This document shows positions 1 to 64,000 of a stretch of DNA of 64,000 nt, piece after piece. The stretch's first letter is position 1. Each line of letters starts with the position of its first letter. Made by a program: the position numbers and the translations under genes. This DNA is from Cyanobacteriota bacterium (GTDB lineage Bacteria > Cyanobacteriota > Cyanobacteriia > CACIAM-69d), in assembly GCA_022402445.1 (NCBI GenBank), contig JAKRSF010000006.1:274540-338539 (forward strand), read 5' to 3'. The notes under the pieces were generated by a model. The model saw only the letters and a list, made by a program, of their open reading frames with translations, was not told where the DNA came from and did no database searches.

Positions 1-1907
1 TTAGTGCTTCCTAAAGCCTTGAAAAAAGACTCTAAGTAGCCTTCAAGTTTAATTGTCTCACAAAAAGCTTGAGAATGATTATTCTTGTCTAGCCATGCTT
101 CCGAATGGCTGGGAGCATTGGTGTAAGTATTGTGCCAATCATCCAGGCACCATTCCCACACATTGCCGTGGACATCCTGGAGGCCAAAGCCATTGGCCGG
201 AAACTGGCCCACAGGGCTGGTGCGTTGGCGGTATTCTCCCTTGGGGCCGTTGGCGTACGTGGAGTTGCCGTCGTAGTTCGCCAAGCCAGTGGTGAGGGTT
301 TCCCCAAAGGCAAAGGGCGTCTTGGTGCCGCCTCGGCAAGCATACTCCCATTCCGCCTCCGTGGGCAGGCGATAGGTTTTTCCCGTCGCCGTCGCCAAAC
401 GGGCACAAAATTCTAGCGCATCAAACCAATTCACCCGCTCCACCGGCCCCCCTAGGTCTTTCCAGTTTGAGGGATCCGCCTTCAGTTGCGGATTCAGCAC
501 TGCCGGAAAATCGCCCGCCACCCGTCGCCATTGGGCCACCGTCACCGGATAGCGCCCCACCAGCAGCGGCGGCACCGTTACGGTCCGCACTGGCTCCTCA
601 CCACCATCGCGCCCCGCTTCCGTATCCGGTGAACCCATCTGGAACTGTCCACCGGGCACCGCCACCAGTTCCAGCGACACCCCCTCCCCCAAATCTACAA
701 AGTGGGACCGGGCCGTTTTTTGCAGCCGTTCCACCACCTGGCCCTTTGCATCCACCCGCACCGTCTCGAAGCACCATTCCTTCAAATCCCACCCATCAAA
801 CGGGTCCGGCGGCTTCGGCAATGGTTGAATCTTGCGAGAACGGATTTTCATGGCTGCCGCAATTGACTTTTTTCTGACAGCTTCTTTTTCTTCTTTCCTG
901 ATGTCTTCAATTGTTTTTTTCTGAAGACCTTCTTCTAAGGTAATTCTCGTAATTCGTTGAATAATTCCCTCAACTTCTTGACGGGCTTCCTCATGAGCCG
1001 GATTCGCCTCTAGAACCTGCCACCAATACGCTTTCGCTATCTCTAATCTCTCAAGATTATATTGATTTTTGAACAGATCAAACGCCGCCCGTTCCGCTCG
1101 CCGCGCCCGTTGCACCAACTCTGTCAAATCCGGCAGTTGCGGCGAACTCTGCACATTAGGCAAAGCCGGAAGTTGCCATAATAAATCCCCCTCAACCTGC
1201 ACCATGGGACGTTGATCCGGCTTTCCATATTCTCGACAAAGTTGAGGCACCTTTTGACACAAGTAGTCACTCAACTCTCGAATTGTTGGATAGGCATCCT
1301 TTCGATCCATGGCCTTCAGGAGCGCATAGGTAAATGCCCCATGGCGGACCTTCTCATGGTCAATTTCATAGGACTTTTGATCCTTATCGCAGGCAAACAG
1401 GGTCACCACCCCTTCATAATTTCCCTGCAATCCCCCATCGCCAAAGCCGCGCCCCCCATCACTGTCGCGACAAGCATCTAGACAAAGGATGATATTGCTA
1501 GCGCCCGTTTCTCGGAGTCTCCTAACAACATCCTGCACCTTGATCCAGGTCCGCCCCACCTGAATCCCCGCATCATGGGGCAATAAATAATCTTCCCAGC
1601 ATCCTTCCTGATTGGGATCTTCTGTACGTTTGCCATGGCCCGCAAAGAAAAACCAGATCACATCGTCAGGATTGAGTTGATAGGTCGGGATTACCTCATC
1701 GATATAGTGCGACAGCGACCCCAGCCGCACCCGATCATCATTCAACCGATGCGAAAAATGGGTAATCAGATCCACATGCTCAAATCCCGCCCGACACATT
1801 GCGCCATAGAGTTCTAGGGCATCGCGTTCGGCATAGTTCAGATTACTAATCTGCCCATGGGAGTACTGATTAATGCCAACTACGATCGCGTAATGCCGAC
1901 TGCCCAT
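1..1907 (-). CDS. Caspase-like protease fused to a formylglycine-generating-enzyme (FGE/SUMF1) domain; partial, runs off left edge
   Basis: The frame opens at the ATG at 1907 and stays open to base 1, giving about 635 visible codons. The N-terminal ~250 residues are a C14 caspase/metacaspase-like domain with the expected dyad: His91 in FFAGHGKR and Cys146 in CLDACRDSD. A charged helical linker follows (about 260-400). From about 405 there is an FGE-sulfatase domain with VAVPGGQFQMGSP, YPVTVAQW, RLPTEAEWEYACRGG and DVHGNVWEWCLDDW. Caspase-FGE fusions are known in cyanobacteria; in such proteins the FGE fold is usually a ligand or sensor module, which is inference here. The start lies 43 bp after the small Pepco-like gene, so the two probably form one operon. 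The usual RGGSW segment of FGE is not seen and the last ~66 bp are AT-rich, so the domain may be interrupted near the edge. The protein substrate is unknown. Confidence 0.88.
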   Translation of the reverse strand, partial: MGSRHYAIVVGINQYSHGQISNLNYAERDALELYGAMCRAGFEHVDLITHFSHRLNDDRVRLGSLSHYIDEVIPTYQLNPDDVIWFFFAGHGKRTEDPNQEGCWEDYLLPHDAGIQVGRTWIKVQDVVRRLRETGASNIILCLDACRDSDGGRGFGDGGLQGNYEGVVTLFACDKDQKSYEIDHEKVRHGAFTYALLKAMDRKDAYPTIRELSDYLCQKVPQLCREYGKPDQRPMVQVEGDLLWQLPALPNVQSSPQLPDLTELVQRARRAERAAFDLFKNQYNLERLEIAKAYWWQVLEANPAHEEARQEVEGIIQRITRITLEEGLQKKTIEDIRKEEKEAVRKKSIAAAMKIRSRKIQPLPKPPDPFDGWDLKEWCFETVRVDAKGQVVERLQKTARSHFVDLGEGVSLELVAVPGGQFQMGSPDTEAGRDGGEEPVRTVTVPPLLVGRYPVTVAQWRRVAGDFPAVLNPQLKADPSNWKDLGGPVERVNWFDALEFCARLATATGKTYRLPTEAEWEYACRGGTKTPFAFGETLTTGLANYDGNSTYANGPKGEYRQRTSPVGQFPANGFGLQDVHGNVWEWCLDDWHNTYTNAPSHSEAWLDKNNHSQAFCETIKLEGYLESFFKALGST

Positions 1908-1950
1908 GGGGAGAAGAGTGTGTGAAATGGAGGGGGCGCGTTAGGGGATT

Positions 1951-2334
1951 TTAGCCCGCATCCTGGGGCGATCGCTTGAATTTGAGCTTAATCGACCCCA
2001 TGGTGCCCGCCTCTACGCCGCTGCCCAGGATCCGCACCTGCCCCTTGGCATTAATCTCCACCGTCAGTTCCACCTCATCGAGCACCAAACCCAAATTGTT
2101 CGGGTCACCCGTCTGGGCAAACAATTGATCCACCACCTTCAAAAGCTCGTCCATGTGGGGACGAACCTTAGAAATGGGCACATCCACCGGCTTCAGCAGC
2201 GACTTCACAGCCGTCTTGACCTGATCTTTAGTCGGAAAACCGCGCCCCCCACCGTAGTCAGGCGTCGTCTCTTCCGCTTCCGTATCACCCACCAACAAAT
2301 GCAAAACCGGTTCCGAATTGGCGCGATCGTCCAT
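1951..2334 (-). CDS. Small Pepco/Trypco-like domain protein, partner of the caspase
   Basis: This is a 127-residue soluble protein with no signal peptide or membrane segment. Residues ~35-125 contain a helical part (VKTAVKSLLKPV, HMDELLKVVDQLF) followed by LDEVELTVEINAKG, then ILGSGVEAG and a beta strand ending KLKFKR. That pattern resembles the peptidase- or trypsin-co-occurring (Pepco/Trypco1) family, whose genes sit beside caspase or trypsin-like genes in predicted bacterial conflict systems. The family assignment is from memory of the pattern and needs a profile search. The gene ends 43 bp before the caspase-FGE start and is read in the same direction, which supports a functional pair. 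A role as adaptor or inhibitor of the caspase is inference. Confidence 0.75.
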   Translation of the reverse strand: MDDRANSEPVLHLLVGDTEAEETTPDYGGGRGFPTKDQVKTAVKSLLKPVDVPISKVRPHMDELLKVVDQLFAQTGDPNNLGLVLDEVELTVEINAKGQVRILGSGVEAGTMGSIKLKFKRSPQDAG

Positions 2335-2463
2335 GGGTATACCTCACTCAAGCTCCCAAAAGAATCCGCACAGGGGCCATAGGTCGCCCTTGGGTACTAT
2401 AGTCCAGTAGCCCAGAGGCCAGGGCTAGTCTGTGATGCAGCTCAGAATTGGTTGAGGTAATCG

Positions 2464-2934
2464 TTACAACTGCTTCATGGCGCGGGCGATTTCGCGATCG
2501 CTCTGTTTCCGCTTCAGATCCTCGCGCTTATCGTGGAGTTTCTTGCCTCGCGCCAGGGCAATCAGCGCCTTCACCCAGCCATTTTTGAGATAGAGCCGCA
2601 GGGGCACCAGCGTCAGCCCCTTTTGTTCCACCTGGCCCAGGAGCCGCTGGATTTCCTTCTTGTGCAGCAGCAGACGGCGGGTGCGGCGCGGCTCGTGGTT
2701 GAAATAATTGCCCGTGGTGCTGTGGGGCGAAATGTGGACATTGTGGAGCAGGGCCTCCCCGTCGCGGATCAGCACAAACCCCTCGCCCACGTTCACCTTG
2801 CCCGCGCGGATCGATTTCACCTCCGTGCCCTTGAGCTCGATGCCCGCCTCGAAGGTTTCTAAAATTTCGTACTCAAACCGGGCCTTGCGGTTGTCGGCAA
2901 TGATTTTGTAGCCGTTTGCGGGCTCGTTCGCCAT
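2464..2934 (-). CDS. smpB: SsrA-binding protein SmpB
   Basis: SmpB binds tmRNA (SsrA) and delivers it to stalled ribosomes in trans-translation. The 156-residue protein shows the family hallmarks: N-terminal NRKARFEYEILETFEAGIEL, ELKGTEVKSIR, HNVHISPHSTTGNYFNHEP, RRLLLHKKEI, and a basic tail rich in KK/RK (KLHDKREDLKRKQSDREIARAMKQL region) that reaches the decoding centre. The frame is open 52 codons further upstream, but the ATG at 2934 matches the family length and has AGGAG about 8-10 bases before it. It is transcribed away from the DUF4278 gene. No ssrA gene was recognised in the window. Confidence 0.96.
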   Translation of the reverse strand: MANEPANGYKIIADNRKARFEYEILETFEAGIELKGTEVKSIRAGKVNVGEGFVLIRDGEALLHNVHISPHSTTGNYFNHEPRRTRRLLLHKKEIQRLLGQVEQKGLTLVPLRLYLKNGWVKALIALARGKKLHDKREDLKRKQSDREIARAMKQL

Positions 2935-3094
2935 CGGTTCAACTCCTGCTGCTCTAACTTCCCCGTTGGCTGCGATCGCGGCGGTGGGATATCCATTATC
3001 AACCGATCGCCCCGGAATCGATCCAGACCCACCCCGCCCCGCCGCCGCCGCCAAGAAAAATCTCCAGAGACCTTGACAGCCTCCCGACAAAACA

Positions 3095-3108
3095 GTAACA
3101 ATGAATAC
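3095..3108 (+). promoter_or_regulatory. Candidate NtcA binding site (GTA-N8-TAC)
   Basis: GTAACAATGAATAC matches the canonical NtcA palindrome GTA-N8-TAC exactly. It lies about 60 bp upstream of the glutamine riboswitch and in the divergent region between smpB and the DUF4278 gene. A good TAN3T -10 box at the usual 22-23 bp spacing is not present; the nearest is TAAAGC at 3134. Activation is therefore less certain than at glnA. The site is symmetric and could act on either side, but the nitrogen-linked riboswitch makes the rightward gene the likely target. Confidence 0.45.
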
Positions 3109-3164
3109 AGAAAAGCAAATCGTTCATCCCTCCTAAAGCGCGCCTTTAACGCAAAGTTAAGTTT

Positions 3165-3225
3165 TGAGAAAGGCCCTCAGTAGGGACGGAAGTAGGGAAG
3201 TTCACCCGAAGGAACGCGCCTCTCA
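3165..3225 (+). ncRNA. Glutamine riboswitch (glnA / Downstream-peptide RNA motif)
   Basis: The two most conserved blocks of the glutamine aptamer are present: GACGGAAGTAGG (3185-3196) and GAAGGAACGC (3208-3217). GTTC/GAAC pairing brackets the second block. A closing helix is formed by TGAGA (3165-3169) with TCTCA (3221-3225), extended by GGC/GCC. The element lies 26 bp before the ATG of a DUF4278 protein, the setting expected for the Downstream-peptide class. Ribosome-site GGAGG (3240-3244) follows closely, so control of translation start is plausible. The motif identification is from the recognised consensus; a covariance-model search would settle it. Confidence 0.85.
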
Positions 3226-3251
3226 CTCAGTTAGAAACTGGAGGCGAAGTG

Positions 3252-3668
3252 ATGAAACTGACCTATCGCGGCGTTACTTACGACTACAACCCCCCTGCGG
3301 TCTCCACCACCCCGGCCCCGGCAACGGGTACCTATCGCGGTGTTGATGTGCGTTTCCGCAACCCGGCCAAGCCGTTGGTGCTGCAACCGACGCTGGATCT
3401 GAAATATCGCAATGTGGCCTACCGGACCGATGGTTCCCCGGTGGCGGCTCCTGCGCCGGAGGCGGCCCGTCCGTCCATGGCGAGCCGTGCCCGCGCCCTG
3501 ATGATGAAGCGCCACGTTCGGATGGAGAAGCGCGATCGCGTTTCCCTGACCCGCGCTGCCCAGGCGATCGGCCTCGGGGGTGTGATGACCGCCGTGAGCA
3601 ACATCCAAGGCAAGATGCAGCATGATGTGGCCTGGAGCCATGAGCCCAGCGCCGCTTCCATGAGCTAG
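3252..3668 (+). CDS. DUF4278 (PirA-like) protein under glutamine riboswitch
   Basis: This is a 138-residue protein starting MKLTYRGVTYDYNPP. It has three YRG-type repeats: LTYRGVTY, GTYRGVDVRF and LKYRNVAYRTDG (residues ~3-60). DUF4278 includes PirA, a small cyanobacterial protein that binds PII and tunes entry into arginine synthesis; PirA itself is only about 50 residues. Here a C-terminal extension (~75-138) is basic and helical (ARALMMKRHVRMEKRDR). The ATG at 3252 has GGAGG seven bases upstream; an in-frame GTG at 3249 is too close to that site. The riboswitch and the possible NtcA site tie the gene to nitrogen status. PII binding by this longer form is inference. Confidence 0.85.
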   Translation: MKLTYRGVTYDYNPPAVSTTPAPATGTYRGVDVRFRNPAKPLVLQPTLDLKYRNVAYRTDGSPVAAPAPEAARPSMASRARALMMKRHVRMEKRDRVSLTRAAQAIGLGGVMTAVSNIQGKMQHDVAWSHEPSAASMS

Positions 3669-3724
3669 AAGTTCTTTGGCCTCTGGCCTTTGGCCCTTAG
3701 CCTGCTGAAGTAACACCAATTAAG

Positions 3725-3767
3725 CCCGGTCCAGTTCTCGACTTTTTGAAACTGGGGCCGGGTTTTT
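3725..3767 (+). terminator. Rho-independent terminator after the DUF4278 gene
   Basis: CCCGG-T-CCAGTT (3725-3736) pairs with AACTGG-GG-CCGGG (3750-3762), giving an 11-bp stem with one small bulge. TTTTT (3763-3767) follows immediately. It begins 57 bp after the stop codon. Confidence 0.85.
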
Positions 3768-3784
3768 GCTGGGGTGAATTTTCG

Positions 3785-3852
3785 GTGGGGGCTGGGCGAT
3801 TTTTGGGTGGGGGCTGGGCGGGGAAACCCCGCCCCTACGGGGGGGGGATCGT
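3785..3852. repeat. G-rich tandem repeat and GGGGAAACCCC hairpin element
   Basis: GTGGGGGCTGGGCG occurs twice, about 21 bp apart. It is followed by GGCGGGGAAACCCCGCC, a 7-bp inverted repeat, and a run of G. Similar GGGGAAACCCCGCCCCTACGGG units are interspersed repeats in cyanobacterial genomes (known). Here it separates the DUF4278 terminator from the convergent transporter gene. Confidence 0.6.
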
Positions 3853-3857
3853 GATCC

Positions 3858-4958
3858 CTAACCCCAAATCCACAGCCACAGGGGCATGGTGCCTAGGATG
3901 GCGAGGGTGCTCAGGGCGATGCTGGCGGAGATCATGGGGCGATCAAGGTCGTATTCTTCGGCGAGGATCAGGCCCGCGAAGGCGGTGGGCATCCCGGCCA
4001 TGAGGACGATCGCGAGGCGCAGTTGTCCATCGAGGCCGGCGGCGGTGGCGACTAGGCCAGCCAGCAGGGGCACAAGAAAAATTTTGATGAAGGCGGGGGC
4101 GATCGCGGGTTTGAGCTGTCGCCAGTCCCGCAACTGACTCAGGCGCAATCCCATCAGCACAAAGGCGATCGCGATCGTCAGGGGTACCCAAGCGTCGAGG
4201 GCCTGTTCCACCCAGGGGGAAAAGGGGATCGGTTGGGTGGCGGTGCCCAGCACGAAGGCCCAGATGGACGGCACCGTCACCACATCCCGCAGGGGCTGCC
4301 ACCAGGGGCGATCGCGCTCGGGGTCGCCGCCGTGGTTGCCGAAGGTGCTGGCGACCAAAACCCCCAGACCGTAGGTGCCCAGGACGTTTTGGGTGAGGTT
4401 ATAGAACACCGGCAGGGCCATCCAGCCCGGATCGAGCAGGTGGGGCGTTAGCGCTAATCCCACAAAGCCCGTGTTGCCCAGCATCGACGCGATCGCGGCA
4501 CTGCCCACGGACGGCGATCGCCACCACCAGGATTCGGTCGAGTGTTCTGAAACCTCTGCAATGTTTGAGTCTAGAGCGGTTGATTCTGAGGCGGTTGTTG
4601 GATCGGGGGATGTCGGTTGGCGGGGCGATCGCCAGCACAGCAGCCCCCACAAAATCCCCATCAGCACCGCCCCCGTCACCACCGCCGCGATCGCCGCGAT
4701 CGGCCCCAGGCCCACCTGCCAAGTGAACCGGGCATGGCGCGACAGGGCATAGATTTCTAGCGGAATGCCGATCCAATATAAAAACCGCCCCAGCCCCCGC
4801 ACCACCGACTCCGGCAACCATCGGTACAGCACCAGCCCCGTGCTAACCCAAAACAGCAGCGGCCCAAAGGCTCCGGTCAATCGTGCGGTCAATGGCCCTG
4901 TTCCCCAGCTTGTCCAACGGCGGCGGGCAAGGGCGCGGGGCCGGGGGCGCATCGTCAA
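3858..4958 (-). CDS. AEC (auxin efflux carrier) family transporter
   Basis: This 366-residue integral membrane protein has about ten hydrophobic segments in two bundles (from ~28 to ~170 and ~215 to ~365), separated by a polar loop near 113-140. The pattern matches the Mem_trans/AEC family (TC 2.A.69), for example FGPLLFWVSTGLVLYRW at the start and GNTGFVGLALTPHLL, LRLAIVLMAGMPTAFAGLIL and LSTLAILGTMPLWLW later. Substrates of bacterial members are organic anions or unknown; none can be assigned here. The first ~28 residues are arginine-rich and the true start may be slightly downstream. It faces the DUF4278 gene tail to tail. Confidence 0.85.
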   Translation of the reverse strand: MTMRPRPRALARRRWTSWGTGPLTARLTGAFGPLLFWVSTGLVLYRWLPESVVRGLGRFLYWIGIPLEIYALSRHARFTWQVGLGPIAAIAAVVTGAVLMGILWGLLCWRSPRQPTSPDPTTASESTALDSNIAEVSEHSTESWWWRSPSVGSAAIASMLGNTGFVGLALTPHLLDPGWMALPVFYNLTQNVLGTYGLGVLVASTFGNHGGDPERDRPWWQPLRDVVTVPSIWAFVLGTATQPIPFSPWVEQALDAWVPLTIAIAFVLMGLRLSQLRDWRQLKPAIAPAFIKIFLVPLLAGLVATAAGLDGQLRLAIVLMAGMPTAFAGLILAEEYDLDRPMISASIALSTLAILGTMPLWLWIWG

Positions 4959-4980
4959 CCGTTCCTAGAACCTCTGGGAG

Positions 4981-4999
4981 AAGGAGCTTAAGCCCCTTG
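4981..4999. repeat. Palindromic 3'-end repeat, copy 1 (degenerate)
   Basis: AAGGAGCTTAAGCCCCTTG is a one-mismatch relative of the perfect palindrome CAAGGGGCTTAAGCCCCTTG seen at three other sites in the window. It lies 80 bp beyond the ftn2 stop codon. Confidence 0.6.
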
Positions 5000-5078
5000 C
5001 TTTCGCCAGTCCCATGGGTTCACAGGGGTTTCAGCCCCATTGACGACGGCCCCGAAGCGGTAGCCACTTAACCAGGGG

Positions 5079-7406
5079 TTAATTGGTGACCCGCACATCC
5101 TTAACCTGCCATTTACCATCTTGCCGCACGAGGGCGTATCGCGCTTGGAGGGCGCTGTCGTAGGAGTCGGCGGTGAGGACGGTTTCGCCGCGATATTTGG
5201 TGGCCTTTTCGTTCACCCGCACCACCGCCGTGCCGAGATTGCCCGCCGCTTCGGGGATCACCTCTTCCACCTCTAGGGAATGTTCATATTGCCAATAGAC
5301 ACCCTCCGCCTGGGCTTCGCGGGCCTGGGCGCGCCAGCGGGTGAGCATCGGATCGACCAGGACCGCATCGAGGGCCGCGATCGCGTAGTCCCGTCCCATG
5401 GCGGCGGATTTTGCGGCGAGCCAGCCTTCGATCGCATCGCGGGCCGCCTCCGTCGTCAATTCCACACTGGTGGCCGCCGGGGGTGGGGCCGCCTGCTGCG
5501 GATCGGGGATTTCGATGGGGGGGCGATCGAGCTGCACGGCGGGCAAACCGGCTTCGATCGGTGGCCCCGAATCCTGGAACAGGGACGCGATCGCCCCATA
5601 CACCCGCAGCACCAGCCAGCCCGCAACGCCGAAAACGATGACACCGCCCACCACCACCAGGGCCATGCGACCGGGGCGATCGCCACCCCCAGACCGGCCC
5701 CGGCGATCGCGCAGGCCCGACCGTCGCCTCGGGGTAGATCCCAGGGGTGGCAGCGACGCGGGGGACCGCCCCACCTCATCCAAACCGCCCCCATCGCGGC
5801 TAAACCGTGCCTCCTCCGCCAGGGCCATGGGCCGGGACGCGGGCATCTGGACGGGCGGCGCAGGGGGCGCAGAAGACAGGGGCACCGGCGGCGCAGGGCT
5901 GACGCTGGGCCGTTCCCCCAGAGGCCCCGACAGGACCGGACGCAGGGGCGGCGGCAAGGGCGATCCGGATCCGGCCCCTGGGCTCGGGAGCGATCGCGGC
6001 GAACCAAACGACGGCATCTCCAGGGTCGGACGATCCGCCGCCAGGGCTGCCAGGGGGGGCACCGCCGCGCGATCGCCCATCAGCACCTCCGCCACACCCG
6101 GTTCCGGCTCCGGGGGCACCACCGTCCAGCGATCGCCCGGTTCCTCCTCGCGATCGGGCAGGGCCTCCAGGTAGCGCTGCACATCCGAATCGGAAAAATA
6201 GGCCGTCAAAGACGCCTCCATCGCCGCCAGATCCCGGAAATAGGGCAGCACCTCCGTCCCCAGCCACCGCTCGCAGTAGGAACACAATCCCGGCAGCAGA
6301 TCCGCCGGATCCAGCGACAGTTGCCGCACCGCTTCAATGGGCTCCTGTTCCTGACTGCGTTCGAGCAACTGGCACGCCTCATCGGGCCGCCCCAACAGCA
6401 GCGAACACACCGCCTGCTCCAGAAACACATCCTGACGGCTGCCCAACCGCCGCAGCATCACGCTCGCCCGCTGGATCGCCGCCGGTTGCCGCAGACAAAA
6501 GCCCTGGGCAATCAACCCGTAGGCCGTCAAATAGGTCGCCACCGCCGACGGCCGCCGCGCCTCCGCCTCAAAAATCGCCAACTGTTCCTGCACCAGCAGA
6601 TAGGGGCGAATTTGTTGAATGAAGCGCAAAAATTCCTCCACATTCAGGGCCGAGCGATCGTCCCCGTGGCCGTCGATGCCCTCGCGCTCCTTGAGCATAC
6701 TCCGCAGCAGTTGCAGCCCCTGGCGATGGGCGACGCCCGCTGGATCCGGGTGGGCCAGCAGTTCCAAAATCCGGTAGGGGCGCAATTTGTATAAATCCCC
6801 CTGGATTTCCCCCCGCAGACCGGCGAACAGGCCATGGTGCAGCAGCAATTCCTGGGCGATTTTGAGGGAGCTGGCGGCCTGCTCCGATTGGTTTTGGTGC
6901 CACTGCTCGCGCCCGAGTTCCAGATAGGCCAGGACGACGGACAGGACCACATCCGCTAGGACGAGTTTGGGTTCCCCGAAGCGGCCCCCTTCGATGTCGC
7001 CCGGATTGCTCAGGTGGGGATAGCCGAGGTTGAGGACCAGTTCATATTCCCCGAGTTCCTGGAGCAGGGCGATCGCGCCGACGAATTGGCGATCGTCGAT
7101 ATCGAGGGCGGGGGACTGGGAGGTGGAACCGCTGCCACTGCGGCCCGTGTCTTCGGGGACGATCGCCTCGACGCCATAGGTTTTGTTGAGGAAGGCGGCG
7201 TCATAGTCCTGGCGGGTGAGGGGGTCACCGAGGGTGCGGTAGGCTTCGTCGAGGAGATCTTGACGGGCGGTGACGGCCAGTTGCGAATAGTCCCGCCGTG
7301 GCCCCCGACTGACCCGATCTTGGTAAGCCTGACGGAGTTGTTCTGGCGTTGCCTGGGTGGGCAGGCCAAGGATGCGGTAGTAGTCAAGGGGGACGAGCAC
7401 GGCCAA
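5079..7406 (-). CDS. ftn2: Cell division protein Ftn2/ZipN (ARC6 family)
   Basis: Ftn2/ZipN is the cyanobacterial ARC6 orthologue, an inner-membrane protein that anchors and organises the FtsZ ring. The 775-residue protein has the family order. A J-like domain (residues ~6-70, LDYYRILGLPTQATPEQLRQAY) comes first and lacks HPD (RGPRRDYS in its place), as in ARC6. A large helical region (~75-430) is followed by a Pro/Ser-rich linker with an Arg/Gly-rich stretch. One transmembrane helix (ALVVVGGVIVFGVAGWLVLRV) lies near 610. A C-terminal IMS/DUF4101 domain ends with VRQDGKWQVKDVRVTN. It is divergent from moeA, with a 190-bp gap. Confidence 0.93.
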   Translation of the reverse strand: MAVLVPLDYYRILGLPTQATPEQLRQAYQDRVSRGPRRDYSQLAVTARQDLLDEAYRTLGDPLTRQDYDAAFLNKTYGVEAIVPEDTGRSGSGSTSQSPALDIDDRQFVGAIALLQELGEYELVLNLGYPHLSNPGDIEGGRFGEPKLVLADVVLSVVLAYLELGREQWHQNQSEQAASSLKIAQELLLHHGLFAGLRGEIQGDLYKLRPYRILELLAHPDPAGVAHRQGLQLLRSMLKEREGIDGHGDDRSALNVEEFLRFIQQIRPYLLVQEQLAIFEAEARRPSAVATYLTAYGLIAQGFCLRQPAAIQRASVMLRRLGSRQDVFLEQAVCSLLLGRPDEACQLLERSQEQEPIEAVRQLSLDPADLLPGLCSYCERWLGTEVLPYFRDLAAMEASLTAYFSDSDVQRYLEALPDREEEPGDRWTVVPPEPEPGVAEVLMGDRAAVPPLAALAADRPTLEMPSFGSPRSLPSPGAGSGSPLPPPLRPVLSGPLGERPSVSPAPPVPLSSAPPAPPVQMPASRPMALAEEARFSRDGGGLDEVGRSPASLPPLGSTPRRRSGLRDRRGRSGGGDRPGRMALVVVGGVIVFGVAGWLVLRVYGAIASLFQDSGPPIEAGLPAVQLDRPPIEIPDPQQAAPPPAATSVELTTEAARDAIEGWLAAKSAAMGRDYAIAALDAVLVDPMLTRWRAQAREAQAEGVYWQYEHSLEVEEVIPEAAGNLGTAVVRVNEKATKYRGETVLTADSYDSALQARYALVRQDGKWQVKDVRVTN

Positions 7407-7443
7407 GATCCCTAGTCGTGGGACGGTTTAGATCAATTCAATA

Positions 7444-7466
7444 CACCACCTAGATTATTGGTGGTG
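7444..7466. promoter_or_regulatory. Stem-loop in the ftn2-moeA divergent region
   Basis: CACCACC (7444-7450) and GGTGGTG (7460-7466) form a perfect 7-bp stem around the AT-rich loop TAGATTATT. It lies 37 bp upstream of the ftn2 ATG and about 130 bp upstream of moeA. It could be a leader hairpin or a protein-binding palindrome; no consensus is recognised. Confidence 0.35.
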
Positions 7467-7596
7467 GGATAAGAATCGGCAAATCTAGGGCGATGCGCAA
7501 GGGTTGTCCTGGACCTGCCTGCCGATAGCTGGGGGCGATCGCGGGGACGATTGCGGGGATGATCGGTTGATGGGCTTGGAGGAGGTTGAGTTAACG

Positions 7597-8922
7597 ATGG
7601 CACCGGTGTGGGACAGGGAAGGGCAATCAACGAGGCTATTAAAGGCGTCGGAGGCGATCGCGCGGATTTTGGCGTTGGCGATCGCGGTGGATCGGCGGGA
7701 AACGGTGCCCCTGAATTTGGCGGCGGGGCGGGTGCTGGCGGAGGCGGTGCGATCGCGGCTGGATTTTCCCCACTGGGACAATTCGGCGATGGATGGCTAC
7801 GGGATCCGGGCGGCGGATGTGGCGGCGGCGCGGCCTGAGCAGCCGGTGGCCCTGGAGGTGATTGAAGAGATTCCGGCGGGGCGGGCTCCGATGCGATCGC
7901 TCGGGCCGGGGCAGGCGGTGCGGATTTATACGGGGGCGATGCTGCCGGAGGGGGCGGATGCGATCGCGATCCAGGAGGAGGTGATGGTGTTGCCCGATGG
8001 GCGGGTGGCGATTCCTACGGCGATCGCGCCGGACACGTTTGTGCGTAAAAAGGGGGCATTCGGGCGATCGGGCGATGAAATCCTGGCGGCGGGGACGCGC
8101 CTGGGTCCGGCGGAGGTGGCCCTGTTGGCGGCGGCCCAATGTGCTCAGGTGACGGTGTTTAGAAAACCTCGGGTGGCGATTTTGTCCACGGGGGATGAGC
8201 TGGTTTCTGTGGATGAACCGGCCCTCAAACCGGGGCAGATCGTCGATTCCAACCGCTATGCCCTCGAAGCGTTCATTCAGCAGATGGGGGGCGAGGCGAT
8301 CGCCCTGGGCATCATTCCTGACGATCGCGAGGTACTCAAGCAGGCCATGGAACGGGCGATCGCCACCGCCGATCTGGTGCTCTCCACCGGCGGCGTATCC
8401 GTGGGCACCTATGACTACGTGGAAACCCTGCTGGGGGATCTGGGGGCCGCGATCGCCATCCGCTCCGTCGCCGTCAAACCGGGCAAACCCCTCACGGTCG
8501 CCACGGTCCCGAAAGCAGCCGATCAAGATAATGCTCAAAATCCTGGCAATCCCTGTCTCTACTTCGGTTTGCCGGGAAATCCCGCGTCGGCCCTGGTGGG
8601 CTGCTGGCGCTTTGTGGCCCCGGCCCTGCGGCAGATGGCGGGGGAAACGGTCAATCCAGAGGCGGGACGGCTGCGCTGCATCGCCGCTGCCATGCTCCCC
8701 GGCGCGGGCCAGCGGGAGGCGTACCTCTGGGGGCGCGTTGAGCTACGGGATGGTCAATATCACTTTATTCCCGCCCCTGGGGGCCATAATTCCGGGAATT
8801 TGGTGAATTTGGTGGGTACGACGGCCTTGGCAATTGTTCCCGTGGGGGCGGGGGCGATCGCGGCGGGCGATCCGGTGGAGGTGATGGTTCTAGGGGCGGG
8901 CTTAGCCGGACTCTCCGCCTAG
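7597..8922 (+). CDS. moeA: Molybdopterin molybdenumtransferase MoeA
   Basis: MoeA inserts molybdate into adenylated molybdopterin in molybdenum cofactor synthesis. The 441-residue protein shows the signature DNSAMDGYGIRAADV (~60-75), the GDEL segment (ILSTGDELVSVDEP), STGGVSVGTYDYV and FGLPGNPASALVGCW. The C-terminal MoeA domain IV is also present. The ATG at 7597 is preferred because GGAGGAGG lies about 11 bases before it; the frame is open to 7504. Cyanobacteria need the cofactor for nitrate reductase. A zinc-ribbon protein and dacB follow closely on the same strand. Confidence 0.95.
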   Translation: MAPVWDREGQSTRLLKASEAIARILALAIAVDRRETVPLNLAAGRVLAEAVRSRLDFPHWDNSAMDGYGIRAADVAAARPEQPVALEVIEEIPAGRAPMRSLGPGQAVRIYTGAMLPEGADAIAIQEEVMVLPDGRVAIPTAIAPDTFVRKKGAFGRSGDEILAAGTRLGPAEVALLAAAQCAQVTVFRKPRVAILSTGDELVSVDEPALKPGQIVDSNRYALEAFIQQMGGEAIALGIIPDDREVLKQAMERAIATADLVLSTGGVSVGTYDYVETLLGDLGAAIAIRSVAVKPGKPLTVATVPKAADQDNAQNPGNPCLYFGLPGNPASALVGCWRFVAPALRQMAGETVNPEAGRLRCIAAAMLPGAGQREAYLWGRVELRDGQYHFIPAPGGHNSGNLVNLVGTTALAIVPVGAGAIAAGDPVEVMVLGAGLAGLSA

Positions 8923-8937
8923 CGGCCCCATGGCCCC

Positions 8938-9324
8938 GTGCGAGAATGCTGGAGAATGCCCCCGAGTTTTCATCGCCCAGGAGATTGTCGGCCCGTGGAT
9001 GCCTTCAGCCCCGTCCCACCCCCCTGGACCGAAGCCGCCGTCCGTGGCCTCGGTTTCCGCTGTCCCCGCTGCGGTGAGGGGCCGCGCGCTGCGACCGGTG
9101 TTTGGCTCAACCGGCGATCGCCCGTGATGACGGAACGGTATCGCCGCAAATGGCAGGAATTTTACGCCTGCGCCTGCGGCACCAGTTGGTGGGCCTGGAG
9201 CGATGAGCGGCCCCCGTCGGATCTGCTCAAGGAGCGGGATGAATCCGGGGGCGATCGCGATCCCAGCGCCAATCCAGGGGCCGAGCCAGATGACGATCTG
9301 GGGCCGGAGCCTGGGGAATGGTGA
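8938..9324 (+). CDS. Zinc-ribbon hypothetical protein
   Basis: This is a 128-residue protein beginning 15 bp after moeA. Residues ~40-90 contain two Cys pairs, FRCPRCGEG and YACACGTSWWAW, spaced like a four-Cys zinc ribbon. The C-terminal third is acidic and low in complexity (Asp/Pro/Gly rich). There is no signal peptide. The function is unknown. The gene overlaps the start of dacB by 7 bp (ATGGTGA), suggesting translational coupling. Confidence 0.65.
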   Translation: MRECWRMPPSFHRPGDCRPVDAFSPVPPPWTEAAVRGLGFRCPRCGEGPRAATGVWLNRRSPVMTERYRRKWQEFYACACGTSWWAWSDERPPSDLLKERDESGGDRDPSANPGAEPDDDLGPEPGEW

Positions 9325-10853
9325 GGGGGCCGGTCCGGGGGCGATCGCGCCAATTCTGGGGCCTGGGGATGGCGATCGCCCTGGTGCCCCTCGGTCTTTT
9401 GGGCTTTGGTCTGGAATCAGCGCGGGCGGAGGAGGCCCTGTGCCTGGAGCAGTTGCCCCAACGGCTCGACACCCTGACCCAGCGGCCGGATCTGGCGCGA
9501 TCGCGGTGGGGCGTCCTCATTGCTCCCCTTGATCCAGAGAATGTCCAACCCCTCGTGGATCGGGAGGGCGATCGCTTCTTCACCCCCGCCTCCACCGCCA
9601 AGTTGCTCACCACCGCCGCCGCCCTGGCTCACTTTGGCCCTGACCACCGCTGGCACACTCAACTGCGGAGCGATCGCCTGCCCGAGGACGGTTTTCTAGA
9701 GGAAGTGAGCCTCATCCCCAGCGGCGATCCGAGCCTGGATGGGGAAGGGCTACAGATTCTCGCGGCCCGCGCCAGCCTGCTGGATACGCCCCTGCGGCAC
9801 ATCGGCACCCTGCGGGTCTATGGGGGCGATCGCGTCCGGCCCCCCGTGCGGCCCTCCTGGGAATGGGACGATTTGCACTACGGCTACGGCGCACCCCATG
9901 GCCCCGCGATCGTCAATGGGAATCAAGTTACCCTCACTCTCACTGCGATCGCGCCGGGGCAGCCCCTCGCCGTTCAATGGTCCGACAATCTCGCCGGACG
10001 GCAGTGGGAGATTGAAAACCACACGCAAGTACTCACGACTACCGAAGCGGAAACGCAACCCAACACCCCCCGAATTACCCTGACCCGCCGCCTCGATGCC
10101 GATCGCCCCACCCTGCACCTGAGCGGCGGCCACCCCCGCGATCGCGGCCCCATCGAACTGCAAATCGCCATCCCCAACCCCGCCCGACACCTGGCGGACA
10201 AAATGGAAGAAGCCCTGTGGGGCTGGGGCATTGAGGTTGATCGCGTCGAAGTCCTCTGGCAGGATCCGCCCGCCGCCGACCCCCGCCGCACCGTGGAACT
10301 GGCCAGCGTCCCCTCACCGCCCCTCGCGGAATTGGTCGCCCGCACCAACCTAGAGAGCAACAACCTCTACGCCGAAGCTCTCTATAGTGCCCTAGAAGTG
10401 AGCACCCTGGGCGATCAAAATTCGATCACTCAAGATGTTCTAAGTGATTCCCTCCAGCGGCTCGGCATTGATCCAGAAACCTACCGGCTGCGGGATGGAT
10501 CCGGCCTCTCGCGGCAGGATCTCGTCAGCCCCCAAGCCCTCCTACAACTCCTGCGGGCCATGGCGCGATCGCCCCTGGGGGAAATCTTCCGGAACTCCCT
10601 ACCGATTGCAGGCCAGAGCGGCACCCTGACCAATCGATTTGTGGGCACCCCCCTCGCCGGTCAACTGCGGGCCAAAACCGGCACCCTGACCGGCGTCTCG
10701 GCCCTGGCGGGCTATTTCCCCCACCCCCAGTTGGGCGATCTGGGCTTCGCGATTTTGGTGAATCAATCGGACCAGCCCGCCCCAGTCCTGCGCGCCGCCA
10801 TGGATGAATTTTTGGTGGAGGTCGCGCGATCGCGTCCCTGCGGCAGTCCTTAA
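9318..10853 (+). CDS. dacB: D-alanyl-D-alanine carboxypeptidase/endopeptidase (PBP4 type, S13)
   Basis: PBP4-type enzymes trim or cleave D-Ala cross-bridges of peptidoglycan in the periplasm. The 511-residue protein has an N-terminal signal segment (LGMAIALVPLGLLGFGLESARA). It carries all three active-site motifs: SxxK (TPASTAKLLTT, ~91), SxN (LESNNLYAEAL, ~350) and KTG (AKTGTLTGVSALAGYF, ~453). A GTG at 9321 is an alternative start. The last codons (ARSRPCGSP) lie inside a 27-bp sequence repeated beyond the next gene, which suggests something inserted at this 3' end. Confidence 0.93.
   Translation: MVRGPVRGRSRQFWGLGMAIALVPLGLLGFGLESARAEEALCLEQLPQRLDTLTQRPDLARSRWGVLIAPLDPENVQPLVDREGDRFFTPASTAKLLTTAAALAHFGPDHRWHTQLRSDRLPEDGFLEEVSLIPSGDPSLDGEGLQILAARASLLDTPLRHIGTLRVYGGDRVRPPVRPSWEWDDLHYGYGAPHGPAIVNGNQVTLTLTAIAPGQPLAVQWSDNLAGRQWEIENHTQVLTTTEAETQPNTPRITLTRRLDADRPTLHLSGGHPRDRGPIELQIAIPNPARHLADKMEEALWGWGIEVDRVEVLWQDPPAADPRRTVELASVPSPPLAELVARTNLESNNLYAEALYSALEVSTLGDQNSITQDVLSDSLQRLGIDPETYRLRDGSGLSRQDLVSPQALLQLLRAMARSPLGEIFRNSLPIAGQSGTLTNRFVGTPLAGQLRAKTGTLTGVSALAGYFPHPQLGDLGFAILVNQSDQPAPVLRAAMDEFLVEVARSRPCGSP
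10824..10850 (+). repeat. Direct repeat, left copy (dacB 3' end)
   Basis: GCGCGATCGCG-T-CCCTGCGGCAG-T-CCT matches 14265-14291 at 25 of 27 positions. The two copies bracket the restriction-modification gene exactly. The left copy encodes the last residues of dacB (ARSRPCGSP). Confidence 0.75.
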
Positions 10854-10895
10854 AAGATCGCCCGCGCCCGCGCCCCACCCCATTCAGACAAAAGA

Positions 10896-10917
10896 CTACT
10901 TGAGTAGATTTATAGAT
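10896..10917 (+). promoter_or_regulatory. Possible leaderless promoter and palindrome of the RM gene
   Basis: CTACT-TG-AGTAG (10896-10907) is an inverted repeat directly before TATAGAT (10911-10917), a good -10 box only 6 bp from the ATG. No Shine-Dalgarno sequence is visible. A leaderless transcript with a palindromic operator over the core promoter would fit. This is inference from sequence only. Confidence 0.35.
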
Positions 10918-10923
10918 TGATCA

Positions 10924-13900
10924 ATGCTTACCCTAGACTCCATCGTTTCAACCTTCGGTCAATCCATCCAAAAGAAACTAACAAACCCCGCCGTCAGTGG
11001 TCAACCGGAGGACCAACTAAGGGCACCCTTTGAACAGTTACTCATTAACTTAGCAAACCTCCTCAAGATCACGGACGTCACCGCGATCGGCGAATCATCC
11101 ATTCAAGATCTCAAAACGCGACCCGATTACTCCATCACAGTCCGCAAAACCCTAGTTGGGTTTATAGAACTCAAGGCCCCCGGTAAAGGAGCCGATCCCC
11201 GTAAATTTAAAGACCGCCATGACCGCGCCCAATGGCAAAAACTGCAATCCTTACCGAACTTGATTTACTCCGACGGCAATAGTTTTAGCCTATGGCAAGA
11301 TGGCGAATTAGTTGGATCAATTCTTTCCTTCGATCAAGATATTCGATCCGCTGGAAAAAATTTGAAGCCACCGGCGAGCCTTCTCGATCTCTTCCAATCC
11401 TTCTTTCTCTGGCAGCCGATCGCTCCCCGCAATGCCAAGGAACTTGCCCGCATCAGCGCCCGCCTCTGCCGACTCCTGCGCGACGAAGTAACCGAACAAC
11501 TGGCCCAGGGTAGCGACGCCTTGACCGCCCTGGCCACTGACTGGCGAAAACTACTCTTTCCCGACGCAACGGATTCTCGCTTTGCGGATGGATATGCCCA
11601 AGCGGTCACCTTTGGACTCTTGATGGCGCGCGCCAACGACATTGAACTATCCCAGGGGTTTGATCGTATTTCAGGGGATTTAAAAGGCAACCATTCCCTC
11701 ATCGGCGCAGCCCTACGGCTATTGACAGAGAATCCAGAGAATCAAGCCACCTTAAAGGTATCTTTGCAGGCTCTAATTCGTGTCCTTAATGCAGTTAATT
11801 GGCCCACAATTAGTAAAGGAAATCCCGAAACTTGGCTCTACTTCTATGAGGATTTTCTAGAGGTCTATGACCCTAGCCTCCGCAAGGAAACCGGTTCCTA
11901 TTACACGCCGCCCGTCGTCGTTGAAACCATGACCCGTCTGGTGGATGAGGTTTTGAAAACTCAGGATTTTGGCCTTCAGGAAGGCTTAGCCTCATCCCAG
12001 GTTACGGTTGTGGATCCGGCCACGGGCACTGGCACCTATATCCTCGGAGTTTTGCGCCAAATCGCTGAATTTGTCCGGGCGGATCAGGGAGAAGGGGCCG
12101 TTGCCGCCAAGATTGAACAGGCATTAACCCGTTTGATTGCCTTTGAACTTCAGTTGGGGCCATTTGCGGTGGCGCAGTTGCGGATTTTGGCCGAGGCGAT
12201 CGCCCTCACCGGCACCACCCCCAGCGCAGAATTGCGCATGTTTGTAACCGATACCCTTGCCGATCCAGAGGATGATGCGGGCTGGATTCCACAGATCCTT
12301 GCGCCGATCGCCAAATCCCGCCGCGATGCCAGCAAAATTAAGCGGGAGGAGCCGGTGACGGTGGTGATTGGTAATCCGCCTTATCGGGAACGGGCCAAGG
12401 GGCGCGGCGGCTGGATTGAGGTGGGCAATAGCCAAACGAATACATCGGCCCCGCTCTTGGATTGGATGCCGCCGACCAATTGGGGTGTGGGGGTCCATGC
12501 CAAGCATCTGCGGAATTTATATGTCTATTTCTGGCGATGGGCGACTTGGAAAGTCTTTGATGGCCATGCTAACCACCGCCATGGAATTGTTTGTTTTATT
12601 ACCGTTGCGGGCTTTTTAAATGGCCCCGGTTTTCAACGAATGCGTGAATATCTGCGGCAATCCTGCGATCGCATCTGGGTGATTGACTGCTCCCCCGAGG
12701 GGCACCAGCCGGAGGTGAATACGCGCATTTTCCAAGGGGTGCAGCAGCCGGTTTGTATTGTGCTTGCCAGCCGTTCTAAACATAAGAAAGAAAGCACCCT
12801 GGCAACGGCGAAATTTCGGATGCTGCCTGCGGGGCGACAGTCCATCAAGTTTGAAGCGCTCCAGAAGATTAATCTTCAAGGTGATGGCTGGCTAGACTGT
12901 CCCATGGATGGGCGATCGCCCTTTCTACCTGCTTTGCGTGGGGCCTGGTCCACCTATATTGACCTGCAAGATCTCTTCCTTTACAACGGCTCTGGGGTTA
13001 TGCCGGGACGTACTTGGATCATTGCGCCCGATCCTGAATCCCTTGAACGGCGATGGAATGCGCTCATCCAAGCTCCCAATGATGAAAAGGAAACCCTATT
13101 TCATCCCCATGGATCGGGCGATCGCCACGTCAAGAAAAAAATCAAGACTCCCTTGAGTGGCCAGCCCGAACGACCCGCTGCCGTAGCCGACGATCGCGCG
13201 GGAGTCGTACCACCGATTCGATGTGCCTATCGCTCCTTTGATCGGCAATGGATTATTCCCGACAAACGATTGATTAATCGCCCCAACCCCAAATTGTGGG
13301 AAATTCAGTCGCCAGCACAGATTTATTTGACCGCTTTTTCAAGAACCTCCCCTTCTTCTGGCCCTGCCGTTACGGTAACGTCGCTGATTCCTGATCTCCA
13401 TCACTATAAGGGCTCATTCGGTGGGCGCGTTTTTCCTTTGTGGAATGATGGGGCAGCAACGGTTTCTAATCTCAAGCCCAATGGGCTGGCGTTTTTGAGC
13501 AATCATTATCGATTCACCGTGACGCCGGAGGATTTGATGGCCTATGTCGTTGCGATCGCGGCCCACCCCCATTTCACCCGGCGATTTCGCCAGGATTTAG
13601 TGACCCCCGGCATTCGCATTCCGATCACGGCGGATGGGGCTCGATTCCGCGAGGCGGTTAGGATTGGTCAACGGGCCATTTGGCTGCATACCTTTGGGGA
13701 GCGGATGGTGGATCCGGACCAGGATCGGCCGCCGGGACCGCCCCGTTTACCGGCCCAGCGGCGACCGAGGATTCCAAAAGGCGGCGCAATTCCGAGCGAA
13801 CCGGAACGAATGCCTGACACGGTTGACCACGATGCCCAGCGCGATCGCCTCCTGGTGGGTGAAGGGTATATCGACCATGTGCCAGAGGCGATTTGGGCCT

Positions 13901-14259
13901 ATGAAGTGTCGGGAAAAAAGACAGTTTTGCACTGGTTTAGCTATCGCAAAAAGACCCGCGAGCGACCGGTCATTGGCGATCGCCGCCCCCTGTCCCCCCT
14001 CAATGAAATCTATCCCGATCATTGGCTACCGGAATACACAACGGAACTGCTCAATTTGCTCAATGTTTTGGGGCTTTTGATTGACCTGGAACCGCAGCAG
14101 GCGGCCCTGCTGGATCATATTGCTGAGGGCGAAATTATCCCGGCCCACACCCTCCTGGAGGCGAAGGCGGCTCCCCGGTCCTCGGGACAAGGTGCTTCGG
14201 GGGGGGCGGCGGCCCAAATTTCCTTTCAACTTCCGCTAATTTCGTGGGACGAGTTTTGA
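10924..14259 (+). CDS. Single-chain type ISP-like restriction-modification enzyme (helicase-less)
   Basis: This 1111-residue enzyme cuts and methylates DNA from one polypeptide. The N-terminal ~130 residues look like a PD-(D/E)XK nuclease: RPDYSI near 66 and GFIELKAPGKG near 80. The N6-adenine methylase core has motif I VVDPATGTGTY (~364) and motif IV VIGNPPYRER (~483). The C-terminal half matches the specificity region of LlaBIII-type ISP enzymes (HPHFTRRFRQDL, VPEAIWAYEVSGKKTVLHWFSYRK). Classical ISP enzymes also carry a helicase of several hundred residues; no helicase motifs are seen here. No separate R, M or S gene is adjacent. Composition is less GC-rich than its neighbours in places, and 27-bp direct repeats flank the gene, both signs of acquisition. 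Confidence 0.88.
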   Translation: MLTLDSIVSTFGQSIQKKLTNPAVSGQPEDQLRAPFEQLLINLANLLKITDVTAIGESSIQDLKTRPDYSITVRKTLVGFIELKAPGKGADPRKFKDRHDRAQWQKLQSLPNLIYSDGNSFSLWQDGELVGSILSFDQDIRSAGKNLKPPASLLDLFQSFFLWQPIAPRNAKELARISARLCRLLRDEVTEQLAQGSDALTALATDWRKLLFPDATDSRFADGYAQAVTFGLLMARANDIELSQGFDRISGDLKGNHSLIGAALRLLTENPENQATLKVSLQALIRVLNAVNWPTISKGNPETWLYFYEDFLEVYDPSLRKETGSYYTPPVVVETMTRLVDEVLKTQDFGLQEGLASSQVTVVDPATGTGTYILGVLRQIAEFVRADQGEGAVAAKIEQALTRLIAFELQLGPFAVAQLRILAEAIALTGTTPSAELRMFVTDTLADPEDDAGWIPQILAPIAKSRRDASKIKREEPVTVVIGNPPYRERAKGRGGWIEVGNSQTNTSAPLLDWMPPTNWGVGVHAKHLRNLYVYFWRWATWKVFDGHANHRHGIVCFITVAGFLNGPGFQRMREYLRQSCDRIWVIDCSPEGHQPEVNTRIFQGVQQPVCIVLASRSKHKKESTLATAKFRMLPAGRQSIKFEALQKINLQGDGWLDCPMDGRSPFLPALRGAWSTYIDLQDLFLYNGSGVMPGRTWIIAPDPESLERRWNALIQAPNDEKETLFHPHGSGDRHVKKKIKTPLSGQPERPAAVADDRAGVVPPIRCAYRSFDRQWIIPDKRLINRPNPKLWEIQSPAQIYLTAFSRTSPSSGPAVTVTSLIPDLHHYKGSFGGRVFPLWNDGAATVSNLKPNGLAFLSNHYRFTVTPEDLMAYVVAIAAHPHFTRRFRQDLVTPGIRIPITADGARFREAVRIGQRAIWLHTFGERMVDPDQDRPPGPPRLPAQRRPRIPKGGAIPSEPERMPDTVDHDAQRDRLLVGEGYIDHVPEAIWAYEVSGKKTVLHWFSYRKKTRERPVIGDRRPLSPLNEIYPDHWLPEYTTELLNLLNVLGLLIDLEPQQAALLDHIAEGEIIPAHTLLEAKAAPRSSGQGASGGAAAQISFQLPLISWDEF

Positions 14260-14264
14260 TCCTG

Positions 14265-14291
14265 GCGCGATCGCGGCCCTGCGGCAGCCCT
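14265..14291 (+). repeat. Direct repeat, right copy (beyond the RM gene)
   Basis: GCGCGATCGCG-G-CCCTGCGGCAG-C-CCT is the partner of 10824-10850. It starts 5 bp after the RM stop codon. In one frame it still reads ARSRPCGSP, the last residues of dacB, so it may be the original dacB 3' end displaced by the insertion. Confidence 0.75.
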
Positions 14292-14385
14292 CAACCCCGG
14301 ATGACCCCACCCGCCGCGCCAAAGTCCCGTGGTTTCCGTGGGGTTTGCCCGTATGTTTGGGTAGATGCAACTTGGGGATCTGGCA

Positions 14386-15459
14386 ATGCGGGTGGTGCTG
14401 TGCGGCTATTACGGCATGGGCAATGGGGGCGATGAAGCGCTCCTGGCGACGCTGCTGCAACGGTTGCCGCCCGGAGTGACGCCCATTGTCCTGTCGGGGA
14501 ATCCAACGGAGACACGCCAGCGCTATGGGGTGTGGGCGGTGCCGCGCAAGGATGGCTGGGCGGTGCTGCGATCGCTGCGATCGGCCCAGGGGTTTGTGTG
14601 GGGGGGCGGCAGTTTGATGCAGGACGCCACGAGCCGCTGGAGCCCGGTGTATTACGGGGGGCTGATGCTGATGGCCCAGGCGCTGGGGCTCAAAACCGTG
14701 GCCTGGGGGCAGGGGATTGGGCCGCTGAACCGGGGCCTGAGCCGCTGGTTGGCGCGCCGCTGTTTTCGGGGCTGCACGGCGGTGAGTGTGCGCGATCGCC
14801 CGTCGTTGGAGCAGTTGCAGCGGTGGGGGCGATCGGATGGGCTGCTGGCTCCGGATCCGGTCTGGGCGCTGCGGACGCCGGATCTGGTGACTAGGCCGCA
14901 CGATCGCGATCGCCGGGTGGCGGTGGCCCTGCGGCCCCATGGCAGTTTGTCGCCCGCCCGCTGGGCTGCGTTGGGGGAAGGGTTGGCTCGCTTCCAGGCC
15001 CAGACGGATGCCCATCTGGTGTTTTTGCCGTTTCAGCCGTCGCGCGATCGCCCGCCCCTGGAGGATCTGTTGCCCCGGCTGCGGCAGGGATCTTTTGAAA
15101 TTATTGAAGAACCCAATCCGACCCTCCTCAAGGCCCAGTTCCGCACCTGCTGTTTTGCGATCGCCATGCGTCTCCATGGGGCGATCGCCGCCGCCGCCGA
15201 AGGGTGCCACGGATTTGCCTTGAGCTATGATCCCAAGGTGGCGGCCCTGGCGATGGATTTGGGCTGGCCCGGTTTTGATTTAACGGCGATTTCGACCGAT
15301 TTACCCCCCTTTCCCGAGGATCCCGCCGCGATCGCCCAAGCCTGGACCGATGCCTACCGCCAGGGACGTCCCCTCAGCGCCCAGGTTCGGGGGGACTACC
15401 GCGATCGCGCAGGGCAACACGGGGATCTCTTGGCCCAAGCCCTGACGGAATTCCCCTGA
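14386..15459 (+). CDS. csaB: Polysaccharide pyruvyl transferase CsaB
   Basis: CsaB adds pyruvate ketals to cell-wall polysaccharide, which anchors SLH-domain surface proteins. The protein of about 357 residues begins MRVVLCGYYGMGNGGDEA, the typical N-terminus. It continues with VWGGGSLMQDATS, AWGQGIGPL, VRDRPSL and the C-terminal IAMRLHGAIAAAAEG (~260). The ATG at 14386 has GGGGA about 8 bases upstream; the frame opens at 14365. A glycosyltransferase follows 120 bp later on the same strand, which is consistent with a cell-surface role. Confidence 0.92.
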   Translation: MRVVLCGYYGMGNGGDEALLATLLQRLPPGVTPIVLSGNPTETRQRYGVWAVPRKDGWAVLRSLRSAQGFVWGGGSLMQDATSRWSPVYYGGLMLMAQALGLKTVAWGQGIGPLNRGLSRWLARRCFRGCTAVSVRDRPSLEQLQRWGRSDGLLAPDPVWALRTPDLVTRPHDRDRRVAVALRPHGSLSPARWAALGEGLARFQAQTDAHLVFLPFQPSRDRPPLEDLLPRLRQGSFEIIEEPNPTLLKAQFRTCCFAIAMRLHGAIAAAAEGCHGFALSYDPKVAALAMDLGWPGFDLTAISTDLPPFPEDPAAIAQAWTDAYRQGRPLSAQVRGDYRDRAGQHGDLLAQALTEFP

Positions 15460-15579
15460 CAAGACCCCCTGGAGTCGAGGCGATCGCCCCAAACGATCAG
15501 CAGACTGCTCCCTTCAAATTTGCCCGAAAAGGTTGTCCCAAAAAGCTATTAAAAAGCCAATGTTTTTGCCCCTCTTCCC

Positions 15580-16671
15580 ATGTCAAACCCCCAGCCCTCT
15601 TCCCATCCCCTGCCCCAATTCCTAACGGAAATTCCCCTGCCGGATCCCCTGCCGCCCCTGGTACTTTCGGTTTTTACCCGACCCGATCTTTTGGCGCAGG
15701 TGGTGGAGGCCCTACGGCACCAGTCCCTCCTGCCGACCCAGATGATTGTGCTGGTGGATGGTCCGCGATCGCCCCAGGACCACGGCCCCATCCAAGCCTG
15801 CATTCAACTGTTAGAAGATTTTGTAGCATCGACCCAGGGCCGCACCACCGTTGAATTCATCCGACGCCCTGGAAATTTAGGCTGCGATCGCAACGTCATC
15901 CTCGGCATGACGGAAATTTTAGAGCGATTTGAGGCGATCGTTTACCTAGAGGACGACGTGCGCCCCAATCCCAGCTTTTTTGACTGCATCTGTCGCCTGC
16001 TCGTGGCCTACCGCGACGAGCCCAAGATCTTTTCCGTCAGCGCCTATTCCAGCTTCCCCGAGGAATTTTATGGGGAAATGGATGCGGATTTTGCCATTTC
16101 CCAACGGCTGTTTACCTACGGTTGGGGCATTTGGAGCGATCGCTGGCAATCCATTAACCTGATCGGCCAGCCCCCCCAGGCCAATCCCTTCGGAGCCTTC
16201 TACAAAATTCCGGCCACCGCCCAAACAAAATTAACGGCCATTAATCAGTTTTGGCTCGAAAAAAATCGCAAGACCGATTGGGTCATCAGCACCACCCTAG
16301 CGGCCCTAGCCCAGGGCAAAGTTCACCTCGCACCGAGGGCTTCATTGACCCGAAATATTGGCTTTGGGCACCAGGAATCGGAAACCTATCGGGGTCGCGA
16401 ACCCGCCTGGGCCAATGCCCGCTATGATTGCAATTTCTCCCCGAATCGTTTGCCCAGCAGCCTTGAGCTTGCCCCGAGTCTCCAGGCGGAATTGACGGGC
16501 CAAGCGCTTGCCCAATTCTTTGATCGCAAAAAGCTTTGGCTCAATGGCCCCGCCCTGTGGTTTTTGCTGGGGAAATTTCGCGATTGGCCGAGTCGGATGG
16601 CCTGGATTCGTCTATTCATAAAGCGTTTCCCCGTGCTGGTGTCCCGCTGGCGAAATGGTTTGCCCACCTGA
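15580..16671 (+). CDS. Glycosyltransferase (GT-A fold, GNT-I/GT2-like)
   Basis: This is a 363-residue soluble protein. PLVLSVFTRPDLLAQVVEAL begins the nucleotide-sugar-binding fold at ~28. A DXD-type motif occurs in IVYLEDDVRPN (~127). The region FSVSAYSSFP...FTYGWGIWSDRW (~148-188) resembles the acceptor side of GNT-I-like or family 2 enzymes. No signal peptide or membrane helix is clear. Donor and acceptor cannot be read from sequence. Its neighbour csaB suggests cell-envelope polysaccharide synthesis. Confidence 0.78.
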   Translation: MSNPQPSSHPLPQFLTEIPLPDPLPPLVLSVFTRPDLLAQVVEALRHQSLLPTQMIVLVDGPRSPQDHGPIQACIQLLEDFVASTQGRTTVEFIRRPGNLGCDRNVILGMTEILERFEAIVYLEDDVRPNPSFFDCICRLLVAYRDEPKIFSVSAYSSFPEEFYGEMDADFAISQRLFTYGWGIWSDRWQSINLIGQPPQANPFGAFYKIPATAQTKLTAINQFWLEKNRKTDWVISTTLAALAQGKVHLAPRASLTRNIGFGHQESETYRGREPAWANARYDCNFSPNRLPSSLELAPSLQAELTGQALAQFFDRKKLWLNGPALWFLLGKFRDWPSRMAWIRLFIKRFPVLVSRWRNGLPT

Positions 16672-16824
16672 GGGAATGGCTAGACAATACCGCCCGCTAA
16701 GGTTGAGTTTGAAGCTGAAATTCTATGGCAAGATAGGAAATCCCAGAGGATGTTTAAGGGATGGTCCAAAGTTTTCTGGGATCATTGCGCTTATCCTAAT
16801 TTTTTACCCCCATCTGCCCTGGCC

Positions 16825-18168
16825 ATGACTGCTTCTTTCACCGCCGTGCCGACGCCCCTTGAGATTGCCCGCCAAACGCGCCGCGCGGCCCGTACCCTGG
16901 CGGTGTTGCCCCCGGCGGCGCGGGATGGGGCGTTGATGGCGATCGCGGATGCCCTCGAAAACCAAGCGGCGGCAATTGTGGCGGCGAACGAGGCGGACTG
17001 TGCGGCGGCGATCGCCGATGGCCTCTCGAATGCGCTCTATGGGCGGCTGAAGCTGGATGGGGTCAAACTCCAGGGGGCGATCGCGGGGGTGCGGGACGTG
17101 GCGAAATTGCCGGACCCCATCGGCACCGTGCAGCTCCATCGCCAGCTTGATGAGGGGCTGATCCTCAAGCGGCTCACCTGTCCCCTGGGGGTGCTGGGGG
17201 TGATTTTTGAAGCGCGCCCGGATGCGGCCATTCAAATTGCGGCCCTGGCCATCAAGTCCGGCAATGGGGTCATCCTCAAGGGGGGCCGGGAGGCGGCGCG
17301 CACCTGCACGGCGATCGTCGAGACCATTCACCAGGCCCTCGCCACCACCGCCGTGAGCCCCGAGGCGGTCCAACTGCTGACCACCCGCGAGGAGACGATC
17401 GCCCTCCTCAAACTGGATGAATATATCGATCTGATCGTGCCGCGCGGCTCCAATGAATTTGTGCGCTATATCCAGGACAATACGCGCATTCCCGTCCTGG
17501 GCCATGCCGATGGGATCTGTCACCTCTATGTCCATGGGGCGGCGGACCAGGACCGGGCGATCGCGATCGCGGTGGATGCCAAGACCCAATATCCGTCGGC
17601 GTGTAATGCGATCGAAACCCTGCTGGTGGATCGGGCGATCGCGGCGGAATTTTTGCCCCAGGTGGGCCGCGCCCTCCAGGCAAAAGGGGTTGAACTGCGG
17701 GCCGATGAAGCCGCCTACCCCCCTCTACAAACGGCGGGCTTGACGAATCTTGCGATCGCCACGGACGAAGACTGGAGCACCGAATATACGGATCTGATCC
17801 TGGCGATCAAGGTGGTCGATGGCCCCGACGACGCGATCGCCCACATCAACCACTACGGCTCTGGCCATACGGATGCGATCGTCACGGAAGATGCGATCGT
17901 CGCCGCCCAATTCCTCGCCGAAGTGGACGCCGCCGGGGTCTATCACAACTGCTCCACCCGCTTTGCCGACGGCTTCCGCTACGGCTTCGGCGCAGAGGTG
18001 GGCATCAGCACCGCCCAGATGCCCCCCAGGGGGCCCGTCGGCCTCGAAGGGCTGGTCACCTACAAATATCGAATCGTCGGCCAGGGGCACATTGCCGCCA
18101 CCTACAGCGGCCCCGATGCCAAACCCTTCCAGCACCAGGATTTGCCCCCCCACGGCGACACCCCCTAG
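16825..18168 (+). CDS. proA: Gamma-glutamyl phosphate reductase ProA
   Basis: ProA reduces gamma-glutamyl phosphate to glutamate semialdehyde with NADPH, the second step of proline synthesis. The 447-residue protein begins [22 protein letters not shown]. It shows [29 protein letters not shown], the [16 protein letters not shown] region, the catalytic Cys in [14 protein letters not shown] (~257) and the C-terminal [22 protein letters not shown]. The frame is open to 16750, but 16825 matches family length. The stop codon overlaps that of the convergent next gene within CTAG. Confidence 0.96.
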
Positions 18169-18773
18169 GCGTCCGGTTCCGCCATTTCGATCGTGCGGCC
18201 CATCCAATCCTTCACCAAAAAATTCAAGGGGCGATCGCGGCGAACCTTATGGCGCACCCCGCGCAACTGCACCCGCATCAAAATCGCCTCTAGGCAATCG
18301 CGATCAAAACACACATGGCGCTGGCGGTTTTTATTACCCAAATTCGCGCCGCCGATCACATGTAACTGCACATTTTTCTTCAGTTGATACCACAGGCCCT
18401 CCGGCGGCGCTGCCGTTGCCGTTTGGCCCAAACTGTTCGGCGAAAGGTACATCGGATCAATGCTCGAAACCCCCATCGTCTGCTCATAGTTGTAGTAGTA
18501 CTGCAACGGCACATCGGCGACGGGAAATTTTAGGTCTTCCTCATAAAAACGCCGCGCAATTTCTAAATCCGACACCATGATCGTATGCACCTTCGGCGTG
18601 CTGTTGAGGAACATCCACATTGCGCCGGCGTAGGCCAGCAGCAGCAGCACCATGATCCCCTGGGTGGAAAAGAGGCTATCCAAGGGCAAACCGAGAAAGG
18701 CAAAGGGCGGCATCGGCATCGGGATATCGGGGGGAATCGGGGACGCGATCGCGGAAACTCCAAAGGTCATCAA
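18165..18773 (-). CDS. Membrane-anchored VOC/glyoxalase-like protein
   Basis: This 202-residue protein has an N-terminal hydrophobic stretch ([10 protein letters not shown] and [18 protein letters not shown], ~38-56). A single VOC-fold-like domain follows, starting [21 protein letters not shown], the usual first betaalpha unit of glyoxalase-like proteins. The [16 protein letters not shown] segment supplies the second half. Only some of the metal ligands typical of VOC enzymes can be placed, so catalytic activity is unproven. Similar anchored proteins are conserved in cyanobacteria (from memory). It is convergent with proA; the two stop codons share CTAG. Confidence 0.7.
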
Positions 18774-18846
18774 CGGCTAGGGACTGGAGGGACCAGGGGA
18801 CAAGCCACCATCGGCCCTCCAGAACCTTAGCCAGAACCGACGGGGG

Positions 18847-18866
18847 CAAGGGGCTTAAGCCCCTTG
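18847..18866. repeat. Palindromic 3'-end repeat, copy 2 (perfect)
   Basis: CAAGGGGCTTAAGCCCCTTG is a perfect 20-bp palindrome located 50 bp beyond the grxD stop codon. On the grxD strand it would fold as a hairpin in the 3' untranslated region. Confidence 0.75.
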
Positions 18867-18915
18867 TCTTGGCGCAGGGCAATGCAAGGCTAGGCTACCA
18901 AGGTCCAAGCATTCC

Positions 18916-19239
18916 CTAGGAGGCCAGCGCCACCTCGAGCATTTGCTGGAGTTCACCCTTTTGGTATAGCTCGATCGCGATGTCCGAGCCACCGATCAGT
19001 TCGCCATTGATATAAAGCTGAGGAATCGTCGGCCAGTTAGAAAACTCCTTGATCCCCTGGCGAATTTCCGGATCCGCCAACACATCGCAGGTTTCGTAGG
19101 GCACCCCAAAACTGTTGAGGATTTGCACCACATTGTTAGAAAAACCGCACTGGGGCATGAGTTTCGTGCCCTTCATGAAGACAAAGATTTTGTTGTCGCT
19201 GATTAGTTGCTTGATGCGCGCTTCGGTTTCGGGATTCAT
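18916..19239 (-). CDS. grxD: Monothiol glutaredoxin Grx4/GrxD (CGFS type)
   Basis: CGFS glutaredoxins carry or relay [2Fe-2S] clusters with glutathione and commonly partner BolA proteins. The 107-residue protein has the CGFS active site in LMPQCGFSNNVVQIL (~29), the thioredoxin-fold cis-Pro in WPTIPQLYINGELIGGSDIA, and the expected length. BolA lies upstream on the same strand, 144 bp away. That adjacency supports a Grx-BolA iron-sulfur or iron-sensing complex. Confidence 0.96.
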   Translation of the reverse strand: MNPETEARIKQLISDNKIFVFMKGTKLMPQCGFSNNVVQILNSFGVPYETCDVLADPEIRQGIKEFSNWPTIPQLYINGELIGGSDIAIELYQKGELQQMLEVALAS

Positions 19240-19383
19240 GGGTTCGTAAACTCCTCTCGTGGCAATGGCGGAAAGTTAGCACCCCAATGGGGTGATGGGA
19301 AAGTGGGCAGGGGAAGCCGTGCGATCGCCCCTTGATCTTCCCAGGGGTTGGGGTTGGATGATCGCCGGTCTAGGGCGCGATCG

Positions 19384-19635
19384 CTATTGGGCAGCGGCCC
19401 AGGCTTCGGGGGTGTAGGTCTTGAGGGCGAGGGCGTGGATCGCCTCACTTTTTAAATCCTCCCGCAGGGCCTGATAAATGAGCTGATGCTGCTGCACCAG
19501 GGTTTTGCCCTCGAAGGCGGCGGACACCACCACGGCTTGATAGTGATCACCGCCGCCGGTGAGGTCTTCGACGGCCACTTGGGCATCGGGGAGGTGGGCT
19601 TCGATGGCTGCACGGACGCGATCGGGCGTAACCAT
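19384..19635 (-). CDS. BolA family protein
   Basis: This is an 83-residue BolA/IbaG-like protein with the fold signatures [48 protein letters not shown] and [15 protein letters not shown]. The conserved C-terminal His of the AIHAL segment is one of the ligands BolA donates to a shared cluster with CGFS glutaredoxins (family knowledge). The ATG at 19635 gives the normal length; ATGs at 19653 and 19698 are in frame. grxD is the next gene. Confidence 0.92.
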
Positions 19636-19796
19636 AGGGCGATTGTTCTCCATTCCGGGCCTTGGGCTGCCGGGATGATTGCTAGGACTGGAGTGCATTG
19701 TCCGCTGTCGGGGGCTGGATTGACAACGGGGGGGTTGTTTTTGTCGGGGGGCCGTTTTCTATCCTAGATCGCCGGACGGGGGCTGGGGGTGGGTGA

Positions 19797-20996
19797 TTAG
19801 AACCGGGGTTCCCGGAGGCCGCGCGGCGTGTCGCGATCGTCCAGTTCGGTGGTTTGGATGAGCACCTGAAAGTTGCCGAGGCCCAGGGGATCGATGAGGC
19901 GGTGGAGGGTGTCGCGGCGGCGCAGGAGGGTGTTGAGGTCAAGGGGGTGGCCGTCGGGGGAGTTGGCGAGGGCGTTGAGGCGATCGCCTAATCCCAGGGC
20001 CATCAGGAATAGGGCCTGTTGGGTGCGTCCGAGGGTTTGGAGGCCCGCGCGATCGCCCCACCGTTCGAGGGCCGTGAAGTCCACATGGGCGGTGATGTCC
20101 TGGTAGCCGATGTAGGCATAGGGGTCGCCGTGGTGGGCGTGGCGGCTGTAGCACCGCAGGGTGCCCCCTTCCCGCGCCGGTTGGTAGTAGCGGGCTGCGT
20201 CGTAGCCGTAGTCCACCGTGAGCAGGTAGCCGCGCTCTAGGCGATCACCCACGACCTCCAGCCAATCTAGGGCCGCCAGATTCACTTCCGTGACATAGCC
20301 ATTCGGCAGCTTTGTGACATCAATCCCCACCAGGTCAAAGTAGGGGACGAGGCGATCGCACGACGGCGGCCCCAGGGTATCCATCAAGGGCGTTGGGGAA
20401 CCGTCCGGGGCCAGGGCCACATAAATTTCCTGCCACTGATCACCGCCCCACCGGAGGCGATGGACCGGAAAGGCGTCCACCAGTTCATTGGAAAAGCAGC
20501 AGCCCCGGATGGATTTGCTGGGGATTTCGTCCCAGGTGCTCCAGGTGACTTTTTCTCCCCAAGGCAACAGTCGTTGACGCTGGGCCGCGATCGCGGCGGC
20601 GGCCTTTTCAATAATTTGATAGCGCACGGTGCCGTAGCAGACCGGATGGCGATCGCCCAGATAGGCCAAAATATCCGCCGCCAAAAGTCCCTGACCCGCC
20701 CCCATTTCCACCAAATCAAACGGATCCGGGCGGCCCAACCGCTGCCAAAAGTCCACCAACTGCTCGGCGATCAGTTCCCCAAAATCCGGCCCCATGTGGG
20801 GGGAGGTGACAAAATCGCCCCCCGGCCCGATCCCCCGCGCCGCCCGCGTGGCATAGTAGCCCGCCGCCGGATCGTACAGGGCGATCGCCATATACTCCGC
20901 AAACGTAATCCGCCGATCGGCAGAGGCCGCGATCGCCCCCGCGATCGTCCGCAGCAGATCTGGGTGGTACGGGGGCGGTGGTGCCAGGGAAGCCAT
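19797..20996 (-). CDS. MidA-like SAM-dependent methyltransferase (COG1565)
   Basis: This 399-residue protein belongs to the family of mitochondrial MidA/NDUFAF7, which methylates an arginine of complex I in eukaryotes. Visible features are ITFAEYMAIALYDPAAGYYA, GPGGDFVTSPHMGPDFGELIA, and the SAM-binding loop FDLVEMGAGQGLLAADIL (~97-115). FSNELVDAFPVHRL and TVDYGYDAARYY, both family blocks, follow. The bacterial substrate is not known; an NDH-1 subunit would be an extrapolation. It lies just downstream of glgA on the same strand (36 bp). Confidence 0.87.
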   Translation of the reverse strand: MASLAPPPPYHPDLLRTIAGAIAASADRRITFAEYMAIALYDPAAGYYATRAARGIGPGGDFVTSPHMGPDFGELIAEQLVDFWQRLGRPDPFDLVEMGAGQGLLAADILAYLGDRHPVCYGTVRYQIIEKAAAAIAAQRQRLLPWGEKVTWSTWDEIPSKSIRGCCFSNELVDAFPVHRLRWGGDQWQEIYVALAPDGSPTPLMDTLGPPSCDRLVPYFDLVGIDVTKLPNGYVTEVNLAALDWLEVVGDRLERGYLLTVDYGYDAARYYQPAREGGTLRCYSRHAHHGDPYAYIGYQDITAHVDFTALERWGDRAGLQTLGRTQQALFLMALGLGDRLNALANSPDGHPLDLNTLLRRRDTLHRLIDPLGLGNFQVLIQTTELDDRDTPRGLREPRF

Positions 20997-21032
20997 GGTG
21001 TTCTCTAAAGGGGACTGGGGCCGCGATCGCCC

Positions 21033-22484
<1,452 letters not shown>

Positions 22485-22606
22485 GGGGGGAGGAGTCCTG
22501 ATAACCGTGGATGGTTGGTCTGGGGAGCTGGTCTGGCCTGGGGCAGTTTTTTGCACTGCCGTTCAGCAGTTAGGGTACTACAGGAGTTGACCGGAAAACA
22601 GTCGCG

Positions 22607-23815
22607 ATGGGGGTGCCGATGGCGGGCGGGGATCAGGGGTGGGAGCGGCTGGGGTTTTTGCGGCGGCTGGCGGGGGCGATGGGTAGGAACTGCGTTCCGA
22701 TCGCGGCGGGATCGATCAATGGCCTGGGGGATAGCTTGGGGCCGATCGCGCGATCGCGGTGGGATGGGCCGGATCGCGGGGATGAAGTGGTCGGGCGGCG
22801 GCTGGGGTTATTGGGGCGGGCGTGGCCGGATCTGGCGGCGGATCCGACGGTGGGGCCGCTGCTGACGGGGGAGTTTCGATCGGGGCCGTGGGAGCTGCTG
22901 TGGGATCTGTGGCTGCCGTTGGCGCTGGAGTTAGACAGCGTTAGAGCCCTGCAACCACCGGGTGAAAAACCTTTAGTGCAGGGGATTTTGGGGCTTCAGG
23001 GGACGGGCAAGACGACGTTGGGGGCGGCCCTGACGGTGCTGCTGCGGGTGGCGGGGCGATCGGTCCTCAGTTGGTCCATTGATGATCTGTATTTGCCCTA
23101 TGGCGATCGCGTGGCCCTGCGATCGCGCGATCGGCGGTTGATTTGGCGCGGCCCGCCGGGGACCCATGATGTGGATTTGGGGTTGCGGGTATTTCAGGAT
23201 TTAGCCGATCGCGAGTTAACAAAAATTGCCCTGCCGCGCTTCGACAAAACCTGCCACGGGGGCCAGGGCGATCGCGCCGCGCCGGAGTGGATCGCGGCCC
23301 CGGTTGACATCGTTCTATTTGAAGGGTGGTTTGTGGGCACCCAACCCATTGCGCCGGAATTGTTTGACCAGGCCCCTGACCCCATCGCCACGGACGATGA
23401 TCGCGCCTTTGCCCGCCGCTGCAATGAACGGCTGCGGGCCTATCAACCCCTGTGGGATCAGTGCGATCGCCTGCTGGTCCTGTGTCCCGAGGATTACCGC
23501 GCCTCGAAACGGTGGCGGCGGGAGGCGGAACAGCGCCAGCGCCAGCGGGGGGCCGGAGCCATGGCCGATGGGGAGGTGGACGCCTTTGTGGACTATTTTT
23601 GGATGGCCCTCCACCCGGAGCTTTTTGTGGCCCCGTTGGCGATTCCGGGCGATGAACCCCCTGGCGATCGCGCCCCCCATCCGCTCAATCCGCGCATTCA
23701 TGCCGTTGTGCGTCTGGATGACGATCGCCGGATCAAGACCCTCCATCGCTACCCGGTTTTGGGCGATCGCGCCGGGAATGAGGAACTATCCTCCCTCCCC
23801 AGGCCCATCCCATGA
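22607..23815 (+). CDS. glyK: D-glycerate 3-kinase (plant/cyanobacterial type)
   Basis: The enzyme phosphorylates glycerate to 3-phosphoglycerate, the last step of the photorespiratory cycle. The 402-residue protein has a P-loop GLQGTGKTTLGAAL (~128), WSIDDLYLPYGDR, RGPPGTHDVDLG and LFEGWFVGTQP, all typical of the GLYK family within P-loop kinases. YRASKRWRREAEQ, VDAFVDYFWMALHPELF and the C-terminal VVRLDDDRRI are also present. Several N-terminal starts are possible. It overlaps the next gene by 4 bp (ATGA). Confidence 0.9.
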   Translation: MGVPMAGGDQGWERLGFLRRLAGAMGRNCVPIAAGSINGLGDSLGPIARSRWDGPDRGDEVVGRRLGLLGRAWPDLAADPTVGPLLTGEFRSGPWELLWDLWLPLALELDSVRALQPPGEKPLVQGILGLQGTGKTTLGAALTVLLRVAGRSVLSWSIDDLYLPYGDRVALRSRDRRLIWRGPPGTHDVDLGLRVFQDLADRELTKIALPRFDKTCHGGQGDRAAPEWIAAPVDIVLFEGWFVGTQPIAPELFDQAPDPIATDDDRAFARRCNERLRAYQPLWDQCDRLLVLCPEDYRASKRWRREAEQRQRQRGAGAMADGEVDAFVDYFWMALHPELFVAPLAIPGDEPPGDRAPHPLNPRIHAVVRLDDDRRIKTLHRYPVLGDRAGNEELSSLPRPIP

Positions 23816-24444
23816 TCCCGATCCAGCGCCGCCCCTTCCTCAATAGCTTCAGCCTGTTCCTGAGCGCCCTGGCCGTGGTGCTGGCCCTCCATACCCTGGC
23901 CCCGATCCTGATTGATCGCGCGATCGCCCACCCCAGCACCGGCACCGATCCCCGCGATCGCCCCACGGCCCTGGCCAACGTCACCCTCACCCCCGACGGC
24001 CTTGGCCCCCTGCGCATCAACGCCAGTCCCACGGAAGCCGAAGCCGCGATCGGCACCCCCCTCGATCCCTGGGAACCGAACCCCAGCGCCCCCTGCCACT
24101 TCCACGGCATCCCTGGCCTTGAAGGGGTGGGCCTCATGGTGTCCAACGGCACGATCGCGCGGATCGACATCTGGGAGCCCGCCGCCGCCATCACCACCCC
24201 CGCCCGCATCGGCATCGGCAACACCCTGCGCGACCTCGAACGGGCCTACCCCGGCCAGGTGCGCCTCGAACCCCATCCCCACCTGCCCCGCTGGCGCAAC
24301 GCGATCGTCACCCCCCGCGCCAACGCCGCGATCGGCACCCACCTCAACCACTGGCTCTTCACCCTCGACGAAGGCGACCAAATCCGCCAATTTCGCGCCG
24401 GTCGCACCCCAGAACTCACCTGGGCCAACGGTTGCGCCTCATGA
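23812..24444 (+). CDS. Secreted hypothetical protein coupled to glycerate kinase
   Basis: This 210-residue protein starts with a signal or anchor segment (FSLFLSALAVVLALHTLAPILI, ~12-34). The mature part has LTPDGLGPLRINASPTEAEAAIG and then IGIGNTLRDLERAYPGQVRLEPH, the two-half pattern of a secreted beta-rich family of unknown function. The gene overlaps glyK by the ATGA quadruplet, so translation is coupled. A role is not known, and a link to photorespiration is not implied by its domain. Confidence 0.7.
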   Translation: MIPIQRRPFLNSFSLFLSALAVVLALHTLAPILIDRAIAHPSTGTDPRDRPTALANVTLTPDGLGPLRINASPTEAEAAIGTPLDPWEPNPSAPCHFHGIPGLEGVGLMVSNGTIARIDIWEPAAAITTPARIGIGNTLRDLERAYPGQVRLEPHPHLPRWRNAIVTPRANAAIGTHLNHWLFTLDEGDQIRQFRAGRTPELTWANGCAS

Positions 24445-24500
24445 TGCCCCAACAACAAAATCAAAAAACAACACAAAAAAATCAGAACCCAAAAACCAGA

Positions 24501-24520
24501 CAAGGGGCTTCAGCCCCTTG
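24501..24520. repeat. Palindromic 3'-end repeat, copy 3
   Basis: CAAGGGGCTTCAGCCCCTTG lies 59 bp beyond the pfkA stop codon. On the pfkA strand the stem is followed by T-rich sequence, including TTTTTTT about 20 bases on, so it probably acts as a terminator. It also lies 56 bp after the convergent secreted-protein gene. Confidence 0.75.
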
Positions 24521-24578
24521 CCCCATTAACTCGCCAGCCAAAGAAAACTCATCAAACAAAGTTTCCTGCTTAAGCGTC

Positions 24579-25670
24579 CTAGCCCATGCGATCGCCCAGG
24601 CAGATATTCAAACCCCGAGCCGTTTTGACCAGGGTATCCTCCGGCGAAATGGTGCGGTAGGTCGAAACAATCTCCTCGATCGGCACACTCACCACCTGTC
24701 GGTTTTGCCAGGTCACCACGCGATCGAACTGGCCCGACACCGCCAGATCCACCGCCGCCACCCCAAAGGCCGATGCCAACACGCGATCGAGCGGCGACGG
24801 AATGCCCCCCCGCTGCACATGGCCCAGCACCGTCACGCGGGTTTCCGCCCCCGTGCGCTTGCCGATCTCGTCCGCCAGATGTTGGCCGATGCCCCCCAGG
24901 CGACATTCCCCAAACTGCTGCTGGTGCGTCACCACCTCGCCGCCCACCGTGCAGACCGCCTCCGAGATCACCGCGATCGAATAGTTCGAGCCGCTGGCCT
25001 GCCGCTTCCGCACCTGCTCGCACACCACCTCGATGTCGTAGGGAATTTCCGGCAGCAGGATAATGTGAGCGCCGCCCGCAATGCCCGAATTCAGGGCAAT
25101 ATGGCCCGCATCGCGCCCCATCACCTCCAGGATCATCACCCGGTTATGGCTCGCCGCCGTGAAGTGCAGCCGGTCGATCGCCTCCGTGGCAATATTCACC
25201 GCCGTATCAAAGCCAATGGATCGCTCCGTGGAGCCCACATCGTTATCGATGGTTTTGGGGATGCCTACGAAATTCATGCCCCCCAGTTTCGCCAGCTTGT
25301 GCAAAATCGCCAAACTGCCGTCGCCGCCAATGCCGATGAGGGCATCGAGGCCCAGCAGGTGGTAGCCCGCTGCGATATCCGCTGAACGGTCTTTGGTCGT
25401 GCCGTCCGCCATGGGAAAAGCGAAGGGGTTGCCGCGATTGGTGGTGCCGAGGATGGTGCCCCCTTGGATCAGCAGGCGATCGACCCCGGCGGGGGTGAGG
25501 GAGACCACTTCGATCGGGCGGCTCATGAGGCCCTGGGTGGCATGGCCGATGCCGACGACTTCCCAGCCGTAGGTGCCAACGGCGTGGTGGACGACGGCGC
25601 GAATGGCGGCGTTGAGGCCCGCGCAGTCGCCGCCGCTGGTCAAGATGCCGATGCGCTTGGTTTCTCCCAT
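24579..25670 (-). CDS. pfkA: 6-phosphofructokinase PfkA
   Basis: PFK phosphorylates fructose 6-phosphate in glycolysis. The 363-residue enzyme begins MGETKRIGILTSGGDCAGLNAAIRAV. It carries GIGGDGSLAIL (Gly, not Asp, at the position that favours ATP over pyrophosphate), the catalytic block VGIPKTIDNDVGST, and GFDTAVNIATEAIDRLH. EVMGRDAGHIA and LGHVQRGGIPSPLDRVLA are also present. The frame extends 37 codons upstream, but 25670 is the conserved start. It is the next gene after the ZorAB-like operon, with a gap of about 150 bp, and ends near a palindromic hairpin. Confidence 0.95.
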   Translation of the reverse strand: MGETKRIGILTSGGDCAGLNAAIRAVVHHAVGTYGWEVVGIGHATQGLMSRPIEVVSLTPAGVDRLLIQGGTILGTTNRGNPFAFPMADGTTKDRSADIAAGYHLLGLDALIGIGGDGSLAILHKLAKLGGMNFVGIPKTIDNDVGSTERSIGFDTAVNIATEAIDRLHFTAASHNRVMILEVMGRDAGHIALNSGIAGGAHIILLPEIPYDIEVVCEQVRKRQASGSNYSIAVISEAVCTVGGEVVTHQQQFGECRLGGIGQHLADEIGKRTGAETRVTVLGHVQRGGIPSPLDRVLASAFGVAAVDLAVSGQFDRVVTWQNRQVVSVPIEEIVSTYRTISPEDTLVKTARGLNICLGDRMG

Positions 25671-25820
25671 AAGCTCATGCCCCGGTGAACGGTGGATTGC
25701 GGAATGTGGTGCCGTTGGGGGTCGAGCCCCGATGCCCGACTGGGCGCGCTGGCTAGGACGCACTGCGGGTGGCATCGCCAATGGTAGGCGGCATTTTGGG
25801 CCGGGTAAAGTTGGGATCGA

Positions 25821-26570
25821 TCAATTTTGCTGATCTTCACTAAGTTTCAAGGTTAGGGCTGGGGGCGGGGCGGGGGCGATCGCGGTGCCCTGGCCGGGTG
25901 CTTGAAAGGGTTTGGTGAAGTCGGTGCGCTGGAATTGGAAGCGGAAAACGACTTTGCGATCGCGGGGATCATCGCGATCGCGGTTGGCATCGAGTTCGCC
26001 CCGGCCGGCGGTGAGGAGGGCGGCGATGAATTGATCTTGATGGGGGAAGGGGGGTGCGGTGGCGATGCGGTTGGCGACGGCCTGGGCGCGGCGTAGGCTG
26101 AGGTCAAGGTTGGCGCGATCGTCACCGCTGCTGCTGGTGTGGCCTTCGATGATGATGCGGGCGAGGCGCGGGGCGATGTCGGGGTTGCCAAAGGCCAGAT
26201 CGCTGTAGAGGGGGACGAATTCGTTCAAAAACGCTTGGCCGCTGGGGGTGAGTTCGGCGCTGCCCACGTCGAAGAGGATGCGATCGCGGATGCTGATGTC
26301 GCCGGTGGCGGGATCGATGGCGATCGCGCTGTCGGGGCCGTCGTGGCCGAGGCGATCGCCCAGGGTTTGCAGGACTAGGAGGGGGAGGCGATCGAGGGCG
26401 TCCTGGTAGCTGCGCAGTTGGGCCAGGACCGTGAGGAAGAGCAGGGCAAAAAAGAGCAGTAGACCCGCCATCAGGTCGCCGATGGAGAGCAGGATGCTGC
26501 CGTCGAGGGAGTCCGGTTCGTGGGGGAGATCCGCGTGGGGATCGGTCTGGGGATCGAGGTCGGGATCCAT
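25821..26570 (-). CDS. ZorB/MotB-like OmpA-domain stator protein
   Basis: This 249-residue protein has one N-terminal membrane helix (SIGDLMAGLLLFFALLFLTVLAQL, ~30-53). The Asp at its start is positioned like the proton-carrying Asp of MotB/ZorB. A periplasmic OmpA-like peptidoglycan-binding domain follows (~85-235) with RDRILFDVGSAELTPSG, RIIIEGHTSSSGDDRANLDLSLRRAQAV and RKVVFRFQF. It lies 11 bp after the ZorA-like gene, which is a strong operon signal. Together they should form a MotAB-type ion-driven complex anchored to the wall. ZorC, D, E, F or G genes are not nearby, so Zorya defence is not established. Confidence 0.85.
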   Translation of the reverse strand: MDPDLDPQTDPHADLPHEPDSLDGSILLSIGDLMAGLLLFFALLFLTVLAQLRSYQDALDRLPLLVLQTLGDRLGHDGPDSAIAIDPATGDISIRDRILFDVGSAELTPSGQAFLNEFVPLYSDLAFGNPDIAPRLARIIIEGHTSSSGDDRANLDLSLRRAQAVANRIATAPPFPHQDQFIAALLTAGRGELDANRDRDDPRDRKVVFRFQFQRTDFTKPFQAPGQGTAIAPAPPPALTLKLSEDQQN

Positions 26571-26581
26571 GGGCGGGGGGG

Positions 26582-27871
26582 TTAGGGATCGGGGGGGCGA
26601 TCGCGCAGGAGGCTCAAAAGTTCTTGGCGGTGCCGCTGGAGGAGGTCGCGCAGGAGTTGATTTTCTTCGCTGAGGAAAGTTTCGATCGCGGCGCGGTACT
26701 GATCTTGAAAGGCGCTGATCTCGCGGAGGATGGCGCGGCGCTGCTGATCCCCGGCGTCGGCCACCTGATCGAGGCTGTGGCGGAGGGCGTCGGCGGCCCG
26801 GTCCATGGTGCGGGCGGCTTCGTCGCCGATCTGGGCGATCGCGTCCCCCTGCTGGGCGAGGGTGGTGCCGGTGGCGGTGAGGAGGTGATTGAGCTGCGTA
26901 AAGGTGTCCTGAAGCCGCTGCTGCTGCTGGCGATCGAGGGTTTCGAGGCGCTCTAGGGTGGTGGCCTGGAAGGTGGCGATCGCGTCGTTCGAGCGGCCTA
27001 GCTGCTGATCCAAGTTGGCAAGGCGATCGCCCAACTGCTGCAAAAGGGCGGTGAGGTCCGCTTCGCGATCGCGGTGTTGACGCAGCAAATCTAGGGCGGG
27101 CTGGGCAAAGGCGCGGTCCAGTTCCGCCCCGAGGGTTTGAGCTAGGGCGATCGCGTCTAGGGGCGGCAGGGCAGATGAATTTTCAGTTGGTCCTTCAGAA
27201 GGAATTTCGGATGGGCTGAGGCGATCGCGGATTTGGCCCAACAGTTGCGGACTGGTTACCAAAATCGCCACCCGGTCCAGCCGTTGCCGCAGGCGATCGC
27301 GCCAATTTCGTCGCAGGCGATCGCCCAGGGCCAACACCACAATCGCGCCGCTGGCACTGCCCAACCCCCACAGCGACGTCAGAAACGCCGTTCTCATGCC
27401 CGCCAACAGGGTGCCGCTGGCCCGCAACAGGTCGTCCGTCGCCGCGATCGCCCCCAAATCCAGCCCCTGGAGCCCCGCCGAAATGCCCGCAAACGTCCCC
27501 AACACCCCCAGGGCCGTCAGGAGCGTCGGCGCAGCGGCAGCGGGATTGGCAGGCACCGATCGCAGCAGCAGCGCCGGATAGGCCAGCAGGGGAACGAGAT
27601 CGCCCCGCAGCGCCACCGCCCAACCCGCCGCCGTTCCTTGACCGTCCAGGTGCGCCGCCAGCCAAGCCGCCTCCGTCGGAGTGACATCATCCCAGGGCAG
27701 CACAACCGTTGGGGACGCGATCACCACCAGCCCCTCCAACCGCCCAATTCGCTGCGGCAGCCCCCGATGGAGTGTTTGGTAATAGCGCCCCGTGACCGCC
27801 ACCTCCAGCGCCAGCACTAAAAACGCCACCAGGGCGATCGCGAGCCCAAAGGCCACCGTCAACCCCGTCAC
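26582..27871 (-). CDS. ZorA/MotA/TolQ/ExbB-like channel protein with long coiled-coil tail
   Basis: The 429-residue protein is read from the GTG at 27871, which overlaps the SGNH hydrolase stop as GTGA; an upstream GTG at 27922 would overlap by 55 bp. Three hydrophobic segments are seen at about 3-25, 112-134 and 154-178. The last two (PTLLTALGVLGTFAGISAGLQGL and GMRTAFLTSLWGLGSASGAIV) are the MotA/ExbB core in its ZorA form. Residues ~185-425 are Gln/Asp/Arg-rich heptad-like helix, matching the long intracellular tail of ZorA. That tail distinguishes it from TolQ or ExbB. It is predicted to pair with the OmpA-domain protein next door. Confidence 0.83.
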   Translation of the reverse strand: MTGLTVAFGLAIALVAFLVLALEVAVTGRYYQTLHRGLPQRIGRLEGLVVIASPTVVLPWDDVTPTEAAWLAAHLDGQGTAAGWAVALRGDLVPLLAYPALLLRSVPANPAAAAPTLLTALGVLGTFAGISAGLQGLDLGAIAATDDLLRASGTLLAGMRTAFLTSLWGLGSASGAIVVLALGDRLRRNWRDRLRQRLDRVAILVTSPQLLGQIRDRLSPSEIPSEGPTENSSALPPLDAIALAQTLGAELDRAFAQPALDLLRQHRDREADLTALLQQLGDRLANLDQQLGRSNDAIATFQATTLERLETLDRQQQQRLQDTFTQLNHLLTATGTTLAQQGDAIAQIGDEAARTMDRAADALRHSLDQVADAGDQQRRAILREISAFQDQYRAAIETFLSEENQLLRDLLQRHRQELLSLLRDRPPDP

Positions 27872-28644
27872 GGATTCATCCCTTGGCGCGCCTTCAAAAT
27901 CGGCACCAGCACCGCCGCCCACCGCTCGGCCATCCGGTCATGGGCGCGGCGATTGGGATGGAACCCATCCGGCAAATCCTCCCAGGCCACCGCGTCATAC
28001 AGCTCCACCAACGCGATCGCCCGCCCCGCCCCCATTTCCTGGGCCACCCAATCCCGCAACTCCTCGTTGTAGGCCCGCACCCACCGATCCAGCCGCGCCT
28101 CCGCGATCGGCGGCAGCGTCGCCACCAGCACCGTCCCCGTCGGACGCACCCGCCCAATTTCATTCACCAACGTCGCCAGCCGCCGCACCATCCGATCCAC
28201 CGCATAGTCCTGGGCGATGTCATTGGTGCCCGCCAGCAACAGCACCACCTCCGGCTCCGCCCGCCCGAGCCACCGGCGCACCTCCGTCCGCAGTTCGTCA
28301 ATGCGCCAGCCGCTGTGGCCCTCATGGGCGCGATCGCCCCCCAACTCCGCCACCGGTCCATTGCGCTGGGATCCCACATAGGTGATCCCGTGGCCCGCCT
28401 TCTCCAGCAACGATTTCAATGCCATGCGGTAGCCCCCCGGCACCCAATCCCCCTCCGTTAGCGAATCCCCCAGGGGCATGACACGAACGGCAGCCCGCGA
28501 TCGCCCAGGGATCGGCGGCGCGATCGCGGCATCCTGAATCAACTCCTCCCCAGAATCCACCGCAGGTTGAGTCCCCTGGCGTGGGGCAGGATTGGGATCC
28601 GGATCCGGCGTGGGTTGGGCCGCAAAGGGCGATCGCTTCACCAT
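27868..28644 (-). CDS. SGNH/GDSL hydrolase, first gene of the ZorAB-like operon
   Basis: This 258-residue protein carries the complete SGNH set: block I MPLGDSLTEGDW with the nucleophile Ser (~61), block III LLLAGTNDIAQD, and block V LPDGFHPNRRAHDRMAE with the Asp-x-x-His pair. The N-terminal ~50 residues are Pro/Asp-rich and disordered. No signal peptide is evident, so it may be cytoplasmic or tethered. The start at 28644 is preferred over 28692 because the extra residues are not family-like. It overlaps the ZorA-like gene by 4 bp. Substrate (acyl ester, lipid or glycan ester) is unknown. Confidence 0.83.
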   Translation of the reverse strand: MVKRSPFAAQPTPDPDPNPAPRQGTQPAVDSGEELIQDAAIAPPIPGRSRAAVRVMPLGDSLTEGDWVPGGYRMALKSLLEKAGHGITYVGSQRNGPVAELGGDRAHEGHSGWRIDELRTEVRRWLGRAEPEVVLLLAGTNDIAQDYAVDRMVRRLATLVNEIGRVRPTGTVLVATLPPIAEARLDRWVRAYNEELRDWVAQEMGAGRAIALVELYDAVAWEDLPDGFHPNRRAHDRMAERWAAVLVPILKARQGMNP

Positions 28645-28836
28645 TGCAAAATTGCAGAATTTTAGGGGCGAATTTTTACAACTTGAGGGCACGTCATCCG
28701 CAAGAATTCTAGTCCTTCAGGGCGGGAACCGGGGCAGGCCATAAACGCCCCCACATTTCCCAAAAATCCCATCAGACAAAGGAACGGCAGCCCTCTGCCC
28801 CAGCCGGTTTGGCCACGGTGGCATCAGGGTTTTCAG

Positions 28837-29841
28837 CTATTGGATGACGGACCCTACATTGCGGGCATCCAAGAATTTTAGCTGGCGATAGAGCATCTCC
28901 ATCTGCGGAAGCGCCACCCCCCGCGCCGCCGCCATCCGCAGCGGAGCCCCCACGATCGCCTCCACCTCCAGGGGCCGTCGCCCATCAAAATCCAACTTCA
29001 TGCTGGTTTTATAGGGGGGCATGGTTTCCGTCAGGGCCATCAATTCCGCCAAAAACGCCGCCGTCAACTCCCGCCCACAGGCCGCCGCCCCCTGGGTCAC
29101 CTCCACCATCAGGGCATCAATGAGCGATCGCGCCGCCCCATCCGCCATCAGTTCATCCGTCGCCGCATCCAGCACCACCGACAGGCCATTGAACGGCACA
29201 TTCCAGGCCAGCTTGCGCCAACGGGCTAGCAACAAATCTTCACAAAGCTCAATTTCCAGATCCGCCGCCTCAAAATCCCGGGCGATCCGCCGCAGGCGTT
29301 CCGTAATTCCACGGGGGCCGTACCCTTTGCCATAGTCCCCGAGGATGATTTTGCCGTAGTCGATGTGGTGGATGAGACCGGGGGCGACCTTGGCGGCGCA
29401 CAGAAAACACACGCCCCCCACCACGCGATCGCGCCCGAGGACCGCCGCCGCCTGCGCCTCCACATCGAGGCCATTTTGCAGCATCAGGGCGATGCCCGTG
29501 GACCCCAGCAGAGGTGGCAGCAGGGTTTCCAGCAGATGATTTTGGGTGGTTTTGAGGGCGACGATCGCCACATCCACCGGCGGCATTTCGTCCACGCGAT
29601 CGTAGGCGGCCACGTCCGTCAGGGTCCACTCCCCCGTAGAATCACGGATGGTCAGGCCCCGCGATCGCAGCACCTCCCCATCGCGACGGGTCAGGAACGC
29701 GACGGAATGGCCCTTTCGCGCCAATCGCGCGCCATAGAGGCCCCCAAGGGCTCCAGTGCCCACCACCGCATAGCGCAGCCGTTCCCGCGTTAAGGTCACA
29801 ATTTTACGGATTGATGCAAGTTTTCTAGGATTTTCGCCCAT
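28837..29841 (-). CDS. Ketopantoate reductase family protein (PanE/ApbA-like)
   Basis: PanE reduces 2-dehydropantoate to pantoate with NADPH in pantothenate synthesis. The 334-residue protein has the Rossmann motif YAVVGTGALGGLYGARLA, VALKTTQNHLLETLLPPL, LMLQNGLDVE, and the C-terminal block WRKLAWNVPFNGLSVVL with the conserved Lys and Asn. Near the end is PPYKTSMKLDFDGRRPLEVEAIVG, the substrate-binding Ser/Lys/Glu region. The exact start is uncertain (29865, 29841, or a GTG closer to the Rossmann strand). The family includes paralogues of unknown substrate, so panE is not asserted. Confidence 0.85.
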   Translation of the reverse strand: MGENPRKLASIRKIVTLTRERLRYAVVGTGALGGLYGARLARKGHSVAFLTRRDGEVLRSRGLTIRDSTGEWTLTDVAAYDRVDEMPPVDVAIVALKTTQNHLLETLLPPLLGSTGIALMLQNGLDVEAQAAAVLGRDRVVGGVCFLCAAKVAPGLIHHIDYGKIILGDYGKGYGPRGITERLRRIARDFEAADLEIELCEDLLLARWRKLAWNVPFNGLSVVLDAATDELMADGAARSLIDALMVEVTQGAAACGRELTAAFLAELMALTETMPPYKTSMKLDFDGRRPLEVEAIVGAPLRMAAARGVALPQMEMLYRQLKFLDARNVGSVIQ

Positions 29842-29865
29842 TGCTGCCCCCCCACGGACCCGCAC

Positions 29866-30531
29866 AGGATCCTGGGCGATCGTTTGGGCTCCGATGGGGC
29901 GCGCGATCGCCTGGGCTAGCGGCCTAGGGGGTGCTATCCATAATCAATTGCTATCATAGGTTGGCCTCAATACCGTCCCCTGGGGCGGCGTTTGGCCCTG
30001 TCCCCCTGGGGAGAGTCCATGCGGCACCCCTAGGCGACCCCGGCTGGAATGGCATATCCTTTGGAAAGCTCCGTATTTTCCATGAAATAACAGGATAAGG
30101 TCGCTCGAAAATGGCTCGATTCTCGGGACTCCGTTCAGAAAGTCTAGGGATCTATTCCGTACAAATACGGATTGCCCGAGAATCGGCCTAAAGGCTGTGC
30201 TGCACTGCGATCGCGCTGTTCTGCTGAGCTTTTGGTGTATCTACCCCGTCCGTTGCGGCGGTGCATCTACTGATACGGGTGGAACGGGCTGGCCCCTGTC
30301 CGTCCCTGGGCGATCACGGCCCTGGGAGATCCATGGGGCGATCCTTGGAACCCTTGGGTCTAGGCTGAGCGTCATGGGTCCATAACCTGATCCATCCGGA
30401 TTACACCCCACTTTTGGCGGTACTGATTCAGCACCCCCAGCTCCGTTCGACCGTTTTTGACCGTGTTTTAACTTCTCAAAAAGCTTTCAATTCTGACCTT
30501 TCGACCCAGACCCCTAGCGGCAGACTGAACC
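29866..30531. other. 666-bp non-coding region before the RTX gene
   Basis: No ORF here looks coding and no tRNA was recognised. It holds the structured element at 30117-30185 and one HIP1 site near 30210. The last ~110 bp are less GC-rich and probably contain the promoter and leader of the large RTX gene, although no convincing -35/-10 pair was found. Confidence 0.6.
30117..30185. ncRNA. Nested stem-loop: candidate structured RNA
   Basis: CGATTCTCGGG (30117-30127) and CCCGAGAATCG (30175-30185) are perfect 11-bp inverted repeats. Inside, TCCGTA-CAAA-TACGGA (30156-30171) is a second perfect 6-bp hairpin. The whole folds as a 69-nt nested structure in a long intergenic region, about 350 bp upstream of the RTX gene. 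It does not match a riboswitch or small RNA that I recognise. The strand is undetermined. Confidence 0.45.
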
Positions 30532-33500
30532 ATGGCTCTTTCTTTCTCCACGGCTCCGATGATTTCAACGGCTTCCACTGCGATCGCGGTGATTGATCCT
30601 CGGGTGATGGATGCCCAGTGGTTACGCGACCAGGTGCAGCCGGGGACGGTGGCGGTGGTGCTGGAGCGCGATCGCGATGGCCTGACCCAGGTGGCGGAGT
30701 TGCTTGAGCGTTTTGGGGGAGCCACGTCGCTGCATGTGGTTGCCCATGGTCGTCCGGGGGCGCTGCGCTTGGGTGCTTCGACGGTGGATGGGCGCTCATG
30801 GTTCCGCTTCGGGGAGGTGTTGGGCCGTTGGCGCGATCGGTTGGGGCGATCGCCGGAGGTGGTGATCTATGGCTGCCGGGTGGCGGCAACGGATGCGGGT
30901 CAATCCTTCCTTCGGACGTTGGCGGCGCAATCCGGAAGTGTGGTGCGGGCGGCGACGTCTTTTGTGGGCCAGGTGGCTCGGGGTGGTTCCTGGTCGCTGG
31001 ATTTTGTGGCGGGTGCGGGCGATCGCGCTGCCTTGGCTCCGTTGGTGTTTGGGCCGGAGGCGCGATCGGCCTATGGGGGCATTTTTGCTGAATGCTTCCC
31101 CAACCAGTTCTATGCCGTCATGCGTCTTGATGACGACAACAGCAATGGCGGCATTGATGGTAGTGATCTGCAGAACGATCTTGTCACCATCAATCTATCT
31201 AATGGTGCAATCACGCGTGTCATTTCCAACAACAGTGGTTTAGGCTTTTCTACGAACAGCCTTGCCCGCCGTCCCGGCACTAATGATCTCTATTTCTTGT
31301 CAACTGCAACTGGCACCGCCGGAAACCTCTATAAATGGTCGCCGCCTGTCACTGCTGCGAACAACGGCGTAAGTCTGGTTGCCAATGCAACCGCTGTCGC
31401 CAATGGAATTCTTTCCATATCAGATATATCTAACGTTGGCCGTATGGCATTTGACTCTTATGGAAATCTTTTTATCAGTAGTGGCAACAAGATCATCATT
31501 GTAAATCCTGATACGGGTAGAGCAGTTTACGCCAAAGATCTGGCGGGAACAGGTGTAGGAAATATCAATCTCAATGCCGGTACTGGTGATCTTGCTTTCG
31601 ATCCCAATGTAGAAGCCGATCCGTCAGCGCGAAATCGACTCTATGTTGCTTTTCAGCAAGACGAAGACGGAGGTGGGTTCGACGATAATGATATCGGCAT
31701 ACTGGAAGTTAAGACTACGGGAGTCTCTCAGCTCTTAACAGAAACTCAGCAAAGTAACCCTGGTGGTCCTGGACCTAATATTGACCCTTTTACCATTGAA
31801 CGCAACGCGGAAGTTTCTCGAAATATGGCAGGTCTTGCCTTTGGGATAGATGGCAGACTCTACGCCTCCGTCAACAACAATCCTGACCGTAACCTTTACC
31901 CAATCAGCACTGCTGCAGCTGATTTTGGCACGTTGGGTACTCAAATCCAAAGCGCTTTTAGTGGCACTTCACCTTTCAATAGCACCATTGGCGACTTGGC
32001 AACACTGCCAGTGAAAACGCCAGAGGTTCAGTTAAAGGTCAGTAAAAGTGATGGTCTTGATGCTGCTGAGCCCGGTCAAGCAATCACCTACACCGTAACC
32101 ATAGAAAACCTGGCGACTCTCACCAACGGAAAACCGGGCTGTGACATCAAGGCTCCATTCCCTGTTTCCCTATCCGACACCTTTCCAGTAGATTTTCTTC
32201 CCGTTGAATGGAAAGCAGATGTTACGGGAGTCGGAACAGTTGATCCCATCGCAGATCAAGAGGGCAGCATTGATCTCCAGAATGTAAAATTGACCCTTAA
32301 TGCAGGGTCAAGCGTCACATTCACGATTAAGGGAAATATTTCCGCCACACCAACTACAACTGTCCTATCCAATACCTTTGAAGCCACTCTGCCTGATGGA
32401 ATCCTTGACCCTGACTCCACTACTACCGCCGAAAAGTTAGGTCCCCAGGTCTTTACATCTACGGATACGACGATTCTCAATCGCCCACCCGTTGCCCAAG
32501 GTAAAACCAATACAATTCCGCCGAGTGCTGCACCTCAGACTATTGTCTATCCCTCATTGGCCGCCATTGGTATCACTGGAAGCGATCCCGATACGGGACT
32601 TGCTAATCCTAATAATCTAGAGCGAGTTAGATTTGATTCTGTTCCTGCTTTTGGAAGCCTAGAGTACTCGCTCGATGGCGGAGCAAACTGGCTTCCAATC
32701 ACTCAAGGACTTACTCTTCTACTAGGGGCTGCACCTCAGATTCGCTACACGACACTGGGTGGTGATCTGCCAGATGGCCTAGGATTTAACTATCGATTAC
32801 TAGATAGTAGTGGCGCTGCGAATAATACGTCGGCTCCTGCGACCATCTCTTTCATAGATGGACAAAATCGACCTCCAGTTTCCCAATCATTCTCTACTGG
32901 CGCAGGCGACAACGTAACGGTTAATTTAACTGGTCAAATTCCAATTGATGATCCTGATGTAGGAGCGGCAGGAACCCTCGACTATGTTATTCAAAACCCG
33001 CCTAATCAAGGAACCTTATACCTGGACAACGACAACAATGATGTCTTTTCAGCAGGTGATACGGTTCTGACAGCCGGCAGCACATTTCCCGAGGCGGATG
33101 TTGATAAATTAAAGTATGATTCTCCGGCTGGTTTTACAGGGACGAGCTTTACCTATGTCGCCCGCGATCGCAGCGGTCAGCCCAACAATACTTCCCCCGT
33201 TGCAACGGTTACGATCGCTAGAATCCCTGCCAACCAAATCCCCGATGCGAATAGCGCTTCTTTCACAGCTGATCCTGCCAATCCAACGGCCCCAATCCTC
33301 ATTTCAGCCTTGTTCCCCGCAGCGCCTGCAACGGATGATGGAACAGTTGCGAGCTATAGGCTGACGAAGCTGCCGACGACAGGACAGCTACGGTTCGCGG
33401 ATGGAACCCTGGTCACAAACCTCAGCCAAGTCGCCAACCTCAGCGAGGCAGCTTTTCTAAGTTTGCAGTACATTCCGCCCGCTTCAGGCTTCGCTGGGGC

Positions 33501-36500
33501 AGACTTCTCCTACGTTGCTGTTGACAATCTTGGGGCCGAATCCGCACCCGCAACGGTCAGTTTCAACCCAGCGGCAAACCAGCCCCCATCTGCTTTTAAC
33601 TCTTCCGCCAACATCATTGCGGGCAGTGGCCCGATTCCCCTCGCGGGCGCAAGTGTTTCATCACCTTTAGGAGGAGATGATCCTGATGTGGGAGGTGGTC
33701 CGAATGACACCCTGGTTAACTTCGTCATCGATAAGCTCCCGGAAGGCGGGACGTTGACCCTCAATGGCAACCCTGTAGTTGTAGGGCAGCCTCTTCCTTT
33801 CGCGAATATTGGCAATTTGGTCTTTACCCCCAACGCGAGTGCAACGGACCTCGTTACAGAGTTTACCTACCGCGTCATCGACAACAGTGGTGCGAGCAAT
33901 GCGTCTTCGCTCCCGGCTAGGGTTGAACTGCGAATTTTTGGTAAGGCTCAGCTGACGCCGATCAGTGCCCCGACGCCAACGCCGCAAACGCCGGATGAGC
34001 CGCGCATTTCCGTGTTTGCTGTTCCCCTTCCCGGTCTCGAAGGCAGCCGCGACGGCGAAGTGCGCGACGGCGATCCGGCGTTCTTCTTCTTCCCCGGCAA
34101 CAAAATCAAGGATGGTAACGCCGCCGGTTTCCCCGGTCTTCAGGTGCCCTGCATCGATGCGGGCCAAACGGTGGTGCAGCGGTTCCGGATTCGCAACACC
34201 GGTACGGGCGTCCTGCGCCTCGGGGATGCCAACCTACCGGAGGGCTTCGTGCTGGCGGGGGACTACCAACGGACCCTAGGGGCGGGCGAAGAAACGTTTA
34301 TCCCGATCGCGTTCACCCCCACCCGAGCTGGCGTCGTCACCGGCATTTTTAGTCTGTTGACCAACAACACGGGGGATCCGGTCTTTAACTTCCCGATCGC
34401 GGCGGTGGTGTGCGACTTCCCGAACGTGCCGATTCCCGGTCTGCCGCCGGAGTTGAATGTCTTGACGCCGACGGTGGCCGATCGCGACCCGAGCTGCGCC
34501 CCACAGCCGATCCTGGCGGGATTCCTCCTTGCGCCGCCGGTCCAGCCCGATCGCCCGCCGCTGATCATTCCCCCCATCCCCGCCACGAGCCGCGCCATCT
34601 TTGCCCTCGGTGGCGAAGGGGAAATCGTCGGCACCGCTGAAAATGAATTGGTGGTCGGCTCGGACTTTGGCGATTTTGCCCGTGGTGAAGGGGGTGACGA
34701 TGAACTTCTGGGCAATGACGGCAACGACACCCTCTTTGGCGGCATCGGCAGCGATCGCGTCGGCGGCGGCACCGGCAACGACCAGCTCAACGGCAACGTT
34801 GGCGATGACGTCCTCTTTGGTGGCGACGGCAACGACGAACTCAACGGCGGCCAGGACAATGACTGGGTGCTCGGCGATCGCGGTCAGGACACCATCGAGG
34901 GCGACCTGGGCAACGACACCCTCATCGGCGGCGTCGGCAATGACGGCAACCTGGACGAACCCATCGAAGATCGCGACCTGATTTTTGGTAACGAAGGGGA
35001 TGACGTCATCCTCGCCAGCCAGGGCCGCGACACCGCCTTCGGGGGCCAGGGCAATGACATCCTCCACGCGGGCAAAGGGGACGATCTGGCCTTTGGCGAT
35101 CGCGGCAACGACACCCTCTTTGGCGAGCTGGGCGACGACACCCTCTTTGGCGGCACCGGCTTCTTTGGCGTCCTCGATCCCAACGGCGCGGACGTGCTCC
35201 TGGGCGGCGGCGGCAATGACCTGCTCTTTGGCAACGAAGGCAACGACACCCTCGTGGGCGGCATCGGTAACGATCGCGGCTTTGGGGGCCAGGACAACGA
35301 CATCCTCTTCGGCAACGAGGGCAACGACACCCTCCACGGCGATCGCGGCGACGACATCATCTTTGGCGGCGTCGGCCGCGCCGAAGAGCAGGGCAACGAC
35401 CCGGACGACGACCTGATCTACGGCGGGCGCGGCAACGACAGCATCAACGGCGGCCAGGGCAACGACATCATCTACGCGGGCGAAGACAACGACCTCGTGT
35501 TCGGCGGCAAGGATGACGATCTGATCCTGGGCGACAAGGGCAACGACACCCTCTCCGGCGACCTAGGGAACGACACGATCTACGGCGGCAACGGCAACCC
35601 CAACGATCCCGACCTCGACGGCGCGGACCTGCTCTTTGGTGGCGGCGGCAACGATGATGTCTTTGGCGATCGCGGCAACGACTCCCTCCTGGGGGGCTCC
35701 GGCAACGACACAATCCACGGCGGCAGCGGCGATGACTACGGCTGGGGCGACGACGGCGAGGATCTGCTCTTTGGCGATCGCGGCAACGACACCCTCTGCG
35801 GCAACGACGGCAACGACACCCTCTACGGCGGCAACCGCAACCCCGACACCGAAGACGACGGTGACGATCTGATCAACGGCGGCAACGGCGACGACCTGAT
35901 CTACGGCAACCGGGGCAACGATCTGCTCCTAGCGGGCGAGGGCAACGACACGGTCCACGGCGGCAACGGCAACGATCAAGTCTGGGGCAATGAAGGGAAT
36001 GACCTGCTCTTCGGCGATCGCGGCAGCGACACCCTCCAGGGCGGCGCAGGCAACGACACCCTCTACGGCGGCAACAACAACCCCAACCTCGACAACGACG
36101 GCGACGACCTGCTCGACGGCGCAGCGGGGGACGATCTGCTCCTGGGCAATCGCGGCAACGACACCCTGATCGGCGGTGAGGGCAACGACACCCTCTACGG
36201 TGGCCAGGATGACGACATCCTCTTCGCTAGTGTCGGCGATAACGTCCTCTCGGGCGATCGCGGCAACGACACCCTGATCGGCGGTGCGGGGAACGACACC
36301 CTCCTGGGGGGCTCCGGCAACGACACGATCGCGGCGGGCGGCGGCAACAATCTCCTGCGGGGCGGCCAGGGAGATGATTTCCTGATCGGCGGCACCGGTG
36401 ACGATATCGTCTCGGGCGACCTCGGCAACGACACCCTCTCCGGCGCGGCGGGGCGCGATCGCTTTGTCCTGGGCGATCGCGGCGACGGCAGCACCGACAC

Positions 36501-36681
36501 CCTCCTCGACTTTGAAGTGAGCCTCGACACGATCGAACTCCTCGGGGGGCTGCAATTTAGCGACCTCACCCTGCGGGAAGTGGACGGCGGCGGCGCAACG
36601 GAACTGCGCACCGGCGATCGCACCTTTGCCCTGCTGCGCTCCGTCACCCCCAGCCAACTGACCGCTGCCCAGTTCCTCTAG
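30532..36681 (+). CDS. Giant DUF4347 / DUF11 / RTX calcium-binding repeat protein
   Basis: This 2049-residue protein is probably exported by a type I system or placed at the cell surface. The order is as follows. Residues ~18-165 are DUF4347 ([30 protein letters not shown]). A beta-rich region with Asp-rich repeats covers ~190-490. A DUF11-like domain lies at ~495-645 ([14 protein letters not shown]). Cadherin/Ig-like units span ~660-1140. A choice-of-anchor-D-like domain lies at ~1190-1310 ([18 protein letters not shown]). More than twenty RTX nonapeptides ([24 protein letters not shown]) run from ~1375 to 1980. The tail ends in [22 protein letters not shown], typical of RTX C-termini. No ABC/MFP secretion genes lie in the window. 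The centre (31.1-33.1 kb) is markedly less GC-rich and lacks HIP1. Confidence 0.9.
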
Positions 36682-36691
36682 GGTCGCCCCA

Positions 36692-36717
36692 GGGGGAGGA
36701 TTCCGAGGAGCTCCCCC
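36692..36717 (+). terminator. Possible terminator hairpin after the RTX gene
   Basis: GGGGGAG (36692-36698) and CTCCCCC (36711-36717) form a perfect 7-bp stem starting 11 bp after the stop codon. No T-tract follows, so it may be a weak terminator or a 3' stabilising hairpin. Confidence 0.4.
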
Positions 36718-36846
36718 ACCGACGTTCCCTCGCCCCTGGAGCCCCGTCCATGCTTCAGGGGCCACCCCCCATTCGCCAAGGATCAGCCCAGCGGGTTAGC
36801 ATACGACTAGGAGCGCAACGGTCCCCGCCCCGCCAGTTCACTGCCC

Positions 36847-37092
36847 ATGGAAACTCCCGACGAAATGCGCCTCGCGGCCCTACAAGCGTTTGTGGAGTCC
36901 CTGGAATTGCTCCAAAAAACCCTCACGGAAGACGAGCAGCCCCCAGGGACCGGCGGGACGCGATCGCCCGAGCCCCCCCCCGAGGCGGACCTACCGGTGG
37001 ATGATGATCTTCCCTTAGGGCTCACGGAATTGGAACAGGCGGCGGCGGATATTGAGCGCTACATGCGGGAGCTGCGGGGCCAAGATCCCTAG
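36847..37092 (+). CDS. Small acidic hypothetical protein
   Basis: This 81-residue protein has two helical ends (RLAALQAFVESLELLQKTLTED, then LTELEQAAADIERYMRELRG) around a Pro/Glu/Asp-rich linker. There is no signal or membrane segment. Heptad-like spacing at both ends suggests a short coiled coil. The gene sits alone between the RTX gene and the convergent DUF3122 gene. The function is unknown. HIP1-type codon use resembles its neighbours, which supports a real gene. Confidence 0.55.
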   Translation: METPDEMRLAALQAFVESLELLQKTLTEDEQPPGTGGTRSPEPPPEADLPVDDDLPLGLTELEQAAADIERYMRELRGQDP

Positions 37093-37100
37093 ATCTAGAC

Positions 37101-37640
37101 CTAGCCTTGGCCCGTGGCCTGATCGAGCATTTTGAACCATTCCCCCACCGCAAACGGCGGCACGGGGATCGTCGTGGCGATCGCGCGATCGCCCACCACC
37201 AGCGGCACCGTCAGGGTCAGGGGAGCGCGGCTATCCATCGTCCCCAGGGCCGCCATCAGGTCATATTCCCCCACATTCGGCGAGGTCGCCGCCAGGGCAA
37301 AGTCATCCGCCAGGGACCAGCTTTGGCCACCGCTCGCCACCTGCAAGGGGCGATCGCGATCCACCACGGTTCCCGGAAACGCCGACAGCCGCAGCCGCAC
37401 CGCCGTCACCTGCTGGCCGTCCCCCTCCGTCAGTAGCACCACCTGCCAGGTCCGATCCTCGCGATCGCGCAACGGTTGCAGGGAGCGAAACATCACCCGC
37501 CCCGCCCCCGGTGGATCCAGCGGATATTCATGGACCGACGCGATCGCGCGGCCCGCCCCCAAACCGCTGAGCAGCAGCACCAATACCGCGATCGCCCCCC
37601 ACCGCCGCCAAATTCGCCCTAGACCCGCCATTGCCCACAC
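37101..37640 (-). CDS. DUF3122 secreted protein
   Basis: This 179-residue protein has a clear signal peptide (IWRRWGAIAVLVLLLSGLGAGRAIA, cleavage near 34). It begins SVHEYPLDPPGAGRVMFRSLQPLRD and has WQVVLLTEGDG, VRLRLSAFPGT and the C-terminal VPPFAVGEWFKMLDQA. That is the pattern of DUF3122, a periplasmic family restricted largely to cyanobacteria and without known function. A start at 37631 is equally possible. The gene is convergent with the small acidic protein (8-bp gap). Confidence 0.8.
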   Translation of the reverse strand: MWAMAGLGRIWRRWGAIAVLVLLLSGLGAGRAIASVHEYPLDPPGAGRVMFRSLQPLRDREDRTWQVVLLTEGDGQQVTAVRLRLSAFPGTVVDRDRPLQVASGGQSWSLADDFALAATSPNVGEYDLMAALGTMDSRAPLTLTVPLVVGDRAIATTIPVPPFAVGEWFKMLDQATGQG

Positions 37641-37755
37641 TCCCGAGGAATAAACCGCGATCGCCTTCCCCCAACATAAACGAAATCAAAAACAGCAGCG
37701 CCCCCGAAGAAATCCCCAGGAGCGCCGCCGCATTCGCTTCAGATTTTTCCATCAA

Positions 37756-37836
37756 TGGGCAAGGAGAGACTCGAACTCTCACACCCGAAGGCGTCACATT
37801 TTGAGTGTGATGCGTCTACCATTCCGCCACTTGCCC
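37756..37836 (-). tRNA. tRNA-Leu (anticodon CAA)
   Basis: On the minus strand the acceptor stem GGGCAAG pairs with CTTGCCC, with discriminator A. The D-arm contains GGCGGAATGGTAGACGC. The anticodon stem TCACA/TGTGA encloses the loop CTCAAAA (CAA, reads UUG). A class II variable arm and T-arm GAGTTCGAGTCTC follow. CCA is not encoded. Length is 81 nt. Confidence 0.95.
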
Positions 37837-37907
37837 ACAGGTTTTCGTTCACCGATGACCTAGGGCCTAAGCCACCGAAAAACGGCCTGTTATTTAGCGC
37901 TCAGCCA

Positions 37908-38792
37908 TTATACACGCTGTTCCCGGAAACGCTGCAACAAATCTCGGTACTCCCGGCTGCGGGCCCAGCGATCGATCTCCCGCGCCCGCAGCACCGGCAC
38001 CGGATGGGTCAGGCCCGCCGTCCGCGCCTGCTTCAGCATCATGCCCAACCGCGACTCATCCACCGCATCATAGGCCCGGGCCTGGGCTAAAAACGCCTCC
38101 GGATTCAGCCGCCCCGCCAGCGTCGGCGACCCGCCCGCCAATTTCATCAGCACCGACACCATCGTCATCGGATCCTGGGTCGCCAGCAGGGCCGCGCGAT
38201 CGCACGTCAACTCCGCACAGCGCACCCACTCCATCAACCGCTCCTGCATCCCCTCGGCCACCCAGCGGCCCCAGGACGGCAACTGCCCCGCCGCCAGCAC
38301 CCCCAAATTCGCCAACGTCAAATACACCCCATGCTCACACTTGAGGTGCCCCAACTCATGGGCAATCACCGCCTGAATTTCCGGCGGCGTCAGCAGATCA
38401 ATCAGCGCCGTATGCAGCACCACAAAGGGCCGCCGACCGCGCATGGCGAACGTGTAGGCATTGGGCACCGGATGCTGGCGCACGTACAGCTCCGGCGGCT
38501 CCAGATCCAAAATCCGGCACGCCTCCGTCAGCAGACCGTACAGATCCGGCAGTTGCGTTGGCCCCACCAGCACGCTCGCGGCAATATTTTCGAGATAGAG
38601 CATCTCCTCCGCCACCGGCCCCAGCAGACTCCGCACCAGGGCATCGAGCCCCGGCACCTGCTTGAGCGATCGCGTGGACTCGCGATCGAGGGGGTGGCGA
38701 AACCCATCCGCCCGCAGCCCCAGCAGCCGCACCTTCGCCGTCGGGCTGCCCCCCAAATCCGTCTCGCCCTGCCGTTGCCCTTTCATCACCAT
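37908..38792 (-). CDS. M48 family zinc metalloprotease
   Basis: This protein of about 294 residues has the gluzincin motif AVIAHELGHLKCEHG (~138-150). The downstream Glu-bearing helix (WVRCAELTCDRAALLATQD) supplies the third zinc ligand. The N-terminal part (LRADGFRHPLDRESTRSLKQVPG) is typical of cyanobacterial M48 proteins related to HtpX/Oma1. Membrane association is likely through the hydrophobic LTLANLGVLAAGQLPSWG region. Several Met codons are near the start; 38792 is one reasonable choice. The substrate is unknown, but quality control of membrane proteins is usual for the family. Confidence 0.86.
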   Translation of the reverse strand: MVMKGQRQGETDLGGSPTAKVRLLGLRADGFRHPLDRESTRSLKQVPGLDALVRSLLGPVAEEMLYLENIAASVLVGPTQLPDLYGLLTEACRILDLEPPELYVRQHPVPNAYTFAMRGRRPFVVLHTALIDLLTPPEIQAVIAHELGHLKCEHGVYLTLANLGVLAAGQLPSWGRWVAEGMQERLMEWVRCAELTCDRAALLATQDPMTMVSVLMKLAGGSPTLAGRLNPEAFLAQARAYDAVDESRLGMMLKQARTAGLTHPVPVLRAREIDRWARSREYRDLLQRFREQRV

Positions 38793-38926
38793 GGCCCTAC
38801 CCCACAACGCCCCGAATCAAGCCGCCAACCCCGGAAGCTAACCCGAGCCCCCGGAGTTTTCTTTATAGCGCACTGGCCCGGTCCAGGGGCGGGCTGAACC
38901 GGCCTAACCGCCGCAGTGGCCAGACC

Positions 38927-40303
38927 CTAGGACAGGGTTGCCGCCGTTTCCGGCACGGGGGCTTGGCTATCGGGGGTGTCCAGACGCTCAATGCGAGCCC
39001 CGGCATTTTGCAGCTTGAACTCCAGACGCTCATAGCCGCGATCGAGGTGATGCAGACCAAAGATCGTCGTTTTGCCCCGGGCCGCCAAGCCCGCCAGCAC
39101 CAGCGCCGCCGACGCCCGCAGATCCGTCGCCATCACCGGCGCACCGGACAGGAACGGCACCCCTTCGATGATGGCATTGCGCCCCTTCACGCGGATATTG
39201 GCCCCCAGGCGCTTCAGTTCCGCCACGTGGCGCATCCGGTTTTCAAACACCGTTTCCGTGACCACGCTGCTGCCCTCGCTGAGGGTCAAGAGGGTGGTGA
39301 ACTGGGCCTGCATGTCCGTCGGAAAGCCCGGAAAGGGCAAGGTTTCAATGTCCGTGCCGATGCGGCGATCGCCGGGGACCACCCGCAGCACATCGGCCCC
39401 ATCCTGGATGATCTTCACGCCGATCGCCTCCAGTTTCGCCACCGTCGCCGTCATATGTTCCGGCACCACCGGCCCCACGGACAGCTCCGAATCGGAAATG
39501 GCCCCGGCGATCAAAAACGTCCCCGCCTCGATGCGGTCCGGCACGATCGCGTAATCGGTCCCATGGAGGCGATCGCGGCCCACCACCGTAATCGTATCCG
39601 TCCCCGCGCCGCGAATCTCCGCCCCCATCGCCCGACAGAAATTCGCCAAATCCACCACCTCCGGCTCCCGGGCCGCATTCTCCAGCACCGTCTCCCCATC
39701 CGCCAGCGTCGCCGCCATCATCAGGGTTTCCGTCGCCCCCACACTGGGGTAATCCAAATAGATCCGAGCCCCCTTCAGACGGCCCCCCGGCACCGCCGCA
39801 TGGACAATGCCCCCCTCAATCTGCACCAGCGCCCCCATGGACTGGAGCCCGCGCACATGCAATTCCACCGGACGCGCCCCAATGGCACAGCCCCCCGGCA
39901 GCGGCACCCGCGCCTCCCCCATCCGCGCAATCAGCGGGCCGATCGCGAAGAAACTCGCCCGCAACTTACTGACAATTTCATAGGGCGCTTCCGCCCGGTC
40001 CACCGTCCGCCCATCGATATCCCACACGGTGCCCTGCGATCGGCACTTCAGCCCCAGGGACGTGAGCACCTGGACCATCCGCCCCACGTCCACCAGTTCA
40101 GGAATATTACGCAGTCGGCATTCATCGGAACACAGCAGCGTCGCCGCCAGGACCACCAGGGCCGCATTCTTCGCCCCCGACACGGGCAGCAGGCCAGACA
40201 GGCGGTGGCCGCCCCAGATTTCGAGTACGGGACCGTCCGTGGGGAGCGATCCGGAGACAGGGTTGATTTCAGGCAGGGGATTAATGGCTGTATCCTCCAG
40301 CAA
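38927..40303 (-). CDS. murA: UDP-N-acetylglucosamine 1-carboxyvinyltransferase MurA
   Basis: MurA transfers enolpyruvate from PEP to UDP-GlcNAc, the first committed step of peptidoglycan synthesis. The 458-residue protein has [17 protein letters not shown] (substrate-binding Lys/Asn), the catalytic Cys in [15 protein letters not shown] (the fosfomycin target), [17 protein letters not shown] with the conserved Asp, and [17 protein letters not shown]. The C-terminus is slightly longer than in E. coli, ending in a Pro/Ala-rich tail. Confidence 0.97.
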
Positions 40304-40507
40304 GCGCGCCGAGTTGCTAACTGTGTCGATTTATTTTTCGTCTAGATTTTACCCAAATCTCACCGATTGACAAGCGACCCACTTTTCTGATAGCTCGCGG
40401 CGCGGTGGGGCGCTCCCCTTCCCCAAAAACTTTTTTGCCGTTGGGGGTTGCTTTTTCGGGGCGACGTAGCTACTATTGAACTCGTCCAAAAAAACAAAAC
40501 AACTTCT

Positions 40508-40591
40508 GCGGAACTGGCGGAATTGGTAGACGCGCAAGATTCAGGTTCTTGTGTCTTTCGAGACTTCCGGGTTCAAGTCCCGGGTTCCGCA
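40508..40591 (+). tRNA. tRNA-Leu (anticodon CAG)
   Basis: The acceptor stem GCGGAAC pairs with GTTCCGC, with discriminator A. The D-arm is GGCGGAATTGGTAGACGC. The anticodon stem CAAGA/TCTTG encloses TTCAGGT (CAG, reads CUG). A class II variable arm is present, then T-arm CGGGTTCAAGTCCCG. Length is 84 nt and CCA is not encoded. Confidence 0.96.
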
Positions 40592-40725
40592 TTAAGCCAG
40601 ATTTCATCGATTTACCGCATCACCTGGGGACGTAAATCCTAAGTCTTTTTTCAAAGGGTTGGGATTTTGACTAAACTCCAGGTGATCTTTTTTTGCCTGG
40701 GCATTGCCTCAGGAATTACCGGCTA

Positions 40726-41565
40726 ATGTTGACCAGCTTACAGAATCCTTTGGTGAAGCAAATCCGGCGTTTGCATCGGGCGAAGGGGCGGCGGGAGGCG
40801 GGTCAATTTTTGTTGGAGGGGACCCATCTTCTTCAGGAGGCTTGTGCGGTGGGGCAGCCTTTGGATGTGGTGTGCTGTACGGAGGGGTGGTGCGATCGCG
40901 AGCCGGAATTGTGGGGGCGGTTGGGGGCGATCGCGGCGCGGCTGGAGTTGGTGAGTCCGGAGGTGCTGGCGGCCATGGCGACGACGGTGACGCCGGACGG
41001 GGTGATTGCCCTTGCGCCGCGCGATCCGGTGCGCTTTGGTCTGGGGGACGCTGAAACTGACCCTGCTGAACCGGCAGCCCTGGAGCCGTTTCGGGTGGGG
41101 CTGTTGCTGGAAACGGTGCAGGATCCGGGCAATTTGGGCACGATCATTCGGGCGGCGGCGGCCACGGGGGTTGATCGCCTCTGGGTGAGCGCCGACAGTG
41201 TGGATTTGGACCATCCGAAGGTGTTGCGGGCGACGGCGGGCCAGTGGTTCCGGGTACCCTGCGGCGTGTGCAGCGATTCGCTGGCCCTGGTGGATCAGGC
41301 AAAGGCGGCGGGGGTGACGGTCCTAGCGACGACGAGCCTTGAGGTGGCTGGGGCCATGTCCTACTGGGAGGCGGATCTGCGCGGGCCGGTGCTGCTGCTG
41401 TTGGGCAATGAGGGGGCGGGCCTGTCGCCGGCGTTGATGGCGGCGGCGGATGGGCGGGTGTCGATTCCCCTCGCGTCGGGGGTCGAGTCCCTCAATGTGG
41501 CGATCGCGGCGGCCCTGCTGCTCTACGAAGGGGTTCGCCAACGCCAAACAACCCAACCGGATTGA
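40726..41565 (+). CDS. TrmH/SpoU family RNA 2'-O-ribose methyltransferase
   Basis: This 279-residue SPOUT-fold enzyme methylates a ribose in rRNA or tRNA with SAM. It has an N-terminal substrate-binding domain (MLTSLQNPLVKQIRRLHRAKGRREAGQFLLEGTHLL). The three SpoU motifs follow: LLLETVQDPGNLGTIIRAAAATG, LLLLGNEGAGLS and VSIPLASGVESLNVAIAAALLLYE. The first forms the knot entry and the last two bind SAM. The ATG at 40726 matches the family; 40693 is upstream in frame. The exact target nucleotide cannot be told. Confidence 0.92.
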   Translation: MLTSLQNPLVKQIRRLHRAKGRREAGQFLLEGTHLLQEACAVGQPLDVVCCTEGWCDREPELWGRLGAIAARLELVSPEVLAAMATTVTPDGVIALAPRDPVRFGLGDAETDPAEPAALEPFRVGLLLETVQDPGNLGTIIRAAAATGVDRLWVSADSVDLDHPKVLRATAGQWFRVPCGVCSDSLALVDQAKAAGVTVLATTSLEVAGAMSYWEADLRGPVLLLLGNEGAGLSPALMAAADGRVSIPLASGVESLNVAIAAALLLYEGVRQRQTTQPD

Positions 41566-41615
41566 TCTCGATTCAAGGCACCATAAAAAATTCGGGCACC
41601 TAGTCGTAGCGGTGT

Positions 41616-42341
41616 CTAGTCGCGCGATCGCGCCACCGTCAGCAGACCCGACCCCAGCAGCACCAGCGACAGGGCCGTCAGCAGCAGCCCCCAAACCCAG
41701 TAGGGCAACAGCAACTGCTCCGCCATGCGCCCCGTATCCGACAGCATCGCCTGCCCGCCGATCACCACCCGCTCCGTAAACAGATAATCCAACTGGTGAA
41801 AACTGCTGATGCAAGCCTGCACCCCCAGGAATTGCAGCGCAAAATACTGCATCCACACCGGCGCATAGAGGGGAATCGCCGCGATCGCCACCCCCAGGCC
41901 CACAATCATCGCCACCCCAAACCCCGTCCGCACCCACAGGGCCGCCGACAGCAGCAGCAAACAGCCCAACCCAAACAGCCCCAACTGCACCCGGGGCAGC
42001 CGCAGCACCGACAGCCGCAGCAGCAGCATCCCCGCCAACGACGGCCCCACCAGCCCCGCCGCCGCCACCAGCGCCCGCCCCGCACCCCCCAGCCACAAGC
42101 CACCGCTATGGAACGCCAAACCGCTGCCGTTGGCATACAGCATCAGCCGCTCGAACCGCCCCCCCAGCAGCATCGCCATCAGCCCGTGGCCCATCTCGTG
42201 GAACCAGGTCGCCAGAATCGAGAACGGATACAGCACAAACGCCCCCAACGGCACCTGCCACAGCACCACCGTCGCGATCGCCGCCCCCATCAGCCACAGC
42301 AGCGCCTCCCCCCCACCCCGTTGCGATTGCCTAGCCCCCAT
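41616..42341 (-). CDS. M50-like membrane metallopeptidase
   Basis: This 241-residue protein has about six hydrophobic segments and the zinc motif FHEMGHGLMAMLLGG (~46-60) inside the membrane region. That fits the M50B-like group found widely in cyanobacteria and actinobacteria. A second conserved Asp-bearing motif typical of S2P (NxxPxxxxDG) was not seen, so proteolytic activity is less certain. It ends 5 bp after the response-regulator stop and is read in the same direction, so the regulator and peptidase may share a transcript. Confidence 0.75.
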   Translation of the reverse strand: MGARQSQRGGGEALLWLMGAAIATVVLWQVPLGAFVLYPFSILATWFHEMGHGLMAMLLGGRFERLMLYANGSGLAFHSGGLWLGGAGRALVAAAGLVGPSLAGMLLLRLSVLRLPRVQLGLFGLGCLLLLSAALWVRTGFGVAMIVGLGVAIAAIPLYAPVWMQYFALQFLGVQACISSFHQLDYLFTERVVIGGQAMLSDTGRMAEQLLLPYWVWGLLLTALSLVLLGSGLLTVARSRD

Positions 42342-42346
42342 CGCCC

Positions 42347-43060
42347 CTAGCCCTCCTCCGGTGGATTAAACCGATAGCCAACCCCGCGCACCGTCTGGAT
42401 AAAACTACTGCGGCTCGCATTCGTATCAATTTTTTTGCGGATCTGCCCAATGTGGACATCCACCACCCGGTGATCCCCCACATAGTCATAGTCCCAAACC
42501 CGCTGGAGCAACTCCTGGCGCGTCCACACCTTCCCCGGATGGCTCGCCAGAAAATGCAACAAATTAAACTCCAGCGCCGTCAGAACAATGGCCTCCCCCG
42601 CGATCGACAGCTCCCGCAGGTCCGGGTCAATCTCCACCGCCCCAAACTTCAGCTTCGGCTGGCTGGGCTCCTCCGCCACCGGCGCAATGCGGACCCGCTT
42701 GAGGATCGCCCGCACCCGCATCGCCAACTCCGACACACTAAAAGGCTTGGTGAGGTAATCATCCGCCCCCTGGGAAAAGGCTTTCATCTTGTCGCCCTCG
42801 TCCGAAAGGCTCGTGAGCATCAGCACGTAGACCCCCGTACGGGCCTGCATGGTTTTGCAAAGCTCATAGCCCGTCGTGTCCGGCAGGTTCACGTCCAGGA
42901 TCACCAGGTCCGGCTTGAAGCGCTCAAAAATTTCCAGCGCCGTCCGTCCATCCTCGGCCGAGCGGATTTCATACTCCTGCTGGCTCAGGTAACGAAACAC
43001 CAGATTGCGGATCGGTGGATCGTCGTCCACCACGAGTAGTTTTGCTGGAGTTTCGGTCAT
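42347..43060 (-). CDS. OmpR/PhoB-family response regulator
   Basis: This 237-residue two-domain regulator has a receiver domain (LLVVDDDPPIRNLVF; phosphoacceptor Asp in LVILDVNLPDT, ~54; LMLTSLSDEGD; DDYLTKPFSVSEL with the conserved Lys). A winged-helix DNA-binding domain follows (LTALEFNLLHFLASHPGKVWTRQELLQRVWDYDY, then VVDVHIGQIRKKI and IQTVRGVGYRF). The ATG at 43060 is the family start; the frame is open 77 codons further. It is not RpaA or RpaB as I know them. No histidine kinase is adjacent. M50-like peptidase follows. Confidence 0.93.
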   Translation of the reverse strand: MTETPAKLLVVDDDPPIRNLVFRYLSQQEYEIRSAEDGRTALEIFERFKPDLVILDVNLPDTTGYELCKTMQARTGVYVLMLTSLSDEGDKMKAFSQGADDYLTKPFSVSELAMRVRAILKRVRIAPVAEEPSQPKLKFGAVEIDPDLRELSIAGEAIVLTALEFNLLHFLASHPGKVWTRQELLQRVWDYDYVGDHRVVDVHIGQIRKKIDTNASRSSFIQTVRGVGYRFNPPEEG

Positions 43061-43629
43061 CGCCCTTTTGCCAGAATTGTGATGGACGTCGGATGCACGG
43101 GGATGGGGACAAGTCTTTGAACTGCAAACGACCGTTCCGCGACGTTGCCAGCGCAAGCCAAAGATAGCACCGGTCTCGGGACTGCCCCAATGGACCGGGG
43201 GGGTTGGGCCAGGGGGGGGTGGGGGTGGGAGGCGATCGCGGGGGCAAAAACTCCCTGAAACGCTGGCTTGTATTTTATCAAACCATCGCAACCTAACCCA
43301 GTCAGGACGGGCAACACAACGATTTTGCGGATGTGTTACATTGGCGGTGAATTTGTTGGTGTTTCTCCAATCATGATGGCCCCTAGTCAGGGTGATTTGT
43401 TAATAATCATCTCCGATCTATAGCCTGGAGGCGGGGGAGGCTGCCGGGGCCGGTGGATCTGGGGGGATTGGGGGTGTGGGGTGACGCGATCGCGCTGAGC
43501 AGTCCGTCCGGTTCGATTTGACGAAAGATTTGTTAGCCTAAATCTGCCCCGGATGTCCTGAAATTGGGCATTTTGAACCTGGGGCCGCTCCCGCCTCTAA
43601 ACCCTTGTTGATCGCCTTATTGATCGCGC
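43061..43629. other. Divergent intergenic region (569 bp)
   Basis: It lies between the response-regulator gene (leftward) and the CPP1-like gene (rightward). TTGACG at 43518 followed by TAAATC at 43539 is a possible but short-spaced rightward promoter. Around 43320-43410 the sequence turns AT-rich (TTACATTGG, TTGTTAATAATC) and may hold the leftward promoter. The open frame upstream of 43060 is G/C-run-rich and I do not treat it as coding. Confidence 0.4.
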
Positions 43630-44253
43630 ATGAGTACCCCGAATCCCTACGAACAGCTTGGTGTGACTGAAGATGCGTCCTTTGATGAGATTCAGGGGGC
43701 GCGTGATCGGCTATTGCAGGAGCATGAGAGCGATCGCAAGCGATCGGAGGCGGTGGAGATGGCCTACGATGCGGTGCTGATGGATCGGCTGCGGCTGCGG
43801 CAGGAGGGGCGCATTAAGGTGCCCGATCGCATCCGGTTTCCGGAGCGGGTGGAGCCGAAGCCGGCGGCGGTGATGCCGAAGGAGACGACGCGGCAGATGC
43901 CCGGTTGGCTGCGGGGGCTGTTGGATCGGCCGACGCGGGCGGAGCTGCTGTGGCCGTCGGTGATTTATGGGGCGATCGCGGGGGCGAGTGTGCTGGCGGG
44001 GGCGGGGAATCCGGCGCTGCTGCAACTGCTGCTGTCGGTGGGGGTGGGCTCTTGTGTGTATTTCCTCAACCGGAAGGAGCGGCGCTTTGGGCGATCGGTG
44101 CTGCTGTCGGTGCTGGGGCTGGTGGTGGGGTTGATCCTGGGGACGGCGATCGCGTCGATTCCGCTGCTGGCGAGTTTGCCGATGGGGCCGGAGCCGGTGT
44201 CGGCGATGGTGACGGTGCTGGCCCTGTGGTTGACGAGTAATTTTTTGCGTTAG
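43630..44253 (+). CDS. CPP1-like (chaperone-like protein of POR) membrane protein
   Basis: This 207-residue protein begins with a short J-like domain (MSTPNPYEQLGVTEDASFDEIQGARDRL) without an HPD. It continues with RFPERVEPKP and LLDRPTRAELLWPSVIYG, then three to four hydrophobic segments (~118-205). This is the pattern of CPP1/DUF3353, which in plants stabilises protochlorophyllide oxidoreductase at thylakoids. In cyanobacteria the role is inferred from that. Confidence 0.88.
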   Translation: MSTPNPYEQLGVTEDASFDEIQGARDRLLQEHESDRKRSEAVEMAYDAVLMDRLRLRQEGRIKVPDRIRFPERVEPKPAAVMPKETTRQMPGWLRGLLDRPTRAELLWPSVIYGAIAGASVLAGAGNPALLQLLLSVGVGSCVYFLNRKERRFGRSVLLSVLGLVVGLILGTAIASIPLLASLPMGPEPVSAMVTVLALWLTSNFLR

Positions 44254-44275
44254 GGCTCGGGGTTAAGGCTCCAGA

Positions 44276-45400
44276 TCAGGGCGCTGGGTTGGGGCTCTGG
44301 GCGATCGCCTGGGCGACGGCCTGCTGCATTTGCGCCATGAATTGCTCGGGGGAAAAGTGGTTGCGCCGCTGGGCGAGGCGATCGCGCAGGCGGTTCAGTT
44401 CGTCTGGATCGGCTAGGACGGCGCTGATGCGATCGGCGGCGTCGCTGGCGTGGCGGAAGCACAGGGATCGCTGCTCGTCCCCGAGGATTTCCACCTGGCC
44501 GCCGCGATCGCGCACGAACGGCACCGCCCCGGTTTTCATCATCTCCGCCACGGAAATGCCGAAGGGTTCCGGTTTGAGGTGCAGGCCGTAACGGCAGCGG
44601 GCCATCAGGGCCATGTAGTCCCGGTAGCTCAGGCCCTCGTGGAGCGTCACCCAGTCGGCATTTTCGGCGACGAGGCGTTTCAGTTTTTTCAAATACCGCC
44701 AGCCGTAGACGCCGCCGCCGCCGCCCGTCAGATGCAATTTCACGGGAAAGCCGCGATCGCGCACCCGCCGCAGGACCAAAATCGCATTGTGGGGCTGTTT
44801 CGCCTCCGTCAGCCGCCCGCTGCAAATAAATGCCTCTTCCTTTTCCTCCCAGGGGATTTCGGGGGCATTCACCAGCACCGGCGGATAGATCACTTGGGCA
44901 TCGAGGCCGTTGGTTTGGGCGAAGCGATCGGCGGTGTAGCGGGAGTTGGCCAGGGACAGGTTAGCGCGCAGGTGTACCTGGGAAAATTGCGAGAGCCAAT
45001 ATAAATTCTCGTGTTCCAGCACCCGCACCCAATGGACATACTGCACGCCGGGGCGACCGAGATCGACGGCGTTATAGCCGGAAATGGGCAGGGCGCGCGG
45101 GTCGGCGTGGCGTTTGAAGTAGCGAATAAATCCCTGCAAAAACGCCTTCCGCAGGGTGCCGCTGTTGGCCATCAGCCATTCCACCAGGGGCCGCGCGATC
45201 GCGCCGTATTGGGTCCGCACGGGCAGATTTTCCGGCACCTGGGTTTCGTACATGCGATTGAGCCGCGCCAGGTCGATGGGCACCAGGGTCATCACCTCCA
45301 GGTCGTAGTGATCCTTGAGGGCTTCGAGGATCCACAGGGCGACCGCTTCGGCCCCCCCGCCCGTGAACAGTGGATAAAATAGGACGATTTTGGGTGCCAT
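44276..45400 (-). CDS. Family 4 glycosyltransferase
   Basis: This 374-residue GT-B enzyme begins APKIVLFYPLFTGGGAEAVALWI (Gly-rich loop). VHWVRVLEHEN and SLANSRYTADRF lie in the N-domain. The C-domain shows AFICSGRLTEAKQPHNAI, LTGGGGGVYGWRYLKKLKRL, VTLHEGLSYRDYMALMARCRYGLHLK and EPFGISVAEMMKTGAVPFV, which includes the EX7E catalytic element. The overall pattern resembles ALG11-type mannosyltransferases. No sugar donor can be read. It stands alone between CPP1-like and sbcD. Confidence 0.85.
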   Translation of the reverse strand: MAPKIVLFYPLFTGGGAEAVALWILEALKDHYDLEVMTLVPIDLARLNRMYETQVPENLPVRTQYGAIARPLVEWLMANSGTLRKAFLQGFIRYFKRHADPRALPISGYNAVDLGRPGVQYVHWVRVLEHENLYWLSQFSQVHLRANLSLANSRYTADRFAQTNGLDAQVIYPPVLVNAPEIPWEEKEEAFICSGRLTEAKQPHNAILVLRRVRDRGFPVKLHLTGGGGGVYGWRYLKKLKRLVAENADWVTLHEGLSYRDYMALMARCRYGLHLKPEPFGISVAEMMKTGAVPFVRDRGGQVEILGDEQRSLCFRHASDAADRISAVLADPDELNRLRDRLAQRRNHFSPEQFMAQMQQAVAQAIAQSPNPAP

Positions 45401-45422
45401 AGGGTAGCGTTGGGGGCGGGGG

Positions 45423-45464
45423 CGATGGGTGGGGGCTTTGCCCCGATGGGTGGGGGCGTTGCCC
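45423..45464. repeat. 21-bp tandem repeat, two copies
   Basis: CGATGGGTGGGGGCTTTGCCC and CGATGGGTGGGGGCGTTGCCC are adjacent and differ at one base. They lie between the glycosyltransferase start and sbcD. The G-run core also resembles the repeat near 3785. Confidence 0.65.
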
Positions 45465-45639
45465 CGATCGCGGCGCGGGGCTTCGTGGACGGTGGTTTTC
45501 TCAGGATCTGGCCCCCAGGATATGGGACTCAGGATCCTCCGGCGGGGTCAGGGGAAATGGAGTTGGGGCGGCGATCGCCGGTTCGAGGGGGCGCGCCTGC
45601 CGTCGGGGGCGATCGCCATTGTAGATAGGGCATTAGGGC

Positions 45640-47043
45640 ATGGTCAAAATCCTACATATTTCCGATATTCACCTCGGAGGGGGCCTTGCCCATGGCCGCG
45701 TGGATCCCCATACGGGCCAGAATACGCGGCTTCAGGATTTTGTGGCGACCCTGGGCCGGTGCATTGATCGCGCGATCGCGGAGCCGGTGGATCTGGTGCT
45801 GTTTGGGGGCGATGCGTTCCCGGATGCCACCCCCGCGCCACTGATCCAGGGGGCCTTTGCGGAACAGTTTTGCCGCCTCGCCGATGCGCAAATCCCCACG
45901 GTGCTGCTGGTGGGCAACCATGACCAATATGCCCAGGGCCAGGGGGGCGCGAGCCTGTCAATCTATCGGACGTTGGGGGTGCGCGGGTTTGTGGTGGGAG
46001 ATCGCCTCGCCACCCATCGGCTGACCACGGCGGCGGGGCCGGTCCAGGTGGTGACCCTGCCCTGGCTGACGCGATCGACCCTGTTGACCAAGCGGGAAAC
46101 GGAGGGCCTGTCGATGGAGGCCGTGTCGCGGCTGCTGCTCGATCGCCTGCGGTTGGCCCTGGAGGGGGAAATCCGGCGGCTGGATCCGGAAATTCCGACG
46201 GTGCTGTTGGCCCATGTGATGACCGACACGGCGCGGCTGGGGGCGGAGCGGCTCCTGGGGGTGGGGACGGGATTCGTGGTGCCTTTGGGGATTTTGGCGC
46301 GGCCAGAATTTGATTATGTGGCCCTGGGCCATGTCCACTGCCACCAAAGTCTCAATGGCGATCGCCTGCCGCCGGTGGTCTATCCCGGCAGTATTGAGCG
46401 GGTGGATTTTAGTGAAGAGCTTGAAGAAAAGGGCGTGGTGCTGATCGAGATTCAGCCGCCGCCGTCGGAGGGCGATCGCCGCGCAACCCAATGGACCTTT
46501 TGCCCGCTGCCCGTGCGGCGCTTCCATACCCTGCGGGTGGATCTGACGGAGGCGGCGGATCCCCAGGAAACCCTGCTGGCGGCGATCGCGCCGGAGAAGA
46601 TCGAAGATGCGGTGGTGCGGTTGATCTATCGCATTCGCCCCGAGAGTTTGCCCCTGCTGGATCTGAGCGCCATCCATGAACGCCTCGCGATCGCCCACAC
46701 CTACTCGATCCGCCCGGACCTGGTGAGTCAACTGGCCCGCCCGCGCCTGCCGGAACTGGGGGGCAGCGGGGGCAGCCTCGATCCCCTCAGCGCCCTGGGG
46801 GTCTATCTCAACAGCCGCGAAGACCTGGCCCCCCTGCGCACCGATCTCCTCCGGGCCGCCCAGGATCTGTTGGGGGAAGACGCCCCCGCCGACTGGAGCG
46901 ATCGCCCCGCCACCGCCACCCTCGATCCAGACGCTGACCGAGACGCGATCGCCACCCCCGCCGCACCCCCAGACGATGATGGGGATCTTGATCTGGACCT
47001 CGACCCGGATGTCGATCCCGCCGAGCAACTGCGCCTCCTGTAA
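45640..47043 (+). CDS. sbcD: SbcD-like metallophosphoesterase nuclease subunit
   Basis: SbcD is the Mre11-type nuclease of the SbcCD complex that opens DNA hairpins and protein-blocked ends. The 467-residue protein has all metal-binding motifs: ILHISDIHLGG, LVLFGGDAFPD, VLLVGNHDQY, LLAHVMTD and VALGHVHCHQ. PVVYPGSIERVDFSEELEEKG leads into the C-terminal capping region. The last ~35 residues are acidic (Asp-rich). sbcC is not adjacent in this window. Confidence 0.92.
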   Translation: MVKILHISDIHLGGGLAHGRVDPHTGQNTRLQDFVATLGRCIDRAIAEPVDLVLFGGDAFPDATPAPLIQGAFAEQFCRLADAQIPTVLLVGNHDQYAQGQGGASLSIYRTLGVRGFVVGDRLATHRLTTAAGPVQVVTLPWLTRSTLLTKRETEGLSMEAVSRLLLDRLRLALEGEIRRLDPEIPTVLLAHVMTDTARLGAERLLGVGTGFVVPLGILARPEFDYVALGHVHCHQSLNGDRLPPVVYPGSIERVDFSEELEEKGVVLIEIQPPPSEGDRRATQWTFCPLPVRRFHTLRVDLTEAADPQETLLAAIAPEKIEDAVVRLIYRIRPESLPLLDLSAIHERLAIAHTYSIRPDLVSQLARPRLPELGGSGGSLDPLSALGVYLNSREDLAPLRTDLLRAAQDLLGEDAPADWSDRPATATLDPDADRDAIATPAAPPDDDGDLDLDLDPDVDPAEQLRLL

Positions 47044-47119
47044 ACCAGGGAGATAAGCCAGTGCTAAAATTCAGCCGCCCCACGCCCCACCCCACCGCAC
47101 ACCCCCTCCTCGCACCCCC

Positions 47120-48622
47120 ATGAACTTTCTGTCGCTGCCCTACGCCGTATTTCTGCCGGTCGTGGTGGTGCTGTTCTGGACCCTGCGCGATCGCCGCTGG
47201 CGGCTGTTGGTGTTGCTGTTGGCGAGCTTGGCCTTCTTCGGCATCAACCAACCCCTCTACGTGCCCCTGCTGCTGTTGGGGATGCTCGCAAACTTTTGGC
47301 TGGGCCTCGCGATCGGCGTCCCCCCCGACGTGCGCATCGTCCACTTCCACCGCAACCGCTGGGGGGGCGAACGGCAGGCCAAGCGGCGGCGCATCCTCAT
47401 CCTGGGGGTCACCTTCAACGTCCTGCTGCTCTTTGGCTTCAAATACGTCCCCTTCGTCCTCAACTCCCTCGGGTGGGGTCTGGGGGAACCGGCCCTCCTC
47501 GACGCCGCCAGTTGGGTCAGCCAATCGATCGCGGCACCCCTGGGCCTGAGCTTCTTTTCCTTCGAGTGCATCGCCTACCTGGTGGACATCTATCGCGGTG
47601 CCCCACCCGCCACGGACCTGCTCACCTTTGCCACCTATAAACTCTTTTTTCCCAAGCTCATTTCTGGCCCCATCGTCCGCTACCACACCCTGCTGGGCAA
47701 ACTGCGGACCCTCCATCGCCAGCGGTTTATCCTGCCGGAACAGTTCGCCGAAGGGCTGTGGCTCATCGCCTGCGGGGCCGTCAAGAAGGGATTAATTGCG
47801 GACTATACGGGCCTGTGGGTCAACCTCAGCCTGGGTAATTTGGAGCGGGCGGGCAGTGGTGACCTCTGGCTGGCCATGGCGGGCTACAGCGTGCAGATTT
47901 ATCTCGATTTCAGCGGCTACGTCGATGTGGCTCGTGGGAGCGCCCTGCTGCTGGGCATTGAACTGCCGCAGAATTTTGATTTTCCCTACCTCACCACCAG
48001 CATTGCTGAATTTTGGCGGCGGTGGCACATGACCCTGGGGGACTGGCTGCGAAATTATTTGTACTTTCCCCTGGGGGGCTCCCGGCGGGGCCTGTGGCGC
48101 ACCTGTTTCAACCTGTTTTTAGTGATGTTTCTGGGGGGACTTTGGCACGGGGCGGCCTGGGGATTTATGGTGTGGGGCGTGATCCATGGGGTGGCCCTGG
48201 CGATCCATCGGCTGGCGGAGGCCCAATCCCAGCGGTTTCCGCCGTTGCGGGCCTTTTGGCAGACGCCGCCGGGGATTGTGTTGGCCTGGACCTTGACCCA
48301 GGGGACGGTGTTTTTGGGGTGGATTTTCTTTCGGCTGCCGGATTTGGCGGTGTCGGGAACTGTGGTGCGGCACCTCTGGGGGCGACCGGCGGATGCCCAG
48401 TTTATCCAAAAGGTCTATGGGGAGGGCTTGGGCCTCGATCCGCTTCAGCTTTGGGGGAGTTTGGCCGCGATCGCGATCGCCATGGGCGGTTTAGCGGTGC
48501 TGCATCGGGGGCTGCGGCTGCAACTGAACTGGCCCCTGAAATTGCTGTTGGTGCCGCCCAGTTTACTGGGGGTGTGGATCTTTGCGCCGGAGGGCATCCC
48601 GTTCATTTATTTTGATTTTTAA
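47120..48622 (+). CDS. MBOAT O-acyltransferase (AlgI-like)
   Basis: This 500-residue polytopic membrane protein has 10-12 hydrophobic segments. MBOAT landmarks are APLGLSFFSFECIAYLVDIYRG (~145), SGPIVRYHTL, FWRRWHMTLGDWLRNYLYFPLGG (~300) and the catalytic His in FLGGLWHGAAWGF (~338). AlgI-like enzymes pass acetyl groups across the membrane for exopolysaccharide or peptidoglycan acetylation. The usual periplasmic partner (AlgX/AlgJ or SGNH type) is not adjacent, so the acceptor is unknown. Confidence 0.9.
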   Translation: MNFLSLPYAVFLPVVVVLFWTLRDRRWRLLVLLLASLAFFGINQPLYVPLLLLGMLANFWLGLAIGVPPDVRIVHFHRNRWGGERQAKRRRILILGVTFNVLLLFGFKYVPFVLNSLGWGLGEPALLDAASWVSQSIAAPLGLSFFSFECIAYLVDIYRGAPPATDLLTFATYKLFFPKLISGPIVRYHTLLGKLRTLHRQRFILPEQFAEGLWLIACGAVKKGLIADYTGLWVNLSLGNLERAGSGDLWLAMAGYSVQIYLDFSGYVDVARGSALLLGIELPQNFDFPYLTTSIAEFWRRWHMTLGDWLRNYLYFPLGGSRRGLWRTCFNLFLVMFLGGLWHGAAWGFMVWGVIHGVALAIHRLAEAQSQRFPPLRAFWQTPPGIVLAWTLTQGTVFLGWIFFRLPDLAVSGTVVRHLWGRPADAQFIQKVYGEGLGLDPLQLWGSLAAIAIAMGGLAVLHRGLRLQLNWPLKLLLVPPSLLGVWIFAPEGIPFIYFDF

Positions 48623-48629
48623 GAAATAC

Positions 48630-48760
48630 AGCCACCGTAGGGGTTGGGTCTCCCAACCCGGCCCCCCGCGATCGCCCCAAAAGACTTTCAATCGAGGATT
48701 TGGAATGCAGCCGCAGTGGGAGGTGGGTCTCCCAACCCGGCCCCCCGCGATCGCCCCAAA
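48630..48760. repeat. 79-bp-spaced duplicated repeat with GGTTGGG/CCCAACC hairpin
   Basis: A 37-bp block starting TGGGTCTCCCAACCCGG is identical at 48645-48681 and 48724-48760. Each copy is preceded by a similar cagcc(a/g)c...gtggg stretch, so the imperfect unit is about 52 bp. The first copy has a perfect 7-bp hairpin (GGTTGGG-TCT-CCCAACC). Such units are a common class of interspersed cyanobacterial repeat (known). It lies between two convergent genes. Confidence 0.75.
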
Positions 48761-48802
48761 CCCGTTCAACCAAGGTAAAGGGGTTGGGGAGTGTGGCGTG
48801 TC

Positions 48803-49339
48803 CTAGGGGGCGTCGTCCCATTCGGCGGTTAGCTGGCGAAAGTTGAAAAATTCCGCCCTCGGATGGCAGGAGACGCAACTGGCCACGCCCGACCCCGCCG
48901 CGATCGGGACCCGAGGGTGAAGCGCCCGGAAATAGCGGGAACTGGCGACTCGATAGGGCTCCGCTTCGCCGACGGCCAGGGGGCGCGATCCGCTTTGCAG
49001 ATATTGCCAGATCAGTTGGCGATCAATGCCGGTCATGGGCTCTAGGGTTTGGCCGTAGTGCTCCTGGGTGATCAACTGCTGTCGCCAGGATTCGATGGGC
49101 AATACGGCGGGCGGCAGGGCAATGTGGCAGGTGCCGCACCGGTTGCGGTAAACCTCTTGGCCCAATTCCTGGGTGGGGGGGACGCGATCAGTTAAACCGT
49201 TGGGATCCGCTGGGGGCGGCGGCGCGATCGCCCCAACCCTTGCCAGCCCTTGCCCCAACCCCAGGGCCAGAAACACCGCTAGCCCTAAGGCCCACCACCG
49301 CGATCGCCGCGATCGCCCCATCCGCGTCCAAATTCCCAT
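48803..49339 (-). CDS. Diheme cytochrome c
   Basis: This 178-residue protein has an N-terminal signal or anchor (WWALGLAVFLALGLGQGLARVGAIA, ~15-39). Two heme-attachment sites are CGTCH in YRNRCGTCHIALPP (~68) and CVSCH in VASCVSCHPRAEFF (~158). The spacing and sequence fit the cyanobacterial diheme cytochrome c family of thylakoid or periplasmic electron carriers. It starts 2 bp after the moxR stop codon, so the two are probably co-transcribed; a functional link is not established. Confidence 0.88.
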   Translation of the reverse strand: MGIWTRMGRSRRSRWWALGLAVFLALGLGQGLARVGAIAPPPPADPNGLTDRVPPTQELGQEVYRNRCGTCHIALPPAVLPIESWRQQLITQEHYGQTLEPMTGIDRQLIWQYLQSGSRPLAVGEAEPYRVASSRYFRALHPRVPIAAGSGVASCVSCHPRAEFFNFRQLTAEWDDAP

Positions 49340-49341
49340 CC

Positions 49342-50262
49342 CTAGGCGTCCTCCCCTTCCACCGGCACCGACGCCAGCAGGCGATCGATGATCCCCAGGG
49401 CATTCTTGCCCCCCGCCGGGATCAACCGATGGGCTAGCACCGCCGGAGCCAAGGTTTTCACGTCATCCGGCAGCACATAATCCCGCCCCCGCAAAAAGGC
49501 CAGCGATCGCACCGCCCGCTGCATCGCCACCGCCCCCCGAGGACTCACCCCCAGGGAAATTTCCGCATCCTGCCGCGTCGATCGCACCAGCCGCAGGAGA
49601 TAGCGCTGCACCGCCTCCCCCACCGCCACCGCACCGCAACTGCGCTGCAACTCCCGCACATCCTCCAAACTCAGGCAGGGCTCCAACTCCCGCGCGAGGG
49701 AACCGGCCTGCTGGCGCTGCAACATTTGCAACTCCTCCGCCTCCGTCGGGTAGCCCAGGGAAAAGGCCAGGGCAAAGCGATCCATCTGCGCCTCCGGTAA
49801 CGGAAACGTGCCCTGGTACTCAATGGGATTCTGGGTGGCAATCACAAAAAATGGCTCCGGCACAGGCCGCGATCGCCCATCGAGGGTCACCTGCTGCTCC
49901 TCCATCACCTCCAGGAGCGCCGACTGGGTGCGCGGCGTCGCCCGGTTGATCTCGTCAGCGAGCAGCACATTACAAAACGCTGGCCCCGCCACAAACTCAA
50001 AGGCCCCGGACTGGGGATTCCAGACATTCGTCCCCGTGATGTCCGCCGGCAGAAGGTCCGGCGTGCATTGCACCCGCTGGAATTTGCCATCAATGGACCG
50101 GGCCAGGGATTTCGCCAGCAGGGTCTTGCCCACCCCCGGCACATCCTCCAGCAGGGCATGGCCGCCGGACAGCAGGGCCACCAGCACCAGCTCGATGGCC
50201 TCCTCCTTGCCCACGACGGCCTTGGCTAGGTTGGCCTGCAATTTGTCCAGGCGATCGCGCAT
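49342..50262 (-). CDS. MoxR family AAA+ ATPase
   Basis: MoxR ATPases act as chaperones, often with von Willebrand factor A proteins. The 306-residue protein has Walker A LEDVPGVGKTLLAKSLA (~36-50), VQCTPDLLPADITG, Walker B VLLADEINRATPRTQSALLEVMEE, sensor 1 ATQNPIEYQGTFPLPEAQMDRF and the lid SPRGAVAMQRAVRSLAFLRGRDYVLPDDV. The ATG at 50262 has AAGGA upstream; an earlier ATG at 50298 would translate part of the tandem repeat. The usual DUF58/vWA partners are not adjacent; a cytochrome gene follows directly. Confidence 0.92.
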   Translation of the reverse strand: MRDRLDKLQANLAKAVVGKEEAIELVLVALLSGGHALLEDVPGVGKTLLAKSLARSIDGKFQRVQCTPDLLPADITGTNVWNPQSGAFEFVAGPAFCNVLLADEINRATPRTQSALLEVMEEQQVTLDGRSRPVPEPFFVIATQNPIEYQGTFPLPEAQMDRFALAFSLGYPTEAEELQMLQRQQAGSLARELEPCLSLEDVRELQRSCGAVAVGEAVQRYLLRLVRSTRQDAEISLGVSPRGAVAMQRAVRSLAFLRGRDYVLPDDVKTLAPAVLAHRLIPAGGKNALGIIDRLLASVPVEGEDA

Positions 50263-50282
50263 GGGATCTGGTCCTTCATGAG

Positions 50283-50312
50283 TTTCCAACACGTTCACTT
50301 TCCAACACGTTC
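50283..50312. repeat. Tandem 14-bp repeat upstream of moxR
   Basis: TTTCCAACACGTTC is repeated exactly at 50283-50296 and 50299-50312, a 16-bp period. On the moxR strand it reads GAACGTGTTGGAAA twice, 20-50 bp before the likely start. Direct repeats at this position could be an operator, or a simple slippage product. Confidence 0.55.
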
Positions 50313-50385
50313 GCGCGGGGAGGGGGCCGCTGCCCTGGAATCATCCCTGACATCCTATCGAGTCTGGGGAATGATCGGGGATGGG

Positions 50386-51327
50386 CTAGGCCGTGGCCCA
50401 CCGCGATCGCGCCGCCTCACAGTCCAGGCGGATCTGGGCCACCAGGGCATCGAGGCCATCAAACTTCCGCTCGGGCCGCAGGAAATGCCGCAGGGCCACG
50501 GTGAGCTCCTGGCCGTACAGATCCCCCGCCCAGTCCAGCAGATGCACCTCCGCCGTCACCCGCTGGCCGTCCACGGTGGGCCGCCGCCCCACATTCATCA
50601 CCCCCGGCACGGCGAGGCCGTCGGCCCAGGTGACCTCGACGCCATAGACCCCGTGGCGGGGCAAAAATTTCTGGGGGGATAGGGCCAAATTCGCCGTGGG
50701 AAATCCGAGCTTTTGCCCCAACTGCTGCCCCGGCTCGACGGTGCCCATCAGGGAGTAGGGCCGCCCCAGCAGGCGGTTGGCGGTGGCGATGTCCCCTTCG
50801 CACAAACATTGGCGGATCCAGGAACTGCTGATGCGATCACCCCCGGCGCAATGGAGCGGCACAATCGTCACCGGTACACTCCATTTCGCGGCGATCGCCC
50901 GGAGCATCTCAGCGGTGCCCCGGCGATCGCGCCCAAAGCGAAAATCTTCCCCCACCGCGATCGTGCAAGCTTGCAGCCCTTCCAGCAACACCGAGCGCAC
51001 AAACGCCTCCGGCGGCAACTCCGCCAGGGTCCGATCAAAGGGCAACAGCACCAACTGCTGCACCCCCAACTCCGCCAAAATTACCCCCTTTTCCGCCGGT
51101 AGCGTCAGGGCCGATCGCGACTGACCACTAAAAAACGCCTGGGGATGCGGGTCAAACGACACCACGGTAGGCACCGGAGCCGCGCGATCGCCCAATGGCC
51201 CCGCCGCCCCCACCAAAATCGGCTCAATCACCCGCTGGTGACCCCGATGCACCCCATCGAAATTACCCAGGGCGATCGCCGTCGGTACCCGCACCGCCCC
51301 CAGGGAAGCCGTAACCCACACAAGCAA
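50386..51327 (-). CDS. ribF: Bifunctional riboflavin kinase / FAD synthetase RibF
   Basis: RibF makes FMN from riboflavin and then FAD. The 313-residue protein has the nucleotidyltransferase motif IALGNFDGVHRGHQRVI (~17-34), VSFDPHPQAFF and GEDFRFGRDRRGTAEML. ISSSWIRQCLCEGDIATANRLLGRPYSL is the ISSTxIR-type block. The C-terminal flavokinase domain shows GFPTANLALSPQKFLPRHGVYGV and PGVMNVGRRPTV. The true start may be a few codons downstream (GTG/ATG near VPTAIALG). Confidence 0.95.
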   Translation of the reverse strand: MLVWVTASLGAVRVPTAIALGNFDGVHRGHQRVIEPILVGAAGPLGDRAAPVPTVVSFDPHPQAFFSGQSRSALTLPAEKGVILAELGVQQLVLLPFDRTLAELPPEAFVRSVLLEGLQACTIAVGEDFRFGRDRRGTAEMLRAIAAKWSVPVTIVPLHCAGGDRISSSWIRQCLCEGDIATANRLLGRPYSLMGTVEPGQQLGQKLGFPTANLALSPQKFLPRHGVYGVEVTWADGLAVPGVMNVGRRPTVDGQRVTAEVHLLDWAGDLYGQELTVALRHFLRPERKFDGLDALVAQIRLDCEAARSRWATA

Positions 51328-51424
51328 ATTCCGCCCTACGATGAACGCTAAAGAATCAATGCCGCCCAGCCATTAAATCAAAAAAGCCACCCCAACCCGC
51401 AGCGGCCTCACCCCTCAACCGGCC

Positions 51425-52312
51425 CTAAACCGAGACGATCGCGTCCGACGCCGACCCCCGCGCCTCCTGGGGCACCAACTGGATCGCCATCCCCTCCATC
51501 GCCATGCAGCTATTGGGGAACCGCGCCTTCACCTGCTCACCAATTTCATCGAGCTCGCGATCGCAATGGACCGGATCATGGTGGAAAATCACCAGCCGAT
51601 CCACCCCCGCCGCCTGGGCCACCTTCACCGCCTCCTGCCAGGTGGAATGGCCCCACCCCTGCCGCCCCTGCTTCTCATATTCCTCATCGGAATAGGGCGC
51701 GTCATAGATCAACACATCCGCATCCCGCGCCAGGTACAGCACATTTTCGTCCAGGCGATCGGCAAAATGCTCCGTATCCGTCACATAGGCGATCGAGCGG
51801 CCCTGCCAACTGATCCGATAGCCCACCGCATCCCCCGGATGGTTCAGGGACGCGCTATCAACGCGCACATCCCCAATGCGCAACTCCTGGCCCACCGACA
51901 AATTATGAAATTGCAAATCCGCCCCCATCACCTGGAGCGGCACCGGAAAATTCGGATGCAGCATCTGGTCATGGAGGCGCTGCTCTAGGGTTTGGCCCCC
52001 CTGGGAGGGAACCCCGTAGAGGTGAAAGCTATTGCCCTTAATGAAAGCAGGAATGAAAAACGGAAATCCTTGGATATGGTCCCAGTGGCAGTGGGTGAAA
52101 AATAAATGCCCTTCCACCGGCATCTGGGACAGGAGCGCTTGGCCCAACACCCGCAAGCCAGTCCCCGCATCGAAGATGAGGCGCGTATCCCCGGTGCTCA
52201 TCTCCACACAGGGGGTATTGCCACCATATTTGACCGTATCCGGGCCCGGACAAGGAATGTTGCCTCGAACGCCCCAGAAGCGAACCTGAAAGTGGCTTTG
52301 GGTACTCGACAT
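51425..52312 (-). CDS. MBL-fold metallo-hydrolase
   Basis: This 295-residue metallo-beta-lactamase-fold protein has FWGVRGNIPCPGPDTVKYGGNTPCVEM (N-terminal block), the metal motif FTHCHWDHIQGFPFF (HxHxDH, ~74), SLNHPGDAVGYRI, AYVTDTEH and the final FHHDPVH. This is the subgroup annotated as phosphoribosyl cyclic phosphodiesterase/PhnP-like or RNase Z-like. Cyanobacterial members often sit near signalling genes, but here the neighbours are ribF and surE. The substrate is unknown; cyclic phosphodiester cleavage is possible. Confidence 0.85.
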   Translation of the reverse strand: MSSTQSHFQVRFWGVRGNIPCPGPDTVKYGGNTPCVEMSTGDTRLIFDAGTGLRVLGQALLSQMPVEGHLFFTHCHWDHIQGFPFFIPAFIKGNSFHLYGVPSQGGQTLEQRLHDQMLHPNFPVPLQVMGADLQFHNLSVGQELRIGDVRVDSASLNHPGDAVGYRISWQGRSIAYVTDTEHFADRLDENVLYLARDADVLIYDAPYSDEEYEKQGRQGWGHSTWQEAVKVAQAAGVDRLVIFHHDPVHCDRELDEIGEQVKARFPNSCMAMEGMAIQLVPQEARGSASDAIVSV

Positions 52313-52705
52313 GGGTAACGCTGGGGGACTTAGTTAGCCAGTGATGGGGGACTAGGGTGAAGCTACACTCCCGACTGCTCCCTAGCCTAGCTCATGGGGC
52401 TAGGCGGTTGGGGCAACCCGTTGGGGCTTGGGGGAACACCGGAAGGGGCATCGATCCCAGTCGAGGGCCGGAATGGGGGCGCTACACGTGTCTAGCGTTT
52501 ACTGCGCCGCCGGGGTCTCATCAGTATAGGGGCCGGGGGTGAACGGGGCCGCTGGATGGGAGGGCGGTGCGGGGCGCTGGGCGGGGGCTTGACGCTGTAT
52601 TAGGTATAACCCGAGTTTTGACGGTGGGCAACTGGCACGGGGAACTGGGGCGGGGAGTGGGGGCGATCGCGGTGGCCCTGGAGGTTGCTTGATCCGGTTG
52701 ATCCT
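52313..52705. other. Intergenic region with short hairpins
   Basis: These 393 bp lie between surE (leftward, ends 52706) and the MBL-fold gene (leftward, starts 52312). CCTAGCC (52381-52387) pairs with GGCTAGG (52398-52404), and GGTTG-GGG-CAACC follows a few bases later. No gene, tRNA or clear promoter was recognised. Confidence 0.45.
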
Positions 52706-53509
52706 TTAGGGGTTGGAGCGGCTCAGGCGCTGGTGCCAGCCGTCGAGGGCGACCAGGTCCGTCAGGTTGAAGTGGAGGGGGGTGAGGGTGATATAGCGAT
52801 CGCGGATGGCCTGGACGTCGGTGGGGAGGGGCTGGTCGGTGGGGGGATAGATTTCTTCGGGGTTGACTTCCGTCAGCAGTTCGCCGCCGAGCCAATAATA
52901 GGTGCGGCCCCGGGGGTCGAGGCGTTTTTCAAATTCGTCGAAGTAGCGCCGATAGCCTAGCCGGGTGACCTGCCGCCCCGCGATCGCCTCCGCCGCGATC
53001 GCCGGAATGTTGACATTGAAAAGGGTCGGGCGATCTGGAGGATTTTGGGTCATCTCCTCGATCAGTTCACAGGCCGTGCGGGCCGCCACGGAAAAATCCC
53101 GGCTGGCAAAATCCGCCAAGCTCAGGGCAATGCTGGGAATCCCCTCCAACAGCCCCTCCATGGCCGCCGACACGGTGCCGGAGTAGAGAATATCCGTCCC
53201 CAGGTTCGGCCCATGGTTGATGCCCGACAGCACCCAGTCCGGCGGCTCATCGAGCAGTGCCCCGAGGCCGAGCTTGATGCAGTCCGACGGGGTGCCCGAG
53301 CAGGCCCAGGCCCGCACGCCGGGATCAAACATGCCCGTCACCTCCTCCGCCCGGATGGGATCGTGCAGGGTCAGGCCGTGGCCCGTGGCCGATCGCTCGC
53401 GATCAGGACACACCACCGTTACCCCATGGCCCGCCCGGTGGAGGGCATTGGCTAGGGCCTGAATCCCCTGGGCAAAGATGCCATCGTCATTGCCGATCAA
53501 CAGTCGCAT
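52706..53509 (-). CDS. surE: 5'/3'-nucleotidase SurE
   Basis: SurE dephosphorylates nucleoside monophosphates. The 267-residue protein begins [19 protein letters not shown], with the metal-binding Asp-Asp, then [32 protein letters not shown], and the metal-binding Asn block [38 protein letters not shown] and the C-terminal LTPLHFNLT also match. The start is preceded by AGGTAGTCCTC, without a strong Shine-Dalgarno. It is divergent from pheS. Confidence 0.96.
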
Positions 53510-53709
53510 GAGGACTACCTAATTGCCTAAATCGCCTAAACTGGGCAAGGGTCAATCTCACCCCCGATGCCACCTCCGGGCGGCCCCCGTGGCCCCCTGT
53601 CTGGATGCAGCCCTAGAATTGTACGCTTGTACGTCCCCCCGGCATCCGCCCCGATGCGGCGCGATCGCCCCGGCGGGCCACTCCCTTCCAGCCCCTTTAG
53701 CCATTACCG

Positions 53710-54714
53710 ATGACGACGACCCCTGTCCGCGACCTCGAAGCGCAACTCTCTGCCCTCCTGACTGAAGCCCAGGTCGCGATCGCGGCAGCCGACACCCTCG
53801 ATGCCCTCGAGCAATTCCGCGTCGCCTATCTGGGCAAAAAGGGCAAAATTTCCGCCGTCCTCGGGGCCATGGGCAAACTCTCCCCCGAGGATCGGCCCCA
53901 GATCGGAGCCAAGGCCAACGAAGTCAAGCAGGCGGTGCAAACCCAGCTTGATCACCAGCGCAACGCCCTCCAGCAGGCCCAAATCCAAGCACGTCTAGAG
54001 GCGGAAACCATTGATGTGACCATGCCGGGACAGTACCGTCCCCAGGGCCACCGGCACCCCCTCAACAGCACGATCGATAAGGCCCTCGATATCCTAGTCG
54101 GCCTCGGCTACACCGTCGCCCAAGGGCCGGAGATGGAGAGCGATCGCTACAACTTCGGAGCCCTCAACATCCCCGCCGACCACCCCGCTCGGGACATGGC
54201 CGACACCTTTTATTTACCCGACGGCAACCTCCTGCGGACCCACACCTCCCCGGTTCAGATCCATTACATGGAAAACAACGAACCGCCCATCCGCATCGCC
54301 GCCCCCGGTCGGGTCTATCGGCGCGATGCCGTCGATGCCACCCATTCCGCCGTGTTCCACCAAATCGAACTGCTGGCGGTCGATGAGGGCCTCAGCTTCA
54401 CGGACCTCAAGGGCACCATCGAAGAATTCGTGATCCAAATGTTTGGGGAAGTGCCGATCCGCTTCCGGGCCAGCTATTTTCCGTTCACGGAGCCGTCCGC
54501 CGAGGTGGATGTGCAGTGGAAGGGCCGCTGGCTGGAGGTGCTGGGCTGCGGCATGGTGGATCCCAATGTCCTGAGCGCCGTGGGCTATGACCCGGAGGTC
54601 TACACGGGCTTTGCGGCGGGGTTTGGGGTCGAGCGCTTTGCCATGGTGCTGCACCAGATGGATGATATCCGCCAGCTCTATGCCAGCGATTTGCGTTTCC
54701 TGCGGCAGTTCTAG
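53710..54714 (+). CDS. pheS: Phenylalanyl-tRNA synthetase alpha subunit PheS
   Basis: PheS is the catalytic subunit of the (alpha-beta)2 enzyme that charges tRNA-Phe. The 334-residue protein has an N-terminal coiled-coil arm (~5-90), then class II motif 2 region [10 protein letters not shown]...[27 protein letters not shown] and motif 3 [12 protein letters not shown]...[15 protein letters not shown]. pheT is not in the window, as is common in cyanobacteria. It is followed by a palindromic repeat and then a strong bidirectional terminator. Confidence 0.97.
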
Positions 54715-54747
54715 AGGGGCTCGTTAGATCCCTCCAGATCCCCAAGG

Positions 54748-54767
54748 CAAGGGGTTTAAACCCCTTG
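54748..54767. repeat. Palindromic 3'-end repeat, copy 4 (perfect)
   Basis: CAAGGGGTTTAAACCCCTTG is a perfect palindrome 33 bp after the pheS stop. It differs from copy 2 by a C-to-T change on both arms, so the base pairing is conserved by compensation. Confidence 0.75.
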
Positions 54768-54866
54768 TCCGGAAGGCTTGCCCCAGCAAAATCTGTGGCT
54801 TTCTCCAGTGGCTTGGCCCCAGGATTGCCCAACCAAGATCCCAGTCAAGGCCCTAAGAAAGACCAT

Positions 54867-54909
54867 AAAAAAGGATGACGCGGCGTGTGATTTCCGGTCA
54901 TCCTTTTTT
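54867..54909. terminator. Bidirectional terminator between pheS and apcF
   Basis: AAAAAAGGATGAC (54867-54879) is a perfect inverse of GTCATCCTTTTTT (54897-54909). The stem therefore has a T-tract on both strands and can end transcripts of the convergent pheS and apcF genes. Confidence 0.92.
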
Positions 54910-54967
54910 GGGTTTGATCCCGTTGGATCGTTAGGAATGGGGGATTTTAAAAGCGCTTCAACGGGGA

Positions 54968-55477
54968 TTAAACGTCGATTTCGCTCAGTTCCCGGGTCAT
55001 GTGGTCAAAGGGCACATCCACAAAACTCGTGTCCGCCACCCCGGCGTCCGCCGCCAGGGCCTTGGCCGCATCCTTCATCAACTGAATGCCGCGCACCGTC
55101 GGCGCGATCGGCACCCCGAGGGAATTGTAGGTTTCCCGGAGCCCCTGCAGAACGCGCTCGTCGAGCACATCCGTTGCCCCCGCCACGATCGCGTAGGTGG
55201 CATAGCGCAGGTAGTAATCCATATCCCGCAGGCAGGCCGCATAGCGCCGGGTCGTGTAGGCATTGCCGCCCGGACGCAGCAGTTCCGGCACCTCCTCGAA
55301 CAGGGCCGCCGAAGCTTGCTTCACCACATCCGCCGCATTGGCATTAATCGCCGACGCCGCCTGCACCCGCGCCATGCCCGAGCTGAAATACGCCTTCAGA
55401 TCGTCGATCGCATCGCGATCCAGGTAGCGGCCCGTGATGTCATAGGTTTTTATCAACGTCGTAACTGCGTCGCGCAT
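54968..55477 (-). CDS. apcF: Allophycocyanin subunit beta-18 (ApcF)
   Basis: ApcF is the beta-18 subunit of the phycobilisome core and helps form the terminal emitter. The 169-residue protein begins MRDAVTTLIKTYDITGRYLDRDAI. It has the phycocyanobilin-binding Cys in RRYAACLRDMDYYLRYATYAIVAG (~82), NAYTTRRYAA with the methylated Asn region, and DERVLQGLRETYNSLGVPI. The C-terminus (SFVDVPFDHMTRELSEIDV) is the ApcF rather than the ApcB form. It stands alone, as apcF usually does, and ends at a bidirectional terminator. Confidence 0.96.
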   Translation of the reverse strand: MRDAVTTLIKTYDITGRYLDRDAIDDLKAYFSSGMARVQAASAINANAADVVKQASAALFEEVPELLRPGGNAYTTRRYAACLRDMDYYLRYATYAIVAGATDVLDERVLQGLRETYNSLGVPIAPTVRGIQLMKDAAKALAADAGVADTSFVDVPFDHMTRELSEIDV

Positions 55478-55872
55478 AATTGCACTTCTCCCAACAGAAT
55501 TTATCGAAACAACAACAGCGACTTAGGATTTCGACAGAAAATTAGAAAGAATCTAGCCCGAGCCCGCGATCGCGACCACCAACGGTCACCCACAGCCAAG
55601 CCAGTCACCCGCAGCCCGTGGCAAGCAACACGCTACTGCAAATAGGCACCCCCCATCATCCCATATCCCCGCCCGTAGCTCCAAGGCAATCCCAGGGGCC
55701 TCAAAAAGTAATTTTCGATACAAATACCCCCGAACCGTCTCTCTAGGATGGTTCAGATGAAACGAAGGCACCGCTGCATGGGCGCAAACCCGGGAAACGC
55801 CCAGCCAGTGAGCGACCTCCCACGCTGCATCTAGCCTCCGTCCCTATCACCAGTTTTGCTAAGGAGCACTCC
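55478..55872. other. Divergent apcF-glnA intergenic region
   Basis: These 395 bp separate apcF (leftward) from glnA (rightward). The glnA-proximal half contains the NtcA promoter described separately. The apcF-proximal part must hold the apcF promoter, but I cannot place it. No small gene is recognised. Confidence 0.6.
55708..55749 (+). promoter_or_regulatory. NtcA-activated promoter of glnA
   Basis: GTAATTTTCGATAC (55708-55721) is an exact GTA-N8-TAC NtcA site. TAGGAT (55744-55749) fits the TAN3T -10 box, 22 bp downstream, which is the class II NtcA architecture. The leader to the ATG is about 115 bp. NtcA activates glnA under nitrogen limitation in cyanobacteria (known). Confidence 0.9.
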
Positions 55873-57294
55873 ATGGCTGAGACCCCGCAAGAAGTCCTGC
55901 AAATGATCGAAAGCGAAGGGATCGAGATGATCGATCTCAAATTCGTCGATCTGTTCGGCATCTGGCAGCACTGCACCTTCCATAAAAGCTTGATCGACGA
56001 AGAAGCTTTCACGGAAGGCGTCGCCTTCGACGGCTCCAGCATCCGGGGCTGGAAAGGCATTCAGGCTTCTGACATGGCGATGGTGGCCGATCCCAAGACC
56101 GCCTGGATCGACCCCTTCATGGAGCACAAAACCCTCAGCATGATCTGCTCCATCAAGGAGCCCCGCACCGGCGAGTGGTATGAGCGGGATCCGCGCTCCA
56201 TCGCCGCCAAAGCCCTGGAGTACCTGAAATCCACCGGCATCGGTGACACGGTGTACTGCGGCCCCGAGCCGGAATTCTTCATCTTCGACGAAGTGCGCTA
56301 CGGCCAGAACGAGTCGAAGGGCTATTACGAAATCGACTCGGTGGAAGCGGTGTGGAACTCGGCTCGCGAAGAGGCGGGCGGCAACCTGGGCCACAAAATC
56401 GGCTTTAAGCGCGGCTACTTCCCCGTGGCTCCGGCGGACACGTTGCAGGACATCCGCACGGAAATGCTGCTGACCATGGCCGCCTGCGGCGTGCCCATCG
56501 AGAAGCACCACCACGAGGTGGCGACCGCCGGCCAGTGCGAACTGGGCATGAAGTTTGCTGATTTGATCTCGGCGGCAGATAACGTCTTGATCTATAAGTA
56601 TGCGGTCAAGAATGTGGCTCGCAAATATGGCAAGACGGCCACGTTCATGCCGAAGCCGATGTTTAACGACAACGGCTCGGGGATGCACACCCACATGTCC
56701 ATCTGGAAGGAGGGGCAGCCCCTGTTCTTTGGCGATGGCTATGCGAATTTGAGCAAGCTGGCCCTGAATTTCATCGGCGGTCTGCTGAAGCACGCTCCGG
56801 CGGTGCTGGCGTTCTCGAACCCGTCCCTGAACTCCTACAAGCGTCTGGTGCCCGGTTTTGAAGCGCCGGTGAACCTGGCCTACTCGGAGGGGAACCGGTC
56901 GGCGTCGATCCGGATTCCGTTGACCAATGACAATCCGAAGGCGAAGCGTCTGGAGTTCCGCTGCCCGGATGCGAGCTCGAACCCCTATCTGGCGTTCACG
57001 GCGATGCTGCTGGCGGGCCTCGATGGAATCAAGAATGAGATTGATCCGGGGGATCCGCTGGATGTGGATATCTACGATCTGAGCCCTGAGGAGCTGAGCA
57101 AGGTTCCTTCGACGCCCGGTTCTTTGGAGGGGGCGCTGGAGGCGTTGGATAACGATCGCGCCTTCCTGACGGAGTCTGGGGTGTTGAGCGATGATTTCAT
57201 CGACAACTACATCACCTACAAGCTGGATGCGGAGGTGAACCCGATTCGCCTGCGGCCCCACCCCTACGAGTTCGCCCTCTATTACGAAGTCTAG
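55873..57294 (+). CDS. glnA: Glutamine synthetase type I (GlnA)
   Basis: GlnA condenses ammonium and glutamate to glutamine, the entry point of nitrogen assimilation. The 473-residue GSI enzyme shows [39 protein letters not shown] (metal Glu), [19 protein letters not shown] (ATP-binding His), [11 protein letters not shown] and [18 protein letters not shown]. The C-terminus ends [11 protein letters not shown], usual for cyanobacteria. An NtcA promoter precedes it. gifA/gifB inhibitor genes are not seen in the window. Confidence 0.98.
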
Positions 57295-57464
57295 GAACGG
57301 TCTAGGCAACGATGGGGTTTGGGGGGCGATGAAGCTGTTGCTCCCCGAGTCCCTAGTTCCTGGGTGAATGGATCTCTGGACGGCGGCGACGACTCTGCTG
57401 CGATCGCGGGGGACGGCAATTTCTTCGCGATCAGTCGATAATTAGAAGATAGATAGATGGATCG

Positions 57465-57498
57465 AAGCGCAGCTAGTTCTCGGACGGGCTGCGCTTTT
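57465..57498 (+). terminator. Rho-independent terminator downstream of glnA
   Basis: AAGCGCAGC (57465-57473) pairs with GCTGCGCTT (57488-57496), and the run continues as TTTT. It lies about 170 bp after the glnA stop and 75 bp before the next gene. Confidence 0.75.
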
Positions 57499-57571
57499 GT
57501 TTGGGCGGGGTGGGGCCGGGACTGGATTTTTTCGTTACATTTCTTAAGGGCGTTACTGGCTGGGGCGTCCG

Positions 57572-58762
57572 GTGTCGAGTTTTGGGTTGAATCCTGTGTT
57601 GAATTCCCTCTTGAATACGGTGTTGAATCCGGGTTTGGTGTCGGCGGTGGAGTCGGTGGTGCGGTCCGTGGGGGCTCCTGGGCCGTTGCCGGTGCCGCCG
57701 GTGCCGTCGTCGGTGTTGCGGCCGGCCTATGGGACGTTGCAGCAGGGGTTTGCGGCGGCGGCCTTTGCCCATAAGCAGGCGTCGTCGCGGCTGCTGCGGT
57801 TCGTGACGAATGGGGGGCGGGAGGAGCGATCGCTCGATCCGCAACTGCTGGCGAGTCTGCGGCAAACCATGGTGGATCTCAACGATCGCGACTGGGCCGA
57901 CGGAGAGGCGGGCATCTATCCCCTGTCCCTGCTGGTTGATCGCCCCTGGGGGGAGTTTGCGGCGGCCTACCCGTGGATGTGCTTGGACACCTGGCGCACC
58001 TGGGATCGCGCCCAGAATAAGCGCCATCAGGAATTTGATACCGCGATCGACACGGCGGGCTATCCGGCCTATTACCTCCAAAATTTCCACCACCAGACCG
58101 ATGGCTACCTGAGCGATTTTTCCGCCAATCTTTACGATTTGCAGGTGGAGGTGCTGTTCAACGGCACGGCGGATGCCATGCGGCGGCGGGTGCTGGCTCC
58201 GTTGCGGGAGGGGTTGAACGCCTTTGCGGACGTGCCGCCATCCCAGGTGCGGGTGCTGGATGGGGCCTGCGGGACGGGGCGGACGCTGCGGTTTTTGCGA
58301 TCGATGCTGCCGCTGGCGTCGCTGGTGGGGGTGGATCTGTCCCCCGCGTACCTGCGCAAGGCCAACCAGTGGCTCTCGGCGGTGCCGGGGGATGTGCCCC
58401 AGTTGGTGCGCGGTAATGTGGAGGCGTTGCCCTTCGCCGATGGCACGTTCCATGGGGTGACGAGTACGTTTTTATTCCATGAGCTACCGGCGGCGGTGCG
58501 GAAAACCGCGATCGCGGAACTGTATCGGGTGGCGAAACCGGGGGCCGTTTTGGTCCTGTGTGACTCGATCCAAGCGGGCGATCGCCCGGAGTGGACCCCC
58601 ATGATCGAAAGCTTCCCGCAAATGTTCCACGAGCCCTACTACCGCCACTACATCACGGACGATTTGGTCGCACACCTGACGGCGGCAGGCTTCGAGGCGG
58701 TGCGGACGGAGGTGCATTTCGTCAGCAAATACTGGATCGCCCGCAAACCCAACGACGCCTAG
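57572..58762 (+). CDS. Class I SAM-dependent methyltransferase (UbiE-like)
   Basis: This 396-residue protein starts at a GTG. An N-terminal ~210-residue helical region (SLLVDRPWGEFAAAYPWMCLDTWRTWDRAQNKRHQEF) precedes a Rossmann methyltransferase: motif I VRVLDGACGTGRTLRFLRSM (~230-248), VGVDLSPAYLRKANQWL, GNVEALPFADGTFHGVTSTFLFHELP and YRVAKPGAVLVLCDS. The methylase half is like UbiE/COQ5, but the N-terminal part belongs to a separate cyanobacterial family of unknown substrate. Quinone methylation is possible but unproven. Confidence 0.85.
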   Translation: MSSFGLNPVLNSLLNTVLNPGLVSAVESVVRSVGAPGPLPVPPVPSSVLRPAYGTLQQGFAAAAFAHKQASSRLLRFVTNGGREERSLDPQLLASLRQTMVDLNDRDWADGEAGIYPLSLLVDRPWGEFAAAYPWMCLDTWRTWDRAQNKRHQEFDTAIDTAGYPAYYLQNFHHQTDGYLSDFSANLYDLQVEVLFNGTADAMRRRVLAPLREGLNAFADVPPSQVRVLDGACGTGRTLRFLRSMLPLASLVGVDLSPAYLRKANQWLSAVPGDVPQLVRGNVEALPFADGTFHGVTSTFLFHELPAAVRKTAIAELYRVAKPGAVLVLCDSIQAGDRPEWTPMIESFPQMFHEPYYRHYITDDLVAHLTAAGFEAVRTEVHFVSKYWIARKPNDA

Positions 58763-58935
58763 GCCAACGGCCCCCTAACGGCCCCTTGGTGCTAATCAGC
58801 GGATACATTGGGAAAGGACGAGCCAAGGGGGCGCGGCAGCAGGATCCATCGCAAGATCCATTAATTTCTGTCCCCTGCCCCCCGGTTCAGCCTCAACCCC
58901 CACGCTCGGGCGAATTATCTCGGGAGATCAATGCC

Positions 58936-59385
58936 ATGGATAACCTAACCACCGTCGAGCCCCTTTCCGCGCCCCCGAATTACGTCGATCAAATCGAAAC
59001 GGTCATCGCTAGCATGGCCGCCGAAGACAGCGCCATGGTGAACCGCAGCGGCGCTAGCGTCCTGTGGAAATTCCGCTATGGCACGGTGGAAGTCTTTGTA
59101 CAACTGACGGGCTCGACCGATGAGGACACCCTGACGGTGTGGTCGCCGGTGCTGCCGTTGCCCGCGAAGGATGAGGCGGCGCTCTTTCGGGAGCTGTTGA
59201 CCCTCAATTGGCTGGCGACCTTTGAGGCCCATTTCGCGATCGCGGAAAACGGCGTCGTCGTGGTGGCCACCCGCACGGTGGCGGAACTGTCGCCGGGGGA
59301 AATTTCTCGGGCTATCACCCTGGTGGCGTCGATCGCGGATGAGCAGGATGAGTCGCTGCTGGCGCGGTTTGGGCAAGGGAGTTAG
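58936..59385 (+). CDS. YbjN domain-containing protein
   Basis: This 149-residue protein begins MDNLTTVEPLSAPPNYVDQIETVIASMAAED. It has the YbjN fold signatures VLWKFRYGTVEVFVQLTG, LTVWSPVLPLPAKDEAALFRELLTLNWLATFEAHFAI and VVVVATRTVAELSPGEISRAI. These resemble type III secretion chaperone-like domains. The ATG at 58936 has GGGAGA upstream; the frame opens at 58591, but that part looks non-coding. The function is unknown; in plants and cyanobacteria relatives act in photosystem or transcription-related tethering (uncertain). Confidence 0.8.
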   Translation: MDNLTTVEPLSAPPNYVDQIETVIASMAAEDSAMVNRSGASVLWKFRYGTVEVFVQLTGSTDEDTLTVWSPVLPLPAKDEAALFRELLTLNWLATFEAHFAIAENGVVVVATRTVAELSPGEISRAITLVASIADEQDESLLARFGQGS

Positions 59386-59441
59386 GAGTAGCAGCGGCAA
59401 CATCACCACCATCTCGCCCCGGCGATCGCGGGGAAGCAACC

Positions 59442-60263
59442 ATGGCACAGGGGGATGAAACGGCGGCGCTGGGGTGGCTGGGGCACGGCAACCCAACGGA
59501 GCGGCCCCTGTGGCGCTATATTCCCCCCCTGGCGGCGGCGGGGCGGGTGCAGATGGCGATCGATCGCTGGCTGCTGGAGGAATGCGCGGCGGGGCGGCTG
59601 GTGGGGGCGCTGCGGTTCTATAGCTGGTCACCCCCGGCCCTGTCGTTGGGCTACCACCAGCGATCGTTCCCTCCGGCGTGGCGCGGCCTGCGGTGGGGGG
59701 GGGAGCCGGTGGATCTGGTGCGACGGCCCACGGGGGGGCGGGCGGTGCTCCACCAGGGGGATTTGACCTATGCGGTGGTGGGCTCTGGGTTTGCGGCGGC
59801 GCGATCGCAGGCGTACCGGGAAATTTGTCAGTTTTTGATTGCGGGGTTTGCGGATTTAGGCATCGAGCTGCGCTACGGCGAGGCCCAGGCGGGGACCGCT
59901 AGAAATGTCCACAACTGCTTTGCCCTGGCGACGGGGGCGGATCTGGTGTTGCCCGACGGCACCAAACTGGTGGGCAGTGCCCAGGTGGTGCAGCGGCGGG
60001 TGGTGCTCCAGCATGGGTCGATCGCGCTGGCGGTGGATCCGGCCCTGTTTCAGCGGGTGTTCCACGGGGAGGCTCCCCCGGCGCGATCGCGGCCCCTGGG
60101 TGATCGGCCGTTGCAGGATCAGCGGGACTATTTAACGGAGAAGCTGACGGCGGCGGCGGAGCGATGCTTTGGCATTACCTTGCGCTATCAACCCCTGACG
60201 GCGATCGAGTGGGCGCAGGTGCGATCGCTCGAACCGGCCAGCCATGTGGAGGATCGCCTCTAG
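59442..60263 (+). CDS. Lipoate/octanoate-protein ligase family (LplA/LipM-like)
   Basis: This 273-residue BPL/LPL catalytic-domain protein has the LplA blocks FYSWSPPALSLGYHQRS, LVRRPTGGRAVLHQGDLTYAVV (RRxxGGRAVLH) and GTKLVGSAQVVQRRVVLQHGSI with the conserved Lys. A Cys in ARNVHNCFALATG (~155) matches the catalytic Cys of LipM octanoyltransferases rather than the ATP-dependent LplA type. It would therefore attach octanoyl groups to carrier proteins for lipoate synthesis. The exact class needs a tree. Confidence 0.85.
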   Translation: MAQGDETAALGWLGHGNPTERPLWRYIPPLAAAGRVQMAIDRWLLEECAAGRLVGALRFYSWSPPALSLGYHQRSFPPAWRGLRWGGEPVDLVRRPTGGRAVLHQGDLTYAVVGSGFAAARSQAYREICQFLIAGFADLGIELRYGEAQAGTARNVHNCFALATGADLVLPDGTKLVGSAQVVQRRVVLQHGSIALAVDPALFQRVFHGEAPPARSRPLGDRPLQDQRDYLTEKLTAAAERCFGITLRYQPLTAIEWAQVRSLEPASHVEDRL

Positions 60264-60284
60264 CCGGTTGAGTCTTGATCGCCC

Positions 60285-61706
60285 CTATTCCCGCACCAGG
60301 GCCGCCACCTCCTCCGCCGCCACGGGTAGATCCGCCGTCAGCACCTCGGAGCCGGTGGCCGTCACCAGCACATCGTCTTCGATGCGGATGCCGCGCACGT
60401 CCTTAAATTCCGCCAGCCGCTCCCAATCCACCAGGCCCGCGTAGCGATCGCGGCGATCGCGGTCCTCCAGAATCGCGGGCACCTGATAAAACCCCGGTTC
60501 GATCGTCACGATCGCCCCGGCGGGAATCGGACGGTTGAGCCGCAAAAAGCCCAGGCCAAACCGTTCACTGCGCCGCCGCCCCTCCGCATAGCCCGCCAAA
60601 TCCCCCAAATCCTCCATGTCGTGGACATCGAGCCCCAGCAAATGGCCGACCCCGTGGGGGAAAAACAGGGCATGGGCGTCGCAATCTACCAAATCCTCCG
60701 GCTGGCCGCGCAAAATGCCCAATTCCACTAACCCTTCCGCCAAAACCTGGGCCGCCAGCAGGTGAATTTTTTGATATTCCACCCCCGCCCGCAGTTCGGC
60801 GATGCAAGCATCATGGGCCGCCAGCACCACGTCATAGACCGCCCGCTGGGTCGGCGAAAATTCACCGGATACGGGCCAGGTGCGCGTCACGTCCGAGGCC
60901 CAGCCGCTGGCCGCTTCGGCCCCCGCATCCACCAGCAGCAGATCTCCGGGCAACAGGGGGTTGTCGTAGCGTTCGTTGTGGAGCACTTCCCCCGCGATCG
61001 TGACGATGCTGTTGTAGGCGGGCACGGCCCCCCGCTGGTAGATCACCGCCTCGATCGCGGCGCGGACTTTGACCTCATGGGTGGCGCGATCGGTGATGAG
61101 CATTCCCGCCCGGTGGGCCTGGACCGTCACGGCGGCGGCATGGCGGATCTGGGCGATCGCGTCGGCATCGTGAACCAACCGCGTCGCCACAATCGCCAGG
61201 GCCAATTCGCGATCGACCCCCATCCCGTCGGCGGGCGGCGACACCGGCCGCCCCAGAATTTCCGCCTGCATGGCCCGCAGGTGCGGATCCACCAGGCCCA
61301 CCGTCGCCACGGAATCCGGCGCAGCCCCCTGGAGCGCCGCCACCCGCCCCTTCAGGTCACCGTAGGCAAAGGCGGCATCGGCCCCCAGGGCGCGGGCAAT
61401 TTCGACCCGGTGGGGGGCTGGCCCGTGCCATAGGGTTGCCGCCGGGGTTGGTTCATCCCAGAAGAGTTCCAGGCGATCGCCCTCCAGCAGGATTGCCGCC
61501 CGCTCCAGGGGCAGCCCCGCAAAATAGAGAAAATGGCTACTGGCCCGGAAGGGGTAGCGGTTGGCGGCAAAATTGCGCGCCGGGGCCTGCCCGGACCACA
61601 GGACCACGGCCCCCGCCCCGGTGAAGCGATGGGCCAGACGGCGGCGGCGATCGCGCAGCACATCGGCAAGGTCCGGGCGAGCATTGGGCAAGGTGGGGGA
61701 AACCAT
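60285..61706 (-). CDS. M24B aminopeptidase P family protein
   Basis: Aminopeptidase P removes an N-terminal residue before proline. The 473-residue protein begins MVSPTLPNARPDLADVL; the N-terminal AMP_N domain (~10-150, RYPFRASSHFLYFAGLPLERAAILL) precedes a pita-bread fold. The metal ligands are in LLVDAGAEAASGWASDVTRTWPV (two Asp), FFPHGVGHLLGLDVHD (His), VTIEPGFYQVP (Glu) and VRGIRIEDDVLVT (Glu). The frame is open 37 codons upstream, but these look non-coding. Confidence 0.93.
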   Translation of the reverse strand: MVSPTLPNARPDLADVLRDRRRRLAHRFTGAGAVVLWSGQAPARNFAANRYPFRASSHFLYFAGLPLERAAILLEGDRLELFWDEPTPAATLWHGPAPHRVEIARALGADAAFAYGDLKGRVAALQGAAPDSVATVGLVDPHLRAMQAEILGRPVSPPADGMGVDRELALAIVATRLVHDADAIAQIRHAAAVTVQAHRAGMLITDRATHEVKVRAAIEAVIYQRGAVPAYNSIVTIAGEVLHNERYDNPLLPGDLLLVDAGAEAASGWASDVTRTWPVSGEFSPTQRAVYDVVLAAHDACIAELRAGVEYQKIHLLAAQVLAEGLVELGILRGQPEDLVDCDAHALFFPHGVGHLLGLDVHDMEDLGDLAGYAEGRRRSERFGLGFLRLNRPIPAGAIVTIEPGFYQVPAILEDRDRRDRYAGLVDWERLAEFKDVRGIRIEDDVLVTATGSEVLTADLPVAAEEVAALVRE

Positions 61707-61970
61707 GGCAGATGACCCTGGGGGAGTGGTGTCGTGGGGTTGGGATGGGCGGGGGCGGTCCCCAAATGGTGCGCCTGAAGCGATCGCCGACGCCGGTTTT
61801 GGGGGCCGTTCACCCACCCGGATTCCCGAGGTGTTTCTAGTGTATGGCGAGCCGCGATCGGCGCAAGTCTGGCTTCCATGACCGCTCCCGTGGCCGCTGC
61901 GATCGCCCGGGAATGCCCTTCAAAAACCCGTTAGGCTAGGGGGGCCGATCGCCGTTTCTGGAGTGTTGCC

Positions 61971-62426
61971 ATGGCCCTGCCGCCGCCGTCCGCGTCCCCC
62001 GATGCTGCTGATCCCGTGGCCGCCGCCGTCCTGGCCCAACTGGAGGTGGATTATGGCCGCTTCCCCCAGGATCAAACCTACGCACTCTACGCGGAAGACG
62101 TTTATTTCAAAGACCCCACCAGTGAATTTCGGGGCCGCGATCGCTACCGCCAAACCATTGCCTTTATCGATCGCTGGTTCCGCAACATTTCCCTAGAGCT
62201 CCACGCGATCGCCGTGACCGCCCAAGCCCCAACCACCCTGCGCAGCGACTGGACCCTCCGCTGGACCGCCCCCTTGCCGTGGAGCCCCGCGATCGCCATC
62301 TCCGGCTGGAGCGAACTGGTCTTGAACCCAGACGGCCTCATCATCTCCCACATCGATTACTGGCACTGCACCCGCTGGCAGGTGGCGCTCCAGCACCTGG
62401 GCCTGTCCCCGCGTCCCCAGGGCTGA
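61971..62426 (+). CDS. DUF2358 (NTF2-like) protein
   Basis: This 151-residue protein has no signal peptide. The DUF2358 pattern is clear: VLAQLEVDYGRFPQDQTYALYAEDVYFKDPTSEFRG (~25-60), then RWFRNISLELHAI and the end SHIDYWHCTRWQVALQHL. It is an NTF2-like fold found in cyanobacteria and plastids without known function. Confidence 0.88.
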   Translation: MALPPPSASPDAADPVAAAVLAQLEVDYGRFPQDQTYALYAEDVYFKDPTSEFRGRDRYRQTIAFIDRWFRNISLELHAIAVTAQAPTTLRSDWTLRWTAPLPWSPAIAISGWSELVLNPDGLIISHIDYWHCTRWQVALQHLGLSPRPQG

Positions 62427-62540
62427 CCGGAGCCCTTGCCCCACAGTGGACGCTCGGAATTGGGGCAGCCTAAGATGTGGGTCGTGGCGGGGTTATGGAT
62501 CCCCGCGATTGAAGCTTCATTAAAATTCGTGGCATGGGAG

Positions 62541-63239
62541 ATGAGGGTTATGGCGAGTTGGCGTCCTGGGCAGTCGGCGATCGCGATCGCGGCGGGGTTG
62601 GTGTTGGGGTCGGGGGCGATCGCACCGATGGCGATGGCTGCGATTCCTGAATTGGCGACGGCTAGCGCGATCGCCGGGGACAAGCAGACGGAACGCAAGC
62701 GGGTGCTGGTGCTCGATTTTTATTACGGCAACACCGGCAGCAACTATTGGAGCGGCTACTCCTACAGCGGCAGCAGCGCGGGGGTGGGCATCAGTCAGCA
62801 GTTGATCGAAAAGCTGCTTGAAAGCGGCCAGGTGCGCGTGGCTGATCGCAGTGTGGTGGCCGATCGCAACTGGGGAGATGTGAGCACCAGTCAGGCCATT
62901 GAGGCGGGCCGTCTGGCCGGTGTGGATTATGTGATTATTGGCACCGTGCGGGAATTTAATGTGGAAAGCCGCAGCACTGGCGTCAGCATTGGGGGCATTG
63001 GGGGCCGCTCTGAGCGCCAAACGGCCCGGGTGGACCTGGCAGTGCGGGTGATTGAAACGGCCACGGGCGATATTGTGGCCACGGCCAGCGGGGCGGCGGA
63101 ACGGGAGGCTAGTGCTGGCGGCGGCAGCTTCCTGGGCATCGGCGCGAGCTCTAGTTCCAGCAATGAGGGGGCAATGATGAGTGAGGCGGTGCGTGAGGCG
63201 GTGGATCTGCTGGCGACGGATCTGCTCAATAAGCTGTAG
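62541..63239 (+). CDS. CsgG/curli-assembly-like secreted protein
   Basis: This 232-residue protein has a signal peptide (AIAIAAGLVLGSGAIAPMAMA). KRVLVLDFYYGNTG, GVGISQQLIEKLLESGQVRVADRS, GRLAGVDYVIIGTVREFNV and the DLAVRVIETATGDIVATASGAAERE strand are typical of CsgG-like domains. No lipobox Cys is evident, unlike true CsgG, and curli subunits are not nearby. The start could also be 62550. It may be a periplasmic or outer-membrane protein of unknown role. Confidence 0.82.
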   Translation: MRVMASWRPGQSAIAIAAGLVLGSGAIAPMAMAAIPELATASAIAGDKQTERKRVLVLDFYYGNTGSNYWSGYSYSGSSAGVGISQQLIEKLLESGQVRVADRSVVADRNWGDVSTSQAIEAGRLAGVDYVIIGTVREFNVESRSTGVSIGGIGGRSERQTARVDLAVRVIETATGDIVATASGAAEREASAGGGSFLGIGASSSSSNEGAMMSEAVREAVDLLATDLLNKL

Positions 63240-63277
63240 GGCCTCAAACGCGGGGAGTTCGGCGCGATCGCGCGGCC

Positions 63278-64000
63278 ATGGGGCGGGTGTCGGTGGTCAT
63301 TCCGGCCTACAACGCGGCGGCGACGATCGCGGCGACGGTGGCCTCTGCCCTGGGGCAAACCTACGGGGATCTGGAGGTGATTGTTGTTGATGATGGCTCG
63401 ACGGATTCGACGGCGGCGATCGTTGCGGATCTTGCGCGGGCGGACCCGCGTTTGCGCCTGTTGCGGTATCCCAATGGCGGTCAGGCGATCGCGCGGAACC
63501 GGGGCATTGCGGCGGCGGTGGGGGAGTTGATCGCGTTTCTAGACGCGGATGATCAATGGACGCCGGAGAAGGTGGCGGAGCAGGTGCGTGCCCTGGATGA
63601 ACATCCTGAAGCGGCGATCGCCTATGGCTGGACGGACTATGTGGATGGGGCGGGGCGGCTGTTGCATCGGGGTAGCTATGTGAGTTTGTCGGGGCGGGTG
63701 TTGATGGCCCTGACGCAGGTTAATTTCATTGAAAGTGGCTCGAATGCGATGGTGCGGCGATCAGCCCTTGAGGCGATCGCGGCGGCAACGGCGGATGGGG
63801 GCGGTCCCTTTGAACCGGCGCTGGTGCCATCGGAGGATTGGGATCTGTGGCTGCGGCTGGCGGAGCGGTTTGCGTTTGTGGCGATCGCGCGGCCCCAGGT
63901 GCGCTATCGGGTGGCGGCGGAGTCCCAGTCGGCCAATGTGCGGCGGCTGGAGCGATCGTGTCGGGCCTGTTTGGGGCGTGCTTTTGCGCGGCGGCCGGAA
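63278..64000 (+). CDS. Family 2 glycosyltransferase; partial, runs off right edge
   Basis: The frame opens at the ATG at 63278 and continues to base 64000 (241 codons). It begins MGRVSVVIPAYNAAATIAATV, with the GT2 elements VIVVDDGSTDSTAAIV, GIAAAVGELIAFLDADDQWTPEK (DxD-type) and LVPSEDWDLWLRLAERF. The C-terminal portion is beyond the window. It starts 38 bp after the CsgG-like gene. The acceptor sugar is unknown. Confidence 0.9.
   Translation, partial: MGRVSVVIPAYNAAATIAATVASALGQTYGDLEVIVVDDGSTDSTAAIVADLARADPRLRLLRYPNGGQAIARNRGIAAAVGELIAFLDADDQWTPEKVAEQVRALDEHPEAAIAYGWTDYVDGAGRLLHRGSYVSLSGRVLMALTQVNFIESGSNAMVRRSALEAIAAATADGGGPFEPALVPSEDWDLWLRLAERFAFVAIARPQVRYRVAAESQSANVRRLERSCRACLGRAFARRPE

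Follow-up and report, generated by a model that had tools for sequence, protein, structure and literature searches.

Zorya is an antiviral system whose type I comprises ZorA, ZorB, ZorC and ZorD. According to the published model, ZorAB senses disturbance of the cell wall and conducts ions, with the cytoplasmic region of ZorA recruiting the effectors (PMC11890865). Within the cyanobacteria, most ZorAB loci form a C2-zorA-zorB-zorC operon, in which ZorC corresponds to PADLOC PDLC00618 and Pfam EH_Signature, and C2 is an unnamed protein of ~115 aa (e.g. L150:5576-5926 and L147:4588-4941). In most cyanobacterial ZorABC loci, and in several from gammaproteobacteria, the C2 gene precedes zorA or follows zorC; its product matches nothing of weight in Pfam, PADLOC or NCBIfam, and its AlphaFold model, with a pLDDT of 92.8, gave no match with E below 0.001 in a fold search against the PDB. 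This recurrent gene may be an unrecognised Zorya component. Among the papers searched, we found no work on stand-alone ZorAB, nor on a ZorC-docking tail. Here we describe a ZorAB pair from a cyanobacterium that probably represents such a stand-alone motor; the window, as we call it throughout, is the whole stretch of 64,000 nucleotides that was analysed.

Three minus-strand ORFs were confirmed, encoding an SGNH hydrolase, then ZorA, then ZorB (Table 1), and they are packed as the original prediction had described, with a GTGA overlap followed by a gap of 11 bp between zorA and zorB. The length of ZorA is counted from the GTG within the overlap with the SGNH stop codon; the frame is also open to a GTG further upstream, at 27922, which would give a longer protein. 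The block is flanked by panE (28837-29865) and pfkA (24579-25781), and a scan for promoters and terminators gave nothing above chance. In the five genomes of the same family that were compared for the insertion site, pfkA is present and the other tested window genes are not near it, so that no empty site can be defined. Elsewhere in the window, positions 30532-36681 encode a protein of 2049 aa that combines a DUF4347 domain with many calcium-binding RTX repeats and is probably a secreted surface protein.

Table 1. Features of the SGNH-zorA-zorB block, in window coordinates.
Feature	Position	Strand	Evidence
SGNH/GDSL hydrolase, CE3-type, 258 aa, no apparent signal peptide	27868..28644	-	Pfam PF13472 3.4e-18; PDB 2VPT 9e-27; acetyl esterases 5B5S/5B5L; N-terminal hydropathy
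ZorA, 429 aa: membrane part, strands between first two long helices, helical tail without C-terminal extension	26582..27871	-	PADLOC PDLC00597 1.5e-60; Foldseek best 8vvn/8qyd ZorAB; extension profile negative
ZorB, 249 aa: TM helix bearing the motor Asp, plus an OmpA-like domain for peptidoglycan binding	25821..26570	-	PADLOC PDLC00609 1.5e-57; alignment
GTGA overlap of SGNH stop and ZorA start, 4 bp	27868..27871	-	sequence
Codon of ZorB motor Asp32, invariant in 10 aligned ZorBs	26475..26477	-	alignment
Codon of ZorA Thr126, invariant; inferred pore-lining position	27494..27496	-	alignment
Codon of ZorA Ser166, invariant; inferred pore-lining position	27374..27376	-	alignment

Both sequence and fold mark the ZorAB pair as Zorya type I-like, and it has kept the residues of the motor and of peptidoglycan binding. 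Besides the matches to the PADLOC models ZorA1 and ZorB1, the closest PDB sequence to ZorA is 8vvn, a type I ZorAB of Shewanella, and ZorB matches Pfam OmpA at 3.5e-11; NCBIfam ZorA_2 matches ZorA at 2e-15, yet under its curated cut-off, and Pfam MotA_ExbB is sub-threshold (0.036). The AlphaFold model of ZorA consists of a membrane part with three long helices, mostly with pLDDT above 80, and a long helical tail of low confidence, and a Foldseek search with it ranked the ZorA structures on top, with ExbB and MotA far behind. Its strands agree in placement with the Zorya-specific beta strands described for ZorA (PMC12505986). ZorB has one TM segment, which carries the invariant D32, and in its OmpA-like domain H144, L157, R161, R205 and R210 match, by order and near-identical spacing in a sequence comparison, the His/Leu/Arg pattern that peptidoglycan binding reportedly requires (PMC11890865). 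The ZorA-like and MotB/OmpA-like motor pair with its motor Asp, as originally predicted, is thus borne out by the PADLOC matches, the predicted helices and D32.

None of the known effectors accompanies this motor. ZorC (EH_Signature) and C2 were searched for in the whole source genome and neither was found, and within the window, where the neighbours of the pair are pfkA, the SGNH gene and panE, there is no ZorD next to it and no adjacent ZorE, ZorF or ZorG. The ZorC of Zorya type I is therefore missing, as are, in the window, the adjacent ZorE and the ZorF plus ZorG of types II and III, and the earlier statement that no known Zorya effector lies alongside holds, for ZorC even genome-wide. In other genomes, 26 large co-directional neighbours of ZorABC loci (L147-L217) were compared with PADLOC, and of the 34 families matched, the 25 listed do not include ZorD. 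In Thalassolituus (L212), the large gene adjoining ZorC is DruH-like. At L103 and L105, two conserved genes (~450 and ~115 aa) come after a divergent ZorAB-like pair, and similar ZorB matches are seen in many genomes of 1.6-2.3 Mb from another class of the phylum.

The loss of ZorC goes together with the loss of part of the ZorA tail. When all loci were searched with a profile built on the C-terminal ~125 aa of the ZorC-linked ZorAs, this extension was found in 74 ZorC loci (search counts include duplicate genomes); it was missing at three ZorC loci, L164, L171 and L219, where zorA was not detectable. The window ZorA is negative, and so are the stand-alone loci, except for a Microcoleus-type group, in which the extension is present in all six genomes with zorA in view and a genome-wide search finds zorC elsewhere in eight out of eight. 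At these loci (L162, L163, L165, L166, L168, L170, L220 and L222) ZorAB lies beside a polyamine-type ABC transporter cluster, with zorC apart; L223 stops at a contig edge, and its genome does contain zorC. Counting ZorC in cis or in trans, the two traits are concordant in 70 of 70 rows on the tree, which exclude the duplicate set as well as the distant proteobacterial locus L218, whose extension match is weak and which has no ZorC. Each trait changes five times, with at least four changes forced by supported branches, and all four independent pairs agree in a sign test, the p of 0.125 being the minimum attainable at n=4, where 0.05 is unreachable. That ZorC, C2 and the distal tail are missing together suggests that ZorC is recruited through this segment, and that what is left of the motor functions without it. 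The matched occurrence of ZorC and the extension over at least four independent changes marks the ~125-aa segment as a probable ZorC-docking site, and bears on how the motor signals to its effectors.

The window pair is not the only one of its kind. In the ZorB tree it joins L157 and L160 (SH-aLRT 89), and then L146 and L221 (SH-aLRT 96), forming a clade of five members with no ZorC at any of these loci, and a FastTree tree agrees with this placement in a ZorC-less clade; the long branch (1.24) and odd composition of the window ZorB make its exact position less sure. The genomes of L160 and L175 do have zorC, each in a second ZorABC system (L202 and L148). The window pair has no close relative to compare it with; between close stand-alone pairs, Nei-Gojobori dN/dS is 0.17 for ZorA and 0.07 for ZorB between L157 and L160, 0.25 and 0.13 between L175 and L192, and 0.19-0.36 in a Tolypothrix-type group. 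These values lie within the range of ZorC-linked pairs, and the related stand-alone ZorAB pairs are under purifying selection, which suggests that the motor has some role even when the known effectors are missing.

The SGNH product aligns with PDB 2VPT, which we take to be a carbohydrate esterase family 3 (CE3) esterase, in its GDSLTEG, GTND and DGFH blocks (Ser, Gly, Asn, Asp-His), so the intact catalytic triad noticed before stands, and by sequence similarity the protein is a CE3-type enzyme. CE3-type enzymes deacetylate polysaccharides. Its nearest cyanobacterial homologues (41-49% identity) lie in unrelated gene contexts, and four of them have a hydrophobic, lipoprotein-like N-terminus that is absent from the window protein. 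Of the six genomes that hold the closest CE3 homologues, five (G026, G115, G161, G090 and G243) also carry ZorA, at unlinked loci; three share one family, so that kinship may explain the co-occurrence, and a glgA comparison does not single out f22, the family holding the closest ZorAB and SGNH relatives, as nearest kin.

So is this hydrolase the effector of a new ZorAB-linked system, as was originally proposed? We compared the neighbourhoods of ZorAB in the 34 of 386 phylum genomes with ZorA relatives, including the source genome, and at 78 named collection loci, two sets that partly overlap. A related SGNH gene was found beside ZorAB in none of about 110 other loci (some duplicated), nor in four further ones, where the search used a profile of the window SGNH family and could therefore miss an unrelated hydrolase. 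The SGNH-ZorA-ZorB triplet, the conservation of which had been singled out as the point to check, is thus not conserved, the four closest ZorABs stand alone beside genes other than SGNH, and we reject the SGNH protein as a conserved ZorAB effector. A lineage-specific defence or envelope module, in which the short ZorA tail recruits the esterase as its effector within the cytosol, would fit the same-strand 4-bp overlap, the missing signal peptide and the source genome lacking ZorC; given these neighbourhoods, and the action of CE3-type enzymes on polysaccharides, we regard it as quite improbable. The overlap does count against the esterase being a mere bystander, as it suggests translational coupling of SGNH and ZorA in the source genome, where the two may share a transcript. 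Nonetheless, the esterase is probably functionally independent of ZorAB and an incidental neighbour.

Somewhat less remote, though unlikely, is that the pair is still antiviral, with an effector recruited from another locus of the genome. The separate ZorAB and ZorC loci of the Microcoleus-type genomes do indicate that Zorya parts are separable, but there ZorA keeps its extension and ZorC is detectable, and the source genome shows neither. Only slightly less probable, and in our view doubtful as well, is a decaying Zorya remnant that no longer serves any function and is in the course of being lost. The pair lacks ZorC, C2 and the tail extension, the window ZorB sits on a long branch, and the stand-alone ZorA of G026 and G115 is truncated to 222-226 aa and has no ZorB, from which it follows that such pairs can decay. 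However, both window ORFs are intact and have kept their key residues, and the related stand-alone pairs show dN/dS values of 0.07-0.36. Least probable by far, to the point that we hardly consider it, is that the pair does housekeeping work as a homologue of TolQR, ExbBD or a flagellar stator. These share the 5:2 motor superfamily with ZorAB, which here is set among housekeeping genes (pfkA, panE). A close match to them, named beforehand as counting against a Zorya-like identity, was looked for, and the Zorya models (1e-57 to 1e-60) and folds, with ZorA structures ranked first, beat MotA, ExbB and TolQ, which rules this identity out. Furthermore, five other genes, located elsewhere in the source genome, score above the MotA_ExbB cut-off, and the pair has a minority presence, in three of 59 relatives and 34 of 386 genomes of the phylum.

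We therefore favour, as the probable reading, an effector-less stand-alone ZorAB motor of a Zorya type I-like system that has lost ZorC, C2 and the probable ZorC-docking tail segment of ~125 aa, with the esterase incidental. This is based on the family of the pair, its kept residues, the absence of ZorC and C2 from the genome, its ZorC-less clade, purifying selection in its relatives and the link between extension and ZorC. In such a motor, ZorA5ZorB2 would be anchored to peptidoglycan and conduct ions upon disturbance of the wall; lacking the segment on which ZorC presumably docks, it would act on the envelope mechanically or through the ion flux itself. More tentatively, ZorAB may have become a free-standing, effector-less motor repeatedly in cyanobacteria, shedding ZorC, C2 and the docking tail together, with selection maintaining it for a role in the envelope that lies outside nuclease-based defence, a generalisation that we consider possible rather than probable.

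With the CE3 acetyl esterases (PDB 2VPT, 5B5S) the window hydrolase shares the SGNH catalytic blocks and overall similarity; it differs in showing no signal peptide. The closest relatives of the motor, the stand-alone ZorABs of Geitlerinema, Baaleninema and Phormidium (L146, L221, L157 and L160), resemble it in a locus without ZorC and C2 and a ZorA without the extension, while lying beside spoIID-like and/or DUF3084 genes in three of four cases and beside no SGNH gene. Zorya type I has in common with the window pair the ZorA and ZorB families, the motor Asp, the conserved polar residues and the OmpA-like domain, whereas the window pair is without ZorC genome-wide, without ZorD in the window and without the distal segment of the ZorA tail, and any defence role of it is putative. 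Compared with the cyanobacterial C2-ZorA-ZorB-ZorC operons (PDLC00597, PDLC00609, PDLC00618), from which it differs by its lack of C2, ZorC and the ZorA extension, the window pair belongs to the same ZorA/ZorB subfamily and nests among them in the tree.
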